Source: an uncultured Elusimicrobia bacterium (GTDB lineage Bacteria; Elusimicrobiota; Elusimicrobia; UBA1565; UBA9628). From it: a DNA stretch of 64,000 nucleotides. The notes under the pieces were generated by a model. The model did no database searches. It saw only the letters and a program-made list of their open reading frames with translations, and was not told where the DNA came from. The position numbers and the translations under genes are program-made. The stretch lies in NCBI GenBank assembly GCA_903830945.1, contig CAIKVT010000060.1:1-64000 (forward strand), written 5' to 3'. Positions within the stretch are counted from its first letter, which is position 1. Each line of letters opens with the position of its first letter. Shown piece by piece: positions 1-64,000 of this stretch.

Positions 1-1550
1 GAGGCATCGGCCCCCAAGCATTGCGCTGGATGATCCGGCGGGCGACCTCCGATATCAGCCGCCAGCGGTCCCGCTCCTTGCGGGCCCCCTTGAGCTCCTT
101 CTCCAGGCGCTGGACCCGCTCCTGCACCTTCAGGACCTCCGCCGGCGATGGGTCCGCCTTCACCCGCTTGGGCCCCGGCGCCTTCGGTTCCAAAGCCCTC
201 AGGCCCGCTTGCCGTACCGCCCGCAGCCACCGGTAGCACAGCTCCCGCGATACCTTCGCCTCCTGGCACAGGCGGCTGACCGGGATCTGCCTCGCCAGGC
301 ACAGCAGGACCAGCTCCAAACGCTCCTGTGGGCTCGATAGCTTCGTTCTCTGCGGTTCGTTCATGTTCTGCCCCGGCCTGTGCTTCTATGCCTGCGGCGG
401 CTAAGCCCGCGGCCGGCGGCTGCGGCAGCTCCGCCGTGGCTGTGCCCACCGATTCTACCTCTTGCGGGGCCGCGTCCCTCAACGAAACCTCCGCATCTTT
501 GGCCACCAACCGCAGCTCCTTGCCCCCAATGTTCCCAATCAAGTACGTGGGCGCCTTGTATTCGCCCAGAGGCGGCCCGCCAGCCTGCACCTTCGCAGTG
601 TTCTCGTCGACGAGTTGCTCCACCTGCTTGGCCACCTGGAAGTACCGGTCCGCGGGCATCATGTTCCCGATCCCCTGGTGCGGACGCCTGTAATTGTAGT
701 GCTCGATGTACTCCCCAATCTTCGCCTGCGCCTCCTCGAAGCTCGATAGCGGCATCTGCGAGAGGCACTCCTGCCACATGTTCCTCCAGAACGACTCGAT
801 CTTTCCGCACGTCTGAGGGTGGTAGGGCCGGCTGCGGATGTGCGCGATGCCAAGCTTGGTGAGCATCACCGTGAACTGGCTCTTGCCGCGCCACGTGTAA
901 TACTGCCGCCCGTTGTCCGAGAGCACCTCCTTGGGCAGCCCCCGCTTTTCGATGGCCGCGCGGAAGACCTCCATCACGTTCGACGCCGTCTGCCGCCGGT
1001 GCAGGCCCCACCCCACCAGGAAGCGGCTGTTGTCGTCCATGAAGCCAATCAGGTACACGCGGTACTGGCCCCTCAACATGAACGTCATGATGTCCGTCTG
1101 CCACAGCTCGTTGGGACGCGCCCTCTCGAAGTGGCGCACCTGGGGCGGCTTGTTGCGCCTGCGCTTGGCCCGCGGCTTGGGCGTCGGCCGCTGGCGCTTG
1201 AGCACGCGCTCCACCGTCCCGCGCGATACCTTCAGGAACCCCAGCCGGTACAACAGCCCCTGCACCTTCCCGACCCCAGTCCCTTCCGGTAGCGGGCCCA
1301 TCTGCGACACCGCCTGCTCTGCCGCCATGGTCTTCGGAGCCCGCCGGCTCCTTTGGGAGCCTCGCTCCACGCCCCCTCGTTCGAGCCCGCTGGCCCCTGC
1401 CTGCTTGTACCGCCCCATGCATCGGTACACGATGCTCGTGCTCATGCCTGTCAATGCGCTCACTTCCTGAGCCGTCAACCCACGCTGTAACGCTCGTACC
1501 GCCTCCAGCTTCTTTTCTACCGGCCATGCCGCAGTCTTTTTCCTTTTCAT
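1..1550 (-). CDS. DDE transposase of an insertion sequence, C-terminal end beyond the window
   Basis: The minus strand is open from an ATG at 1550 to the window edge (516 codons, no stop), so the protein is at least 516 residues. Residues about 8-50 form an N-terminal helix-turn-helix. An integrase core (rve type) covers about 145-300, with catalytic residues D153 (WQTD), D212 (LSDNG) and E252 (GKIESFW), followed by YNYRRPHQGI near 284-294. Beyond the core the reading frame continues for over 200 residues. It includes a linker rich in Ala and Pro, a second helix-turn-helix (SRLCQEAKVSRELCYRWLR) beginning near a possible internal start at 363, and a basic coiled coil. IS481/IS3-like transposases normally end soon after the core, so this C-terminal addition is unusual. 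An internal ATG at 363 could allow a separate product. The family assignment is firm; the exact IS family is not. Confidence 0.85.
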   Translation of the reverse strand, partial: MKRKKTAAWPVEKKLEAVRALQRGLTAQEVSALTGMSTSIVYRCMGRYKQAGASGLERGGVERGSQRSRRAPKTMAAEQAVSQMGPLPEGTGVGKVQGLLYRLGFLKVSRGTVERVLKRQRPTPKPRAKRRRNKPPQVRHFERARPNELWQTDIMTFMLRGQYRVYLIGFMDDNSRFLVGWGLHRRQTASNVMEVFRAAIEKRGLPKEVLSDNGRQYYTWRGKSQFTVMLTKLGIAHIRSRPYHPQTCGKIESFWRNMWQECLSQMPLSSFEEAQAKIGEYIEHYNYRRPHQGIGNMMPADRYFQVAKQVEQLVDENTAKVQAGGPPLGEYKAPTYLIGNIGGKELRLVAKDAEVSLRDAAPQEVESVGTATAELPQPPAAGLAAAGIEAQAGAEHERTAENEAIEPTGAFGAGPAVPGEADPGQPPVPGGEGIAGAVLPVAAGGTASGPEGFGTEGAGAQAGEGGPIAGGGPEGAGAGPAPGEGAQGGPQGAGPLAADIGGRPPDHPAQCLGADA

Positions 1551-1640
1551 TGTCAGCCTCCAGTCTTAACGCCGTCTCGTTTCCGCGGCCCTCGTATTAA
1601 CGACTTTCTTCAGGGTCGGTCTAACGGCAACGACAACGGC
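1551..1640. mobile_element. probable right end of the insertion sequence
   Basis: This stretch lies between the transposase start and the truncated ORF6N gene. It contains spaced copies of a TTAACG-like hexamer at 1566-1571 and 1597-1602 and CTAACG at 1621-1626, which look like transposase-binding repeats in an IS end. The other terminus is outside the window, so inverted repeats and a target duplication cannot be checked. Confidence 0.4.
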
Positions 1641-1648
1641 TATCTTGG

Positions 1649-2062
1649 ATGCTGGGTGTCAACCGATCAGGCAGGCCTACGATGTCTCAATTGTACTGGA
1701 TGGGATACATGTTCCAGTTGAGCGAGGTAGAGAACAAAATCCTAAGGTGCCGAATTGGTGCCTTAAAATGGGGCGCGTACTCGAAATATCCCCCTCGTGC
1801 CTTCACGGAAGAGGGTGTCGCCATGCTCTCAGGGCTTTTGCGCAGCGAGCGAGCAGTCAAGGTTAATGTCGCGATCATGCGCGTCTTCGTACGATTGCGC
1901 CGCCTCCTTGCCGAAGACCGCGGCCTTGCCACCCTGGTCACCGAGCATGAGCATCGTCTCAACGATCATGACCAAGATATCGCCGATATCATAAAGAACA
2001 TCCCCCGGCTCACGCTGCCTCAGCCCGTGCCCGAGCCTAGGCCCGTCGTCGGCTTCACCTAG
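1649..2062 (+). pseudogene. N-terminally truncated ORF6N (KilA-N family) protein, probably disrupted by the IS
   Basis: The encoded 137 residues begin to match ORF6N-domain proteins only at YMFQLSE. They then carry the family's typical second half: a segment like LPYAFTEQGVAMLSS (here PPRAFTEEGVAMLSG), LRSERAVKVNVAIMRVFVRLR, and a coiled-coil tail. About 45 residues of the usual N-terminal half (the DLA-LYGV region) are missing. The reading frame opens only at 1625, immediately next to the presumed IS end. ORF6N proteins are phage- or plasmid-related DNA-binding proteins. I infer that the IS inserted into, or deleted, the 5' part. The ATG at 1649 has no clear Shine-Dalgarno, so expression is doubtful. 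Confidence 0.65.
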
Positions 2063-2129
2063 CCTCCCAAGCGAAAGCGGCGCGCCAAGCGGCCAAAGGC
2101 CGCGACCGTGAGACTCTAGGGTTATTTTC

Positions 2130-2149
2130 GCGAGCAAGACCTTGCTCGC
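2130..2149 (-). terminator. hairpin downstream of the M13 peptidase gene
   Basis: GCGAGCAA (2130-2137) and TTGCTCGC (2142-2149) form a perfect 8-bp stem with a 4-base loop, about 20 bases past the peptidase stop. No clear T-run follows on the minus strand, so it may be a terminator or only an RNA stabiliser. Confidence 0.35.
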
Positions 2150-2169
2150 CACTCGCGGGAATTATCCAA

Positions 2170-4245
2170 CTACCAGACGCGGTTGACCGCGGCCGGAGCC
2201 ATGGGTGAACCCGCCTTGCAGGAGAAGGCCTGGCCGAACTCCGGCAAGTTCATCACCACCCCGTTGACACGGTAGCGTCCTGTCGAATGAGGGTCGACCT
2301 TAACCGCCTTCTTGGCCATCTCGTCGGTCTGGTTGAAGCACCAGCTCTGGCCGTAGCTGACGAAAAAGCGCTGTCGGGCGTCGAAGCCGTCAATGGGCCG
2401 GCCTTGGTCCTTGCCCAGGGTGTCCATCAGGGCGTTGTAGGCCAGCACCAGACCGCCGTTGTCCGCGATGTTTTCGCCCAGAGTGAGCTTGCCGTTGAGC
2501 TTGACGTCTTTGGCCCGGTCCTTGGAGTCCTTGAGGGTGACGAAGCTGGAGTACTCGTCCACGAACCCCTGCGAGCGGGTCTCGAACGCATTGCCGTCGG
2601 CCTCGGTCCACCAGTCCTTCATGTTGCCGTGGGCGTCGTAGTGGCGGCCTTCGTCGTCGAAGCCGTGGGTGAGCTCGTGGCCGACCGTGGCGCCGATGGC
2701 GCCGTAGATGGCGGCCGTGTCGGCCCGGAGGTCGAAGTTGGGAGGCTGGAGGATACCGGCAGGGAAGTTGATGTCATTCATCTGGGGGTCGTAGTAGGCG
2801 TTGTCGGTCGGGGCGCTCATGTACCACTCGCCGCGGTCCACGGGTTTGCCGATCTTGGCCAGCTGGCGGCGAAACTCGAATACGTCGGCACGCTGGAGGT
2901 TGCCCAGCGCATCACCCGGAAGGATGCTGAGCCTGGAGTAGTCCCGCCACTTATCGGGGTAGCCGATCTTGTTGGCCAGGCCGACAAGCTTCTCCAAGGC
3001 CTTCCGCTTGGTGGCCTCGCCCATCCAGGGCGACTGGCGGATATCCGCGTCCATGGCCTTTTCGATGGTGCGGACCATGGCGAGGACGCGCTCCTTGGCC
3101 TGAGGCGGGAACTCGGAAGCCGCGTAGGCCTGACCCAGAGCCTCGCTGAGGCTCTGGTCGGAGGATTCGACGCAGCGCTTCCAGCGCGCTTTGAGCTCCT
3201 GCTGTCCGCCGAGCTTTTTGCCGAAGAAAGCGAAATCCTCGTCCACGAAGCGCTTGGGCAGCATCGCGGCCGAGCCGTGCACGAGGCTCCAGCGCAGGTA
3301 GGTCTTTAAGTCGTCGAGGGAGAGGTTCTTGAGGGACTCGTCGAGTCCTGTGAAGAAGCCGGGGTCGGAGACGTCGAGGCTGGCGAAGGCGGGAGCCTGG
3401 GCCGCGGCGAGGTACTGCTTCCAGACGAAAGAGGGCGCTGATTTCGCGAAGTCTTCGAGGCTCATCTTGTGGTGGACGTTCTTGGGCTCACGGCGCTCCA
3501 CGCGGCTCATAGCGGCCTTGGCCAGAGCGGTCTCGATCCTCATAACGGTTGCGGCCTCGGCTGCGGCCCTGTCGGCGGGGTCGCCGAGGAGCCCGAACAT
3601 CTTGCCGAGATGCTGGACGTAGGCGGCGCGCTCGTCTTTGAAGTCGTCGAGGAGGTAGTAGTCACGGTCGGGCAGGGCGAAGCCGCCCTGGTCGGCCTGG
3701 GCGATGTCCATGGCGGCGTCGGTGTAGTCCTGCGTCGCGCTGAAGGAGAAGAGGACGTTGGCTCCGAGTCCGTGCAGCCGGGCGATCGCCGCGGGGAGAT
3801 CGGACTTGTCCTTAATAGCGGCGATGGAGTCGAGCTCGGGTTTGAGAGGCGCGAGGCCTTGTGCGTCCATGGTCGGTTCATCCATGCAGGCGGCGTAGTA
3901 GTCGCCGATCTTGCGGGAGACGGGGGAGGTCTGGTCTTTCTCGGCCGCGGCCTGGGCGAGTATGCCGCGCAGGACGGCTCGGGTGTGCTCGTCGAGCTCG
4001 CTGAAGCGCCACCATTTGACCTGGTCGGCGGGGACGGGGTTCTCTTTGAGCCAGTTGCCGCAGGAATACTGGAAGAAGTCCGTGCAGGGGTCGATGCTGC
4101 GGTCCATGGCTGATGGGTCGACGATGGGGGGCAGAGGCTGGTACGCCCAGGCCGAGGGAATGATGCTCCCCACGCCTGCCGCCGCCAAGGCCATTGCGGC
4201 TGAGAATCTCGCGGATCTCGCGGATCTCCTGGTTCTCGATGTCAT
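2170..4245 (-). CDS. secreted M13 family zinc metallopeptidase (neprilysin/PepO type)
   Basis: The 691-residue protein starts with a basic n-region and a hydrophobic segment ending near SAWA, a signal peptide that directs it to the periplasm or outside. The mature part has the M13 N-terminal region (DFFQYSCGNWL near 58-70) and the catalytic domain: HELTH at 523-527 (zinc ligands H523 and H527, base E524) and GENIADNGG with the third ligand E591. The C-terminus carries the family's conserved asparagine and proline segment (VNGVVMNLPEF) and ends in VW. Length matches bacterial PepO-like enzymes (650-700). These cleave short peptides; the natural substrate here is unknown. The start is supported by AGGAGG nine bases upstream. 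It is transcribed alone, divergently from hppA. Confidence 0.93.
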   Translation of the reverse strand: MTSRTRRSARSARFSAAMALAAAGVGSIIPSAWAYQPLPPIVDPSAMDRSIDPCTDFFQYSCGNWLKENPVPADQVKWWRFSELDEHTRAVLRGILAQAAAEKDQTSPVSRKIGDYYAACMDEPTMDAQGLAPLKPELDSIAAIKDKSDLPAAIARLHGLGANVLFSFSATQDYTDAAMDIAQADQGGFALPDRDYYLLDDFKDERAAYVQHLGKMFGLLGDPADRAAAEAATVMRIETALAKAAMSRVERREPKNVHHKMSLEDFAKSAPSFVWKQYLAAAQAPAFASLDVSDPGFFTGLDESLKNLSLDDLKTYLRWSLVHGSAAMLPKRFVDEDFAFFGKKLGGQQELKARWKRCVESSDQSLSEALGQAYAASEFPPQAKERVLAMVRTIEKAMDADIRQSPWMGEATKRKALEKLVGLANKIGYPDKWRDYSRLSILPGDALGNLQRADVFEFRRQLAKIGKPVDRGEWYMSAPTDNAYYDPQMNDINFPAGILQPPNFDLRADTAAIYGAIGATVGHELTHGFDDEGRHYDAHGNMKDWWTEADGNAFETRSQGFVDEYSSFVTLKDSKDRAKDVKLNGKLTLGENIADNGGLVLAYNALMDTLGKDQGRPIDGFDARQRFFVSYGQSWCFNQTDEMAKKAVKVDPHSTGRYRVNGVVMNLPEFGQAFSCKAGSPMAPAAVNRVW

Positions 4246-4437
4246 GCTCTCTTTCCTCCTTCGCTGAGTCCGATGTATAGCGTATCAATTTGGGCACAAA
4301 CGGCCTGCAAAGGGCGGATCCGATTTTTTTGGGGTGATATGATTTCGAAGGAATACATGTAAAGTTGTGTGCTGAATTATGGACTTGCGGCGAGGACGCG
4401 CCGTGGAGGGGCGCTCCGGGCGCGCCTGCGGCGCGCG

Positions 4438-4472
4438 GGTTCGGCCCCGGCACTTCGTGCCAAGGCCGAACC
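4438..4472. repeat. GC-rich palindrome in the divergent region
   Basis: GGTTCGGCC (4438-4446) pairs with GGCCGAACC (4464-4472), and inside it GGCAC (4449-4453) pairs with GTGCC (4457-4461) around a 3-base loop. A second smaller palindrome (CGCGCC / GGCGCG) lies just upstream, at about 4420-4435. It sits upstream of both flanking genes, so a terminator role is unlikely. A REP-like element or regulatory structure is possible. Confidence 0.5.
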
Positions 4473-4572
4473 TCCTCGGTACGGCATGATGAGAATTTGA
4501 CTGGGCCGTTTTCGCAGTGACTTGCGGAGTTGCTGTCTTGAAAATTAAAAAGTTGCTTTTATTACATGGCAT

Positions 4573-4601
4573 TTGATAGCCTTGCGCTAGATAATTATAT
4601 T
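4573..4601 (+). promoter_or_regulatory. possible hppA promoter
   Basis: TTGATA (4573-4578) and TATATT (4596-4601) are separated by 17 bases. A start of transcription near 4608 would leave out the GGAGG ribosome site (4602-4606). Alternatively GATAAT (4590-4595) is the -10 box and the leader includes it. The sequence does not decide between these. Confidence 0.35.
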
Positions 4602-4612
4602 GGAGGCCGTTA

Positions 4613-6778
<2,166 letters not shown>

Positions 6779-6801
6779 ACTGCAACGGCAGGGCTCCCCA
6801 A

Positions 6802-6871
6802 CGCAACCGGCTCCCCCCTTGAGGGGGGGGCGCTGGTTGCGAGTGAAGACAGCCAAAGACTGTCTTCACTC
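6802..6871 (+). repeat. tandem hairpins after hppA (possible terminator, palindromic element)
   Basis: The first palindrome pairs CGCAACC (6802-6808) with GGTTGCG (6835-6841) and contains an inner C6/G6 stem around TTGA. The second pairs GAGTGAAGACA (6841-6851) perfectly with TGTCTTCACTC (6861-6871). No T-run follows. The first palindrome resembles one inside the start of the DUF3108 gene (18754-18782), sharing the CCCAACG-AACC and CGCTGGT arms. Confidence 0.55.
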
Positions 6872-6943
6872 ACCATCCTGAAGAAAGGAACCGCTAAAAT
6901 AAACCAGAAAGCGTAAAAATCGTAAAGGCCTGGCACCAAAATG

Positions 6944-6952
6944 TGCTAATAT
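6944..6952 (+). promoter_or_regulatory. possible extended -10 promoter for yajC-secDF
   Basis: TGC followed by TAATAT (6947-6952) resembles an extended -10 element, 32 bases before the yajC start. No good -35 box is seen 17 bases upstream. It is the only plausible promoter in the gap after the hppA hairpins. Confidence 0.35.
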
Positions 6953-6984
6953 TTTCAACCAGCTCAGTACACTAAGGAGCGAAC

Positions 6985-7308
6985 ATGCCACCACAAGCGC
7001 AGCCAAACCTCTGGGTCAACATGGTTCCCATCGCGGCCGTCTTCGTCATCTTCTACTTCTTCCTCATCCGGCCGCAGCAGAAGCAGGTCAAGGAGCACCA
7101 GAGGATGCTCGATTCCGTCAAGAAGGGCGACCGGATCTTGACCACGGGAGGCCTTTACGGCACCGTGATTGGACTTAAGGGCACTGATCTCGAAGTGCGC
7201 TTCGCTGATACCGTCAAGCTCACGCTGGCCCGCTCCGGCATCGCCAAGGTGCTCAGCGCCGAGGCGAACATAAGCTCGCCGGAGATGTCCCAGCCCAGCC
7301 TTTCGTGA
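6985..7308 (+). CDS. yajC: YajC subunit of the Sec translocon accessory complex
   Basis: This is a 107-residue protein with one transmembrane helix (about 11-28, VPIAAVFVIFYFFLI) followed directly by the family signature RPQQKQ and a cytoplasmic domain containing GDRILTTGGLYG. YajC associates with SecD and SecF in the inner membrane and supports SecYEG. The start is preceded by AAGGAG. It sits 10 bases before secD, the standard bacterial order. Confidence 0.95.
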   Translation: MPPQAQPNLWVNMVPIAAVFVIFYFFLIRPQQKQVKEHQRMLDSVKKGDRILTTGGLYGTVIGLKGTDLEVRFADTVKLTLARSGIAKVLSAEANISSPEMSQPSLS

Positions 7309-7318
7309 GAATGAAACC

Positions 7319-8737
7319 ATGAGCAAGAATCAGATCAAGTGGTCGTGCATCCTGCTGAGCATCGTCGGCGCCATCGCGCTGCTCTATCCCACCGTCAACT
7401 GGTACAGCCTGGATGCCGCCGAGCGCGCCCGCCAGGAAGCCTACCGCATGCAGCCCAAGTACATCCTCAACCTCGGTCTGGACCTGCGCGGCGGGACGCA
7501 CATGCTCATGGAGCTCGACGTCTCCAAGCTCGATCACAAGACGGATATCAACGACGCCATGTCGCGCGCCATCGAGATCATCCGCAACCGCGTGGACCAG
7601 TTCGGCGTGGCCGAACCTCTCATCGTCCGCCAGGGCCAGCGCTGGATCGTGGTGCAGCTGCCCGGCATCACCAACTCGGAGCAGGCCAAGGAGCTGGTAG
7701 GCAAGACGGCGCTTTTGGAGTTCCGCATGGTCGATGAGTCCGAGGTCGCCCAGAAGGCCCTGGGGAAGATCGCGGAGCTGGGCGTGGCCGCTTTCAGTGG
7801 AACCAAGGTCTCCACCGCGGCGGCTAAACTCGTGCCCGAAGAGGATCAGCTCTGCGCGGGCAAGGAGAACGCGCTTTACCTGCTCAAGAAGGACATTCCG
7901 CTGACCGGCGCGGCCCTGGACACCGCGCGCGTAGAGACCGCGGGCGGCGACTATGGAATGCCTGTGGTAGCCTTCAAGTTCAAGCCCGAAGCCGCAACCG
8001 TTTTCGGCAACCTGACCGGCGCCAACGTGGGCAAGCACATGGCCATCGTCCTGGACGATGTGGTCTATTCGGCCCCGGTCATTAAGTCCAGGATCGGCGG
8101 AGGCTCGGGCATCATCGAGGGTCAGTTCTCGGCCGACGTCGCGCGCAACCTGGCCATCGTCCTGCGCGCAGGCGCCTTGCCAGCGCCGGTCAACCTCATC
8201 GAGGAGCGCACCGTGGGGCCGACCTTGGGCGAGGATTCCATCCGCGCCGGCATCACCTCCAGTGTGATCGGCCTGCTCCTGGTCGTCATCTTCATGATCG
8301 TCTACTACCGCCTCTCCGGGGTTGTGGCTTGCTCGGCTTTGGCTCTCAACTTCCTATATATGGCCGCCTGCATGGCCTACTTCAAGTTCACGCTGACCTT
8401 GCCCGGCATCGCGGGCATGATCCTGAGCTTGGCCATGGCCGTCGACGCCAACGTGCTGATCTTCGAGCGCATCAGAGAGGAGCTGAGGTCCGGCAAGCCC
8501 GTGCGCATGGCCGTAGACCAAGGCTATGACCGGGCCTTCCGGGCCATCTTCGACTGCAACCTCACCACTGTGCTCTCGGCTATCATGCTGTTTCAGTTCG
8601 GCACCGGGCCCATCAAGGGCTTCGCCATCACCCTCATCCTGGGCATCTGCATGAGCTTGGTCACGGCCGTGTTCGTGACCCGGCTCGTCTTCGAGTCCTA
8701 TCTCTCCGCCCACCCCGTAGAGGAGCTGTCGATCTAA
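7319..8737 (+). CDS. secD: protein translocase subunit SecD
   Basis: The 472-residue protein has an N-terminal transmembrane helix (about 9-26), the signature GLDLRGGTHMLMEL, a periplasmic domain, and a C-terminal block of five transmembrane helices containing MAVDANVLIFERIREE, the conserved SecD/SecF loop. With SecF it forms an RND-like proton-driven machine that helps pull preproteins through SecYEG. At 472 residues it is shorter than E. coli SecD (about 615), lacking the extra periplasmic insert, as in many other phyla. It is followed by secF one base after its stop codon. Confidence 0.96.
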   Translation: MSKNQIKWSCILLSIVGAIALLYPTVNWYSLDAAERARQEAYRMQPKYILNLGLDLRGGTHMLMELDVSKLDHKTDINDAMSRAIEIIRNRVDQFGVAEPLIVRQGQRWIVVQLPGITNSEQAKELVGKTALLEFRMVDESEVAQKALGKIAELGVAAFSGTKVSTAAAKLVPEEDQLCAGKENALYLLKKDIPLTGAALDTARVETAGGDYGMPVVAFKFKPEAATVFGNLTGANVGKHMAIVLDDVVYSAPVIKSRIGGGSGIIEGQFSADVARNLAIVLRAGALPAPVNLIEERTVGPTLGEDSIRAGITSSVIGLLLVVIFMIVYYRLSGVVACSALALNFLYMAACMAYFKFTLTLPGIAGMILSLAMAVDANVLIFERIREELRSGKPVRMAVDQGYDRAFRAIFDCNLTTVLSAIMLFQFGTGPIKGFAITLILGICMSLVTAVFVTRLVFESYLSAHPVEELSI

Positions 8738-8738
8738 C

Positions 8739-9710
8739 ATGGAACTCTTCCAGAAGCCCAATATCGACTTCATCAAGTGGCGCCGCATCCCCATCATGAT
8801 CTCGCTGGCGATCATCGTCGGCGGGCTCGCGACCATACTCGGCAAGGGGTTCAACTACTCCATCGAATTCACCGGAGGCACCCTGCTTCAGGTCAGCTTC
8901 GAGAAAGCCGTAAGCGTGGGCGACATCCGCGCGGGTTTAAGCCGCGCCGGCCTCAACCCCGAGATCCAGACCGTCACTGCCGCGGGCGGCAAGGTGAGCT
9001 ATATCCTGCGCGAGAAGGGCGACGAGAAGGCCATGACCGAGGCCTCCAGTCGGACCATGGACGTGCTCAAGGAAGCCTTCCCGAGCAATCCTCCGACTTT
9101 AGAGAAGAAAGATTTCGTGGGCCCCGTGGTGGGCAAGGATTTGCGCCACCGGACCTATTGGGCCATCTTCTGGAGCCTGTTCTTCATCGTCATCTACGTG
9201 GCCTACCGCTTCTCAAATCCGCTCTGGGGCCTCACAGGCGTCCTGGAACTCTTCCACGACGTGGTCGGCACGGCGGCGCTCTTCGCCATCACGGGCAAGG
9301 AGGTGGACCTGCTGATCGTGACGGCCTTGCTGACTATCGCGGGCTACTCCATGCATGACACCATCATCATCTTCGATCGGATCCGCGAGAACCTGCGCCT
9401 CAAGCGGGGAGCGAGCTTCGGTGATATCATCAACGCTTCCATCAATGAGACCCTGTCGCGGACCATCATCACGGTGTTGACCGTGCAGACCGTCTGCATC
9501 ATCCTGTTCATCTTCGGGGGGCCGGTGCTGCGCAACTTCGCCCTGGCCATGGTCGTGGGCAACATACTAGGAACCTACTCCTCCATCGCGGCGACCTCGA
9601 CTTTGATCTACGAGTGGGAAGTGCATATGGGCGGCCGCAAGGGCGCCGAGCCGGCCATGCCGGTCAAGGGCAGCAAGCCTCAGTTCAAGAAGCTCAAGGG
9701 TAATGCGTAA
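8739..9710 (+). CDS. secF: protein translocase subunit SecF
   Basis: The 323-residue partner of SecD has an N-terminal helix, the FTGGTLLQVSF segment of the first periplasmic domain, and a C-terminal helix bundle with YSMHDTIIIFDRIREN, the family's motif in transmembrane helix 4. AGGAG lies about 14 bases upstream, within the end of secD, so translation is probably coupled. The C-terminal tail is lysine-rich and cytoplasmic. Its last 8 bases overlap the next gene. Confidence 0.96.
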   Translation: MELFQKPNIDFIKWRRIPIMISLAIIVGGLATILGKGFNYSIEFTGGTLLQVSFEKAVSVGDIRAGLSRAGLNPEIQTVTAAGGKVSYILREKGDEKAMTEASSRTMDVLKEAFPSNPPTLEKKDFVGPVVGKDLRHRTYWAIFWSLFFIVIYVAYRFSNPLWGLTGVLELFHDVVGTAALFAITGKEVDLLIVTALLTIAGYSMHDTIIIFDRIRENLRLKRGASFGDIINASINETLSRTIITVLTVQTVCIILFIFGGPVLRNFALAMVVGNILGTYSSIAATSTLIYEWEVHMGGRKGAEPAMPVKGSKPQFKKLKGNA

Positions 9711-10278
9711 GATCCGGGGCTTCAAGCTCACCCTGAGGGTCGCGGATGTCAAGCGTCGAGCCAAGAAGTCAGGTTTAGACCTCGCGGCGCTTGGCTTTGG
9801 CGACGACCAGCTCCAGAAACTCCTGGGGCAGGCCGCCAAGACCATCGCGGCGGGCGTGCTCTTCGAGACCTTTAAGCATCCCGACGTCGACGCCGCGGCG
9901 CTCTCCCCTATTCCGGGCCTGGCCTACAGCGTGGTCCTGGCGACGCTGGGGCCGGGGTTCGCTTCGGCCAAAGAGAAGTCCAGGGAGAGTTCGGCGGAGC
10001 TATACGCTCTATGGGGCCTCGTAGAGGCCGCCGCCCTTGACGAGGCCGTGCGCTTCGCCGCGGCCCTGGTGGAGGAGGAGGCAGCCAAGGAATCCTGCAC
10101 GTTGAGCCCCTGGAACGCGCTCCAGGAGCCTGCGGCCCTGGAGACCGTGCTGCGCAAGCTCGACGCCGGCAAGATCGACGTCCGCCTGCATGAAGGCCGG
10201 CTGGACCCAGCGGCTACGACTGCGGTGAGCCTGAGCTGGCTGGCTCAGGCTCGGGCGCGCAAGCCCAAGAAGGATTGA
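9703..10278 (+). CDS. conserved-context hypothetical protein, alanine-rich and helical
   Basis: I do not recognise this 191-residue protein. It begins with a basic segment (RKIRGFKLTLRVADVKRRAKK), then is rich in Ala, Leu and Glu with no transmembrane segment, signal peptide or metal motif visible, and ends in a basic tail (RARKPKKD). The start is ATG at 9703, overlapping the end of secF by eight bases (ATGCGTAA), and its TGA stop overlaps the TTG start of the DUF374 gene. The tight coupling on both sides, and low-complexity but steady codon use like its neighbours, argue that it is real. A link to protein export or to the envelope is inferred only from location. Confidence 0.7.
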   Translation: MRKIRGFKLTLRVADVKRRAKKSGLDLAALGFGDDQLQKLLGQAAKTIAAGVLFETFKHPDVDAAALSPIPGLAYSVVLATLGPGFASAKEKSRESSAELYALWGLVEAAALDEAVRFAAALVEEEAAKESCTLSPWNALQEPAALETVLRKLDAGKIDVRLHEGRLDPAATTAVSLSWLAQARARKPKKD

Positions 10279-10913
10279 GCATCCTTCGTCGCCTCGCCCC
10301 GTATTTCGCCTACCTTTACGTCTCCGTCGTAGGCCTGACCGCGCGTTCGCGGCGGCTGGGCGCCGAGCATCTGGCCGCGGCGCGCCGGGTCAAGGGGCCG
10401 GTGATCTACGCCTTCTGGCACCAACGGCAGGTCTTCTTCACCTGGACCCACCGCGGGTCGCATGCCAAGATCCTGGTCAGCCGCAGCGCGGACGGCGAGA
10501 TCATCGCCCAGGTCATGCGACTTTCCCGCATGGGCGCCTGCCGGGGCTCCTCATCACGCGGCGCGGCGGCCGCAGCCCGTGAACTTCTTGAATCCTTGAA
10601 TGAGGGGTTCGATGTTGCCATTACCTGCGACGGCCCGAAAGGTCCGGCTCGTGAAGTCAAGGCGGGCATCCTTTATCTGGCGCAGAAGACCGGTCTGCCT
10701 ATCGTCCCCATAGCCAACGCGGTGTCACGCAAGATCGAGTTCCCGCGTGCCTGGGACCGATTCCAGGTTCCCCTCCCTTTCTCCCGTGCCATAGTCATCC
10801 ACGGGACGCCGATCTTCGTCGGACCTCAGGACGATCTGGCGGCCAAGGCCCAAGAACTGAAGATCGCCCTGGACCGCATCTATGAACAGGCCGACCGCGC
10901 GGTGACTTTATGA
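10275..10913 (+). CDS. DUF374 family lysophospholipid/lipid A acyltransferase-like protein
   Basis: The 212-residue protein matches the DUF374 family: AFWHQRQ near 55-61, SRSADGEIIAQ, a GSSSRGAA segment, and TCDGPKGPAREVKAG, ending with IVPIANAVS. This family is related to LpxL-type and PlsC-like acyltransferases and often neighbours waaA. A late acyl transfer to lipid A is therefore a reasonable inference, not shown. The start is TTG at 10275, overlapping the previous stop as TTGA, with AAGAAGGA just before it. The end overlaps waaA as ATGA, so the genes are translationally coupled. Confidence 0.85.
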   Translation: MSILRRLAPYFAYLYVSVVGLTARSRRLGAEHLAAARRVKGPVIYAFWHQRQVFFTWTHRGSHAKILVSRSADGEIIAQVMRLSRMGACRGSSSRGAAAAARELLESLNEGFDVAITCDGPKGPAREVKAGILYLAQKTGLPIVPIANAVSRKIEFPRAWDRFQVPLPFSRAIVIHGTPIFVGPQDDLAAKAQELKIALDRIYEQADRAVTL

Positions 10914-12220
10914 TGGGTCTCGTGCTGCTTCTGATCAACCTACTGGCTCCCCTCGGCGTCCTGGGCATCGTGCTTAAGTTCCTGTTTTCACCGCGGCGCG
11001 GCCTATTGCGGGATCTTCCGGAGGAACTCAATGAACGCCTGGGCGGTTTGTCGGAGCAAGCGCACGCCAAGCTCACGGGCCGGCCGGTGCTGTGGGTCCA
11101 TGCGGCTTCCGCGGGCGAGGTCGCGGCCGTCTCCGAGATCCTGCGCCGGCTACGCCAGCGATCGGAAGCGCCGGCGGTCTTGCTGACCACAACGACTCGC
11201 GCCGGACGTGACGCGGCCCAATGCCTGCCGAGCGTAGACGCCGCCGCTTTGGCCCCTATCGACTGTTGGCCAGCGGTGCGGCGCTTTCTGCGCCAGGCCA
11301 AGCCGTACGCTTTGCTCCTCGTTGAGACTGAGTTGTGGCCCAACATGATCGAGTGTTCAGCGCGCGCCGGACTGCGCATCGGGGTCGTCAACGGCCGCAT
11401 CTCCGAACGCAGCTTCCCGCGCTACCGTTTCATCGCGCCGCTGCTTCGGCCATTCATCAGACGCATCGACCGGCTCGCGGCCCGGACCGCAGTCGACGGC
11501 CGGAGATTCGTGGCTTTGGGCGTCGTTGAAGACCGCGTCCTGGTCGCGGGCAACATGAAGTACGACCGCTTGTCCTCGAGGGACGAACGCGGTCGCGCCG
11601 AGCTCTCACGCCTGGGCTGGCAAGAAAATCCGGTGCTGGTCGCGGCCAGCACCCATCCCGGAGAAGAAGAGATTCTTCTTGAGGCGTTTTCCGGCCTGTG
11701 TCGCGGATTCCCAGGCCTGAAGCTGGTTCTGGCTCCGCGCCATGTGGAGCGGGCCGACGACGCAGCCGCGGCCTTGCGGAAAATGGGCCTGTCTTTCTGC
11801 CGGCTGGGAGCGCCGCCGCCGCCGGATGCCTGCGTCCTGCTTGTAGATGCTATGGGCTGGTTACCCTCCTTCTTCGCCTGCGCCAGGGCAGCTTTCGTGG
11901 GCGGGACCTTGCTCCCGGTGGGCGGACATAATGTGCTGGAGCCCGCTGCGGCCGGGATACCGGTCGTCTTCGGCCCACATGTGGAGCATACCCAAGAGGC
12001 GGCGCAGGCCTTGTTGGCCTGCGGCGGCGGTTTTCAGGTGGAGGACGCGGCGTCTTTAGAAGAGGTCCTGGGGCGGCTCTTCGGGACCACGGAGGCTTCG
12101 GCCTCGGCCGGTCGAAGCGCCCAGGCCCTGGTGCACAGCTGGCAAGGCGCCACGCAGCGGACTCTAGCATACCTGGAACCGGTCATCTCGCCTCCCCTGA
12201 CCACCGGTCACGCTTCCTAG
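10910..12220 (+). CDS. waaA: 3-deoxy-D-manno-octulosonic acid (Kdo) transferase
   Basis: This 436-residue GT30 enzyme adds Kdo from CMP-Kdo to lipid A at the inner membrane. It has an N-terminal membrane anchor (about 3-25), the signature HAASAGEVAAV with the catalytic glutamate, and the C-terminal GT-B half with a nucleotide-binding region (VAASTHPGEEEI, FVGGTLLPVGGHNVLEPAAAG). All are standard for WaaA (KdtA). The number of Kdo units it adds cannot be told from sequence. The start overlaps the previous stop as ATGA. kdsA, kdsB and lpxK in the same block supply the donor and acceptor. Confidence 0.95.
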   Translation: MMGLVLLLINLLAPLGVLGIVLKFLFSPRRGLLRDLPEELNERLGGLSEQAHAKLTGRPVLWVHAASAGEVAAVSEILRRLRQRSEAPAVLLTTTTRAGRDAAQCLPSVDAAALAPIDCWPAVRRFLRQAKPYALLLVETELWPNMIECSARAGLRIGVVNGRISERSFPRYRFIAPLLRPFIRRIDRLAARTAVDGRRFVALGVVEDRVLVAGNMKYDRLSSRDERGRAELSRLGWQENPVLVAASTHPGEEEILLEAFSGLCRGFPGLKLVLAPRHVERADDAAAALRKMGLSFCRLGAPPPPDACVLLVDAMGWLPSFFACARAAFVGGTLLPVGGHNVLEPAAAGIPVVFGPHVEHTQEAAQALLACGGGFQVEDAASLEEVLGRLFGTTEASASAGRSAQALVHSWQGATQRTLAYLEPVISPPLTTGHAS

Positions 12221-12260
12221 GGCCCATCGTAGAGAAAGCCAAAGGGCAGCACACCACAAT

Positions 12261-12269
12261 TGGTACAAT
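12261..12269 (+). promoter_or_regulatory. possible extended -10 promoter before the GT9 gene
   Basis: TGG followed by TACAAT (12264-12269) is a good extended -10 element, 30 bases before the ATG at 12299. No convincing -35 box and no Shine-Dalgarno are present. It would restart transcription inside the 78-base gap after waaA. Confidence 0.4.
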
Positions 12270-12298
12270 AGAACATGCGCGCGCCCGCATGACTATTC

Positions 12299-13861
12299 AT
12301 GGCGAATAACATCCTCGTCATCCGGCTTTCCTCCCTGGGCGACGTCATCCTGACCGCGCCGGTCTACAAGAACCTCAAAGCCCATTGGCCCGACTGCCGC
12401 ATCTCGGTCCTGGTCAAGCCCGCCTTCGCCGGCATCGTGGCCGGCATGCCGGGTGTCGACGAGGTCATTCCCTTCACCGGCCTTCCCGGCGCCCTGCGTC
12501 GTATCCGCAGCCGGGGATTTACGCATCTGCTCGACCTGCACGGCAACTTCCGCTCCTGGCTCATCCGGCAGCTCTGCGCCGTGCCGCAGGTGAGCGTCTA
12601 CCGCAAGGACGCCTTGACCCGCCGCCTCTTCGTCTTCCTTAGGCTCCCTTTTCCAACCTTGGAGCGCCACAACGTGGAGCGCTACCTCGCGGCTCTGGAT
12701 ACGTGGCACGTCCCGGTCCGGGAGCGCTGGCTCAACTTGGGCGACTATGGCGACGGCCGCGCCACGGCGTCCTGCCCCCCCTCCGGGGCCAATGTGTTGA
12801 TCCTACAGAGCGCCTGGCTGGGCGACAGCCTGCTGACCCTGCCTTTAGCTCGGGACCTTAAGAGCATACTCCCCGACTGCCGCGTGACCGTCCTGACTTT
12901 GCCCAAGAGCGCAGCCCTGTTCACCGACTCCCCTCATGTCGACGAGGTCGTCCTCGATGACAAGCGCGGCATTCATCGCGGCTTGCGCGGGACCTGGCGC
13001 CTGGCCCAAGACCTGCGCCGCAGGAAATTCGACTTGGCCTTGATCCCCCACCGCTCCCTGCGCAGCGCTATCCTGGCGCGGCTCTCCGACATCCCCCGCC
13101 GCATCGGCTCCGCCGCGAGTGCCGGCCGCTGGCTGCTCACCGATGCGGTGCCCTTCACCTGGCTGATGCACGACCTGGAGCGCAACCTGGCCCTGCTGCA
13201 GCCCTTGAAGCCCGATATCCGCCCCCGGCCGGATGAATCCGTCTTCGTGACTCGGGACGATAAGGCGACACAGACCATCGATATGCGGCTGCGCGACGAG
13301 GGCGTAGCCCTTCAGGACCGTCTCGTGGGACTGCATCCCGGTTCGGTCTGGGCTACCAAGCGCTGGTTGCCGGAGCGCTTTGCCGCGCTAGCGCTCGGCC
13401 TTCGCGCCGAGGGCCTGCGCGTGGTCCTCGTGGGAGGCAAGGGCGACCGGGAACTCTGCGGTCGGATCGCCCGTGATGGCGGCGCCCTGGATTGGTCGGG
13501 GCGTACCGACCTCATGGAGCTCAAGGCGCTCATGGGGCGGATGGTCTTGTTCGTGACCAACGATTCCGGCCCCATGCACATGGCCACGGGGATGGGCGTG
13601 CCGGCGCTCGCGCTCTTCGGGCCGACGACCCGGGAGTTGGGCTTCTTCCCGTACGGGACGGGGCATAGGGTCGTGGAAAAAGACCTGTCCTGCCGGCCCT
13701 GCAGCCTGCACGGGACCAAGACATGCCCAGCCGGGCATTTCCTCTGCATGCGACTCATCACGACCGAGGAAGTCCTCGCCAACGCCTTGGAGATGGTGGC
13801 GGGCCAGGGCCAGCCGTCCTCAAGGGGTAGCCGTTCTTCTCTTCCGGAGAGGACCAGGTGA
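12299..13861 (+). CDS. GT9 (heptosyltransferase-type) glycosyltransferase with a duplicated N-terminal domain
   Basis: At 520 residues this is far longer than usual heptosyltransferases (about 340-360). Residues 1-150 look like the N-terminal Rossmann domain of a GT9 enzyme (ILVIRLSSLGDVILTAPV, then LLDLHGNFRSWLIR). At about residue 162 a second such start appears (VLILQSAWLGDSLLTLPLA), and from there a complete GT9 follows with HPGSVWATKRWLPERF and NDSGPMHMATGMGVPALALFGPT in the C-terminal donor-binding domain. So a half enzyme is fused ahead of a whole one. It would transfer ADP-heptose to the Kdo/core region. Its end overlaps the next GT4 gene as GTGA. rfaE1 downstream supports heptose use. 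Confidence 0.88.
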   Translation: MANNILVIRLSSLGDVILTAPVYKNLKAHWPDCRISVLVKPAFAGIVAGMPGVDEVIPFTGLPGALRRIRSRGFTHLLDLHGNFRSWLIRQLCAVPQVSVYRKDALTRRLFVFLRLPFPTLERHNVERYLAALDTWHVPVRERWLNLGDYGDGRATASCPPSGANVLILQSAWLGDSLLTLPLARDLKSILPDCRVTVLTLPKSAALFTDSPHVDEVVLDDKRGIHRGLRGTWRLAQDLRRRKFDLALIPHRSLRSAILARLSDIPRRIGSAASAGRWLLTDAVPFTWLMHDLERNLALLQPLKPDIRPRPDESVFVTRDDKATQTIDMRLRDEGVALQDRLVGLHPGSVWATKRWLPERFAALALGLRAEGLRVVLVGGKGDRELCGRIARDGGALDWSGRTDLMELKALMGRMVLFVTNDSGPMHMATGMGVPALALFGPTTRELGFFPYGTGHRVVEKDLSCRPCSLHGTKTCPAGHFLCMRLITTEEVLANALEMVAGQGQPSSRGSRSSLPERTR

Positions 13862-14907
13862 AGATACTACAGATCGAAGGCGAGCCCTGGGATTCCGGCA
13901 TCGCCCATTACGCCCTGACCCTCTCCGCGCAGCTTCAGCGCCTCGGCCATGAGGTCTATTTCTGGGGACGCGCCGGCTCTCCCCTCGTCGACGCGGCCCA
14001 GCGCGTAGGGCTGCGCGCGCGCGGCCTCAAGAGGCCCTGGTCCTCTCTGCACGGCCTGCGCGCCCAGGTGCGCGCGTCAGGCATCGAGCTCATCAACGCG
14101 CACACGGGCAGCAGCCACGCCCTGGCTGCGGCCTTGGCCGCCTTGACCACCGTGGCCGTGGTACGCACACGCGGCGATGTCCGTCCTGTGGCCGGGCACC
14201 CCCTGGCCCGGTTGCTGGCCCGGCGCACCGGCGGTTTCATCGCCGCGAACTCCGTCATTGCCCGAGATCTCGTCGCGACGTTCCCCGGCTCCGAGGTCGC
14301 CACCGTGTTCCAAGGCATCGAGGCTCCGCCAGCCTTGCCCCTGCCGATGGCGTGCGTCTTCGGGGTATTAGGCCGCCTGGACCCGGTCAAGGGACATGAG
14401 ACCCTGATGGAGGCCGCGGCCCTGCTCCGAAAGGCCCACCCGGAGGCCCGTTTCCTGGCCGTGGGCGCCGGTTCGCCGCCGCGTCGTGCGCAGCTCGAAG
14501 GCCGCGTCCGGAGTCTGGGCCTCGAAGGAGTCTGGAAGTTCGCCGGTTTCGCGGCCGACGTCCCGGCCGAGCTTGCGCGCTGCCGGGTCGGAGTGGTGGC
14601 CTCTATTGGATCCGAAGCCGTCTCCCGCGCGGCCTTGGAATGGATGGCGGCCGGCCGGTCTTTGGTGGCCACCTCCGTGGGCTGCCTGCCGGATTTGGTA
14701 GAGGAGAGCGTGACAGGCTTCCTGGTCCCGCCGGGAAACCCTGAGCCCCTCGCCCGGGCTTTAGCCCGGTTCCTGGACCAGTCGGCTCTGGCTGAGCGCA
14801 TGGGCGCCGCGGGCAGACGCCGCTACGAGAACCGTTTCAGCCTCAAGCCGTTCGGCGATGAAACCTTGAAAGTTTATGAAAGAATCCTGGCACGTCTTCC
14901 ATCTTGA
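13858..14907 (+). CDS. GT4 family glycosyltransferase (LPS core or O-chain)
   Basis: The 349-residue protein has a GT-B fold layout. The N-terminal acceptor half starts VKILQIEGEPWDSGIAHY. The C-terminal donor half contains GRLDPVKGHETLMEAA and the EX7E-type region GSEAVSRAALEWMAAG followed by GCLPDLVEESVTGFLVP, which is the GT4 signature. Acceptor and sugar cannot be named. The start is GTG at 13858, overlapping the upstream stop as GTGA. The 3' end overlaps the next glycosyltransferase by 32 bases. Placement among waaA, GT9 and lpxK indicates LPS core assembly. Confidence 0.88.
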   Translation: MKILQIEGEPWDSGIAHYALTLSAQLQRLGHEVYFWGRAGSPLVDAAQRVGLRARGLKRPWSSLHGLRAQVRASGIELINAHTGSSHALAAALAALTTVAVVRTRGDVRPVAGHPLARLLARRTGGFIAANSVIARDLVATFPGSEVATVFQGIEAPPALPLPMACVFGVLGRLDPVKGHETLMEAAALLRKAHPEARFLAVGAGSPPRRAQLEGRVRSLGLEGVWKFAGFAADVPAELARCRVGVVASIGSEAVSRAALEWMAAGRSLVATSVGCLPDLVEESVTGFLVPPGNPEPLARALARFLDQSALAERMGAAGRRRYENRFSLKPFGDETLKVYERILARLPS

Positions 14908-16018
14908 CGGCGAGCGCGGGTTGCGCGGCGGCGAGCGTCAGCTCCTCTATCTCGCCGCGGCCCTGCGCGCCCGGGGGCACCGCAACACCGTGGTCTGCCG
15001 CCGGGCCTCTCTGCTGGAGGCCGAGGCGCGGCGGCAGGGTTTCCAAACCGTGAGCCTGCCGTATCTGTGGGAATGGGATCCGTTCTCCGCCTGGAAGCTC
15101 GCGCATCTGGCCCGCCGCTCCCGGAACCCTGTTTTGCATGCTCATACCGCGCACACGGCGGCGCTGGCGGCTTTTGCGGGTCCCCTGGGCGGGCTGCCCT
15201 GGGTCGCGCACCGGCGGGTGGATTTCGAGCTTAGCGGCAGGCTCAGCCGCAGGCTCAAGTACGACAGGGCTGGCCGCGTCGTGGCCGTGTCCCGGGCCAT
15301 CGCGGGGATCCTGGAGCGTTCCGGCGTCCCCCCCTCCCGCATCGCCGTGGTTCCAGACGGGCTGCCCATCGGGGTCGCGGAGCGGCGCTGGACCGATCTG
15401 CCCGAAGACGTCTTTTGCCCCTCATCACCCGACGAGAAGGCCTGTCTGCGGCGAGGATTGGCGGAGCGCTTCGGGGTCTGCGAGTCCGGCGCATGGGTCG
15501 GCAACCTCGCCGCTTTAGTCCCGCACAAGGACCATGACACTTTGCTCGCCGCGGCCCTGCTCGTCCTCCAGAAGCGGCCGCAGACGACGTTCCTCATCGC
15601 GGGGCAGGGACCGGAGCAGGAGCGGCTCGTCAAGCAGATAAAACTCATGGGTTTGGCGGGACAAGTTTTCATCCTGGGGCACGTGTCGGACCCCGGGCCG
15701 TTGTTGAGAGCACTCGATGTCTTCGTCCTTTCTTCCTGGGGAGAGGGCATGGGCAGCGTGCTCCTGGAGGCCGCGGCTTGCGGCGTGCCCATCGCGGCCA
15801 CCACGGCGGGAGGGATCCCCGAGATCGTTGCCGACGGCAGTTCCGGACTCCTGGTGCCAACGCGTGATCCCGAAGCCCTGGCCGGAGCTATCGGACGGCT
15901 GCTCGGCGACCAAGTCCTGGCGCAACGACTCGCGACTCAGGCCCGAGAGGACCTGCCGGATTTTGGGCTGGAACGCATGGCCGGACAAATGGAGGAGGTC
16001 TATGGCTCCCTTGCTTAG
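14876..16018 (+). CDS. GT4 family glycosyltransferase (LPS core)
   Basis: This 380-residue GT-B enzyme has GERGLRGGERQLLYLAAAL in the N-terminal half, with the family's glycine-rich GGxE motif. The donor half carries GNLAALVPHKDHDTLLAAA and SSWGEGMGSVLLEAAACG followed by GGIPEIVADGSSGLLVP, a textbook EX7E motif. The ATG at 14876 lies inside the end of the preceding gene. The 3' end overlaps the next GT2 gene by 17 bases, whose ribosome site is within this gene. The exact sugar and linkage are unknown. Confidence 0.88.
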   Translation: MKESWHVFHLDGERGLRGGERQLLYLAAALRARGHRNTVVCRRASLLEAEARRQGFQTVSLPYLWEWDPFSAWKLAHLARRSRNPVLHAHTAHTAALAAFAGPLGGLPWVAHRRVDFELSGRLSRRLKYDRAGRVVAVSRAIAGILERSGVPPSRIAVVPDGLPIGVAERRWTDLPEDVFCPSSPDEKACLRRGLAERFGVCESGAWVGNLAALVPHKDHDTLLAAALLVLQKRPQTTFLIAGQGPEQERLVKQIKLMGLAGQVFILGHVSDPGPLLRALDVFVLSSWGEGMGSVLLEAAACGVPIAATTAGGIPEIVADGSSGLLVPTRDPEALAGAIGRLLGDQVLAQRLATQAREDLPDFGLERMAGQMEEVYGSLA

Positions 16019-16814
16019 CGCCATTTTAATCGCCACTGACGAGGAAAAAGACCTGCCGGGATGCCTGGAGAGTCTCCAGGGTCTGGCCGAGGAGATCATC
16101 GTGGTGGTCTCCGCAGAGACCGGGGACCGTACCGAGGGTATCGCGCGCGCCGCCGGGGCCCAGGTCATCCGCCGCAAGTTCGACGACTACGCCTCTCAGA
16201 GGCAGGCATCTCTGGACGCCGCGACTGGGGAGTGGTGCTTCTGGATCGACCCGGATGAGCGGGTCGATCCGCCGCTGCGCGAGGCTATCCGCGACCGACT
16301 GGCGGCTCCGGATGCGCAAGCCTATGAAATCGGCTTTGAGGTCCGGTTCTTGGGCCGTCCCCTGCACTGGGGCGGCATGGGTTCCGAGCGGCACGTCCGC
16401 CTCTTCCAGCGTAAAAAGGGACGCTTTGTAGGTGGCCTGCTCCATGAGGGTCTGGAAATCGACGGATCCATCAGCCCCCTCCTCGTTGGGAAAATGATCC
16501 ACACGCCGTATAAAGACCTCTCGGATTATTTAGGAAAACTTGACCGCTACACCTCGTTGGCCGCGCGCAAGCGCTGGGACCAGGGGCAGCGCTTCCATCT
16601 GGCGCACCATCTCATCCTGCCCTGGGAGTTCTTCGCGCGTGCCGTCCTGAAGTTGGGCGTTTTGGACGGACAACCGGGCCTCATCTGGGCGGCTCTGGCA
16701 GCGTTCCACAGCTGGCTCAAATATGTCAAACTAGGGCGCATCGCCGAGAGTTCACGCGATTCCCGAGCGCACTCGGTACCGCATGAAGATAAGCGCGGCG
16801 TCAAGGAGGGCTGA
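16002..16814 (+). CDS. GT2 family glycosyltransferase, WaaE/KdtX-like
   Basis: The 270-residue protein begins MAPLLSAILIATDEEKDLPGCLES, the usual start of the WaaE/KdtX subgroup. DPDERVDPPL near 83-92 carries the metal-binding Asp residues, and GMGSERHVRLF with a histidine-rich HE motif (GGLLHEGLE) is typical of these LPS core enzymes. In relatives the enzyme adds glucose or a similar sugar to heptose I. The reading frame stays open far upstream, but the ATG at 16002 is chosen because GGAGGAGG lies at 15991-15998 and the family N-terminus matches there. Confidence 0.88.
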   Translation: MAPLLSAILIATDEEKDLPGCLESLQGLAEEIIVVVSAETGDRTEGIARAAGAQVIRRKFDDYASQRQASLDAATGEWCFWIDPDERVDPPLREAIRDRLAAPDAQAYEIGFEVRFLGRPLHWGGMGSERHVRLFQRKKGRFVGGLLHEGLEIDGSISPLLVGKMIHTPYKDLSDYLGKLDRYTSLAARKRWDQGQRFHLAHHLILPWEFFARAVLKLGVLDGQPGLIWAALAAFHSWLKYVKLGRIAESSRDSRAHSVPHEDKRGVKEG

Positions 16815-16816
16815 GC

Positions 16817-17626
16817 TTGCTGGAGACCGTCGCAGGCGGCGCCGCCATCGCCGGCATGCTCAGCGCACGCTGGAACTGGTGGCGGCCCCAGGCCCAGGGC
16901 CTGCCCACCCTCATGTACCACAAGATAGGCGAGCCTCCGCCGGGTTCACAGCTCGCCAAGCTCTGGGTCTCAGCGGCAGATTTCAGCCGGCAGATGGGAT
17001 ATCTTAAGCGGCACGGCTACACAGCCATGCTCTTTGCGGAGCTGCGCGATGCGGAGTGCGGCCGCCGCGACATGCCGGCCCATCCGGTCCTCATCACTTT
17101 CGACGACGGCTACGCCAACAACGCCGAGGTCGCCTTCCCCATCATGCGGGAGTTCGGCATGAAGGGCAACATCTTTTTGGTCTACGAGACCGTGGACAGG
17201 CATAACTCCTGGCACGATCCAGCCGGCGAGCCCTGGGTGCGCATGCTGACCTGGGCCTCTGTCGATGAGATGCAGCGCTCCGGCATCGTCGAGTTCGGCT
17301 CCCACACCATGCGCCATCCCGACTTGACTCGCACCCCCCTTGACTTGGTCCGCTGGGAGCTCTTCGAGAGCAAGAAGCGCCTGGAGGACAAGCTGGGCCG
17401 GGAGATGATCGGCTTCGCCTATCCCTACGGCGCGGGCGCCTTCATGCCTGAGGTCAGACGCCTGGCGCGCGAAGCGGGATATCGCTATGACTTCAGCATC
17501 AAGCAGGGCATCTCTCCCTGGCCCTGGGATCCGGCGGCGGGACCGCTCAAGAGGATCTTGATCCGAGGCGACGACTACCTGCTGGACTTCCATCTGAACC
17601 TGACGCGGGGCAAGGCCCGCTTCTGA
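16817..17626 (+). CDS. polysaccharide deacetylase (NodB/CE4 fold)
   Basis: The 269-residue protein has the CE4 motif TFDDGY (D96 and D97 as base and metal ligand) and SHTMRH with metal ligands H163 and H167. A C-terminal motif FAYPYGAG follows at about 198-205. No clear signal peptide is seen beyond a weakly hydrophobic N-terminus, so it may act on a cytoplasmic or membrane-linked glycan intermediate. Its position in the LPS block suggests removal of an N-acetyl group from a core or O-chain sugar. The start is TTG at 16817 with AAGGAGG seven bases upstream. Confidence 0.85.
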   Translation: MLETVAGGAAIAGMLSARWNWWRPQAQGLPTLMYHKIGEPPPGSQLAKLWVSAADFSRQMGYLKRHGYTAMLFAELRDAECGRRDMPAHPVLITFDDGYANNAEVAFPIMREFGMKGNIFLVYETVDRHNSWHDPAGEPWVRMLTWASVDEMQRSGIVEFGSHTMRHPDLTRTPLDLVRWELFESKKRLEDKLGREMIGFAYPYGAGAFMPEVRRLAREAGYRYDFSIKQGISPWPWDPAAGPLKRILIRGDDYLLDFHLNLTRGKARF

Positions 17627-17639
17627 GGGAAGTCACGGC

Positions 17640-18731
17640 ATGAAATGGGAGAAGCGGCGCGCGCGTCTGGCTCAAGGCTTCTGGGGCCGTTGGCTCTTGT
17701 GGCTGCTTTCGATGGTTTATGGCGCAGGGGTCTTGGCGCGATGTCTGCTCTATGACCTGCGCGTGCTCAAGCCCCGTCGGGTCAACGCCAAGGTCGTCTG
17801 TATCGGGAACCTCACCACCGGCGGGACCGGCAAGACCCCGGCTACGATACTGGCGGCGCTGACCCTGCGTCGGCGCGACCATTCCGTGGCGATCCTGAGC
17901 CGGGGCTACGGCCGTGCGGGGGGGGCCGCCGGGGTCTGCGTGCTCCATGACGATGCCGAGATGGACTGGAAGCGCTGCGGAGATGAACCCTGGATGATGC
18001 ACCAGCTCCTCAAAGGACAGGGGGTGCCCATCCTGGTCTCGCCGGACCGGGTCGGCGCCGCGACGCATGCCGCGACCTGCTTCCATCCCAGGGTATTGAT
18101 CCTTGACGACGGTTTCCAGCACCGCCGCCTTGCGCGCGACCTTGACGTGGTTCTGGTCAACGCGCTAGACCCCTTCGGCGGTCGCCATCTGCTGCCCTTG
18201 GGCAACTTGCGCGAGCCCCTATGGGCCCTGCGCCGGGCGCATATCATCATGCTCACGCACGTTGATCTGGCGTCGGAAGAGGCGCTCGCCGCTTTACGGG
18301 AGGATATCCATAAGGCCAACCCGCGAGCGCCGCTGCTCGAGGCGGTACATAAGCCGGATTTCCTGCTCGAGGTCAAGACCAATAGCAAACATCGCTTCGA
18401 TCAACTCAAAAATCAGCCTGTCTCGACTCTTTCTGGGCTGGCCTCTCCGCAGCAATTCGAGGCCTGCCTGGAGCGCAACGGGGTGTCCATCGCCCAGCGT
18501 TGGCGGTATCCCGACCACCACCGTTACACCAAGCGCGAACTGATCTCCGTCGACCATCTGCGGGCCGGATTGCCATTGGTGACCACGTTCAAGGACTTGG
18601 TGAAGTTCCCGGCGGACTGGCGCGACATGCTCGCCGGCGAGGTCTATGCCTTGGGAATAACGCTCGATATCATCAAGGGAAAAAATATCTGGAATGATAC
18701 TTTGGTCGGATTGGCGGAGGGGAAGGCATGA
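17640..18731 (+). CDS. lpxK: tetraacyldisaccharide 4'-kinase
   Basis: This 363-residue enzyme phosphorylates the lipid A disaccharide at the 4' position on the inner membrane. It has an N-terminal membrane helix (about 16-38), the Walker A GGTGKTP at 61-67, the family signature AILSRGYGR and LDDGFQHRRLARDLDVVLVN. Length is slightly above E. coli LpxK (328). The start ATG has GAGGGA upstream. The gene ends by overlapping the DUF3108 gene as ATGA. No other lpx gene is present in the window. Confidence 0.96.
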   Translation: MKWEKRRARLAQGFWGRWLLWLLSMVYGAGVLARCLLYDLRVLKPRRVNAKVVCIGNLTTGGTGKTPATILAALTLRRRDHSVAILSRGYGRAGGAAGVCVLHDDAEMDWKRCGDEPWMMHQLLKGQGVPILVSPDRVGAATHAATCFHPRVLILDDGFQHRRLARDLDVVLVNALDPFGGRHLLPLGNLREPLWALRRAHIIMLTHVDLASEEALAALREDIHKANPRAPLLEAVHKPDFLLEVKTNSKHRFDQLKNQPVSTLSGLASPQQFEACLERNGVSIAQRWRYPDHHRYTKRELISVDHLRAGLPLVTTFKDLVKFPADWRDMLAGEVYALGITLDIIKGKNIWNDTLVGLAEGKA

Positions 18732-19597
18732 CGACTTTTGTCCCCCCAACGGAACCAGCGTCCCACCAGGGTGGGCGCTGGTGGCGCGCGGCCGTAGGCC
18801 GCGCGCTTGTTTTATTGATTTTGCCGGTTTCGTCGTGGGGCCTATCCATATCGAGCCCAACTCTTTCAGACCCGCATCAGCTCTCGGAAGGCAATGTCGA
18901 GATCTCGACGGACCTCGCCAGTCTGACGGCGTTTCCGGAGCAACTCTCTTATGACGTGTCATGGGGCATCATGGCCGTGGGCCAGTCCACCTTGGGGGTG
19001 CGCGAAGTCGTGCGCTTCAACGGGGTCCCAGCCTATCATGTGGTCTCCGAAGCGAAGTCCAACGCCTTCTGCGACACCTTCTATAAGGTCCGCGACCTCA
19101 ACGAATCCTGGATGGACGCCAGGACCATCACCTCCCTGGGCTACTCAAAAAAGCTTCGCGAAGGACACTTCTTCCGGGACGAATGGGTGCTTTACGACAA
19201 GCCCGCCAGCCGGTTCCTATCCAAGAAGACCGACCGCGACGGGACGTTCACTTGGTCGGCAGGCACCATCCCAGTCCAGGTGCAAGACATCCTCTCCAGC
19301 CTCTACTACGTCCGCTCCCACCAGCTGGAGCCCGGGACCGAGGTGGTCGTTGACGTCAACACCAAGCGCACTTGGCCTCTGGTCATCCGCGTCCTGCGCC
19401 GCGAGACCGTCAAGACTGCGGCCGGGACCTTCCACTGCCTGGTTGTGGAGCCGGCCCTGCGCGAGGAAGGCATCTTCATCCAGAAGGGCCGCAAGCTCCA
19501 GATATGGCTCACGGACGACGCGCGCAAGGTCCCAGTGCTCATGCGCGTGGAGGTTTTCTTCGGGCATGTGACGGCCAGTTTGGCCAAAATGTTATAA
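18728..19597 (+). CDS. DUF3108 envelope protein with signal peptide
   Basis: This 289-residue protein has a hydrophobic export segment (ALVLLILPVSSWG, about 26-38) followed by a beta-rich DUF3108 domain (SYDVSWGIMAVGQSTLGV, then the NAFCDTFYKVRD region and FHCLVVEPALREEGIF). DUF3108 proteins are periplasmic and of unknown precise role. The ATG at 18728 overlaps the lpxK stop as ATGA. Residues about 8-27 are encoded by two palindromes, one followed by a T-rich stretch, so the n-region may derive from an inserted element or from a terminator read through. No better downstream start is seen that would keep a whole signal peptide. Confidence 0.82.
   Translation: MTTFVPPTEPASHQGGRWWRAAVGRALVLLILPVSSWGLSISSPTLSDPHQLSEGNVEISTDLASLTAFPEQLSYDVSWGIMAVGQSTLGVREVVRFNGVPAYHVVSEAKSNAFCDTFYKVRDLNESWMDARTITSLGYSKKLREGHFFRDEWVLYDKPASRFLSKKTDRDGTFTWSAGTIPVQVQDILSSLYYVRSHQLEPGTEVVVDVNTKRTWPLVIRVLRRETVKTAAGTFHCLVVEPALREEGIFIQKGRKLQIWLTDDARKVPVLMRVEVFFGHVTASLAKML
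18754..18820 (+). terminator. palindromic pair with T-rich tail at the start of the DUF3108 gene
   Basis: ACCAGCG-T-CCCA pairs with TGGG-CGCTGGT (18754-18782, one bulged T). Then GCGCGCGGCC (18784-18793) pairs perfectly with GGCCGCGCGC (18797-18806) and is followed by TTGTTTTATTGATTTT. This looks like an intrinsic terminator or attenuator just after lpxK, yet it lies inside the DUF3108 reading frame. The first palindrome resembles the one after hppA. Confidence 0.5.
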
Positions 19598-19598
19598 T
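19568..19598 (+). promoter_or_regulatory. promoter for rfaE1-kdsB-pyrG-kdsA
   Basis: A perfect TATAAT (19593-19598) overlaps the TAA stop of the DUF3108 gene. A weak -35 (GTGACG, 19568-19573) lies 19 bases upstream. Transcription would begin near 19605, about nine bases before the rfaE1 ATG, which has no Shine-Dalgarno. Confidence 0.5.
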
Positions 19599-19613
19599 CG
19601 TAAGTACTACAAT

Positions 19614-23832
<4,219 letters not shown>

Positions 23833-23836
<4 letters not shown>

Positions 23837-24159
23837 AATGCATGAACTGCGGCCAGGAGAGCAAGGATACGGCCAAGGCCTGCAAGAAGTGTGGCCGTGA
23901 CCTCACCATCCCACCGGCGTGGTTTCCGGACGCCAAGTGGCACTTGCGGACTTTGGGCATCATCTACGCCTGCCTCATCGTGTTCTATTTTGGAGTGAGC
24001 TACCTGCTGCGCAAGCTTCCCAAGCCCTACCACATCCGCCGGATCCCAATCGAGATGACCCCCTGGCTGCGCCAAGGCGACAAGTTCGTTCCCGACGACC
24101 AACTGCAGGCTCCGACCCAGCAGCCCCAGATCGATACCTCCGCGTCCGGGAAGAAGTGA
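23833..24159 (+). CDS. zinc-ribbon plus single-helix membrane protein in the lpt operon
   Basis: This 108-residue protein starts with a zinc ribbon (CMNCGQ, then CKKCGR), followed by a transmembrane helix (about 41-58, LGIIYACLIVFYFGVSYLL) and a Pro/Gln-rich tail. The orientation would place the ribbon in the cytoplasm. I do not know its function. It is coupled on both sides: its ATG overlaps the kdsA stop (ATGA) and its TGA overlaps the GTG start of lptC. An upstream start at 23800 is possible, but the ATG at 23833 has AGGGGA upstream and gives the normal ribbon N-terminus. A regulatory or assembly role for LPS is inferred from position. Confidence 0.78.
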
Positions 24160-24680
24160 ACGCAGCCGCGCGCGCCGCCGCCGCCCTCGCCTGGATGGGC
24201 CTCCTCAGCGCGGGCGGGTGCCGCCAAGCCAGGCCGATCGCCTCCGAACCGCTCCAGACCATGGAGGATTTTGTCTTGGACCAGACGGTGCGCGGGGCTC
24301 AGGTCTGGGAGCTCACGGCGCGCAGCGCCGTCCTGCATGAGGAGGCGGGGGACGCGATCCTCGCCGAGCCGCGCATGCGCTTTTTCCGCGACGGTCGCAT
24401 GATCTCCCGCGTGAGATCTCTGACGGGAAAGGTGCTCGTGGCGACCCACGACGTGTTCCTATCGAGCTCGGTCGTTCTTGAAGCCATCGAGGACCGCTCG
24501 GTCCTGGAGACGGATGCCATGACCTATTCGGCTAAGCGCGACCGCTTCCTCACGGACCGGGAGGTGCGCGTCAAGCGGCCGGAAGGCCGCTTGCGCGGGC
24601 GCGGCTTGGAGGCCAAGCCGGACCTCTCGGAGATCCGCATATTCAACCAACGCGCCGAGGTCGAGGAAAAATCCTCATGA
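24156..24680 (+). CDS. lptC: LptC-like LPS transport protein (YrbK family)
   Basis: The 174-residue protein has a hydrophobic N-terminus ending in a lipobox-like LLSAGGC, then the beta-sheet LptC fold seen as repeated short strands (VWELTARSAVLHEEAGDAILAEP). LptC links the inner-membrane LptBFG transporter to periplasmic LptA. Similarity is by pattern and context rather than strong motifs. The N-terminus suggests a lipoprotein rather than the E. coli-type transmembrane anchor; the lipobox is imperfect. The start is GTG at 24156, overlapping the previous stop. The end overlaps lptA as ATGA. Confidence 0.8.
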   Translation: MNAAARAAAALAWMGLLSAGGCRQARPIASEPLQTMEDFVLDQTVRGAQVWELTARSAVLHEEAGDAILAEPRMRFFRDGRMISRVRSLTGKVLVATHDVFLSSSVVLEAIEDRSVLETDAMTYSAKRDRFLTDREVRVKRPEGRLRGRGLEAKPDLSEIRIFNQRAEVEEKSS

Positions 24681-25372
24681 CCTGGCTTGCGGCGCTGCTC
24701 CTGTGCGTCCGGTTAGCCGCTGTTGAGAATGGCGCCGCCCATGATGGGCAGGCGGTCGTTGGCGGAGTCGTGCGCAGCAAGGAGTGGGTCATCCGGCGGA
24801 CTCCGTACCGCGAGGAGGAGTTCGTCGGAGAGGTAAGCTATCACAGAGGCCCAAGCCTTCTGACCTCGGATTGGGCGCTCTTCAAGCACGAGCCGCAGAC
24901 CTGGGACGCGCGCGGACATGTGCGGCTTCAACATGGGCTCAAGTCCGGCGACCGCATCGATGTAGCCGGCGAGACGGCCCAATACGACCAGAAAACCAGC
25001 CGCGGCCGTCTGCTCGGGCCACAGGGCGGGCTGGTGTCATATTCCCGGATCCCTTTGGAAGGCGCGCCTGATTCGGGTTCGGCCAAGCGTCTCGATTGGG
25101 AGGGGCAGGAGCGCATCCGCCTGACGGATCAAGTGCATGTGTGGGGCCCGCGTCTGGCACTTTGGGGCGACCAAGCGGATTATGAAACGGGCGAGGGGAA
25201 GCTGACCGTGACCGGAGGCCGCCCGGTGGTGCACGTTCTGCAAGGTGATTGGACCGGCGCGGTGCAGGGCGACAAGGTAGTCGCTTTGCAGAAGCCGGAC
25301 CGGATTCAGGCCGATGGGCGGACCATGGGCTGGATCCAGTTCAAAGATAAACCGGGGAAAAAGAAGAAATGA
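24677..25372 (+). CDS. lptA: LptA/OstA-like periplasmic LPS transport protein
   Basis: The 231-residue protein has an N-terminal hydrophobic export segment (WLAALLLCVRLAA) and a beta-jellyroll pattern of OstA repeats: DWALFKHEPQTWDARGHVRL, then GDRIDVAGETAQYDQKTSRGRL, with GDQADYETGEGKLTVTGG near the end. This matches LptA, which forms the periplasmic bridge for LPS. The C-terminus is lysine-rich (KDKPGKKKK). It overlaps lptC and lptB by four bases each (ATGA). No lptF, lptG, lptD or lptE is in the window. Confidence 0.86.
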   Translation: MTWLAALLLCVRLAAVENGAAHDGQAVVGGVVRSKEWVIRRTPYREEEFVGEVSYHRGPSLLTSDWALFKHEPQTWDARGHVRLQHGLKSGDRIDVAGETAQYDQKTSRGRLLGPQGGLVSYSRIPLEGAPDSGSAKRLDWEGQERIRLTDQVHVWGPRLALWGDQADYETGEGKLTVTGGRPVVHVLQGDWTGAVQGDKVVALQKPDRIQADGRTMGWIQFKDKPGKKKK

Positions 25373-26088
25373 AGTTGAGCGCCAGCGATATACGAAAGTC
25401 CTACGGGGAGCGCCAGGTGGTTCAAGGCGTGTCTTTAGAGGTATCCTCAGGCGAGATCGTGGGCCTGCTGGGGCCAAATGGGGCGGGCAAGACCACGACT
25501 TTCTACAGCTTGGCGGGCTTCATCAGGCCGGAGTCCGGCGTGATCGCCATAGACGGCGTCGACGTGACGGCCCTGCCCATGTACGCGCGGGCCAGGCGAG
25601 GCCTGGGATTCCTGGCGCAGGAGCCGACGGTGTTCCGAGGCTTGAGCGTGGAGCAGAACCTGCGCGCGGTCTTGGAGCGGACGGTGCCCAGCCGCTTGGA
25701 GCAGATGCGCCGGGTGAAGGATCTGCTGGAGGAGTTCGGCCTATGGGAGCTGCGGCGGCAGAAGGCCTGGACTTTGTCTGGCGGTGAGAAGCGGCGCTTG
25801 GAGGTTGCCCGGGCCATGATCAGCGACCCGAAGATCATCATGCTCGACGAGCCATTCGTGGGCATAGATCCGATCACGGTGGGCGATCTGAAGGCCATGA
25901 TCTCGGCGCTCAAAGAACGGGGCATAGGGATTTTAATTACGGACCATAACGTGCGCGAGACCTTGCCCATCATCGAGCGCGCCTATCTGATGTTCGACGG
26001 GAAGATACTTGTCGAGGGGAACTCCAAGCAGCTCTTAGAAGATCCGAAGGCCCGGGAGCTCTACCTGGGCCATGACTTCAAGATCTAG
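25369..26088 (+). CDS. lptB: LPS export ABC transporter ATPase
   Basis: This 239-residue ATPase powers LPS extraction from the inner membrane. It has Walker A GPNGAGKTT (35-43), signature LSGGEKRRLEVARAM, Walker B IIMLDEPFVGIDP and switch histidine in ILITDHNVRE. The sequence GFLAQEPTVFRGLSVEQNL is typical of the LptB subgroup. Its TAG stop shares the palindrome CTAG with the stop of the convergent TPR gene, so the two coding regions overlap by four bases and no terminator separates them. Confidence 0.97.
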   Translation: MKLSASDIRKSYGERQVVQGVSLEVSSGEIVGLLGPNGAGKTTTFYSLAGFIRPESGVIAIDGVDVTALPMYARARRGLGFLAQEPTVFRGLSVEQNLRAVLERTVPSRLEQMRRVKDLLEEFGLWELRRQKAWTLSGGEKRRLEVARAMISDPKIIMLDEPFVGIDPITVGDLKAMISALKERGIGILITDHNVRETLPIIERAYLMFDGKILVEGNSKQLLEDPKARELYLGHDFKI

Positions 26089-27173
26089 GTGAACATCTCC
26101 AGATGCGTGTGGATTGCGGCCCGTCGGGAGCGGCGCACGGCTTGGTCGAAGATCCGCTCAGCTTCTTTTGTCTGACCCCTCGCGTGGAGCAAAGCTGCCA
26201 AGGCAGTCTCAGACAGGACCATTCCCCGCGTCTCCCCCCCCTTTGAAAAACCCTTCAACGCGACTCTCAAGCGCTTTTCGGCAGAATCCAGTTCCCCCCG
26301 CTTCAGGAAAATCTGACCTAACCCCCAATCCACATACGCCAAGTCCACCAAGTCGGCAATCCCCGTGTAGAGCTTGTGCGCCTGCCCGTAGTGCCGCTCA
26401 GCCTCGGCAAGTCGGCCCCGCTGACGGATCACATTCGCCAGCCCGCAATGCGCATAAGCCTGCCCGAACACATCCTCCGTCCCGGCCATCGCCTTAAGCG
26501 CCCGCGAGTAATACCTCTCGGCCTCGGCAAGCCGCCCCTGGATGCGCGTCACGCCGCCCAAACCGAACCAAGCATAAGCCTGCCCCGAAGAATCACCAGC
26601 CCGGCGGCTCAAAGTCAAACTCTCCAAAAAAGTCCGCCGCGACCCGCTCAGATCTCCCGCGAACCGCATTGCCCCGCCCAACGCCCACAGAACATACCCC
26701 GCCCCGGCCCAATCGCGCTCGCGCTTAAAGCGCGCTAAATGCCGTCGAAGCTTCTTCATGCAAGGCTTGAAATCCCCGGCCGCCCGTTCGATAAGCGCCC
26801 CTTCCAGGTCGAAACGTTCTTTCACCTCTCTCGTCGCCGCGACCTTCCGGCCCACAGACCAATACCGTCGAGCCTCAGACACTTCGCCTAGACTCCGCAG
26901 ACATGCCACCAGCCCCAGACAACAATCCAGCCAAGAAGAACGGTCCGGGGCGGTCAATCTGTCTACAAGCTCTCGGTATAGGGAAGCCGCAGTCGCCAAA
27001 AAGCCTTGGCTGCGCAGGCACTCCGCCTTGAGGATGTCCCCCTCCGGCCGAAACGCCTTCGGAAGAGATTTTCGCAGGATCGACAAAGCCCTAGTGAAAG
27101 AACCTTCATCTAGAAGCTCCTTGGCCTGCTCCAACCGTAGGGCGGCAGACATGGCATCGTTCTTATTTGGCAT
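26085..27173 (-). CDS. TPR repeat protein
   Basis: The 362-residue protein is a string of tetratricopeptide-type repeats (for example GQAYAWFGLGGVTRIQGRLA and GQAYAHCGLANVIRQRGRLA) over about residues 80-330, with no signal peptide, so it is a cytoplasmic scaffold by appearance. The ATG at 27173 is chosen because it lies 11 bases inside the end of the ceramidase-like gene, suggesting coupling. A longer form starting at 27221 is possible. Function is unknown. Its stop overlaps lptB's stop tail to tail. Confidence 0.8.
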   Translation of the reverse strand: MPNKNDAMSAALRLEQAKELLDEGSFTRALSILRKSLPKAFRPEGDILKAECLRSQGFLATAASLYRELVDRLTAPDRSSWLDCCLGLVACLRSLGEVSEARRYWSVGRKVAATREVKERFDLEGALIERAAGDFKPCMKKLRRHLARFKRERDWAGAGYVLWALGGAMRFAGDLSGSRRTFLESLTLSRRAGDSSGQAYAWFGLGGVTRIQGRLAEAERYYSRALKAMAGTEDVFGQAYAHCGLANVIRQRGRLAEAERHYGQAHKLYTGIADLVDLAYVDWGLGQIFLKRGELDSAEKRLRVALKGFSKGGETRGMVLSETALAALLHARGQTKEAERIFDQAVRRSRRAAIHTHLEMFT

Positions 27174-28617
27174 GGGCTTGAATCGTACTACTTTTGTCCG
27201 ACAATAAGCTCTTTGCCGCATCCAGGATGATGTGCGTCGCGGCCGGCCCGACCGAATTCGTCTCTTCGTAATGGTCTCCAGGTAAGCGCGGCGTCATCGT
27301 CAGATTGTGCCGGACTTTAAAGTCATACTCCGGCATGATATAGCCCAGCTCATCGTTGGCCAACCCAACGAACATCGCCACGGACCGATGGACCAGCTCG
27401 TTGAGGTATGGCGGCTTTGGTGCGCGGGCAAGGTCAGGCGGATCCGGATTGCCCGGCTTGACCAGCGGATGGCTGAAGCTGAACCGCCCGTCATAGCCAC
27501 CCATGACCAATTCCGGGAATACTTCGCCCGGCATGCCCAACAGACGCGCCGGGCCCACATCGACCACGGAAACTTCGGTCTCGACCCAGGGCCGGCGCTC
27601 CGGGTGCAACATCCCCAAAGCGTGCTGGAAGACAAGCCCATACGCCTTCCAGCCCGATAGAACATGCCCAGCGGCATCGAAGAGCTTGTGCCCGGACGTC
27701 AAAGCAGGGAGGAAGAGCAGATAGCGTGAATTTTCCACCGGCACTCGCACTAAACTGATATGGAAAGACAGCTCGGCGCGTCCAGCGCGGGCCTTAGCCA
27801 ATCCGCGCAAAGCCGCGATTGCCACAGTCTCCCCGATGCGCGTCGACTCCTGCCATGGCGCCCGATCCCTGACCGCGTCAGGCGTGAGCAGGCCCCCGAT
27901 CGGCCCGTTAAAGAACAGACAAGAGCCGTCAGTGTCCCGCTCAACCTTCGCGCAAAGCGCGCCTGGGAAATCAGCCGTGATGAGCCTGTTCTCCTTGCCC
28001 AGCACCTCAGGGTGGCAGGCCCAGTTCACCACCGTGGCGATTGCACGGCCGTCTTTCCCCTTCAATCCCAACGCGGACAGGTCCGGGTCGATGATAACTG
28101 GGTCTCGACTGTCGAGGCACAACCCCTTCGGGTCCAAGGCGCCCTGCCAGCCGGTAAGGCTTACTTCCTGCATCCGTCCCTCTAAACCGCGCAGAGTTTC
28201 AGCCACATTCATCTTGAGCGCCCGCAGCCAGGCCTTGTTCACCCCGGAGATCCCGGGCAAAGGTCCCCAAAGCCCCATGGTGTCAGGTCCGGAATGGTCG
28301 TGGGTCGCGGCCACGAAAAGGTAGCGATCCGGCGAGTTGAAGCCGGCCAGGCGACGCAGGTCCTCTACATCGTTGCGAGAAAATCCTAGCAGGTCCAAGG
28401 ACACCAGTCCGACAGTGCGCGGCCCGTCTTTGAGCAGAAGGAGATGCGCGTAAAGCGGGTCATGCACGCCCTCAGGCTTGCGTCCCTTGGCTCCGAAGCC
28501 GGCCAGGTACACGCTCTGATGCTCCAGGTCCGGCGTGATGTCCACCTTTCCGGCAGCGGCGGAAAGCCCCCAGGCGTGAGCTCCCAGGACCAGCAAGAGG
28601 CTAACGATCGCAGCCAT
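27163..28617 (-). CDS. neutral/alkaline ceramidase N-terminal domain-like exported protein
   Basis: The 484-residue protein has a signal peptide (AAIVSLLLVLGAHAWG) and then the start of the ceramidase domain (AAGKVDITPDLEH), VSLDLLG, ATHDHSGPD (zinc-binding histidines) and VNWACHPEVLG (further ligand). Full bacterial neutral ceramidases are longer (over 640 residues) and have a nucleophilic serine in a GDVSPN motif. Here the matching place reads NGPIGGLLTPD. So this is a short relative whose amidase activity and substrate are uncertain. The ATG at 28617 has GGGAGGT six bases upstream and overlaps the end of the glycosylase gene by 17 bases. Confidence 0.75.
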   Translation of the reverse strand: MAAIVSLLLVLGAHAWGLSAAAGKVDITPDLEHQSVYLAGFGAKGRKPEGVHDPLYAHLLLLKDGPRTVGLVSLDLLGFSRNDVEDLRRLAGFNSPDRYLFVAATHDHSGPDTMGLWGPLPGISGVNKAWLRALKMNVAETLRGLEGRMQEVSLTGWQGALDPKGLCLDSRDPVIIDPDLSALGLKGKDGRAIATVVNWACHPEVLGKENRLITADFPGALCAKVERDTDGSCLFFNGPIGGLLTPDAVRDRAPWQESTRIGETVAIAALRGLAKARAGRAELSFHISLVRVPVENSRYLLFLPALTSGHKLFDAAGHVLSGWKAYGLVFQHALGMLHPERRPWVETEVSVVDVGPARLLGMPGEVFPELVMGGYDGRFSFSHPLVKPGNPDPPDLARAPKPPYLNELVHRSVAMFVGLANDELGYIMPEYDFKVRHNLTMTPRLPGDHYEETNSVGPAATHIILDAAKSLLSDKSSTIQAHAK

Positions 28618-29344
28618 AACGGCACACCTCCCGCAAAGGGCATTCAACGCATAGCGGCCCGGTCTTGCGGCAGCAGACCTTGGCGAAGTAGACGAGGACA
28701 GCATGGAACTCATTGTATAGCCTAGCATCCTTGGGAATCTGGCGGGTCAGATACGATTGAGCCCGAGCATAGGACGGCTTTCTGAACCAACCCAGGCGCT
28801 TGCCGATGCGCAAGGTATAGGCATCGATGACGAAGGAGGGCCGACCCGCCGCGTAGAGAAGGATAGAATCGGCGGTCTCCGGCCCGATTCCATAAAGCCC
28901 CAAGAGTTCCACGCGGAGCGCCTCAAGGTCGCCGGAAAGCCAGTCGGCGATCTTCCCGCCCCGGCCCGCCAAGTGCCGGACGAACGCCTTGAGTTTCTTT
29001 GCCTTCTGCCGAAAATAGCCTGATGAACGGATGAGCCTCTCCAGCCTCGGCTGGGACACTGCCAGCAGACCGTCGAGGTCCCGGATGCCGGCCGCGTGCA
29101 GTCGGCTCATGGCCTTTTCCACATTGCCCCAGTTCGTGTTCTGGGTCAGGATGGCGCCCACGCAGACTTCCAGGCGCTGGCGCTGTGTGAGACGGCCCAA
29201 AAATCCATGCCGGTAGCGGGGGAGATGGCCGCCTGTCGGAGTGACCGGCCACCAGCCCTGCGGGCCGTAAGCGCGCAGAAGGCGTCTGTAGACGGTGAGC
29301 GGGGCGAGGGTCAACGGAGCTGGCGCACGGCAGCGCGCTGGCAC
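28601..29344 (-). CDS. HhH-GPD DNA glycosylase of the endonuclease III superfamily, MagIII-like
   Basis: The roughly 247-residue protein has an endonuclease III-like layout: GAILTQNTNWGNVEKA, the HhH motif LLGLYGIGPETADSILLYA, FVIDAYTLRIGKRLGW with the conserved Asp, and a 4Fe-4S cluster motif C-X6-C-X2-C-X5-C near the C-terminus. In endonuclease III the HhH lysine attacks the sugar. Here that position is Glu (GPETAD), as in monofunctional relatives such as the 3-methyladenine glycosylase MagIII. I infer a base-excision glycosylase without lyase activity. The start is GTG at 29344; a later TTG start is possible. Confidence 0.82.
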   Translation of the reverse strand: MPARCRAPAPLTLAPLTVYRRLLRAYGPQGWWPVTPTGGHLPRYRHGFLGRLTQRQRLEVCVGAILTQNTNWGNVEKAMSRLHAAGIRDLDGLLAVSQPRLERLIRSSGYFRQKAKKLKAFVRHLAGRGGKIADWLSGDLEALRVELLGLYGIGPETADSILLYAAGRPSFVIDAYTLRIGKRLGWFRKPSYARAQSYLTRQIPKDARLYNEFHAVLVYFAKVCCRKTGPLCVECPLREVCRYGCDR

Positions 29345-29384
29345 TGAGCGTCCTTAGAAAATGCGCTGATCGCCATTCAGTCCC

Positions 29385-30167
29385 TCACGTACTGCTCGGC
29401 ATGACCGGCAAAGACAGGCAGAGCACCGTGTGCCCATCCGGGCCGACCTTCATCCCCAAGTCCCCGCCGCCGTGACGGGCCACTGCTCTCAGGACGCCCA
29501 GGCCCAGGCCGACTGCGCTGAGGACATGTCCAAAGCGGCTGGCGGGATAGAGCAGCTCTAGGCTGCGCTGGGCTTCGGCTTGAGAGATGGCCTGGCCAGC
29601 GTACTCCAACCGTAACGCCACCGAAGCACCTTGGTTCTCGCCGGTGAGGCGCAGGTCTCCGGAACTGCGGAACTTGCGGGCATGGAAGACGAGGCTGGCC
29701 AAGGTGCGGATGGTGCGCGCCCGGTCCACGCGCACCCGCGGCAGGTCCGCGGGCAAATCCGCGTTGACGTCGGCTTGAGAGGGCGACGCGCCTCGACGGA
29801 TCGGGGCCAGAGCCTCTTCGATCAGTTCGGCGGGCGCTACGCTCTCAGCCTGCAGCACCAGGTCGCCGCAGAGCATGAGGTGAATGAGGTCGCGCAGCTC
29901 GCCCACCATGCCGTTGAGCCGGCCGACCTGATCGCGCATCATGTCCATCCATTTGACCTGGTCGGGCGGCATCTCGCCGAACACGCCGGAGAGGAAGTTC
30001 AGGGTGGTGATGTTAATGGCCGTGATCGGAGTATTGATCTCGTGCGCGGCGTGGGAAAAGAACCGCCCCAAGCGCAGGCTGCGCGCGTGGTCCCAGAAGA
30101 ACACGCCAGCCGCCACGGCGGCGGCGCCGATGACCAGCCCGCCAAAAAACGCCAGCCAGGCCGCCAT
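29385..30167 (-). CDS. membrane-anchored histidine kinase-like protein with degenerate ATPase domain
   Basis: The 260-residue protein has an N-terminal transmembrane helix (about 5-24), then a HisKA-like dimerisation helix with HEINTP, where H42 is the usual phospho-acceptor. In the ATPase part the N-box asparagine is missing (LVFHARKF) and the G1 Asp is replaced (YAGQAIS), although GLGLGVLRAVARHGGG resembles the G2 box. So it may not bind ATP normally. There is no sensor domain and no response regulator nearby. The ATG is supported by AAAGG upstream. It lies six bases after the gamma-carbonic anhydrase gene. Confidence 0.75.
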   Translation of the reverse strand: MAAWLAFFGGLVIGAAAVAAGVFFWDHARSLRLGRFFSHAAHEINTPITAINITTLNFLSGVFGEMPPDQVKWMDMMRDQVGRLNGMVGELRDLIHLMLCGDLVLQAESVAPAELIEEALAPIRRGASPSQADVNADLPADLPRVRVDRARTIRTLASLVFHARKFRSSGDLRLTGENQGASVALRLEYAGQAISQAEAQRSLELLYPASRFGHVLSAVGLGLGVLRAVARHGGGDLGMKVGPDGHTVLCLSLPVMPSST

Positions 30168-30173
30168 ATGCCT

Positions 30174-30692
30174 TTAGAAGATCACCCGGGAGACGCGTTG
30201 GTGTTTCCGCGCCAGCTTCATATAGATGGCGGCGGATTGTTTGAGGCGGCGCAGTTCCGCCACAGTCAAGGGCCGCACCACCTTGGCCGGCAGGCCCATG
30301 ACCAAGGAACGCGCGGGGATGCGGACGCCCTTGGGCACCAACGCGCCGGCGCCCACCAGGCATTCCCGACCGATGCTGCATTCCAGGACCGTGGCCCCCA
30401 TGCCGACAAGGCAGCCGTCGGCGATCCGGGAGCCATGGATCACGGCGCCGTGACCTATGGTGACGCCGCAGCCGATCCGGGTTGGTCGGCCGTGGTCGCA
30501 GTGCACCATGGCGAGGTCCTGAATATTGGTCCCAGCGCCAATAACGACCGCGTCCACGTCGCCGCGCAACACGGCCATGGGCCAGATCGAGACCCCTGCC
30601 CCCAAGACGACCCGGCCTATGACCTCGGCCGAATCATGAACGAAAGCTCGCGGATGGATCCGTGGCCGATGGGTTTCGAAGCTCCGGATCAC
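30174..30692 (-). CDS. gamma-class carbonic anhydrase-like hexapeptide protein (YrdA family)
   Basis: The 172-residue protein is a left-handed beta-helix built from hexapeptide repeats. The metal site is visible as MVHCDHG (H64) and TIGHGAVIHG (H81 and H86), the spacing used for the trimeric gamma-carbonic anhydrase fold. A C-terminal helix follows. Enzymatic activity in this subgroup is variable, so the product could be a carbonic anhydrase or an acyl-carrier-related protein. The start is GTG at 30692. The gene is divergent from nadB and adjoins the kinase-like gene. Confidence 0.85.
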   Translation of the reverse strand: MIRSFETHRPRIHPRAFVHDSAEVIGRVVLGAGVSIWPMAVLRGDVDAVVIGAGTNIQDLAMVHCDHGRPTRIGCGVTIGHGAVIHGSRIADGCLVGMGATVLECSIGRECLVGAGALVPKGVRIPARSLVMGLPAKVVRPLTVAELRRLKQSAAIYMKLARKHQRVSRVIF

Positions 30693-30751
30693 CTTAGGAA
30701 TACCTCATAGTTTGATAGACTTTAGCATTCCCGCTCGGGCTAGTCAAAAAC

Positions 30752-32341
30752 ATGAAGCATTCGTGCGATTTCTTGGTCATTGGCAGCGGTCTAGCCGGCC
30801 TGCTCAGCGCGCATAAACTCTCGGCGCTAGGCACGGTCTATCTGCTGACCAAGAAGGAGGCCGCCGAGTGCAGCAGCAACTACGCCCAGGGCGGCATCGC
30901 CGCAGCGGTCGGCGTGGACGACACTCCGGAGAGCCACGCCGCCGATACCCTCAAGGCTGGGGCGGGCCTGTGCAATGAGGACATCGTGCGCCTGGTCGTA
31001 GATGAGGCCCCGGCCCGCGTCCGCGAACTTTTAGACCTAGGCGTGGCCTTCAGCGAGAAAGACGGCGCCCCGGATTTGGGGCTCGAAGCGGGACACGCCC
31101 GCCGCCGAGTCCTGCACGCCGGCGATATCACGGGCGCCGAAGTCGTCCGCGCGCTGCTGGAGCGCTGCCGGGCGGACCGCGGCGTCAGGATTTTCGAGAA
31201 CCATATCGCGGTCAACATCATCCGGGACGACCGAGGCGTCTGCTGCGGGGCCTATGCCCTGGAGCGCGCCACGGGCGAGGTACACACCTTCACGGCCCGG
31301 GCCACGGTGCTAGCCACGGGCGGGGCTGGCAAGGTCTACATCTACACGACAAACCCGGACGTGGCCACGGGCGACGGCATGGCCATGGCCTGGCGCGCCG
31401 GCGCGACTTTGGCCAACATGGAGTTCGTGCAGTTCCACCCGACCTGCCTTTACCATCCCCAGGCTAAATCCTTCCTCATTTCCGAGGCACTGCGCGGCGA
31501 GGGCGGCCGTTTGGTTGACCGCCGAGGCCGCGCCTTCATGGCCGACTATCACCCCCAGCAGGAACTCGCGCCGCGCGACATCGTGGCGCGAGCCATCGAT
31601 GCGGAACTCAAGCGCACGGGCGAGGAGTGCGTGTTCCTGGACATGACGCACATGAGCGCCGAGGCCCTGCGCGCGCGCTTCCCCAACATCAACGAGAAGT
31701 GCCGCGCTTTCGGCGTTGATATGGCCGTCGCGCCCATCCCCGTAGTCCCGGCCGCGCACTTCTTCTGCGGCGGGGTGCAGACCGACGCGGAGACGGCCAC
31801 TACCATCCCCCGCCTCTTTGCGGTGGGTGAGGTGGCGCATACGGGCCTGCACGGCGCCAATCGGTTGGCCTCCAACTCGCTGCTGGAGTGCTGCGTGTTC
31901 GCTCACCGGCTCTATCGTCTGTTGGATCGCCGGCCGGAGTTGTGGCCACGGCCGGACTTTTCGGCACTGCCGGAGTGGAATCCAGGCCGCGCGGTCAAAT
32001 CCGATGAGGCCGTAGTCATCGAGCAGAACTGGGACGAGATCCGCAGGCTCATGTGGAATTATGTCGGCATCGTCCGGTCCAAGAAGCGCCTGGAGCGGGC
32101 CTTGAACCGCATGCAGCTCCTCAACCGCGAGATCGAGCAGTATTATTGGGACTTCCTGCTGACCCCGGATTTAATCGAGTTGCGCAGCATCGCGGTGGTG
32201 GCCACGGCCGTCATTCAGTCGGCCATGGCGCGTCGAGAGTCTCGCGGCCTACACTATAACTTGGACTTCCCGAAGCCCATCGAGGCCGAGCGCAAAGACA
32301 CGGTGCTCTCGCTCTACAACGTGCCGGCCTCGTCCCGCTAA
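30752..32341 (+). CDS. nadB: L-aspartate oxidase
   Basis: This 529-residue flavoprotein makes iminoaspartate for NAD synthesis. It has the FAD-binding GSGLAGLLSA at the N-terminus, SSNYAQGGIAAAVG, FHPTCLY, SEALRGEGGRLVD and the catalytic arginine region RDIVARAID, then VGEVAHTGLHGANRLASNSLLECCVF. Length is normal for NadB. No nadA or nadC is in the window, so the pathway is completed elsewhere. No clear Shine-Dalgarno precedes the ATG. It ends three bases before the stop of the convergent HNH gene. Confidence 0.96.
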   Translation: MKHSCDFLVIGSGLAGLLSAHKLSALGTVYLLTKKEAAECSSNYAQGGIAAAVGVDDTPESHAADTLKAGAGLCNEDIVRLVVDEAPARVRELLDLGVAFSEKDGAPDLGLEAGHARRRVLHAGDITGAEVVRALLERCRADRGVRIFENHIAVNIIRDDRGVCCGAYALERATGEVHTFTARATVLATGGAGKVYIYTTNPDVATGDGMAMAWRAGATLANMEFVQFHPTCLYHPQAKSFLISEALRGEGGRLVDRRGRAFMADYHPQQELAPRDIVARAIDAELKRTGEECVFLDMTHMSAEALRARFPNINEKCRAFGVDMAVAPIPVVPAAHFFCGGVQTDAETATTIPRLFAVGEVAHTGLHGANRLASNSLLECCVFAHRLYRLLDRRPELWPRPDFSALPEWNPGRAVKSDEAVVIEQNWDEIRRLMWNYVGIVRSKKRLERALNRMQLLNREIEQYYWDFLLTPDLIELRSIAVVATAVIQSAMARRESRGLHYNLDFPKPIEAERKDTVLSLYNVPASSR

Positions 32342-32344
32342 TTC

Positions 32345-32815
32345 CTACGGCGGCCGGCTTTGGGGCCAGCCGCCTCCGAACATCTGGCGGCCCCGCATCT
32401 GATTGTGGCCCCGGCAAAGCAGCCTGATGTTTCTGGGGTCATGCGACCTTCCACCCAAGGCCCAAGGCATGATGTGGTCGAATTCGAGGCTTTCCTGCTC
32501 AGGACAGCGGGTGCCGCCGGAAGCGGTGAAGGTGCAGCGGCCGCCGTCTCTGGCCCAGACTTCGTCCTTGACCCATTGCGGGATGCGCCGGCTCTCGGTG
32601 TCGGCGGCACTGGGAGGAGGACGGCGTTTGAGGAGCTTCTTCTTCTTCAGGCGGCGCTCAGGGTCTTTTTTGTCGAGCAGGAAGTCCAAGGCTTCGGCGA
32701 ATATGTCCTCAACCCTGCCGGCCGGATGCTTGTGCCAGAGCACGGCACGGGCGCGTTCGAGCTTGCGCAGCAGGGCCTCATCGCAGGCCAGTATGAGTTC
32801 CTTCATACCTAACAT
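32345..32815 (-). CDS. HNH endonuclease family protein
   Basis: The 156-residue protein has an N-terminal helical part (KELILACDEALLRKLERARA) and a basic KKKKLLKRRPPP stretch. A C-terminal HNH domain follows: IPQWVKDEVWARDGGRCTF, CPEQESLEFDHIMPWALGG, and NIRLLCRGHNQMRG. Histidines and asparagine of the HNH fold and the supporting Cys residues are present. Similar genes are common as repair- or phage-related nucleases in environmental bacteria; the target is unknown. The start at 32815 (or 32806) is uncertain, as only a weak AGG lies upstream. It is divergent from uvrA. Confidence 0.82.
   Translation of the reverse strand: MLGMKELILACDEALLRKLERARAVLWHKHPAGRVEDIFAEALDFLLDKKDPERRLKKKKLLKRRPPPSAADTESRRIPQWVKDEVWARDGGRCTFTASGGTRCPEQESLEFDHIMPWALGGRSHDPRNIRLLCRGHNQMRGRQMFGGGWPQSRPP
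32349..32374. terminator. hairpin between nadB and the HNH gene
   Basis: GGCGGC (32349-32354) pairs with GCCGCC (32369-32374), extended inward by GGC/GCC across a mismatch, with loop TTTGGG. It sits at the convergent gene ends and inside the last codons of the HNH gene. No T-run is present; it could serve as a bidirectional terminator. Confidence 0.35.
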
Positions 32816-32835
32816 ACGACCGGGCGCGCGAAAAG

Positions 32836-32864
32836 TTCCAGGCGCCGCACAGATTCGGTACAAT
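32836..32864 (+). promoter_or_regulatory. uvrA promoter
   Basis: TTCCAG (32836-32841), 17 bases and TACAAT (32859-32864) form a fair promoter. Transcription would start near 32871, only about eight bases before the uvrA ATG, and no Shine-Dalgarno is seen. No LexA-type palindrome is recognisable. Confidence 0.5.
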
Positions 32865-32878
32865 ATACTTATCGGAAT

Positions 32879-35710
32879 ATGGACAAAATCACCATCCGCG
32901 GCGCGCGCCAGCATAACCTCAAGAACATCAGCTTGACGCTGCCGCGCGGCAAACTCATCGTGTTCACCGGCCTCTCCGGCTCGGGCAAGTCCTCTTTAGC
33001 CTTCGATACCCTTTATGCCGAGGGCCAGCGTCGCTATGTGGAAAGCCTATCCGCTTACGCCCGGCAGTTCCTGGAGATGATGGACAAGCCGGACGTGGAT
33101 ATGATCGAGGGCCTCTCGCCCGCCATCTCCATCGAGCAGCGCAACCCTTCGCGCAACCCGCGCTCCACCGTGGCCACGGTCACCGAGATATATGACTATC
33201 TTCGCCTGCTCTACGCCCGAGTCGGCACCCCGCACTGCCCCGAGTGCGGCAAGCGCATCCAAAAGCAGTCCGGGCAGTCCATCGTCAATACCGTCATGCG
33301 CGAGCACGACGGGGCCTCCGTCATCGTCTATTCCCCTCTGGTCCGCGGCCGTACCGGGACTTATGAGGATCTTTTCAAGCGGCTCAAGCGCTCGGGGTTT
33401 GTGAGCGTGCGCGTGGACGGAAAATCCCTGGATCTCGACTCCATCCCCAAGCTCTCCCGCTATCAGAAGCACACCATCGAGCTCTTTGTGGACAAGCTCC
33501 GTGTTCTCAGCGATGAGCGCCAGCGGATCGCTGATTCCATAGAGATCGCCCTCAAGGAGTCCAAAGGCCTCGTCCGCGTGGAACCCACCGGGGACCCCAA
33601 GGCCGGCAGACTCATGAGCGAGCACCACGCCTGCCCGGATTGCGGGGGGAGCCTTCCCGAGCTCGAGCCGCGTCTCTTCTCCTTTAATTCCCCTTATGGC
33701 GCCTGCCCGGACTGCGGCGGCTTGGGCCACAAGACCGAGGTGGAGCCCAGACTGGTCGTGGCCGATCCGGGTCTTTCCATCTCCGAGGGTGCGCTCACGG
33801 CCTGGGCCGACCCGGTCACAACACGCACTAACCGCTGGAAGCGGTCCTGGTCCGGCTATTACACGGAGATCCTCGATCAGGTCTGCCGTCAGCAAGGCAT
33901 CGACCAGGACCGGCCCTGGAGGGGACTCACTGAGAAGCAGCGGCAGATCGTGCTCTATGGGGGTGGGACCTATAAGCCCCATTGGGCCAAGAACAACCAG
34001 GATTTCGAAGGCGTGATCCACAACCTGGAACGTCGGGTGGCGGAGACCGAGTCCGATTTCGTCAAGGGCGCCATCGCGGACCGCTTCATGCGCAAGCGGC
34101 TATGCCCCGCCTGCGCCGGAGCCAGGCTCAAGCCCGAGTCTCTGGCCGTAAAGATCGGGGGCCGGAGCATCTCGGAGCTGACGCGCCTTTCCGTTGCTAA
34201 AGCCCGTGACTTTTTCTCCGCCCAAGTCTGGGACGAGAACCAGCGGGTCATCGCCAAGCAAGTCCTCAAAGAGATCCGCAGCCGCCTGGAGTTCCTAAGC
34301 TCCGTGGGCTTGGAGTATCTGACGTTGGACCGAGCCTCCGAGACTTTAGCCGGAGGCGAGGCCCAGCGCATCCACCTGGCTACCCAGATCGGGTCGGGAC
34401 TCACCGGGGTCCTCTACGTACTCGACGAGCCATCCATCGGCCTGCATCCCCGCGACAACATGCGCCTCTTGGCCACCTTGAAGCGCCTGCGCGACTTGGG
34501 CAACACATTGGTGGTCGTGGAGCACGATGAGGAGACCATCCGCAGCGCGGACTGGATCGTTGACCTGGGCCCAGGCGCCGGCATCCACGGCGGGCACGTG
34601 GTGGCGCAGGGGACATTGCGGGATATCCTTTCCGAGCCTAAGTCTCTCACCGGAGCCTACTTGAGCGGCCAGGTCGCGCCCCGGGCCCGTCCGCCCCTGC
34701 GCACGCCGAGCGGGCATCTGCTCGTCAAGGGCGCGCGGCAGTTCAACCTCAAGAACATCGACGTGGACATACCGCTCGGGCTGCTGGTCTGCGTGACCGG
34801 CGTCTCCGGTTCAGGAAAATCCACATTAGTCCATGAGGTGGTCTACAAGTCCCTGGCGCGTCGGCTCTACGACGCCAAGGACGAGCCGGGCGCGCACAGG
34901 GACATGGTAGGCGCGGAGAAGCTTGACAAGGTCATCGTGGTGGACCAGTCCCCGATCGGCCGCACCCCCCGCTCCAATCCGGCTACCTACACAGGCCTCT
35001 GGACCCCCATCCGGGAACTCTACGCGCTGCTGCCCCAGTCCAAGGCCCGCGGCTACAAGCCTGGACGATTCTCCTTCAACGTCAAGGGCGGCCGCTGCGA
35101 GAACTGCCAGGGCGACGGGACCCTGAAGATCTCCATGCAGTTCCTGCCCGACGTCTATGTCCAATGCAACGAGTGCCACGGCGCGCGGTTCAACGATGAG
35201 ACTCTGACCGTGCGCTACAAGGGCAAGAACATCGCCGAACTCCTGGCCATGAGCGTGGAGGAGGGCCTGGGCTTCCTTTCGGCCCATCCGGCCATCTGCC
35301 GCACCCTGCAGACCCTCTCCGACGTGGGCCTGGGCTACTTAGCCTTGGGGCAAAGCGCCACGACCCTTTCCGGCGGCGAGGCTCAGCGCGTCAAGCTCGC
35401 GGCCGAACTCTGTCGTCGGGCCACGGGCCGGACCCTCTACATCCTCGATGAGCCGACCACGGGCCTGCACTTCGCGGACGTGGATAAGCTCCTCGAGGTG
35501 CTCCATCGCCTGGTCTCGGGCGGCAACACGGTGCTCGTCATCGAGCACAACCTCGAGGTCATCCGCCAGTCGGACTGGATCGTGGATCTGGGACCGGAAG
35601 GCGGGGACGGCGGCGGGAAGGTCGTGGCCTGCGGCCGGCCCGCTGACGTAGCCAAAGATCCGACGTCGTATACCGGGAGGTACCTCAAAGGCCTGCCTCT
35701 AGCCGTTTAG
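32879..35710 (+). CDS. uvrA: excinuclease ABC subunit A
   Basis: The 943-residue DNA-damage sensor of nucleotide excision repair has the expected duplicated ABC ATPase: Walker [21 protein letters not shown] in the first half and [17 protein letters not shown] in the second. Zinc-binding CPECGKRIQ and CPDCGG motifs and signature sequences ([32 protein letters not shown]) are present. Length is typical (about 940). The ATG at 32879 agrees with the family start ([17 protein letters not shown]). uvrB and uvrC are not in the window. Confidence 0.98.
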
Positions 35711-35714
35711 CTAA

Positions 35715-35737
35715 CGCGGCACACTCCGGATGCCGCG
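35715..35737 (+). terminator. possible terminator after uvrA
   Basis: CGCGGCA (35715-35721) pairs with TGCCGCG (35731-35737) around a nine-base loop, a few bases after the uvrA stop and before the end of the convergent protease-like gene. There is no T-run, so support is modest. Confidence 0.35.
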
Positions 35738-35751
35738 CCACCGGCGCCCCT

Positions 35752-36678
35752 CTACTCTCTCAACGACTTGAAGCCCTTCATGGGCTGGAATCCGGAGTGT
35801 GAGAAGGGGGCCGTGGATTTGCTCCCCTCGGATTGAGTCTGGACTGGGGTATCGGCCAGGGCTGCTGCTACCTTATTGCGCAGCTCCGAGCGGCTTAGCC
35901 AACGCCGCCAATCCTTTTCCAAATCCGACAAGCCGTGATAGCGATAGGCGAGCCATAAACTCTGCTCCAAGCCTTTCCCGTCGCGCAGCTGTGCGCAGAA
36001 GTTTTTGAACTGTAGGCGCTGGTGGCCGCGGTAGAGGAAGTAGACCATCGAGTAGGCCTGCACGTAGAAGTCCCCGACATTCGTCGAATTCTGCAGGTCC
36101 TTGGCGGGGGTCAAGGTAAAGAACTGCTCCATGGGCAAAAAAGAACTCGGCTTGGCGAGCACCATGTTCTGGAACCAGGGCGAACGCTCTGGCCTATTGG
36201 GAGAATCGTCCTCCTCCATCATGGCCAGCCCCTCGTTGAGCCAGGAGGGAGGGTCCTTGCCGCCGGCCTCGTGCCAGTATCCCTCGAAGAGCAGGTGTGT
36301 GGTCTCGTGACTGATGACCCGCAGCAGGACCTTGCGGTCCGGGTTGTCCGGCACGGCCACGGCCTTGAGCTCGTAGAGAGCGAGACCGTTGGACCACGAC
36401 GGCGGCTGGAACTCGCCCGACAGATAGGACGGGGAATCCTTGTAGAGGTAGAGCTTGATGCGCTCCTTTGCCATCCATGGGGAAAACATCCCCAGATCCA
36501 TGCGCAGCCGACTATGCATCCGCTCCAGGCTCATGACGAACCCCGGGGGCGTCCAAGGCATCTCATGCTCCACCGTGAAGTGGGGTGAGGTGGTCTCCCG
36601 CCAGTTCCAGCCGCGTTCCTTGGGAGCCGCGTCGATTCGAGCAGCGACCATGAGCCCTATGGCCAACCAGGGAAGCAT
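35752..36678 (-). CDS. exported zincin-like protein (peptidase MA/DUF1570 type)
   Basis: The 308-residue protein has a short signal peptide (WLAIGLMVAARIDA) and a metallopeptidase-like motif HETTH at 124-128, with WLNEG at 147-151 about 20 residues later supplying a possible third ligand. This is the arrangement of gluzincin/peptidase MA-like families. SPHFTVEHE near 31-39 is also typical (TSPHF.V). Catalytic activity is inferred from motif only. The start lies 91 bases from hpnJ, divergently, so a shared regulatory region is possible. Confidence 0.75.
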   Translation of the reverse strand: MLPWLAIGLMVAARIDAAPKERGWNWRETTSPHFTVEHEMPWTPPGFVMSLERMHSRLRMDLGMFSPWMAKERIKLYLYKDSPSYLSGEFQPPSWSNGLALYELKAVAVPDNPDRKVLLRVISHETTHLLFEGYWHEAGGKDPPSWLNEGLAMMEEDDSPNRPERSPWFQNMVLAKPSSFLPMEQFFTLTPAKDLQNSTNVGDFYVQAYSMVYFLYRGHQRLQFKNFCAQLRDGKGLEQSLWLAYRYHGLSDLEKDWRRWLSRSELRNKVAAALADTPVQTQSEGSKSTAPFSHSGFQPMKGFKSLRE

Positions 36679-36703
36679 GTTTTTAGTTTACCAGAAATGC
36701 TCG

Positions 36704-36732
36704 TTGTTATCCATGAGAAATTTTGATAAAAT
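36704..36732 (+). promoter_or_regulatory. promoter of the hpnJ-hpnI-hpnL operon
   Basis: TTGTTA (36704-36709), 17 bases and TAAAAT (36727-36732) match the sigma-70 pattern. A leader of about 31 bases ends with AAGGGG (36763-36768), a ribosome site just before the two adjacent ATGs at 36770 and 36773. Confidence 0.5.
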
Positions 36733-36769
36733 CAATTAAATTCGCAATTCTTTACCAGCTGCAAGGGGT

Positions 36770-38137
36770 ATGATGGGGACATTACGGACGCTGTTCCTGA
36801 ACCCTCCGTCATACGCCGGATTCGACGGGGGTGCAGGTTCGCGCTACCAGGCCTGTCGAGAGGTCCGCTCTTACTGGTACCCGACATGGCTGGCCCAGCC
36901 TGCGGCCATGATCGCAAACTCCAAGCTCATCGATGCGCCGGCGAACGGCCTTAACGTCGAGCAGGTCCTTCAGATGGCCAAAGGTTTCGAGCTCTGCGTC
37001 ATACATACCGCCGCCCCTTCTTTTTCCAATGACGCCCGCGTCGCCGAAGCCCTCAAGCGCGCCCATCCGGACATGACTGTCGGGTTCGTCGGGGCCCATG
37101 TGGCCGTTCTGACAGAGGAATCCCTGCGCGCCGCGCCAGCGCTCGACTTCGTGGCCCGCGAGGAGTTCGACTACTCCCTGCTCGAAATCGCCCAGGGTAC
37201 GCCTCTCGCCCAAGTCCCGGGGATAAGCTTCCGGCAGGACGGCGCCATCCGCCGCAATCCCGACCGCGAGATCATCAAGGACGTGGACGCCTTGCCGAGC
37301 GTGCTGGACATCTATAAGCGGGACCTGAAGGTGGAGAACTACTGCATCGGATACCTCCAGCACCCCTATCTCTCGCTCCGCACCTACCGGGCCCGCAGCG
37401 CCGCCAACATGATCGCAGAGATGGCCCGGGCCAAGGAGCTTTTTCCCCAGGTCAAGGAATTCTTCTTTGATGACGACACCTTCACAGCCGACCTGCCCCG
37501 AGCCGCCTGTATTTCCCGCGGCCTGGGCCGGCTCGGGTTGACCTGGTCCTGCAACGCGCGCGCCAACGTGCCCCACGAATACCTCAAGATATTCAAGGAG
37601 AACGGGCTGCGCCTGCTTCTGGTGGGCTATGAATCGGGCAATCAACACATTCTCGACAACGTTCACAAGGGCCTGCGCCTGGATGTGTCGGAGGAGTTCT
37701 CGCGCAGCTGCCGGACCCTGGGCATCCTCGTGCACGGGACCTTCGTCCTGGGCTTGCCTGGCGAGACCAGGGAGACCATCGCCGAGTCCATCCGTTACGC
37801 CTGCCGCCTCGACATCGACACCATCCAGGTCTCGCCGGCCGCCCCCTATCCGGGCATGGAGCTCTACCGACAAGCTATGGCCGACAAGTGCTGCAAGCCC
37901 GGCAACCTGGCGCGCAACGATAGGGCCCAATCCTGCGCGTTGTCCTATTCCGATCTCTCCGCCGCCGACATCCAGGCCGGGGTCAAACGGTTCTATGCAC
38001 GGTTCTATGCGCGGCCCACGCCGATCTGGCGCATGCTGGCGCGCATGACCCGGGACCCCGAGGAGCGGCGGCGGCGGCTACGCGAAGGGCGGGAGTTCCT
38101 GCGCTATCTGGGCAGCCGGACATCGGTGGCGGCCTGA
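36770..38137 (+). CDS. hpnJ: HpnJ hopanoid protein lacking the radical-SAM cluster motif
   Basis: The 455-residue protein follows HpnJ throughout: LFLNPPSYAGFDGGAGSRYQ at the start, a B12-binding-like N-terminal half, EFFFDDDTF, WSCNARANVP, LLLVGYESGNQ and HGTFVLGLPGE. HpnJ is the radical-SAM enzyme that converts the glucosaminyl bacteriohopanetetrol head into a cyclitol ether. Relatives have, after PYLSL, a loop with CX3CX2C that holds the 4Fe-4S cluster, then YRxRS. Here PYLSL runs straight into RTYRARS (junction near 37378), and no CX3CX2C exists anywhere in the protein. About 22 residues are missing in frame. The gene is otherwise intact, so loss of the normal activity is likely. ATG at 36773 is an alternative start. 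Confidence 0.9.
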   Translation: MMGTLRTLFLNPPSYAGFDGGAGSRYQACREVRSYWYPTWLAQPAAMIANSKLIDAPANGLNVEQVLQMAKGFELCVIHTAAPSFSNDARVAEALKRAHPDMTVGFVGAHVAVLTEESLRAAPALDFVAREEFDYSLLEIAQGTPLAQVPGISFRQDGAIRRNPDREIIKDVDALPSVLDIYKRDLKVENYCIGYLQHPYLSLRTYRARSAANMIAEMARAKELFPQVKEFFFDDDTFTADLPRAACISRGLGRLGLTWSCNARANVPHEYLKIFKENGLRLLLVGYESGNQHILDNVHKGLRLDVSEEFSRSCRTLGILVHGTFVLGLPGETRETIAESIRYACRLDIDTIQVSPAAPYPGMELYRQAMADKCCKPGNLARNDRAQSCALSYSDLSAADIQAGVKRFYARFYARPTPIWRMLARMTRDPEERRRRLREGREFLRYLGSRTSVAA

Positions 38138-39378
38138 TGGACTGGCGACTGCTCATCTTGTTCATTCTGGCTGTCTATCTAGCCGGCAAGACCGTCGCGG
38201 TCTGGCTCGCCTGCCTCACAGCCGCCTTTGCCGGTGTCTTCGCCGTGGCCACCGTAGCCGCCGCCGCCGTCCTCCTGCGCCGGCGGCGGGCTGCGGCCGA
38301 GGACCTTCCTCCCGTCACCATCCTCAAGCCTCTCAAAGGGTCGGACTGCGGCCTCTATGAAAACCTGACCAGCTTCTGCGACCAGGACTACCCCCAGCTG
38401 CAGCTGCTTTTCGCAGTGGCTTCTCCCAACGACCCGGCCCTTGCGGTAGTGGCCCGTCTGCGCCGCGACCGGCCAGGCCTCGACATCGACGTCGTTGTCT
38501 CCGATGGCCGCCTAGGCTGCAACCCGAAGATCAACAACATCACCAATGCCTATCCCCTGGCCAAGCACGGCCTCCTGCTGCTCTCGGACTCCGATATCCG
38601 CGTGTCACCGGACTTTTTGAGGCGTTGCGTAGCCCCGATGGCCGATCCGAAGGTAGGCCTGGTCACATGTTTTTACCGCTGCGCCGAAGCGCACGGCCTC
38701 TGGGGAGCTCTGGAGGAACTCTGCGTCAACGCGCATTTCCTGCCACAAGCGCTTCTGGCCGGGGCTGCCGGCCTGCGCTTTGCCATGGGCGCAGCCACCT
38801 TGGTGCGCCGCCCCGTCTTCGACAGGGCAGGGGGCTTCGGCGCCCTAGCCGATCACCTGGCGGATGATTTTGCCTTGGGCACGATGGTGGAGCGGGCTGG
38901 CTACCGCATCGAGTTCGCCGACGTCATGGTTGAATCCGTTCCGCCGAACACCCCCCGGTTCTCTGAGATATTCCGCCACCAGGTCCGCTGGCAGCGCACG
39001 GTGCGCCTGTGCAACCCGGCCGGCTATTGCGGTTCCTTGCTTCTGCACGGATTCTCCCTGGCCACGCTGGCCCTGCTGATCTTTGGCCACAACCCGCGCC
39101 TGGAGGCCCTTACCGCGGGCCTCCTGGCCGCCAAGGTGGTGGCCACCGCGGCTATCCAGCGCCTCGGCGGCAAGCACCAGCGCCTGGCCGTGCTGGCCTG
39201 CCTGCCTTTAAGCGAGTGGTTGTCCTTCGGAGCCTGGCTCTCAGGGTTTGCGTCCGGTGCGGTGCTCTGGCGCGGCCAGCTCTACCGGATATCTCCCAAA
39301 GGACGGCTGGAGCCTGTGCCCATGCCGCCCCCTTCGGAAACGGCGCTTCCCAGGGCGCCGGAGACGGTCGAGTCCTGA
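38137..39378 (+). CDS. hpnI: HpnI, hopanoid glycosyltransferase (GT21 type)
   Basis: The 413-residue protein has N-terminal transmembrane helices (two, within about 5-47), then a GT-A domain: PPVTILKPLKGSD, LSDSDIRV (metal-binding Asp pair), ADDFALG and HQVRWQRT (the HxxRW form of the QxxRW motif), followed by C-terminal membrane segments. This is the ceramide glucosyltransferase-like HpnI. In the characterised pathway HpnI adds N-acetylglucosamine to bacteriohopanetetrol. The ATG shares one base with the hpnJ stop (TGATG). It is followed 19 bases later by hpnL. Confidence 0.93.
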   Translation: MDWRLLILFILAVYLAGKTVAVWLACLTAAFAGVFAVATVAAAAVLLRRRRAAAEDLPPVTILKPLKGSDCGLYENLTSFCDQDYPQLQLLFAVASPNDPALAVVARLRRDRPGLDIDVVVSDGRLGCNPKINNITNAYPLAKHGLLLLSDSDIRVSPDFLRRCVAPMADPKVGLVTCFYRCAEAHGLWGALEELCVNAHFLPQALLAGAAGLRFAMGAATLVRRPVFDRAGGFGALADHLADDFALGTMVERAGYRIEFADVMVESVPPNTPRFSEIFRHQVRWQRTVRLCNPAGYCGSLLLHGFSLATLALLIFGHNPRLEALTAGLLAAKVVATAAIQRLGGKHQRLAVLACLPLSEWLSFGAWLSGFASGAVLWRGQLYRISPKGRLEPVPMPPPSETALPRAPETVES

Positions 39379-39397
39379 TCGGGCCCATGCCTCTGCC

Positions 39398-40399
39398 ATG
39401 AGGCATTTCGAGCGCATCCTTCTCGCCGTCGGCCTCATCACCCTGGCCGTCTTGCTCTGGAAGTTCGAGCCCGCGACAGTCTGGGGTTTGGTCTGCCGGG
39501 TCGGCTGGGGATTCGTCATCATCCTGCCCATGCAACTTTGCGACCACATGATCAACGCCATGGGCTGGCGCTACGCTTTCGCCAAGATGGATGCAGGGCG
39601 CGTGCCGTTCTGGCAGTTGGTGCGCGTCCGCGTGGCCGGCGACGGGGTCAACTACCTAACCCCCAGCGCCACTATCGCCGGCGAGATCATCCGGCCCGGG
39701 ATGCTGGAAATGTATCTTCCGGCCGAGGCGCGCAATTCCAGCGTAGTGGTGGCCAAATTCGCCCAATCGCTAGGCCAGGCGTGCTTTGCCATGGTCGGCC
39801 TGCTTGTGCTCATTCCCCTGCGCCTGGGGTTCCTGTCCGGCAGTCAGGTATGGGCCGGCCTGGGGGTCTGCGCGTCAATCATCGTTCTGGTCGGCGCGGC
39901 CATGGTTGGGTTCTGCGCCCGGCACCGCGACGGGACCTACTTCTGGCGCCTGCGCGAGCCCTTAGCCGGCCTGCGCGACCAGACGACGCGTTATCTGCGC
40001 GAAAGCCCGGGGCGTTTTGCCCTCTCAACGTTGTTTTTCCTCTTAGGTTTCGCCTGGGGTGCCTGGGAAGTGATGGTCATCTGCCACTTCCTGGGCATCC
40101 GCATGGACGCACTCACGGCCCTCTCAGTAGAGGTCCTCTCGGTGCTGGTGGACTCGATATTCATCGTGGTCCCGGCCAAGATCGGCACGCAGGAGGCAGG
40201 CAAGACGGCCATTTTCGCGGGGCTTGGCCTGTCTGCGAGCAAAGGCCTGGCCTTCGGCCTGGTACGCCACGTGCGGGAACTGGCCTGGGCCGTGACTGGG
40301 TTCGCTATCTACGCCTGGGACCGACGCCGTCGCGCTAGCGCGCAGCGCTCAGCAGTTGGATGCCCTCTTCCTGAAGGGTCTGCCGCACCCGGGGACTGA
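39398..40399 (+). CDS. hpnL: HpnL, hopanoid-associated membrane protein (flippase-like domain)
   Basis: This 333-residue integral membrane protein has about six to eight hydrophobic segments and belongs to the lysylphosphatidylglycerol synthase/flippase-like (UPF0104) family. Conserved features are GDGVNYLTPSATIAGE near 83-98, and VPAKIGTQEAGKTAIF in the later half. HpnL proteins occur in hopanoid operons and are thought to help transport or partition hopanoids; this is inferred from location. The ATG at 39398 matches the family N-terminus. Its last 65 bases overlap convergent hpnK. Confidence 0.9.
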   Translation: MRHFERILLAVGLITLAVLLWKFEPATVWGLVCRVGWGFVIILPMQLCDHMINAMGWRYAFAKMDAGRVPFWQLVRVRVAGDGVNYLTPSATIAGEIIRPGMLEMYLPAEARNSSVVVAKFAQSLGQACFAMVGLLVLIPLRLGFLSGSQVWAGLGVCASIIVLVGAAMVGFCARHRDGTYFWRLREPLAGLRDQTTRYLRESPGRFALSTLFFLLGFAWGAWEVMVICHFLGIRMDALTALSVEVLSVLVDSIFIVVPAKIGTQEAGKTAIFAGLGLSASKGLAFGLVRHVRELAWAVTGFAIYAWDRRRRASAQRSAVGCPLPEGSAAPGD

Positions 40400-41198
40400 T
40401 CAAGGCCGATAGTTCTGTCGAGCTGCGATGGGTGGGCGTCGGTTCGCCGTCGCAAGCCGTCTCCAAGGAAGGGTGGAAGTATATCTCGCTGACGCCTTGC
40501 GGCAGGCGGCGCAGGAGCCAGATCACGTAATCCTCCGTCATCATCCCAGAGTGGAGCATGCCGAAGGCCCGAGTGAGGCTCAGATCCCTAGCCTGCCGCC
40601 GCGATGCCAACCCCAAGGCGCCGTAGGCGCAGGAGAGCAGCAATTGCGGCATGATGGGCGCCGGGCTCTGGTTGCGCACCGGCGAACCGGTGACGAGGGC
40701 TCGCCAGTCCGCGAAGGCGTAGGCCAGGCTCGGGCCCAACTCGCCGGCGGGCCAGCGGATGCGGGGTATGCCGAAACGCCTGGCCAGGCGCAGGACCGCG
40801 GGAAATACCGCAGGGTGAACGTGCGCGTTGAAATGGCTGTCGAGATGCGTCGGGGCCAGGCCCAGAGCTAAGAAGCGCATGATTTGACCGCACATCAGAG
40901 CCTCGATTTCACCTCTGGCCTGACTGTCGCCTAACAGGCGCAGGCCCCAAGCCGCGGGGTCACTTTCGCAGAGCACCAAGTGCACGCCCACGCCGAGGCC
41001 GGGACACAGGCGGGCCGCCTTGGTAGCTTCCTCTGCGGCCGGAGCGTCGACCATGAGGCTGGCGAAGCCCAGGACGCCGTCCCGGTTGGCCTGCAGTACG
41101 GCCGCATTGACCTCCGGGCTGACACCGAAGTCGTCGGCCGTGGTGACGAGCTGGCGCGGGCTCAAGGCGGCGGGATTCCTATGATCGCGATCTGGCAA
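40335..41198 (-). CDS. hpnK: HpnK, YdjC/ChbG-type deacetylase of hopanoid glycan
   Basis: The roughly 287-residue protein has the YdjC signature near the start (LVTTADDFGVSPEVN) with metal-binding Asp residues, LGVGVHLVL, and THLDSHFNAHVHPAVFPAVL with His ligands. In the pathway HpnK removes the acetyl group from the GlcNAc attached by HpnI, giving glucosaminyl bacteriohopanetetrol. The start is uncertain: TTG at 41198, or TTG at 41165 just before LSPRQLVTTADDFG. It lies 55 bases after the pilin gene on the same strand and overlaps hpnL's 3' end by 65 bases on the opposite strand. Confidence 0.9.
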   Translation of the reverse strand: MPDRDHRNPAALSPRQLVTTADDFGVSPEVNAAVLQANRDGVLGFASLMVDAPAAEEATKAARLCPGLGVGVHLVLCESDPAAWGLRLLGDSQARGEIEALMCGQIMRFLALGLAPTHLDSHFNAHVHPAVFPAVLRLARRFGIPRIRWPAGELGPSLAYAFADWRALVTGSPVRNQSPAPIMPQLLLSCAYGALGLASRRQARDLSLTRAFGMLHSGMMTEDYVIWLLRRLPQGVSEIYFHPSLETACDGEPTPTHRSSTELSALISPRVRQTLQEEGIQLLSAAR

Positions 41199-41253
41199 GG
41201 GTTAACGCCTAGGGCAGGACTGCATGCCCCCCCCTTTTCGTCCCAGCGGAGCA

Positions 41254-41790
41254 CTACTGGACCGGCAGCGGTGGATCGTTCGTGCCCGAAGTCGTCCCGC
41301 CGCTTGGAAAGCACCTGACGACGCCGTTGACGTCCATGGTGTAGCCCCAACTGCTGTACGGTGTGGACCCCCCGTTGCGCTTGGCGCAAGCCACGAGACC
41401 TGTCCCGCTCATGCTCAGGCACGAGGATGCGTTGGCTGCGGCCGCGACTTGCCAGGACATACCGGTATAGTCGTTCGATGGCAAGTATTTGCAGCCGACC
41501 AAGTCAGTGGCGGGGAAAGGCGAAGCGCCGGAGCAGGTTTGTGCGCCTGTGAGAATCCGCGTTCCACTCGTACCACCAACGTAGTTGCCGCTATGGTCTA
41601 TGGCGTACATGCGGTTGGCCGCGCCCACCATCTTCAACTGGGCCGCGCCGGAGTCCGCCTTGCTGTTCTCCACGCTCTTGAGATAGCTCGGTATCGCGAC
41701 GGAGGCCAGGACGCCAATGATGATGACTACGACCATGAGTTCGATCATCGTAAAGCCCCTGTGTCCGCTGGACATGATGCGTGCCCCCAT
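41254..41790 (-). CDS. pilA: type IV prepilin, major-pilin-like
   Basis: The 178-residue protein has a short leader and the prepilin cleavage site G12-F13, followed by FTMIELMVVVIIIGVLASVAIP with the conserved Glu at mature position 5 (E17). The rest is a Cys-containing C-terminal globular domain rich in Gly, Ser and Thr (at least five Cys). It is a pilin or pseudopilin. The ATG directly adjoins the pilC stop (TAAATG) and has GGGAGG seven bases upstream. No prepilin peptidase gene is in the window. Confidence 0.92.
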   Translation of the reverse strand: MGARIMSSGHRGFTMIELMVVVIIIGVLASVAIPSYLKSVENSKADSGAAQLKMVGAANRMYAIDHSGNYVGGTSGTRILTGAQTCSGASPFPATDLVGCKYLPSNDYTGMSWQVAAAANASSCLSMSGTGLVACAKRNGGSTPYSSWGYTMDVNGVVRCFPSGGTTSGTNDPPLPVQ

Positions 41791-43020
41791 TTATTTGCCT
41801 CCCGCTCCGCCCCCCATGGTGGACAACTTGAAGATCGGCAGGAACACCGCCAGGACGATGATGCCGACAACGCCGCCGATGCCGACCACTAGGATAGGGT
41901 CGATGATGGCGGTAAAGCGCCGGGTGAACTGATCGATCTGTTCGCGGTAGAAGGCCGACAAGGTCACCAACATATCCGGGAGCTTTCCAGATTCCTCTCC
42001 CATGAACATCATCTCGGTCACCAGCGGCGGCAGGACGCCGGTCCTGCGGAAAGCCGCGGAGATGGACTTGCCGCTGGCCACGTCGTTCTTGACCGATCGC
42101 AGCAGGCGTTGGAAGATGACATTGCTCCCAAAGACCCCCTCCAAGACCGAGATGGCGTTGAGGATGCTTACGCCGCTCTCGATCAAAGTCGAGAGGGTGG
42201 TCAGCAGGCGCTCAACCATTATATTCTTGGCGAAATCGCCGAAGAATGGCACGCTGAAGATCATGTTCCATTTGGCGACCTGCCCCGGTTCGGTCGAGGC
42301 GTAGGCGCTCCACATGAACCAAAGGACCACCGACGCGACGATCATAGTGGCCAAATGGTGCACGAGCAGGTTCGACACCATGATGATAGCGACAGTCAGG
42401 GCCGGGAGCTTGAGCCCGAACTGCGTGAAGATGTCCGCGAAGACCGGCACGATCTTAATGACGAAGAAGGCCAGCACGCACGCGGATATGCCGCACAGCA
42501 CGGCCGGGTAGGCCATGGCCGTGATGATCTTTCCCTTAAGCTCTTCCTGGGCGCCCGCGTAGGCGGAAATCTGTTTGAGCACCTTGGGGAGTTGTCCGCC
42601 CATCTCTCCAGCCTGAACCAAGGAGACCCAGAGGTGGTCGAATGACTTGGGATGGCGCTCCAGCGCCTTGTACAGGGCCATGCCCCCGGCCACGTCCTTG
42701 GTCACCTGCGCCAAGGCGAAGTGAAGGGCTTTGGATTGGGCATGTTCACCCAGCAGCGACAGGGCCCGCACCAGGGGCACGCCGCCGTTAAGGAGCGTGG
42801 CCAACTGCTCGCCGAAGAAGATGAGGTCGCGCGCGCCGACTTTACTGCCGGCGGACGCCTTGCCCGCGGCGGCATGCGCGCCACGTTCGGCGGTGACGGA
42901 AAGGATGAAGTATCCTTTGCCTTGAAGGGCGGCTATCGCTTCGTTCTCGTCGCCTGCCTCCAGATCGCCGGAGGTCGTCTCGCCTTTATTGTCTTGAACT
43001 GTATAATTGAATCTGGGCAT
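41791..43020 (-). CDS. pilC: PilC/GspF inner-membrane pilus assembly protein
   Basis: The 409-residue platform protein has an N-terminal cytoplasmic segment (FNYTVQDNKGE) and duplicated GspF domains containing FGEQLATLLNGGVPLVRAL and MVERLLTTLSTLIESGV, each with predicted transmembrane helices. It is the membrane anchor that couples the PilB ATPase to pilus extension. A consensus promoter with almost no leader lies directly upstream, suggesting independent transcription from pilB. The pilin gene follows directly. Confidence 0.95.
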   Translation of the reverse strand: MPRFNYTVQDNKGETTSGDLEAGDENEAIAALQGKGYFILSVTAERGAHAAAGKASAGSKVGARDLIFFGEQLATLLNGGVPLVRALSLLGEHAQSKALHFALAQVTKDVAGGMALYKALERHPKSFDHLWVSLVQAGEMGGQLPKVLKQISAYAGAQEELKGKIITAMAYPAVLCGISACVLAFFVIKIVPVFADIFTQFGLKLPALTVAIIMVSNLLVHHLATMIVASVVLWFMWSAYASTEPGQVAKWNMIFSVPFFGDFAKNIMVERLLTTLSTLIESGVSILNAISVLEGVFGSNVIFQRLLRSVKNDVASGKSISAAFRRTGVLPPLVTEMMFMGEESGKLPDMLVTLSAFYREQIDQFTRRFTAIIDPILVVGIGGVVGIIVLAVFLPIFKLSTMGGGAGGK

Positions 43021-43029
43021 ATATTCGAG

Positions 43030-43058
43030 ATTCTAACAGGGATGGACAGCTTTGTCAA
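43030..43058 (-). promoter_or_regulatory. pilC promoter, near-leaderless
   Basis: On the minus strand a perfect TTGACA (43053-43058), 17 bases and TAGAAT (43030-43035) precede the pilC ATG (43020) by only nine bases. The transcript should start about 3 bases before the start codon. No ribosome site is seen. Confidence 0.6.
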
Positions 43059-43133
43059 TGTGAATATTGTTATTTGATATTTCCGAGCGTGCCGAAGCGG
43101 GCTCCCTGTGATGCCTGCTCGACGCTGCTGAGT

Positions 43134-44879
43134 CTATTCTTCGATAGTGACGCTCAGAATCTCTTCCAGGGAGGTTGTGCCTGCGATGGCCTTGCGCCAA
43201 CCGCTGGCACGCAGGGTCCACATGCCAGCTCGTTGAGCGGCGTCTCTGAGCCGCGCAAGGTCGCCGCCGTACTTGTAGATGATCTCACGCATTTCGGGGA
43301 TGATCAGAAACACCTCATAGATGGCGGTACGGCCGGAATATCCGGTGCGCGCGCACTTGTCGCAGCCCCGGGCCTCGAAGAATGTGATCCTGGCCGGATC
43401 GGGAGGCGGGTCGAGCAGAGACTCGCGGATACACATCTCCACATCCTTGGCGTCCGGCTGGCAAGGCTTCTTGCAGTGCGGGCAGAGTTTGCGCACCAGG
43501 CGCTGTGCGGCCACCACGCAGAGACTGCTGGAAAGCAGGAACGGTTCGATGCCGAGGTCGATGAGGCGAACGACCGCGGAGAGAGCGTCGTTGGTGTGCA
43601 GAGTCGAAAGCACCAAGTGCCCGGTCAGGGCGGCACGCAGGCACGTCTGGGCCGTCTCCTGATCACGCACCTCGCCGACAAGGATGACGTCCGGGTCCTG
43701 GCGCAAGAACGAGCGCAGGGCCGCCGCGAAGGTGAGCCCGATGTTGGCCCGCACCTGCACCTGATTAAGCCCCGCCATCTTGATTTCGACGGGGTCCTCG
43801 ATGGTCATGAAATTGAGCTCGGGGGTCCTGATGGTGTTGAGGATAGAGTAGAGCGTGGTGGTCTTGCCGGAGCCGGTAGGACCGGTTATGAAAATCAGGC
43901 CGTGGGGGCGATGCGCCCCGAGCAGAAAGTCCTCCTTCTGGCGGGGCTCGAAGCCGATCTTGTCGATGTTGAGTTCGACGGCGCCCTTGTCGAGGATACG
44001 CATGACCACCTTCTCCCCGAACACCGTCGGGCAGATGGAAACACGCAAGTCGATGTTGCGGTTCTGCACCTTAATGGAGAAGGTCCCATCCTGCGGCAGG
44101 CGGCGTTCCGCGATGTCGAGTTTTGAGAGGATTTTGATGCGCGAGATCACGCCGTTGAAGTCCTTCTTCAGCGGCGCCATGCGCTCATAGAGGACGCCAT
44201 CGATGCGAAAACGCAGCATCACGCGCTCGTCGTAGCTTTCCAGATGGATGTCCGAGCCACGCTCGTTGATGGCCTGCTTGAGGATGGCGTTGACCAACGA
44301 AACGACTTGGGCGCCCTCGGCTCCCTTGACCATCTGGTCGAGGTCTACGCGCCCGTCGTTGGTGCTCTCCACCTCCTGCACCTCGTCAGGAGAGGTGGCG
44401 GCGGAGGCCATGGACTTCTCGATCATGCCGCCGCCGCTCGTGTAGAACTCGTCGATAGCCTTAAGGATCTGGGCTCGGGTGGCCACGAAGGACTGAATCT
44501 CCAGCCCTGCGGCAAGGAGCTTGAGGTTGTCCCGCAGCATTATGTCCTCGGGGTTTGTCAGGGCGACCGCAAGGACTCCCTCGTCGAGGAACAAAGGCAG
44601 GACGCAGTTCTCCCGGGCATAGGACTCGGAGACGACGTGCTCTAGATTCTGACCTTTTTCGACCCTGAGGATCTTGTTCTCGCGCGAGGCGTAGGGAACG
44701 CCGAACTGCTTGGAGATGGCGATGGCGATGGCCTCGTCCGTGGTAAACCCCAGTTTGACCGCGGCCTCGCCGAAAGAGCACTTCGAGGCGATCGCGCCCC
44801 GGCACGCCTTCTCCTTCTGGTCGGGTGTGATGACGCCGCTGGCGACGAGTATATCGGGCAGTTCCAGCTTATCGGACAT
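43134..44879 (-). CDS. pilB: PilB/GspE assembly ATPase
   Basis: The 581-residue ATPase drives pilus polymerisation. It has an N-terminal MshEN-like domain, then the ATPase core: Walker A GPTGSGKTTTLYS near 332-344, Asp and His boxes (PDVILVGEVRDQETA, LSTLHTND), and a tetra-Cys zinc motif CPHCKKPC ... CDKC. This is the extension type, not the PilT retraction type. A promoter lies upstream (44902-44929). The 113-base gap to pilC contains pilC's own promoter. Confidence 0.96.
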   Translation of the reverse strand: MSDKLELPDILVASGVITPDQKEKACRGAIASKCSFGEAAVKLGFTTDEAIAIAISKQFGVPYASRENKILRVEKGQNLEHVVSESYARENCVLPLFLDEGVLAVALTNPEDIMLRDNLKLLAAGLEIQSFVATRAQILKAIDEFYTSGGGMIEKSMASAATSPDEVQEVESTNDGRVDLDQMVKGAEGAQVVSLVNAILKQAINERGSDIHLESYDERVMLRFRIDGVLYERMAPLKKDFNGVISRIKILSKLDIAERRLPQDGTFSIKVQNRNIDLRVSICPTVFGEKVVMRILDKGAVELNIDKIGFEPRQKEDFLLGAHRPHGLIFITGPTGSGKTTTLYSILNTIRTPELNFMTIEDPVEIKMAGLNQVQVRANIGLTFAAALRSFLRQDPDVILVGEVRDQETAQTCLRAALTGHLVLSTLHTNDALSAVVRLIDLGIEPFLLSSSLCVVAAQRLVRKLCPHCKKPCQPDAKDVEMCIRESLLDPPPDPARITFFEARGCDKCARTGYSGRTAIYEVFLIIPEMREIIYKYGGDLARLRDAAQRAGMWTLRASGWRKAIAGTTSLEEILSVTIEE

Positions 44880-44901
44880 GGCTCAGCCTATAGGCTGCTT
44901 A

Positions 44902-44929
44902 AGTATAACTGACTGGGAACGATTGTCAA
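44902..44929 (-). promoter_or_regulatory. pilB promoter
   Basis: On the minus strand TTGACA (44924-44929), 16 bases and TATACT (44902-44907) lie 22 bases before the pilB ATG. Initiation near 44895 would give a leader of about 15-18 bases without a clear ribosome site. Confidence 0.5.
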
Positions 44930-44988
44930 GACCGAGTGCGCCGATGCGCCGGCTGATATCCATCAGGAGATGTGTCGGAAGCCATGCG

Positions 44989-46773
44989 CTAGTCGCTCAC
45001 TATCGTAGGCGTCAGGAAGATGACCAGGTCCGTGTTCCTGCGCAGATTCGACGAGCTGGTGAAGAACCACCCGATGAGAGGAATGTAGCCCAGCAAGGGC
45101 ACCTTGCGCACCACCTTGGTCTCGGTCGACTGCAGGAGGCCGCCGATGACCAAAGTCTGTCCGTTGCGCACGCGAACCAAGGTCGATGCCCCTCGAGTGA
45201 CCGGGTCATAGATCGGATTGCTCGACGTGGAGAGGGGTGAGACCTGGACGTCGGTATAGCTGGGCTGGATCAGCATGGTGATGTAGCCTTCCTTGTTGAT
45301 CTGCGGCGTCACTTTTAGGACGAGGCCGGTCGTGACGCGTTCTACGTTGGCGACCTGCGTGGTGATGCCGGTGCCTCCGGCGGTGGAGAGCTGTTGCCCA
45401 ACGGCCTGGTCTGTCGCGATCTGCATGATGGCGGGCTTGTTGTTGAGTGTCAGTATCTTGGGCTTGCCCAGGAACCGCGCCTCGGAGCGGGCGACCAGAG
45501 CCCGCAAGGTGATCTGCAGGGAGGTCAGGTCAAGAAGAGAAGATCGCATGTTGCTGACGACGTAACTTAACGGGACGCTGGATGAGCCGGAAGTGCCTGA
45601 AGTGCTGTCCGAAGCGCTGCCCGAAGCGCTGCTCGAAGTGCTGCCCCCGCCGCCTATCGAGCTGGACATCTGCGACACTCCCGGCATGAAAGGGTCGAAG
45701 AAATGCGTATTGGAGAGCTTGCGCCCCAGATTCAACGGGAAGCTGGTATCACGCTGGCCGCCCGTGAATTGCGCCAATTGCCCGTCCGCCGCGCCCCATT
45801 CGAAGCCGATGTCGCGAGTGCGGCTGGAGTCGATCTCCACGATCTGGGCTTCGATCATGACCTGGGGAGCCTTCCGGTCGAGCTCCATGATGATCTGCTC
45901 GACCTGGGGGAAGACTTCCGGGATGTCGGTGACGATCATGGAATTGGTCCGCGGCTCCAGGGCCACCTGCCCCATCTTGCTCAAAACACTTTTAAGGACG
46001 GCGACGATGGGCACCGAACTGTCCGCACCGCTGGCCTGCTGGGCGCTACCCCCTCCGCTTTGGGACGAGGACTGGCCCGACCCACCCTGAGAGGAGGACA
46101 CGAGCGAGGCCGAGTTATTAACCGGCGTGATGGCCGCGAGGTCACTGCTCATCCCCCCCAACGGGATCAGGGGGATATAGTTGAGCGTGTAGATGCGCGT
46201 GATGAGGTTCTCAACGGACTTGGACCGCGGCGCCACGACGTAGGTGTGGCTATGGCCGATCTGCTGATAGGTGAGGCCCTTGATTTCGAGAAGGACCTGC
46301 AAGGCCTCGGCCACGGTGACGTTCTGCAGAAAAGCGGTCACGCGCTTGCTCTCCAGGCCTTCCGATACGATGAAGTTTATATGGGCCTGGGCCTGAATGG
46401 TATCAAGGAAGGTCTCCAGCGGGGCGCCCTTGACTCGCACGGTCACCCTGGCCTCCAGGGGCGAGGTCGCGACCGCAGAGGCCGGGCGCGCGGGGGAGGA
46501 GGTGCCGATCTGGACTCCTTGCACGCTGCGCGGCGATACGGCCTCGGGCGCGGCCGGGGTCTCCGTGGTCGGGGTTCCGTCGATAGGGGATCCGGTTCCA
46601 CCCGCCGCTTGCCCCCCGCCCGACAACTGAGACTGGAACTGTGCATTGGCCTCGGGCTCGCCGCGGCGCCGCTGCGCCTGCGCCGAAGGGACGGTCCCGG
46701 CGATAAGTTCGAAGGCCAGCGCGTACGCCAGCGCACCTCGAACAAAACTCGGTCTGCGATGATGAATGATCAT
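44989..46773 (-). CDS. pilQ: PilQ/GspD-type outer-membrane secretin
   Basis: The 594-residue protein has a signal-like N-terminus, a linker rich in Gly, Pro and Thr, an STN/N0-type domain (VKGAPLETFLDTIQAQAHINF), an N-domain (SMIVTDIPEVFPQVEQIIMELD) and the C-terminal secretin domain (VGQQLSTAGGTGITTQ, TLVIGGLLQSTETKVVRKVPLLGYIPLIGWFF). It forms the gated outer-membrane ring. Two serine/glycine-rich low-complexity inserts are present. It is placed after the pilP-like gene and before pilB. Confidence 0.94.
   Translation of the reverse strand: MIIHHRRPSFVRGALAYALAFELIAGTVPSAQAQRRRGEPEANAQFQSQLSGGGQAAGGTGSPIDGTPTTETPAAPEAVSPRSVQGVQIGTSSPARPASAVATSPLEARVTVRVKGAPLETFLDTIQAQAHINFIVSEGLESKRVTAFLQNVTVAEALQVLLEIKGLTYQQIGHSHTYVVAPRSKSVENLITRIYTLNYIPLIPLGGMSSDLAAITPVNNSASLVSSSQGGSGQSSSQSGGGSAQQASGADSSVPIVAVLKSVLSKMGQVALEPRTNSMIVTDIPEVFPQVEQIIMELDRKAPQVMIEAQIVEIDSSRTRDIGFEWGAADGQLAQFTGGQRDTSFPLNLGRKLSNTHFFDPFMPGVSQMSSSIGGGGSTSSSASGSASDSTSGTSGSSSVPLSYVVSNMRSSLLDLTSLQITLRALVARSEARFLGKPKILTLNNKPAIMQIATDQAVGQQLSTAGGTGITTQVANVERVTTGLVLKVTPQINKEGYITMLIQPSYTDVQVSPLSTSSNPIYDPVTRGASTLVRVRNGQTLVIGGLLQSTETKVVRKVPLLGYIPLIGWFFTSSSNLRRNTDLVIFLTPTIVSD
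45599..45646. repeat. 12-base tandem repeat in the secretin gene
   Basis: Four consecutive 12-base units of the form GAAGYGCTGYYC (45599-45646) encode the Gly/Ser/Ala/Thr low-complexity stretch in the secretin. Copy number could vary without breaking frame. Confidence 0.7.
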
Positions 46774-46789
46774 ATAGTCCCCCTCGACG

Positions 46790-47566
46790 TTACCGGTTCA
46801 CTGCCTTTGAAAAAGTCTTTTGTTTATAACCAAAAATCACTTTCTGGATGGTGATGCGCATCACCTTGACCGGTCCAGCTTTAGTCTTTACAATGTCCCC
46901 CTCGGCGACCATGTCGTTGTTGACGATGGCCTTGTTCCGGCCTTCGATGGATACGATCCCCTGCAGGTCGATCAGCTTCTCCATATGGACCGACGGCGGC
47001 TTGTGCGGCGCTTTCGGCCTGTTGAGCGCGCGATCCTTGAGTTCCGCGAGGGCGAGCTGCTTCTCCAGTCCCAGGCGCTCGATCTCGACAAGGTCGTGTG
47101 GGGAGAGGGTCGGATCCCGCCAGGCTTGAAAAGGGTTGACGGCGGGAGTCGAGTGAGCCTGCGGGACCTCCGGAGTGGCCGCCTCCGTCGTCGCCGGGGC
47201 TGAGGGCACGACGGGCGTCGGCGAGGCGGACGCGGGGATGGCGTCGGCGGGCAAGGGGCCGCCGTCCTTGGATGGCAGGCGTTCTCCGCCACCGGAAAGA
47301 GCGACGGGCGGCGCACCTAACGCCAACCCGATTCCTGATGGCGTTTGAAGCGCGGCAACGGGAGCGACCGCCGGCGCGATGGGGTTGATCAGCTTGTCCT
47401 GCTTAGGTGAGTTGCGGAACAGATCCGTGTCCTTGAGGCGCACCTTCGTGGTGAGCGCCCGCTTCTTCTCCAGATCCAGATGCGTGTACCATTGGTAGAA
47501 GAGCACGCCTGGGACCGCTAGGGCGAAAGCCAGGATGAGCCAACCAACTGAACTTTTCGTCGCCAT
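46790..47566 (-). CDS. pilP: PilP/GspC-like pilus assembly protein
   Basis: The 258-residue protein has an N-terminal transmembrane helix (about 8-25), a long Pro/Ala/Thr-rich linker (roughly 60-160), and a small C-terminal domain (LIDLQGIVSIEGRNKAIVNN, then VMRITIQKVIFGYKQKTF), like the homology region of GspC or the beta domain of PilP. It would connect the inner-membrane PilMNO complex to the secretin. The assignment rests on context more than on strong motifs. Confidence 0.72.
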   Translation of the reverse strand: MATKSSVGWLILAFALAVPGVLFYQWYTHLDLEKKRALTTKVRLKDTDLFRNSPKQDKLINPIAPAVAPVAALQTPSGIGLALGAPPVALSGGGERLPSKDGGPLPADAIPASASPTPVVPSAPATTEAATPEVPQAHSTPAVNPFQAWRDPTLSPHDLVEIERLGLEKQLALAELKDRALNRPKAPHKPPSVHMEKLIDLQGIVSIEGRNKAIVNNDMVAEGDIVKTKAGPVKVMRITIQKVIFGYKQKTFSKAVNR

Positions 47567-47567
47567 G

Positions 47568-48149
47568 CTAGAATCGCTCCGGCAGGATGATGGTGCTCAG
47601 ACTGCAGGTCACATCGTTGAAACCGATCGGTTCGGTCTTCTTCATTATTGACATGCTGTTGATATGGATCAACGGCTTGCTGGATTCCATCCGGGCCAGA
47701 AACGCCATCAACTCCGGGAATTTGACAAGCATCGTGATGCTCAGACTCTGGACGACGCCCCCGGGCATATCGGCGTCGTTGGTCGGCTGGACGCTGGTGG
47801 GCACGATCCCTTCGGCGCGCAGGGCCTCTCTGACCGCGTCCGACAGAAAGTTGGCGCGGTCTTTAGGCAACGGCAACTGTGCATAAACGATATTGAGACG
47901 ATCCTTAAGCTCCTTATAAGTCTCAGCGTGCCGCACGGTGTCGCGCGCCACCCGCAACTCGCCGTCCACCAGGGAAAGTCGCTTCTGCGCCGGCGCGTAT
48001 ACAAGTAAATAACAGCCGAAGGGTACTGCCAGAGCTGTGATTAGCGTGCGGTTGAATCGGCTGCTGCCCTTGTCCTTAAGAGTCGCGGAGATGAGTTTGA
48101 TCTCATACTGGATTTTAGAGATGAGATGGTCGAAATCTATTTTGGCCAT
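47568..48149 (-). CDS. pilO: PilO-like pilus assembly protein
   Basis: The 193-residue bitopic protein has a cytoplasmic N-terminus, a transmembrane helix (about 33-52), a coiled-coil stretch (ETYKELKDRLNIVYAQLP) and a C-terminal ferredoxin-like domain, the usual PilO (GspM) layout. It pairs with PilN in the alignment complex. It lies 3 bases after the PilM-PilN fusion and 1 base before the pilP-like gene. Assignment is by context and architecture. Confidence 0.8.
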   Translation of the reverse strand: MAKIDFDHLISKIQYEIKLISATLKDKGSSRFNRTLITALAVPFGCYLLVYAPAQKRLSLVDGELRVARDTVRHAETYKELKDRLNIVYAQLPLPKDRANFLSDAVREALRAEGIVPTSVQPTNDADMPGGVVQSLSITMLVKFPELMAFLARMESSKPLIHINSMSIMKKTEPIGFNDVTCSLSTIILPERF

Positions 48150-48152
48150 GGC

Positions 48153-49796
48153 TCAAAGCCCCTTGCTGCCCGACACGGTGAAGGAGGTGCGGGTTTCGAC
48201 CGCATGGATATAGGCCTGGGAACTCTGCGCGGCGCCGGTCTCCAGGCCGGTCGACTCCGCCTGCACGGTCCCCTTGATCACCGGGAACAACTTGCCGGTG
48301 ATGGGGCCCGTGCTGAGCCGGTCGCGGAAATGGGAAGCCAAGTCCTGTTCGCGGGCCATATCCTCGGCGACGACATGGCCGTTGAGGTTCAGGCTTGGCG
48401 AGACGTTGAGGCCGCCGCCCACGGGCCGGTCGATCGAAATCTTTTGGAGAAAGGCCTTCTCAGGCAGAGCCTCGACGACATCCTTAAGGATGTCGATCAT
48501 CTTGACCCGGTCCGCACCGCAAAGGTCTATGGTGAGATTGTTCTGCGCCCGCATCCTCTGGAACATCCCATCGATGTCGGCCTCGGACTTGTTGCGGAAG
48601 ACGTCCTCGATGACATGGTCGCGGTGCAGCGCCCCGAAGTCCCGGGCCCGCATCCCATAGATGCTCCAGTTCCAGAGCCCCATCAGCAGCAACCCAAGCG
48701 ACACGACACCGCTGGCCAACAGGACGTCGCGGGCCACGGTCCTCTCATCTTCAGTGACCCGCCCGATCGCACCCAGGTCCAAGGTCACGGCGTTGGGAAT
48801 CTGAAAACGCAGCGAAGCCCCGAGGGCCGAGTAGCCTCCCCAGTCCCCGCTCTTGAGCCCCAGCATCCCGGCGGTATCCTGAATGCGGACCGGTAGTCCC
48901 AACTCGCGAGAGAAAGCGTCCTTCCACGCCGGAAGATTGACGGTAGACCCACTGATGGTGATCTGACCCGATGAGCCTACGGCCAGCTGCTTCTGGGCGA
49001 ATGTGATACAGCCGCCGAGGTCCAGTTTGCGCTGGTCCGAGAGATTGGCCTCCTCGCCGAGGAATACCTCGCGGACGAACACCGGGAAACCCTGGTCCGC
49101 CACGAGGATACGCACGTTGCCGCCGTCAAAATGCACCTGGCAGTACGACCCTGTCCCGACGCTCTTGTCCAGGGCCTGCCAGAGCTTGAGCGTCGAGCAG
49201 GGGGCGATCTCCATGCCCGCGATGGTCAGGCCAAGACTCTGCAGCATGGCCGTGATACTGGCGAGGTTCTGCTTCTGGGTCACCGCGATTAACGTCCCCT
49301 GGCGGGCGCGGTTGTCGGCGTCCGGCGGCAATGCTATGCACTGGAAGTCGTAACTGAGGGCTTCAAAAGGGATGGGAATGTATTTTTTGGCTTCCACGGG
49401 CACGGCCGATCTCCAGAACCTGCGCTCAATAGCCGGCATGGTAAAATAGCGCAGAAGGCCAAGGTGGTGGGAGAGCGTGACCATCACATGCTTGGTGCTC
49501 CACTTGAACTGCGACATGGACTGCTGGATGAGCGCGCCTAGCTTCGGGTTGTCCGTAAGGAAACTGGTATTGAGCGTGCCCGTCATGGTGCCGGGACTCT
49601 TTTTATCTTCCGGGATCGGGATCGGGATCGGGACCGGGATGCGCACCAGATGCTCGACGACGAGCTTCCCCGACCGATCCAGGCTGGTCTGCGCGATGTA
49701 GATAGTGTCGGGACTCAGGTAGAGCCCCAGAGTCGAGCTCAACTTCAGCGTGGTCTTTCCGAACGCCACGGTCTCGACGAAGTCGTCCCAATTCAT
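48153..49796 (-). CDS. PilM-PilN fusion (GspL-like)
   Basis: The 547-residue protein combines two usually separate subunits. Residues 1-345 resemble the actin-like ATPase PilM (GLYLSPDTIYIAQTSL, VTLSHHLGLLRYFTMPAIE, LGASLRF). A transmembrane helix at about 367-386 is followed by a PilN-like periplasmic domain (coiled coil, then DVVEALPEKAFLQKISIDRP). This architecture is that of the T2SS protein GspL. Together with PilO, a GspC/PilP-like protein and a secretin, it could belong to a type IV pilus or a T2SS-like system. A hexamer repeat gives the segment PIPIPIP near residue 55. Confidence 0.82.
   Translation of the reverse strand: MNWDDFVETVAFGKTTLKLSSTLGLYLSPDTIYIAQTSLDRSGKLVVEHLVRIPVPIPIPIPEDKKSPGTMTGTLNTSFLTDNPKLGALIQQSMSQFKWSTKHVMVTLSHHLGLLRYFTMPAIERRFWRSAVPVEAKKYIPIPFEALSYDFQCIALPPDADNRARQGTLIAVTQKQNLASITAMLQSLGLTIAGMEIAPCSTLKLWQALDKSVGTGSYCQVHFDGGNVRILVADQGFPVFVREVFLGEEANLSDQRKLDLGGCITFAQKQLAVGSSGQITISGSTVNLPAWKDAFSRELGLPVRIQDTAGMLGLKSGDWGGYSALGASLRFQIPNAVTLDLGAIGRVTEDERTVARDVLLASGVVSLGLLLMGLWNWSIYGMRARDFGALHRDHVIEDVFRNKSEADIDGMFQRMRAQNNLTIDLCGADRVKMIDILKDVVEALPEKAFLQKISIDRPVGGGLNVSPSLNLNGHVVAEDMAREQDLASHFRDRLSTGPITGKLFPVIKGTVQAESTGLETGAAQSSQAYIHAVETRTSFTVSGSKGL
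49611..49640. repeat. hexanucleotide repeat in the PilM-PilN gene
   Basis: About five units of CGGGAT or CGGGAC (49611-49640) encode alternating Ile-Pro in the linker of the PilM part. Slippage would add or remove two residues without a frameshift. Confidence 0.65.
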
Positions 49797-49798
49797 CG

Positions 49799-51787
49799 CT
49801 ATTCCTTTCCTGGGAACCGGATCTCGACTTTCATGGCGTCTCCGCTCTCGGAGACGTCAGGGCGGATATGGATCCGCTTCGGCTCGACTGAGTCCTTATT
49901 GATGAACAGACCGGCGATCATCTGAGCGCGCCGCTCGGCCAGCCGCGCCGCGTCTGGCTCGGTGGACCCGGCAAAACCATGAAGCTCTATGTCCTTCTTC
50001 GGCACGCTGCCCACGGCTGCCTCCGCCTGCGCCATGGTCTTTTCTCCTTCCGGGGTCATCTGGTGGGTCCCAGTCTTAAAAGCGACCACGAACACTCCAG
50101 GGACCGATTCCGCCTTGGCTGTGGGTTTGGCCTGGCTGTGTGACTTGGCTTTCGCACCGACCGGCTTGCTCGCCCGGGATCTCTTGGGAGGCTTGCGGCC
50201 CTTTGCGGTCCTCGACTTCGCCTTGACCTGGACGGCCTTCACCCGGGCCTTGACCTGGACGGCCTTCACTCGGGCCTTGTCCTTCTTAAGGATTGTCCTA
50301 GCCGGTCTCGCGGCATGTTTCGGGGCCGCCTTAACGGCCGGCACGACGGTCGCTAGAGCTAGTTTTCCCACTGTTTCCGCCTTCTTGGCAGCCGCCTTGG
50401 CGGCTGACGGGCCCGAAGCGACAAGCTGGACCCACCGGTGAAGGGTGCGGGTACGGTTCTTGGCGTCCGTGGCCGACACCACGCACTCGTAGCGCCCCCC
50501 GGGCAAGATTTTCCCGAAGTAGTTCTGGCGCCCATTCCAATATATCTGGTGGAACACCGGACCGCCGCCTGCGACCTCCTGGAGGGGTAAAAGTTCAGTG
50601 CCGCCCGAGGCCGGCTGCAGAAGCTGGAATTTCCAGGATACCAGACCCGCAGGAGGATCGGAGACGGAGAATTCGATGACAGCGCCTTCGTTGTCCTCCG
50701 GCCGGAAAGCCTGCGGATATACGCCGAGGCTGATGGGCGGGCCGGACTCCTCCCCCAGAGAGCCCTCACCAGCCAGTTCCAGAGGCCGATTGTGAACGAA
50801 TATGATGACGACTCCTTTAAAATCTTGCAGAGGTTTGGGAATCTCAACCTGGCTGTTGAGCAAGTTTACCCTGACCCGTGGGGTCGCGACACCCGCGCTG
50901 AAGAGGTAGGCGCTGATGCCCATGCTCCGGCGCATATCCTGCACTTTGGCGTCGCCCGTGGCGGTGTCCTCGGGAAGGATGACCACCTGCGTGCTGCCCA
51001 GACTGTAGACCAGACGCGTCAAGGCATCGAGCAATCGCGCGGCATCCTTATTGAAGGTGATCCCGGAGGAGAAAAGCAGGGCCGACGGAATCCCCACGGC
51101 CTGCGGGTCCCCGTTTTCGAGCATCAGCACCCTGATGCCGCTGTAGGCCTTGAGTTCCTTGAGGCTGGTCTCCAGCAGGTAGCGCAGTTTGGCGCGAATC
51201 TCTTTCTTCATCAGGTCCCGGTTGGCGGGCGGCAAAGCCGCATCGCTACGCACCGCTGGGCGTATCACGGGACTCACCGCTGGGCGAATCACGGGACTTA
51301 CCGCTGGGCGTATCACGGGACTCACCGCTGAGCGCATCACGGGACTCGCCTCTGGGCGCACCACTGGACTCGCCGCGGATGCGGACGCAATGGGTTGGAC
51401 GGGCGGTTCCGCGTCGAGCTCGACGCCGGTGGCATCAGGCTCCGCGACGCGAGGCGCGACTTTGCGGGCCGGCTCAGCATCCACCGCCTCCACCTGAATG
51501 GCGGGTGGCGGGGCGGGTCGCTTGAAATCCTGGGCGCCGACGTTCATGCGGTGGGTGATCAAATTGAGATACTCGTTGGACATGGCCCGCTCCGACGGCT
51601 CCCCCTTGATCAGGATATCCATGAACCTGTCCATGGCCTGCATATCGTCGCCTTTCTCGTAAAACATGACGGCGGTCTTCATCGCGCGGCTCTGTCCTGA
51701 ACCGGGATTTTCCTCATCCTCCTGTGCCTGTGCCGTAACGGCGAATGCCGCTGTTACGGCGAATATCCATACCAGCTGAATTCTCAT
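49799..51787 (-). CDS. OmpA-like envelope protein with repeat linker, at the head of the pilus operon
   Basis: The 662-residue protein has a signal peptide (WIFAVTAAFAVTAQA), a helical start, an eight-residue repeat region (SPVIRPAV), and an OmpA-like middle segment (about 215-335). A second part rich in Lys and Ala (about 500-570, with a nine-residue repeat) follows, and the C-terminal OmpA-like domain ends with AERRAQMIAGLFINKDSVEPKRI. Peptidoglycan binding is likely for the C-terminal domain. The Lys-rich linker could contact anionic surface polymers. Its stop lies two bases before the PilM-PilN start. I infer it anchors the pilus machine to the wall. Confidence 0.8.
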   Translation of the reverse strand: MRIQLVWIFAVTAAFAVTAQAQEDEENPGSGQSRAMKTAVMFYEKGDDMQAMDRFMDILIKGEPSERAMSNEYLNLITHRMNVGAQDFKRPAPPPAIQVEAVDAEPARKVAPRVAEPDATGVELDAEPPVQPIASASAASPVVRPEASPVMRSAVSPVIRPAVSPVIRPAVSPVIRPAVRSDAALPPANRDLMKKEIRAKLRYLLETSLKELKAYSGIRVLMLENGDPQAVGIPSALLFSSGITFNKDAARLLDALTRLVYSLGSTQVVILPEDTATGDAKVQDMRRSMGISAYLFSAGVATPRVRVNLLNSQVEIPKPLQDFKGVVIIFVHNRPLELAGEGSLGEESGPPISLGVYPQAFRPEDNEGAVIEFSVSDPPAGLVSWKFQLLQPASGGTELLPLQEVAGGGPVFHQIYWNGRQNYFGKILPGGRYECVVSATDAKNRTRTLHRWVQLVASGPSAAKAAAKKAETVGKLALATVVPAVKAAPKHAARPARTILKKDKARVKAVQVKARVKAVQVKAKSRTAKGRKPPKRSRASKPVGAKAKSHSQAKPTAKAESVPGVFVVAFKTGTHQMTPEGEKTMAQAEAAVGSVPKKDIELHGFAGSTEPDAARLAERRAQMIAGLFINKDSVEPKRIHIRPDVSESGDAMKVEIRFPGKE
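50220..50273. repeat. 27-base tandem repeat in the OmpA-like gene
   Basis: Two nearly identical 27-base units (50220-50246 and 50247-50273) encode the basic repeat RVKAVQVKA. Confidence 0.7.
51251..51370. repeat. 24-base tandem repeat in the OmpA-like gene
   Basis: Five consecutive 24-base units like CACCGCTGGGCGTATCACGG.. (51251-51370, diverging at the end) encode SPVIRPAV-type repeats. They are coding-sequence repeats without unique spacers, so not CRISPR. Confidence 0.85.
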
Positions 51788-51844
51788 AGGAATAGCGATG
51801 TAAGTCGCTTCTTGGATAAATCTTAGTTAAAAGGCATTACTGAT

Positions 51845-54490
51845 TTATTTCAGACCCAAAGACCTTAAACCGGCCACTGCCACCGCATTGGCCGGGTCCA
51901 GGGAAAGAGCTTCCCGGAATCTCGCCGCCGCCTCGCGGATCCGGCCCGCGGCGAGGTCAGTCTGCCCCAGATTGGCCAGCGCCGCGACGTTCTTGGGATC
52001 ATGGGACACCACCCATTCCAAGTGGGGCCTGGCCTGTTCAGTTTGGTGGTGATACAGCAGAAGACTTCCCGCCAGGAACCGCGCCTTGCTCATCTCCGGG
52101 AATCGGGCGGCCAGGCTCACGGCTTGATCCAGACTGACCTGGGAATAGTCTCCCTTGCTCAGGCGCGCATCAAGCTCGCGGAGGCGGGCTATCCCGTCGA
52201 TTATAGCCGGGGGCGGACGCCCCCAGCGCGCCGCCACGGCTAGCAGGGCGGCTGCCGACGAAGTCATATCTGGAGCCAAGGCTAAGGCTCGGGAATAGGC
52301 GCCCACGGCCTCGGGCCAGCGCTTCTCCAGGGCGAAGAGGTAGCCCAGGTTGTGCCAGTACTGGGGGTTCGCGGGAAAGAAATGGGTGGCCCGTTCCAAA
52401 AGTTGGAGCGCCTCAGCTCGGTGGCGGGTTGGGTCCTGCAGGAGCAGGGAACTGAGGCTGTTGTAGACCTCCGCAGACAGAGGATTGATCCACCAGGCCA
52501 TGCGGTAATAGTCCTGGGCCAGATCGATCTGTTTTAGACGGGAAGCCTTGAGCGTGGCGATGTTGAAATAGATTTCGTCGTAGCCTGCGTTGGCTCGGAG
52601 GGCATCGGCATAGACCTGATCCGCGTCCGAGAACTTCTCAGAACGCGCGTAGGCGTTGCCAAGCTCGTAGATGGCGTTGACCTCGCGAGGCCCCCAGCGA
52701 CGCGAGGCCTCCAGTTCCCGAACCGCCATGGGCATGGCGCCCTGCCGGATGAACTTGAACCCCGCGAAGTAGTGCACCTCGCGCTCCCATACCCGAACCC
52801 AATACCAGGAGGCCGCCAGGGCCAGGATCACGGCCACCGCACAAACGGCTTTGGCGGCGGCCGTCTTGGGCATGGCCCGCCAACGCCCCCCCCCCGGTTC
52901 GCCGTCTCCGGTAAGAGGAACACGGCCTGCGCCGCCGCCGGCGACGCGCTCTGATTCGCCGCCGGCCCCCATGGCCAATCCGGCCATCCACCAGCACAAA
53001 AATCCCGGCACCGCGAAGTGCAGGGACACATTGAGCATATTATCCACCAACATGCCGGCGACGCCAGCTACGGCAGCCGTCCATATGCCGGGGCGGCGGC
53101 CCTGCCTCGACCAGCGTCGCGCCACGACGAAAAAAGTCGTCCACAGCCAGGCCCAGGCGCCCAGCCCGAGCAGACCGGTCTGGGACCAGATTTCAAGGAT
53201 CTCATTGTGGGCGTTGTTGGCATGAGTTCGCATTCCGTCCGCAAAGACGGCGAATGTGTTGAGCATGTGCCCTTGATAGAAGGGGTAAAAGAGCTCGAAG
53301 AGGCCCCACCCCTTCCCCGTGAGAGGGTTCTCAGCGCCCATGAACCAGGCGCAGCTCCAGATGAGCACGCGCTGGTAGAGCGGACTGTAGGGGAGCGAGG
53401 ACTTAGCGGCTTGGCCGATCTCGGTGAGGCGGCTGATGACGCTCGGCGTATAGCCCGTGGCGATGGAACTCGACGGCCAGAACAACACCACGGCCAGCGC
53501 TGCGGCGGCCAGCAATCCGCACGGTCGAGGCGCCTGCGCCGCCGCTCGGCGCAGGTCACGGGAGAGGACCAGGAGCAGCAGCACCGCTGCCAGGGCGCCG
53601 GCCCAGGAAGAGCGGGTCATCGTGCACAGGAGAGCCGCCTGTAGCGCCAACACCATTACTCCATAGACGAGGCGACGACCGACCGAGCGCGCTTCGATGA
53701 AGCAGGCCACCGCTGCCGGCAGCAGCAACACGTTGTAAGAGGAGAAGAAATTGGGATTGCCGAACGTGGAAACCGAGCGACCGCCGTAAGGATTAAGCAC
53801 GTTGGGCCAGATGAACTCGAAATTGAAGTATTGACTGATCCCGTAGAATGAGGCCAAGGATCCCACGGCCAATGCAAGATGCATGAAGTCCATGACCCGC
53901 CCCCGTCTACAAAGCCAGAAAGCAGCAGCCAGGCCTGAGGCCCAGACTAATGCCCCGTAGGGGTCCCAGATATGAAGCCAGGGCTCAGCGGACGGGCTGC
54001 TGAGGGCGCGCATCTGTGGGAACTCTACCCACAGGAATCCCCACAGCACGGCGAAGGCGCACCACCAGCCTAGGGATACCTCCTCTCGGTCGGGCCGGCT
54101 GGCGCGACCTGGCGCGCCAGCCTCCCAAGGGATCGCGGCGGAAAGGTAATAGGGCAATAGCGCGTTACAGAGCAGGAAGAGCGCGTTGCGCGAGCCCTCG
54201 CTGATGATGGCGGGGCGGAAGAAGGCGACATGTCCGACATAAGCGACGACCCAGCTCGCGGCGCAGGCGGCCAAGGTAGCCAGCCAGGGTCCATCTAAGG
54301 GCGAGCGCGGGATGCGGACGCCTTCTGGCTTCGCTATCCCACGCGCGAGATAAGCGACCCCTGCCGCGGCCAGAGCGATATTGAGCAGGCAGATCTGTGT
54401 GATGTACGGATTGCGGGTCAGGTTGGTGAAAAACAACAAAGGAGAGACGAAGTGCGCGACGACAAGGCAGAAGATGAATGGAACGGTCAT
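51845..54490 (-). CDS. O-antigen ligase/polymerase (Wzy_C type) with C-terminal TPR domain
   Basis: The 881-residue protein has about 12 transmembrane helices in residues 1-560. The ligase-type region carries TRSSWAGALAAVLLLLVLS and NAHNEILEIWSQTGLLGLGAW, the conserved periplasmic His-containing segment of the WaaL/Wzy_C family. After residue about 590 it has TPR repeats (ANPQYWHNLGYLFALEKRWPEA and others). Such fusions are known in several phyla. It would attach or polymerise surface glycans on lipid A-core in the periplasm. It lies between the pilus operon and tRNA-Thr. Confidence 0.88.
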   Translation of the reverse strand: MTVPFIFCLVVAHFVSPLLFFTNLTRNPYITQICLLNIALAAAGVAYLARGIAKPEGVRIPRSPLDGPWLATLAACAASWVVAYVGHVAFFRPAIISEGSRNALFLLCNALLPYYLSAAIPWEAGAPGRASRPDREEVSLGWWCAFAVLWGFLWVEFPQMRALSSPSAEPWLHIWDPYGALVWASGLAAAFWLCRRGRVMDFMHLALAVGSLASFYGISQYFNFEFIWPNVLNPYGGRSVSTFGNPNFFSSYNVLLLPAAVACFIEARSVGRRLVYGVMVLALQAALLCTMTRSSWAGALAAVLLLLVLSRDLRRAAAQAPRPCGLLAAAALAVVLFWPSSSIATGYTPSVISRLTEIGQAAKSSLPYSPLYQRVLIWSCAWFMGAENPLTGKGWGLFELFYPFYQGHMLNTFAVFADGMRTHANNAHNEILEIWSQTGLLGLGAWAWLWTTFFVVARRWSRQGRRPGIWTAAVAGVAGMLVDNMLNVSLHFAVPGFLCWWMAGLAMGAGGESERVAGGGAGRVPLTGDGEPGGGRWRAMPKTAAAKAVCAVAVILALAASWYWVRVWEREVHYFAGFKFIRQGAMPMAVRELEASRRWGPREVNAIYELGNAYARSEKFSDADQVYADALRANAGYDEIYFNIATLKASRLKQIDLAQDYYRMAWWINPLSAEVYNSLSSLLLQDPTRHRAEALQLLERATHFFPANPQYWHNLGYLFALEKRWPEAVGAYSRALALAPDMTSSAAALLAVAARWGRPPPAIIDGIARLRELDARLSKGDYSQVSLDQAVSLAARFPEMSKARFLAGSLLLYHHQTEQARPHLEWVVSHDPKNVAALANLGQTDLAAGRIREAAARFREALSLDPANAVAVAGLRSLGLK

Positions 54491-54512
54491 GAATGCTGGA
54501 GAAAAAATCCTA

Positions 54513-54584
54513 AGCCGGAGAAGGGACTCGAACCCTCAACCTATCGCTTACGAAGCGATTGCTCTACCATTGAGCTACCCCGGC
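54513..54584 (-). tRNA. tRNA-Thr (anticodon CGT)
   Basis: The minus strand gives a 72-base cloverleaf: acceptor GCCGGGG pairing with CTCCGGC (one G-U pair), D-arm GCTC...GAGC, anticodon stem ATCGC/GCGAT with loop TTCGTAA (anticodon CGT at 54552-54550), and a T-arm containing GGTTCGAGTCCC. The discriminator base is T. The 3' CCA is not encoded. Confidence 0.95.
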
Positions 54585-54593
54585 ACGACAGCG

Positions 54594-54599
54594 ATTCTA
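54594..54599 (-). promoter_or_regulatory. -10 box of tRNA-Thr
   Basis: On the minus strand TAGAAT (54594-54599) lies 9 bases before the tRNA 5' end. No convincing -35 box at the right spacing was found. Confidence 0.4.
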
Positions 54600-54629
54600 C
54601 CACATTATCACGTTCAAAGTTGAAGCCGA

Positions 54630-55799
54630 TTAATGCACGACCGGGAAGCTGCGGTCCACGGCCTGAGCCCTGGTCATGGCGACAGTCATGTCACAGACAT
54701 CGCCCTTCTCGTCGAAAGAGGTCACGCCCAGGAGTCCCGCGTGACGCGTCCGGTGGATGGCGTCGACGAGCTGAGCCCGGTCCGGTCCGGCGGACGCGAG
54801 GGCTTCCAGGACGATCTGCGCAGCCTCGTAGCCGTAATGGTCGAACGGCCGCGGGCCTTCGCCGTCATGGCCCCAGCGTGCCCGATAGTCCGCGATGAAA
54901 GTCCGCGCCTCGGGCAGCGTCTCGACGGGAGCTCCCGCCATAGTCAGATACGCGCCGTCGGCGGACTGCCCGGCCACGTCGAAGAGCCCCGGCGTCCGGG
55001 CCCCGTCCCCGGAACAGAAGAGCAGCTTCAACCCCAGCCGGCGCATCTCCTTCAAAATGAGTCCAGCCTCGGGATAGCGCCCGCCGAAGAAGATGCCTTG
55101 AGGATTGCCGCTGCGCAGGCGCCCGATCACCTCTTGAGGATGGCGGACTCCGACCTTGATGGAAGTTTCCGCCACGACCTGGCCCCCGAGCCGTAAAAAT
55201 GTCTTCTTAAATTCCTCAGCCAGTTCCCGCCCGTAGAGAGTGCCGTCGTGCAGCACGGATACCCGTCTCTGGCGCAATCTCCCGCGCATGAACCGCGCCG
55301 CGAAATCGCCTTGAACGTCGTCGGTGGGCACCAGGCGGAACACGACCCTGGCGCCCAACCAGTGTGGCCGCAGTTGCGCGCGCGTGAGCTCCGGATTTGT
55401 CGAGGCCGGGGAGATCATGGCCAGCGGCGCGCGCGCATAGACCCGCGCCGCACGTTCCGAGCAGTCGGAACTGTAGTGCCCGATTACGGCCATGATCCGC
55501 GGGTCGTCAACGATGAGGTTGGCGACGTTGTAGGCTTCCGCCGGATCGGCACGGTCGTCGAAAGGGGCCACCTCCACTCGGAACGGGAGCCGCTTGGCTG
55601 CATTGACTTGCTCCACCGCCAAAACCACGGCACGCCGTAGGCTTTCGCCCTCGCTGCCCAGATCCCCGGTCAGGGGCACAGCCACCGCGATGCGCACGAC
55701 CTTCCCGTTGGAACGGCATCCCAGGACGGCGCCGACCAGCAAGAGCGCGACAGCGCCGGCGAGGATATGCCCCGCCCCGGAGAGCTTTTTTTTTGCCAT
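54630..55799 (-). CDS. lipoprotein substrate-binding protein, branched-chain amino acid (type 1) family
   Basis: The 389-residue protein has a lipobox (LLLVGAVLGC, lipidated Cys at 28) and the periplasmic-binding fold of the Leu/Ile/Val (LivJ-like) family: VVRIAVAVPLTGDLGSEGES, VIGHYSSDCSERAARVY and FAARFMRGRLRQRRVSVLHDG. It should capture an amino acid, amide or similar ligand. No permease or ATPase genes of a Liv transporter are next to it, so it may work with distant partners or as a receptor. The ATG at 55799 is chosen because it leads directly into the signal peptide. The gene is divergent from shc. Confidence 0.85.
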   Translation of the reverse strand: MAKKKLSGAGHILAGAVALLLVGAVLGCRSNGKVVRIAVAVPLTGDLGSEGESLRRAVVLAVEQVNAAKRLPFRVEVAPFDDRADPAEAYNVANLIVDDPRIMAVIGHYSSDCSERAARVYARAPLAMISPASTNPELTRAQLRPHWLGARVVFRLVPTDDVQGDFAARFMRGRLRQRRVSVLHDGTLYGRELAEEFKKTFLRLGGQVVAETSIKVGVRHPQEVIGRLRSGNPQGIFFGGRYPEAGLILKEMRRLGLKLLFCSGDGARTPGLFDVAGQSADGAYLTMAGAPVETLPEARTFIADYRARWGHDGEGPRPFDHYGYEAAQIVLEALASAGPDRAQLVDAIHRTRHAGLLGVTSFDEKGDVCDMTVAMTRAQAVDRSFPVVH

Positions 55800-55846
55800 T
55801 GTTCTTTCTGGATTTTCCGTACCACTATAGCCAAATCCTGTTCTCA

Positions 55847-55876
55847 TTGCAACCCGCCGGACCCTTTAAGTATAAT
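55847..55876 (+). promoter_or_regulatory. shc promoter, leaderless type
   Basis: TTGCAA (55847-55852), 18 bases and a perfect TATAAT (55871-55876) precede the shc ATG at 55885 by eight bases. Transcription should begin at or about two bases before the start codon. No Shine-Dalgarno is present. Confidence 0.65.
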
Positions 55877-55884
55877 CATAAAAT

Positions 55885-57924
55885 ATGATTAGAAGAATCG
55901 TCCCGGAGTGGATGGTCCCCCGAGGCGGCACCTTCCGAAAACCCAAGGACTGGGCGGAAAATCTCAAGCCGGACCCCGCGGCTCCCACGGCGCACCCTGA
56001 GATCCCCCACGACCTGCGCCAGGCCATCCGGAGAGCCCAGGAAGCGGTCCTGCGCCGCCAGGATAAGGAAAAGGGCTATTGGTGCGCGGACCTCAAGGCC
56101 GACACCACCATCGACTCCGACACCATCATGCTCTATAATTTCCTGGGCCGGAGCGGCTCCATCAAGATCCATAAGCTCGCCGGCCATATCCTCAACGAGC
56201 AGCTCCCATGCGGAGGCTGGCCTATCTACCGCAACGGGCCGGCCGATCTTTCGGCCACGGTCAAGGCTTATTGGGCGCTCAAGTTCGCCGGATATCCAAT
56301 CACGGACGAACGCTTGGCTAAAGCCCGGCTCCGCATCCAGGAACTCGGCGGCATCCACAAGGTCAACACATATACAAAATTTTACATGGCCATCTTCGGT
56401 CAATACGATTGGCGAGGCGTTCCCACAATCCCTCCAGAGTTGATGTTGTTCCCGAATTGGTTCTACTTCAACATCTACGAGATGTCCTCTTGGACCAGAG
56501 CCATAGTGGTCCCCCTCTCCATCGTATGGGCCTACCAACCGGCAATCCCTTGCCCCCCGCACGCGGCGCTGGGAGAGCTGTTCCCTGATTCCCGTCGTCA
56601 CGTTCCTCTCAAGGAGGCCGTCGAGCCGCACGGCCTGTTCTCTTGGACCACATTCTTCCTTCTCTGGGACCAGGGCTTGAAGGGCATGGAGGGTCGCGGC
56701 GGCCATTGGATCCGAGTATGGGCCCTGCGCCTGGCTGAAGACTGGATGCTCAAGCGACTGCAGGACTCCGACGGGCTAGGCGCCATCTACCCGGGCATCG
56801 TCAACAGTATCATGGCCATGAAGTGCCTAGGCTACCCGGACACGGACCCGCGCTTAGTCGAGCAGCTTGAGGAGCTCGACCGGTTGGAATTGCCCCACGC
56901 AAGCGGCGAGTCGACCGAATGGCAGCCCTGCCGCTCCCCGGTCTGGGACACGGCCATCTCCGTCATCGCCCTGGCCGAGTCCGGCATGGAGCGCGGGCAT
57001 TCGGCCCTGGTGCGCGCCGCCGACTGGCTCATGAGCAAGGAGATCAAGACCGCAGGGGACTGGAAGGTGACCAACCCCGCCGGGCCGGTGGGCGGCTGGG
57101 CCTTCGAGTTCAACAACGCCTTCTACCCCGACATCGACGACTCCGCCATGGTCATGCTGGCCCTGCGCCACGTCCACCTCGACGAGCACACGGCCCACCG
57201 GCGGGAGAAGTCCTGCCTGCGGGGCCTCAACTGGCTGCTCTCCATGCAGTCCAAGGACGGCGGCTGGGCCGCGTTCGACAAGGACAACACCAAGGTTATC
57301 CTGACCAAGATCCCGTTCTCCGACCACAACGCCATGATCGACCCGCCCTGGGCCGACGTCACCGGCCGGGTGCTCGAGTTCTTGGGCTACATCGGCTACG
57401 ACCAGAGCTATCCGGCCGTGGCCCGAGCCGTGCGCTTCCTGCGCAAGGAGCAGGAGGAGGACGGCTCGTGGTTCGGCCGCTGGGGGGTCAACTACATCTA
57501 CGGGACGTGGCAGGTCTTGCGGGGCCTCACGGCGATCGACGAGGATATGAACCTGCCCTACGTGCGCCGCGCCGTAGAGTGGCTTAAGTCCGTACAACTG
57601 TCGGATGGTGGATGGGGCGAGACTTGCGCCACCTATGAGGATCCGTCGTTGAAGGGCAAAGGCCCGGCCACGCCCTCCCAGACCGCTTGGGCCCTCATGG
57701 GGCTCATGGCCGCCGGAGTCTACGATGATTCCGTATGCCGGGGTGTCGAATACCTGGTGCGCACCCAGAAAGCGGACGGGACCTGGGACGAGGCCGAGAC
57801 CACAGGGACGGGCTTCCCCAAGGTCTTTTACCTCGAATACACGATGTACCGCAATTACTTTCCCATCCACGCTCTCGGCGTCTACCAGTCGGCCCTGGGA
57901 GAATCTTTCTCCGAGGGCCTCTAG
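55885..57924 (+). CDS. shc: squalene-hopene cyclase
   Basis: The 679-residue enzyme folds squalene into hopene on the membrane. It has the catalytic DIDD (D416-D419, within FEFNNAFYPDIDDSA), several QW motifs (such as QSKDGGWAAFDKDN and VQLSDGGWGETC), and the N-terminal QDKEKGYWCADLKADTTI. Length is typical. The ATG at 55885 is chosen by the closely placed consensus promoter. It heads the early hopanoid operon, with hpnH following six bases after the stop. Confidence 0.97.
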   Translation: MIRRIVPEWMVPRGGTFRKPKDWAENLKPDPAAPTAHPEIPHDLRQAIRRAQEAVLRRQDKEKGYWCADLKADTTIDSDTIMLYNFLGRSGSIKIHKLAGHILNEQLPCGGWPIYRNGPADLSATVKAYWALKFAGYPITDERLAKARLRIQELGGIHKVNTYTKFYMAIFGQYDWRGVPTIPPELMLFPNWFYFNIYEMSSWTRAIVVPLSIVWAYQPAIPCPPHAALGELFPDSRRHVPLKEAVEPHGLFSWTTFFLLWDQGLKGMEGRGGHWIRVWALRLAEDWMLKRLQDSDGLGAIYPGIVNSIMAMKCLGYPDTDPRLVEQLEELDRLELPHASGESTEWQPCRSPVWDTAISVIALAESGMERGHSALVRAADWLMSKEIKTAGDWKVTNPAGPVGGWAFEFNNAFYPDIDDSAMVMLALRHVHLDEHTAHRREKSCLRGLNWLLSMQSKDGGWAAFDKDNTKVILTKIPFSDHNAMIDPPWADVTGRVLEFLGYIGYDQSYPAVARAVRFLRKEQEEDGSWFGRWGVNYIYGTWQVLRGLTAIDEDMNLPYVRRAVEWLKSVQLSDGGWGETCATYEDPSLKGKGPATPSQTAWALMGLMAAGVYDDSVCRGVEYLVRTQKADGTWDEAETTGTGFPKVFYLEYTMYRNYFPIHALGVYQSALGESFSEGL

Positions 57925-57930
57925 CCTACA

Positions 57931-58986
57931 ATGCCATCCTCCCTAGCTCTGCAAATGGCGGTCTTCCGCTACATCCTGGGCCGCAAGTTTCGCGGCGATG
58001 AACGCTTCCCTCTCGTGCTCATGCTCGAGCCCCTCTTCGCCTGCAACCTGGAATGCGCAGGCTGCGGCAAGATCCAGTTTCCCCCCGATATCTTGCAGAA
58101 GCGGCTCACCCCGCAGGAGTGCTGGGACGCGGCCGCCGAGTGCGGCGCCCCTGTGATCTCCATCGCCGGAGGCGAGCCCCTCATCCACTCCCAGATCGAC
58201 CTCATCGTGCAGGGCCTCATCGAGCGCGGCAAGTTCGTATTCCTCTGCACCAACGGCCTGCTCCTGGAAAAGAACCTGCACCGCTTCAAGCCCAGCTCGC
58301 ATCTCATCCTCTCCATTCATCTCGACGGCCCTGAGCCAGTCCATGACCGCATCGTCTGCCGCCCGGGCGTCTTCAAGACCGCGGTCTCGGCCATCCGGAC
58401 GGCCAAGGCCAAGGGATTCCGCGTCATGACAAACTCCACCATCTTCCAGGGCCAGGATCCCACCGAGTTCCGCCGCTTCTGCGCGGAACTCGCGGCCCTG
58501 GGGACCGACGGCATCATGATCGCGCCCGGCTTCGCCTACTCCAAAGCCAAGGGCCAGGGGATGTTCCTCAAGACCGACCAGACCAAGGCTTGGTTCCGGG
58601 AGGCTTTGAAGGACTGGCGCAAGATGGGCTGGGACTTCAACCACAGCCCCTTCTACCTGGATTTCCTCGAGGGTAAGCGGGATTATGACTGCACGCCGTG
58701 GGGCCTGCCCCTGCGCACGGTCCTGGGCTGGCAGCGGCCTTGCTACCTCTTCGAGGAGGGCGGCTATGCCCAGACCTACGCCGAGCTGCTCGCGACCACT
58801 CCCTGGCAGAAATACGGTCGGGCCTCGGGCCACCCTGCCTGCGCCAACTGCATGTCGCACGTGGGCTTCGAGCCCTCGTCCGTGGTGGACGCCTTCTCCT
58901 CTCCCAAGAGGTTCCTGGAACTGATCTGGGATTTCGCGACCATCCGTGGCCCGCGCAAGACGGCCGGGACGGGGTCGTCGAGCTGA
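57931..58986 (+). CDS. hpnH: HpnH, radical-SAM adenosylhopane synthase
   Basis: This 351-residue radical-SAM enzyme joins the adenosyl group of S-adenosylmethionine to hopene. The cluster motif is intact (CNLECAGC, C38-C42-C45), followed by ISIAGGEPLIH and a C-terminal SPASM-like Cys region (HPACANCMSH). It has LMLEPLFACNLECAGCGKI in the typical place. No clear ribosome site lies upstream of the ATG, so coupling to shc is likely. Its TGA stop shares a base with the hpnA ATG (TGATG). Confidence 0.96.
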   Translation: MPSSLALQMAVFRYILGRKFRGDERFPLVLMLEPLFACNLECAGCGKIQFPPDILQKRLTPQECWDAAAECGAPVISIAGGEPLIHSQIDLIVQGLIERGKFVFLCTNGLLLEKNLHRFKPSSHLILSIHLDGPEPVHDRIVCRPGVFKTAVSAIRTAKAKGFRVMTNSTIFQGQDPTEFRRFCAELAALGTDGIMIAPGFAYSKAKGQGMFLKTDQTKAWFREALKDWRKMGWDFNHSPFYLDFLEGKRDYDCTPWGLPLRTVLGWQRPCYLFEEGGYAQTYAELLATTPWQKYGRASGHPACANCMSHVGFEPSSVVDAFSSPKRFLELIWDFATIRGPRKTAGTGSSS

Positions 58987-59993
58987 TGGACACGGCCTTC
59001 GTCACCGGCGGCACGGGCTTCGTGGGCGCCAACCTCGTGCGCCTGCTCATCGAGAAGGGTCTGAAGGTCAAGGCTTTGGCCCGCAAGGGGTCCAACCGGA
59101 AGAACCTGGAGGGTCTCTCCGTTGAGATCGTCGAAGGGGATCTGCTCGACGGCTCGGCGCTGCGCGCCGGCTGCTCGGGCTGCCGCTACGCTTTTCATGT
59201 GGCGGCCGACTATCGCATCTGGGTCCCGGACCCTCAGGTTATGAACGCGGCCAACATCCAGGGCACGGTCAACGTGATCAAGACCGCCGCCGCCGCCGAT
59301 GTAGAGCGCATCGTCTACTGCTCCAGTGTCGCGGCCATCAAGCCGCCGCACGTCCGCTTGCCGGCCGACGAACGATCGACGTATGGCAAAGTTGACGAGG
59401 TCCCCGGAGTCTACAAGCAGTCCAAGTATCTGGCCGAGCAAGCCGCTATGGACTTGGCCCACCAAGGTTTGCCCGTGGTTGCGGTCAACCCTGCCGCGCC
59501 CATCGGACCTTACGACATCAAGCCCACGCCCACCGGAAAGATCATCCTGGATTTCCTGAATGGCCGGATGCCCTCCTATATCGATACGGGCCTCAGTGTG
59601 GTGCATGTGCGGGACGTGGCCCTGGGCCATTGGCTGGCTGCGCAGAAAGGGCGGATCGGGGAGCGCTACATCCTGGGCGGCGAGAACCTGACCCTGAAGC
59701 AGATCCTCGACATCCTCTCCGGGATCACCGGCCTGCCAGCCCCGCGCTTCAAGACGCCCTACACAGTAGCCTACGCCTTCGCAGCCGCGAACATGGCTTG
59801 GTCCCGACTGACGAGCAGAGAACCCAGGGCTCCTCTCGACGCGGTGCGCATGGCGAAGCATTTCATGTGGTACGATTCCGGCAAGGCCGTGCGCGAGCTG
59901 GGCTATGCCCCGGCTCCGGCGCGGCAGGCCCTGGCCGACGCAGTGGCTTGGTTCAAGGCCAATGGCTACGTGAAATCGGCGGTGGCGGCATGA
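58986..59993 (+). CDS. hpnA: HpnA, hopanoid-associated sugar epimerase
   Basis: The 335-residue short-chain dehydrogenase/epimerase-like protein has NAD-binding TGGTGFVGANLVRLL at the N-terminus, catalytic YKQSK, and a nucleotide-sugar epimerase fold. In hopanoid clusters this is named HpnA, and its exact substrate is not settled. The ATG at 58986 is chosen: the family N-terminus begins there, and the frame upstream is merely open. It overlaps the next gene by four bases (ATGA). Confidence 0.93.
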   Translation: MDTAFVTGGTGFVGANLVRLLIEKGLKVKALARKGSNRKNLEGLSVEIVEGDLLDGSALRAGCSGCRYAFHVAADYRIWVPDPQVMNAANIQGTVNVIKTAAAADVERIVYCSSVAAIKPPHVRLPADERSTYGKVDEVPGVYKQSKYLAEQAAMDLAHQGLPVVAVNPAAPIGPYDIKPTPTGKIILDFLNGRMPSYIDTGLSVVHVRDVALGHWLAAQKGRIGERYILGGENLTLKQILDILSGITGLPAPRFKTPYTVAYAFAAANMAWSRLTSREPRAPLDAVRMAKHFMWYDSGKAVRELGYAPAPARQALADAVAWFKANGYVKSAVAA

Positions 59994-60676
59994 CCAAAGC
60001 GAAGACGGCCCAAGCGACTGACGTTGTGCTGACCGCAGCGACGTGCTGGGAGGCCTCCCCGCTCTGCGCCGATCTTCGCCTCCGCCCCGCAGGACAGGGG
60101 ATGTGGTCAGGCCGGATCGGAAACAGTCCGGTGACACTCATGAGGACCGGGATGGGCGCTCAAGCCGCAGGCACCGCCTTGTCGCGGATCGACGGCAGCC
60201 CGAGCCTGATCATCAGCACAGGTTTCGCTGGAGCCCTGCAGCCTGACCTGCGTACCGGCGATATCATCGCGGAAGAGCTCAGCTTTTGCCCTGCTGCTAT
60301 CGCGGCTTTGTCGCGCGGCAATATCCATCATCATGCCGGGAGCATCGCCCACTCCAATAAGGTCTTGACCGAACCGGGCGAAAAGCTTGCTTTAGGCCGC
60401 AGTACCGGAGCCTTGGCCGTGGACATGGAGTCCTCCGCCATCCGCGCCTGGGCCCAAGAACGCGGGCTTGCGGCCTTGGCCCTGCGCGTCATCCTCGACG
60501 AGGCTGGTCGTGCCCTGCCGCGCAGCCTGCCCACGGGCGAGGACGCCTTCAGCTTGGCCTGCTACGCGGCGCTCAATCCCCTATCCTGGCCGCGTCTGGC
60601 AGCCCTCTGGCCGCTGCAGCGGCGGGCCGCCGCAGCGCTGACTGCGACCATGCGGGCTTTCCTGGAGGCCCTATGA
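59990..60676 (+). CDS. hpnG: HpnG, hopanoid-associated nucleoside phosphorylase
   Basis: The 228-residue protein belongs to the phosphorylase (PNP/UDP-1) superfamily: TGMGAQAAGTAL, IISTGFAGALQPDLRTGDII and ALAVDMESSAI are its recognisable motifs. It would remove adenine from adenosylhopane to give ribosylhopane or its phosphate. The start overlaps hpnA as ATGA and the stop overlaps ispA as ATGA, so the four genes are translationally coupled. Confidence 0.93.
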   Translation: MTKAKTAQATDVVLTAATCWEASPLCADLRLRPAGQGMWSGRIGNSPVTLMRTGMGAQAAGTALSRIDGSPSLIISTGFAGALQPDLRTGDIIAEELSFCPAAIAALSRGNIHHHAGSIAHSNKVLTEPGEKLALGRSTGALAVDMESSAIRAWAQERGLAALALRVILDEAGRALPRSLPTGEDAFSLACYAALNPLSWPRLAALWPLQRRAAAALTATMRAFLEAL

Positions 60677-61584
60677 CAAGCTTGCTCAACCGCTTTATGG
60701 AAGGCACGTCCCGCCGCGTGGACGCGGTTCTTAACAGGCTCCTGAAGTCCAAGCCCGAAGAACCCGCCGAGATCCGCAAGGCCATGCGCTACTCGCTCTT
60801 CGCGGGCGGCAAGCGCCTACGGCCGTCTTTGGTCGCGGCCGCGGCCGAATGCTGCGGCGGGAAGGCCGGCCGGGTCCTCAAGACCGGCGCAGCCCTCGAA
60901 ATGATCCACACCTATTCCCTCATCCACGACGACCTGCCGGCCATGGACGACGATGACCTGCGCCGCGGCAAGCCCACCAGCCACAAAGTCTTTGGGGAAG
61001 CTCTGGCCATACTCGCCGGCGACGGTCTGCTGACCTTGGCCTTCGAGACCGCGGCTGCCAACGCCCGCGACTGCGGCCTTGACGGCAGGGCGAGCGCCGA
61101 ACTGGTCAAGGTCATCGCCGTAGGCGCCGGGACCTCGGGCATGGTGGGCGGCCAGGCGGCGGACCTGGGCGCTGAGAAGTGGCGGGGGCGCCTGCCGCGG
61201 GCCCGCGCCGGGCGACTCCTCGAGTATATCCATCTTCACAAGACCGCGTCTCTTATCATCGCCAGCCTTGAGGCCGGAGCCATCCTGGCCGGAGGGACGG
61301 CCGCGCATAGGCGCGCCTTGCGCGCCTATGGACGGGCCATCGGGCTATCCTTCCAGATCGCCGACGACATCCTCGACGTGGTCGGCGACAAAAAGAAGCT
61401 GGGCAAGAAAGGCTCCGACGCAGCCAACCAGAAGCTCACCTATGTCTCGCTCTACGGCCTGAGCCGCGCCAGCGCGGAGGCTGCCGCCTTGACCAGGAAA
61501 GCACACCGCGCCCTGGCTCCCTTCGGACGCCGCGCCGCCGTACTTCATGAGCTGGCCGATTACATCGTCACAAGGGATCGCTAG
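60673..61584 (+). CDS. ispA: farnesyl/geranylgeranyl diphosphate synthase
   Basis: This 303-residue trans-prenyltransferase has the first Asp-rich motif DDLPAMDDDD (86-95), FQIADDILD as the second, GGKRLRP and the IHTYSLIHDD region. Residues just before the first motif are as in E. coli IspA, so farnesyl diphosphate is the likely product, though chain length is not certain from sequence. It supplies the precursor for squalene and other isoprenoids. It is coupled to hpnG by an ATGA overlap. Confidence 0.93.
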   Translation: MTSLLNRFMEGTSRRVDAVLNRLLKSKPEEPAEIRKAMRYSLFAGGKRLRPSLVAAAAECCGGKAGRVLKTGAALEMIHTYSLIHDDLPAMDDDDLRRGKPTSHKVFGEALAILAGDGLLTLAFETAAANARDCGLDGRASAELVKVIAVGAGTSGMVGGQAADLGAEKWRGRLPRARAGRLLEYIHLHKTASLIIASLEAGAILAGGTAAHRRALRAYGRAIGLSFQIADDILDVVGDKKKLGKKGSDAANQKLTYVSLYGLSRASAEAAALTRKAHRALAPFGRRAAVLHELADYIVTRDR

Positions 61585-61585
61585 C

Positions 61586-63478
61586 TTGGAACTGTTGCCC
61601 CTCATCCAAAGCCCCGCCGACCTGCGCCAACTCAAGGCGCCGCAGCTGCCCCAGGTCTGCGAGGAGCTGCGCCGGAGCATCCTTAAGACCATCTCCCAGT
61701 CCGGGGGCCACCTCGGATCCAGCCTCGGCGCCACCGAGATCATCACCGCCCTCCATTACGTCTTCAAGACCCCTCAGGATAAGATCATCTTCGACACGGG
61801 CCATCAGAGCTACAGCCACAAGCTCCTCACCGGCCGCCGGGAGAAGTTCGCCGGCATCCGGCAGTTCGGCGGCATCTCGGGCTTCCCCAAGCGCTCCGAA
61901 TCCGAGTACGACGTCTTCGGCGTCGGGCATGCCTCCACCGCCATCTCCGCGGCCCTGGGCGTGGCGGCCGCGCGCGACCTCAAGGGCGAGGACTTCAAGG
62001 TCGTGGTCCTGGTCGCCGACGGCTGCATGACCGGGGGCGAGGCCTACGAGGGACTGCAGAACGCCGGCATGCTGCAGTCGGACCTGCTCGTCATCCTCAA
62101 CGACAACCAGATGTTCATCTCCAAACGCGTCGGCGCCTTAGGGACGTTTTTGACCAAGCTCCTGACCTTGGGCGCGGTGCGGGGGGCCGAGGATTCGGTC
62201 AAGAAGTTCCTGGAGCGCTTCAAGTTCTGGGGGTCCAGCATCCTGCGCCTAGCCAAACGCGCGCGCGTGCTGCTCTTTCCCGGCATGCTCTTCGAGGAGA
62301 TGGGCTTCGCCTACTTCGGCCCGGTGGACGGTCATGACGTGGTCCAGCTCGTGGAGGTTCTCGAGCACATCAAGTCCCTGCGCGGCCCCATCCTGCTGCA
62401 TTGCATCACTAAGAAAGGCAAGGGCTACCCGCTGGCCGAGAACGATGCCGCCATGTGGCACGGGCCCGGCCGCTTCGACTTGAGCACAGGGCAATTCTTC
62501 AAGAACCCGGCCATGAAGGACCCGCCCCCGAGTTACACCGCGGTCTTCGGCAAGGCCGTGGTCAAGGAAGGGCAGCGGGACTCGCGCGTGGTCGCCATCA
62601 CCGCAGCCATGCCTGATGGCACCGGCCTGGACCGTTTCCGCGACGAGTTCCCCCGCCGGTTTTTCGACGTGGGCATCGCTGAGGAACATGCGGTGACCTT
62701 CGCGGGCGGCTTGGCCGCCGAGGGCTGCCGGCCGGTCGTCGCCCTCTATTCCAGTTTTCTGCAGCGGGGCTTCGACCAGGTGGCCCATGACGTCTGCCTG
62801 CAGAACCTTCCAGTCACCTTCGCCATCGACCGCGCGGGCCTAGTCGGCGAGGACGGCCCCACGCATCACGGGGTCTTCGACCTGGGATTGCTGCGCATGC
62901 TGCCGAACATCACCGTGATGGCGGCGGCTGACGAGAACGAACTGCAGCACATGCTGCGCACGGCGCTGACCCTTGACGGCCCGGCGGCCCTGCGCTATCC
63001 TCGCGGCCTCGGGGTGGGCGTGGCCATGGACCCGGAGGCGCATTCACTGCCCATTGGCAGGGGCGTGCGGCTCAAAGAGGGCGGCGCGGTCACCCTGCTC
63101 GCCATCGGCAGCCGCGTGCATCCGGCTCTGGCGGCCGCGCATATGCTCGACGACCAAGGAATCTCCACGGGTGTCATCAACATGCGCTTCGTTAAGCCCT
63201 TGGACGTAGAACTCATGCGCCAAGCCGCGGCGGCCACGCCGCGCCTGGTCACGGTCGAGGACAACGCGCTGTCGGGAGGGTTCGGCAGCGCGGTCCTGGA
63301 GGCTCTCGCCGGCCGTGGCGTTGATGTGCTGCGTCTAGGCATACCGGACCGCTGGGTGGAGCATGGGTCTTTGGGCCAGCTCTACGATCTGGTGGGGATT
63401 TCGCCTGAGAAGATCGCGCTGCGGGTCGCCGAGTGGTGTAAAAATGTCCCGGGAGGATATGTCCATGATCATCGATGA
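61586..63478 (+). CDS. dxs: 1-deoxy-D-xylulose-5-phosphate synthase
   Basis: The 630-residue thiamine diphosphate enzyme starts the MEP pathway. It shows GHLGSSLGATEI, GHASTAISAALGVA, DGCMTGGEAYEGLQNAG (cofactor binding), NDNQMFISKRVGAL, FGPVDGHD and GIAEEHAVTFAGGLA. The start is TTG at 61586 with AAGGGA eight bases upstream; a longer open frame begins at 61547 inside ispA and is less likely. Its location after ispA fits supply of isoprenoid precursor for hopanoids. Confidence 0.96.
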   Translation: MELLPLIQSPADLRQLKAPQLPQVCEELRRSILKTISQSGGHLGSSLGATEIITALHYVFKTPQDKIIFDTGHQSYSHKLLTGRREKFAGIRQFGGISGFPKRSESEYDVFGVGHASTAISAALGVAAARDLKGEDFKVVVLVADGCMTGGEAYEGLQNAGMLQSDLLVILNDNQMFISKRVGALGTFLTKLLTLGAVRGAEDSVKKFLERFKFWGSSILRLAKRARVLLFPGMLFEEMGFAYFGPVDGHDVVQLVEVLEHIKSLRGPILLHCITKKGKGYPLAENDAAMWHGPGRFDLSTGQFFKNPAMKDPPPSYTAVFGKAVVKEGQRDSRVVAITAAMPDGTGLDRFRDEFPRRFFDVGIAEEHAVTFAGGLAAEGCRPVVALYSSFLQRGFDQVAHDVCLQNLPVTFAIDRAGLVGEDGPTHHGVFDLGLLRMLPNITVMAAADENELQHMLRTALTLDGPAALRYPRGLGVGVAMDPEAHSLPIGRGVRLKEGGAVTLLAIGSRVHPALAAAHMLDDQGISTGVINMRFVKPLDVELMRQAAAATPRLVTVEDNALSGGFGSAVLEALAGRGVDVLRLGIPDRWVEHGSLGQLYDLVGISPEKIALRVAEWCKNVPGGYVHDHR

Positions 63479-63779
63479 GACCAAGACTCTGACCGAAGAG
63501 GAGTTCGCCGTCCTGACCGAAGACAGGCAGGCCGAGGCTCCGGCCGAGACCACGAAGGAAGAGACGGACATCAAAAAGATCCCGCAGCGCCGCCCTCCCA
63601 AGGAAGGCCCTTGCCGCCGTTGCGGCCAGGATAAGCCACTCAACCGCCTGATGTTGTGCTATTCCTGCTGGGTCAAGACCGAACTAGAAAAAACCGGCTG
63701 GCGGGAAGGCATGCCCCACCCGGATTGGTGCCACTGCGAAGGCATCAAAGACCATCAGCGCAAGTCGGACGGCAACTGA
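63465..63779 (+). CDS. small zinc-ribbon protein after dxs
   Basis: The 104-residue protein has an acidic N-terminus (DETKTLTEEEFAVLTED), a basic stretch, then a CXXC-X14-CXXC zinc ribbon (CRRCGQ ... CYSCW) and further Cys/His near the end (DWCHCEGIKDH). No family is recognised. Start choice: ATG at 63465 with GGGAGGA upstream, overlapping the dxs end by 14 bases; ATG at 63459 is close. Coupling to dxs suggests co-expression. It is followed at once by the convergent oligoribonuclease gene. Confidence 0.72.
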   Translation: MIIDETKTLTEEEFAVLTEDRQAEAPAETTKEETDIKKIPQRRPPKEGPCRRCGQDKPLNRLMLCYSCWVKTELEKTGWREGMPHPDWCHCEGIKDHQRKSDGN

Positions 63780-63797
63780 AGCCGGAAATTCAAAATC

Positions 63798-64000
63798 CTA
63801 TTTAAACACCATCTTCCGGTAGTACGCCAGCTCCGCGATGGACTCGCGCACGTCTGCCAGGGCCTCATGCTGCGTGGCCTTGGCATAGTGGCATTCCTTT
63901 CCGGGATACCATCTTTGCACCAGTTCCTTGACCGTGCTGACGTCGATGGAGCGATAATGGAAAAAATCATGCAGCAGCGGCATGTAGCGCACCAGGAAGC
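63798..64000 (-). CDS. orn: oligoribonuclease, 5' part beyond the window
   Basis: The C-terminal 66 residues are encoded: [22 protein letters not shown], then [26 protein letters not shown]. These match the end of oligoribonuclease, a DnaQ-fold 3'-5' exonuclease that degrades short RNA oligomers, including the HYRSID region and a catalytic Asp/His late motif. The start lies outside the window. The match is close to E. coli Orn. Confidence 0.92.

Follow-up and report, generated by a model that had tools for sequence, protein, structure and literature searches.

The native HpnJ (HpnJ1) of an uncultured Elusimicrobia bacterium has lost its radical-SAM cluster loop from within a single open reading frame, and a second, full-length HpnJ (HpnJ2) with an intact motif is carried on another contig of the same assembly. 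HpnJ1 is probably a genuine, lineage-specific dead copy that was displaced by the acquired HpnJ2, its frame perhaps being kept open by coupling to the downstream hpnI gene. In the literature searched, no previous description was found of an HpnJ lacking its cluster loop, nor of hopanoids in Elusimicrobiota.

Hopanoid genes of the window

In hopanoid biosynthesis, HpnI transfers N-acetylglucosamine onto bacteriohopanetetrol (BHT), HpnK carries out the deacetylation, and HpnJ forms the cyclitol ether (PMC12583986; PMC5462960). In the window, that is, the whole stretch of 64,000 nucleotides analysed, the native hpnJ gene (36770..38137, forward strand) encodes 455 amino acids and was assigned by its TIGR03471 score and same-genus synteny. 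It is followed by hpnI (38137..39378, forward strand), the BHT N-acetylglucosaminyl transferase gene, with 362.1 bits against TIGR03472 (cut-off 310). The hpnJ stop and the hpnI start overlap in a TGATG (38133..38139, forward strand), which is conserved in all five genus members checked (the window, G001, G002, G005, and G006). An open frame at 39398..40399 (forward strand) encodes a membrane protein, putatively HpnL-like (lysylphosphatidylglycerol-synthase-like), which was named by its position after hpnI and by a similar gene in a Mycetohabitans cluster. An hpnK-like deacetylase gene lies on the reverse strand (40335..41198), and its product scores 180.4 bits against TIGR03473, below the curated cut-off of 232.6. 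The hpnJ locus is syntenic with same-genus hpnJ loci, and hpnI and the hpnK-like gene are ordered as in the relatives.

Further along the window, a squalene-hopene cyclase gene (55885..57924, forward strand; TIGR01507, 730.9 bits) precedes hpnH (57931..58986, forward strand; TIGR03470, 456.9 bits). HpnH retains its CX3CX2C motif as CNLECAGC, just as an earlier sequence-only reading of this DNA had stated. Between hpnH and the FPP synthase gene, the segment 58986-60676 resembles a fast-evolving nucleoside phosphorylase at the position expected for HpnG.

Loss of the cluster loop from HpnJ1

HpnJ1 scored 621.9 bits in the profile search against TIGR03471, the radical-SAM bacteriohopanetetrol cyclitol ether synthase model, and thereby passed the curated cut-off of 577.6, with the match falling into two pieces (profile positions 2-202 and 222-470). 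The 455-residue frame reads HPYLSL directly into RTYRARS, with no CX3CX2C at the conserved position, so the junction described in the sequence-only reading was confirmed. Same-genus orthologues read HPYLSL-YTGRGCPARCTFCLWPQTVGG-RTYR(A/P)RS at this site, and the DNA alignment with G001, G002, and G006 together with structure models placed the deletion junction between L203 and R204 (37378..37379, forward strand). The gap begins after base 37378 and is in frame as had been proposed, although it amounts to 63 nt (21 codons) and not to the approximately 22 residues first estimated. Its two breakpoints have 1 nt in common.

The motif was found in 117 of 119 extracted HpnJ loci, and both exceptions are the window gene itself; all 117 other loci carry the motif. 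HpnJ exceeded the cut-off in 43 of 341 Elusimicrobiota genomes, and among the matches listed from these 341 genomes HpnJ1 was the only HpnJ whose profile match was broken exactly at the motif inside one open frame. None of the relatives shares a deletion of the same form, and a scan of viral contigs for the deletion junction gave no match. HpnJ1 resembles the family along both flanks of the gap and has the same B12-binding and radical-SAM architecture and the same hpnJ-hpnI order as the genus, but differs in the absence of the defining CX3CX2C loop and in the substitution of three invariant columns outside the gap.

AlphaFold (AF2) modeling agrees with a confined excision. The HpnJ1 model (pLDDT 83.7) passes almost directly from a strand at residues 200-203 into a helix at 211-224, whereas the model of the G002 orthologue (pLDDT 88.6) has a strand at 199-203, a 28-residue loop at 204-231, and a helix at 232-245. 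By these models, the deletion would remove only the cluster-binding loop between strand β1 and helix α1. The closest solved structure by sequence to intact HpnJ of the genus is AprD4 (PDB 6fd2), a radical-SAM 1,2-diol dehydratase acting on paromamine, which is also the nearest solved fold to the HpnJ1 model; AprD4 differs in that the stretch aligning with the HpnJ1 gap is present and contains cysteine. Radical-SAM-like proteins without a cluster, judged by name only, were met in the HpnH scan as pseudo_SAM_Halo (NCBIfam TIGR04347). TIGR04347 is a curated family, whereas HpnJ1 represents a single-lineage loss within an otherwise catalytic family.

In radical-SAM enzymes, SAM is bound and cleaved by a [4Fe-4S] cluster, whose ligands are the three cysteines of the CX3CX2C motif. 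Lacking the ligating loop, HpnJ1 would be unable to cleave SAM or to act as a radical-SAM catalyst. It follows from the sequence that this copy should be regarded as catalytically dead and not be classed among the catalytic HpnJs despite its acceptance by the curated model.

Sequence evolution and the question of an assembly artefact

Changes unique to the lineage showed an excess of amino-acid replacement in HpnJ1, with a nonsynonymous to synonymous count of 31:38 compared with 1:17 in the sister G002 (OR 13.9, p=0.002), and the excess persisted against G001 and G002 combined (OR 5.7, p=0.0015). The same comparison with pooled control genes gave no difference (OR 1.07; the HpnL-like control gene is to be disregarded, as the frame used for it was wrong). 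A single control gene, dxs (window 61547-63478), also showed a lineage-specific excess (OR 3.6, p=0.003), which was unexpected, with unique counts of 61:83 here and 7:34 in G002. The nonsynonymous to synonymous ratio of HpnJ1 was average for its own lineage when set against other genes (OR 1.22, p=0.45), and its tip dN/dS was 0.163 versus 0.061. Three substitutions of HpnJ1 (S81A, T363M, and G385R) fall in columns that are invariant in 39 intact HpnJs from many phyla and a fourth (W374C) in a nearly invariant column, the losses including residues of the conserved APYPGT..W...G region. HpnJ1 thus appears to be relaxed, yet not freely neutral. The ratios fit a loss late on the branch; as a rough estimate, about one tenth of the branch would postdate the loss if dN/dS rose at that point from about 0.06 to 1.

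There is a small chance that the cells carry an intact hpnJ from which 63 nt were dropped in metagenome assembly, an explanation that the sequence-only reading had also raised. The species is represented by one genome. In favour of an artefact, the assembly is fragmented (84 contigs, 1.95% contamination), and the near relatives in public collections are themselves metagenome bins. However, the bin contains no second allele or fragment of the native hpnJ, the loss is of exactly 21 codons in frame, and the single nucleotide shared by the breakpoints offers no repeat to account for an assembly collapse. Among the other genes compared, none has a comparable deletion restricted to this genome; the largest one seen in them is 7 codons. 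The lost invariant residues and the lineage-specific relaxation in the rest of the gene also speak against an artefact, and an assembly deletion is therefore disfavoured.

A second HpnJ at a variable locus

HpnJ2 (G000:C29:2588-4015, reverse strand) is full-length, scores 751.2 bits against TIGR03471, above the equivalog cut-off, and keeps the cluster motif as RGCPAFCTFC. It shares less than 50% identity with HpnJ1, and no counterpart was found in 57 relatives. The gene order on this contig is ptr1-folB-folE-[..HpnJ2..]-tRNA-Pro, a genus-syntenic locus, and the neighbouring folE, folB, and ptr1 products are 74-88% identical to those of genus relatives. In the same-genus genome G004, the ptr1-folB-folE order is the same and folE is separated from tRNA-Pro by about 1.5 kb. 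In the present genome, the corresponding interval (G000:C29:2400-8900) encodes HpnJ2 together with an AAA ATPase, an MFS transporter, and a 618-aa ORF. The interval differs among genus members and resembles a hotspot of insertion, and the segment beside tRNA-Pro in which HpnJ2 lies is missing from the genus. HpnJ2 is not a contaminant, since its gene occupies the variable part of a native locus, with genus-syntenic folE, folB, and ptr1 on one side and the syntenic tRNA-Pro on the other.

The closest HpnJ2 relatives found, at 69-77% identity, belong to eight Thermodesulfobacteriota genomes, in every one of which hpnK directly adjoins the HpnJ2 relative. HpnJ2 is accordingly an HpnJ of the sulfate-reducer (Desulfobacterota) type. 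HpnJ2 nests inside the Thermodesulfobacteriota clade with 100/100 support, and the HpnJ clade including HpnJ2 is separated with 100/100 support from five outgroup proteins (homologues below the cut-off). An earlier placement of HpnJ2 as a deep isolated branch came from trees without the Thermodesulfobacteriota relatives; this was a sampling effect and disappeared once they were added. No close relatives were found in Elusimicrobiota, Methylomirabilota, or Verrucomicrobiota, and the viral contigs scanned gave no match to HpnJ2 relatives. Compared with the Thermodesulfobacteriota hpnJ-hpnK pairs (e.g., in G1117 and G893), HpnJ2 is 77% identical, clusters with them, and has an intact motif, but it stands by tRNA-Pro as an orphan, far from hpnI and hpnK and with no hpnK neighbour, while the HpnI and HpnK-like genes of this organism adjoin the dead HpnJ1. 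Two HpnKs beside HpnJ2 relatives were scored and reached 355.6 and 326.5 bits, as against the 180.4 bits of the window hpnK-like product. Two HpnJ copies also occur in other genomes (G232:C170 and C255; G342:C292 and C200; G343:C82 and C373), so this organism is not alone in having a doubled HpnJ. The best reading of the tree and the distribution is that HpnJ2 was horizontally gained by this lineage, the direction of transfer being suggested by its absence in the relatives of the host.

The sequence-only reading had proposed, as the first of three options, that the gene is newly inactivated and that hopanoids stop at glucosaminyl BHT. The catalytic death of the copy holds up, and the stop is probably wrong, because an intact HpnJ2 is present in the same assembly. 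A pathway truncated in this way, making glucosaminyl-BHT and no cyclitol ether, would agree with a dead HpnJ1 beside a remaining HpnI and HpnK-like gene, and Rhodoligotrophos appendicifer, which is without hpnJ and has BHT glucosamine as its sole product, indicates that a stop at that step is viable (PMC12583986). Against it stand the score of HpnJ2 over the equivalog cut-off, its membership in a clade paired with hpnK elsewhere, and a dN/dS of about 0.16 when HpnJ2 is compared with the nearest relative found. Truncation is accordingly considered unlikely, and the last step is probably now performed by HpnJ2.

Proposed course of the displacement

Under displacement by HpnJ2, the distant homologue would have been gained horizontally first and the loop of the native enzyme lost afterwards, through an in-frame 63-nt deletion that took the β1-α1 cluster loop out of HpnJ1. 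The loss may have been tolerated because the lineage already had the distantly related HpnJ2, which would convert the glucosaminyl-BHT supplied by HpnI and HpnK of the window into the cyclitol ether. Translation of hpnI is presumably coupled to that of hpnJ via the TGATG overlap, and this coupling may be the reason that the hpnJ frame is still open. A frameshift in hpnJ would risk uncoupling hpnI; owing to the stop/start overlap, an in-frame loss would leave hpnI translation undisturbed and could provide a non-polar route to lose hpnJ. Several points weigh against this course, namely the orphan position of HpnJ2 far from hpnI and hpnK, its identity of less than 50% to HpnJ1, the average nonsynonymous to synonymous ratio of HpnJ1 on its lineage, and the excess in the control gene dxs.

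The open frame of HpnJ1 could instead mean that the protein still serves a purpose as a non-catalytic pseudoenzyme, for instance by scaffolding HpnI and HpnK or by partnering or regulating HpnJ2, but this is improbable. The frame, ribosome-binding site, and operon position are all kept, the loop-less fold is still predicted fairly confidently, dN/dS is well under 1, and the excision falls precisely between β1 and α1. However, invariant residues elsewhere are gone, including those of the APYPGT..W...G region, and coupling to hpnI together with a recent loss accounts equally well for the open frame. The loop-less form occurs in no relative, and nothing therefore points to its long-term maintenance by selection. 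More improbable still is the specific case in which the cluster-less protein was kept, after the gain of HpnJ2, as a partner without catalytic activity, for instance as a scaffold that channels substrate between HpnI/HpnK and HpnJ2; HpnJ1 would then be a radical-SAM pseudoenzyme taking part in hopanoid head-group synthesis.

Implications for the HpnJ family

The cyclitol ether serves as a biomarker in geology and ecology, and surveys of hopanoid genes predict it where hpnI, hpnJ, and hpnK are present. Here a curated equivalog model, TIGR03471, passes a protein that should be unable to function as a radical-SAM enzyme, and automated annotation will call it a working HpnJ. The likely active copy is a xenologue that stands as an orphan on a different contig, and thus operon-based reading and single-gene annotation would both mislead, for opposite reasons. 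If confirmed, the locus would cleanly capture the stage at which a distant homologue displaces a gene of an operon, and translational coupling to hpnI would plausibly account for the dead frame staying open.
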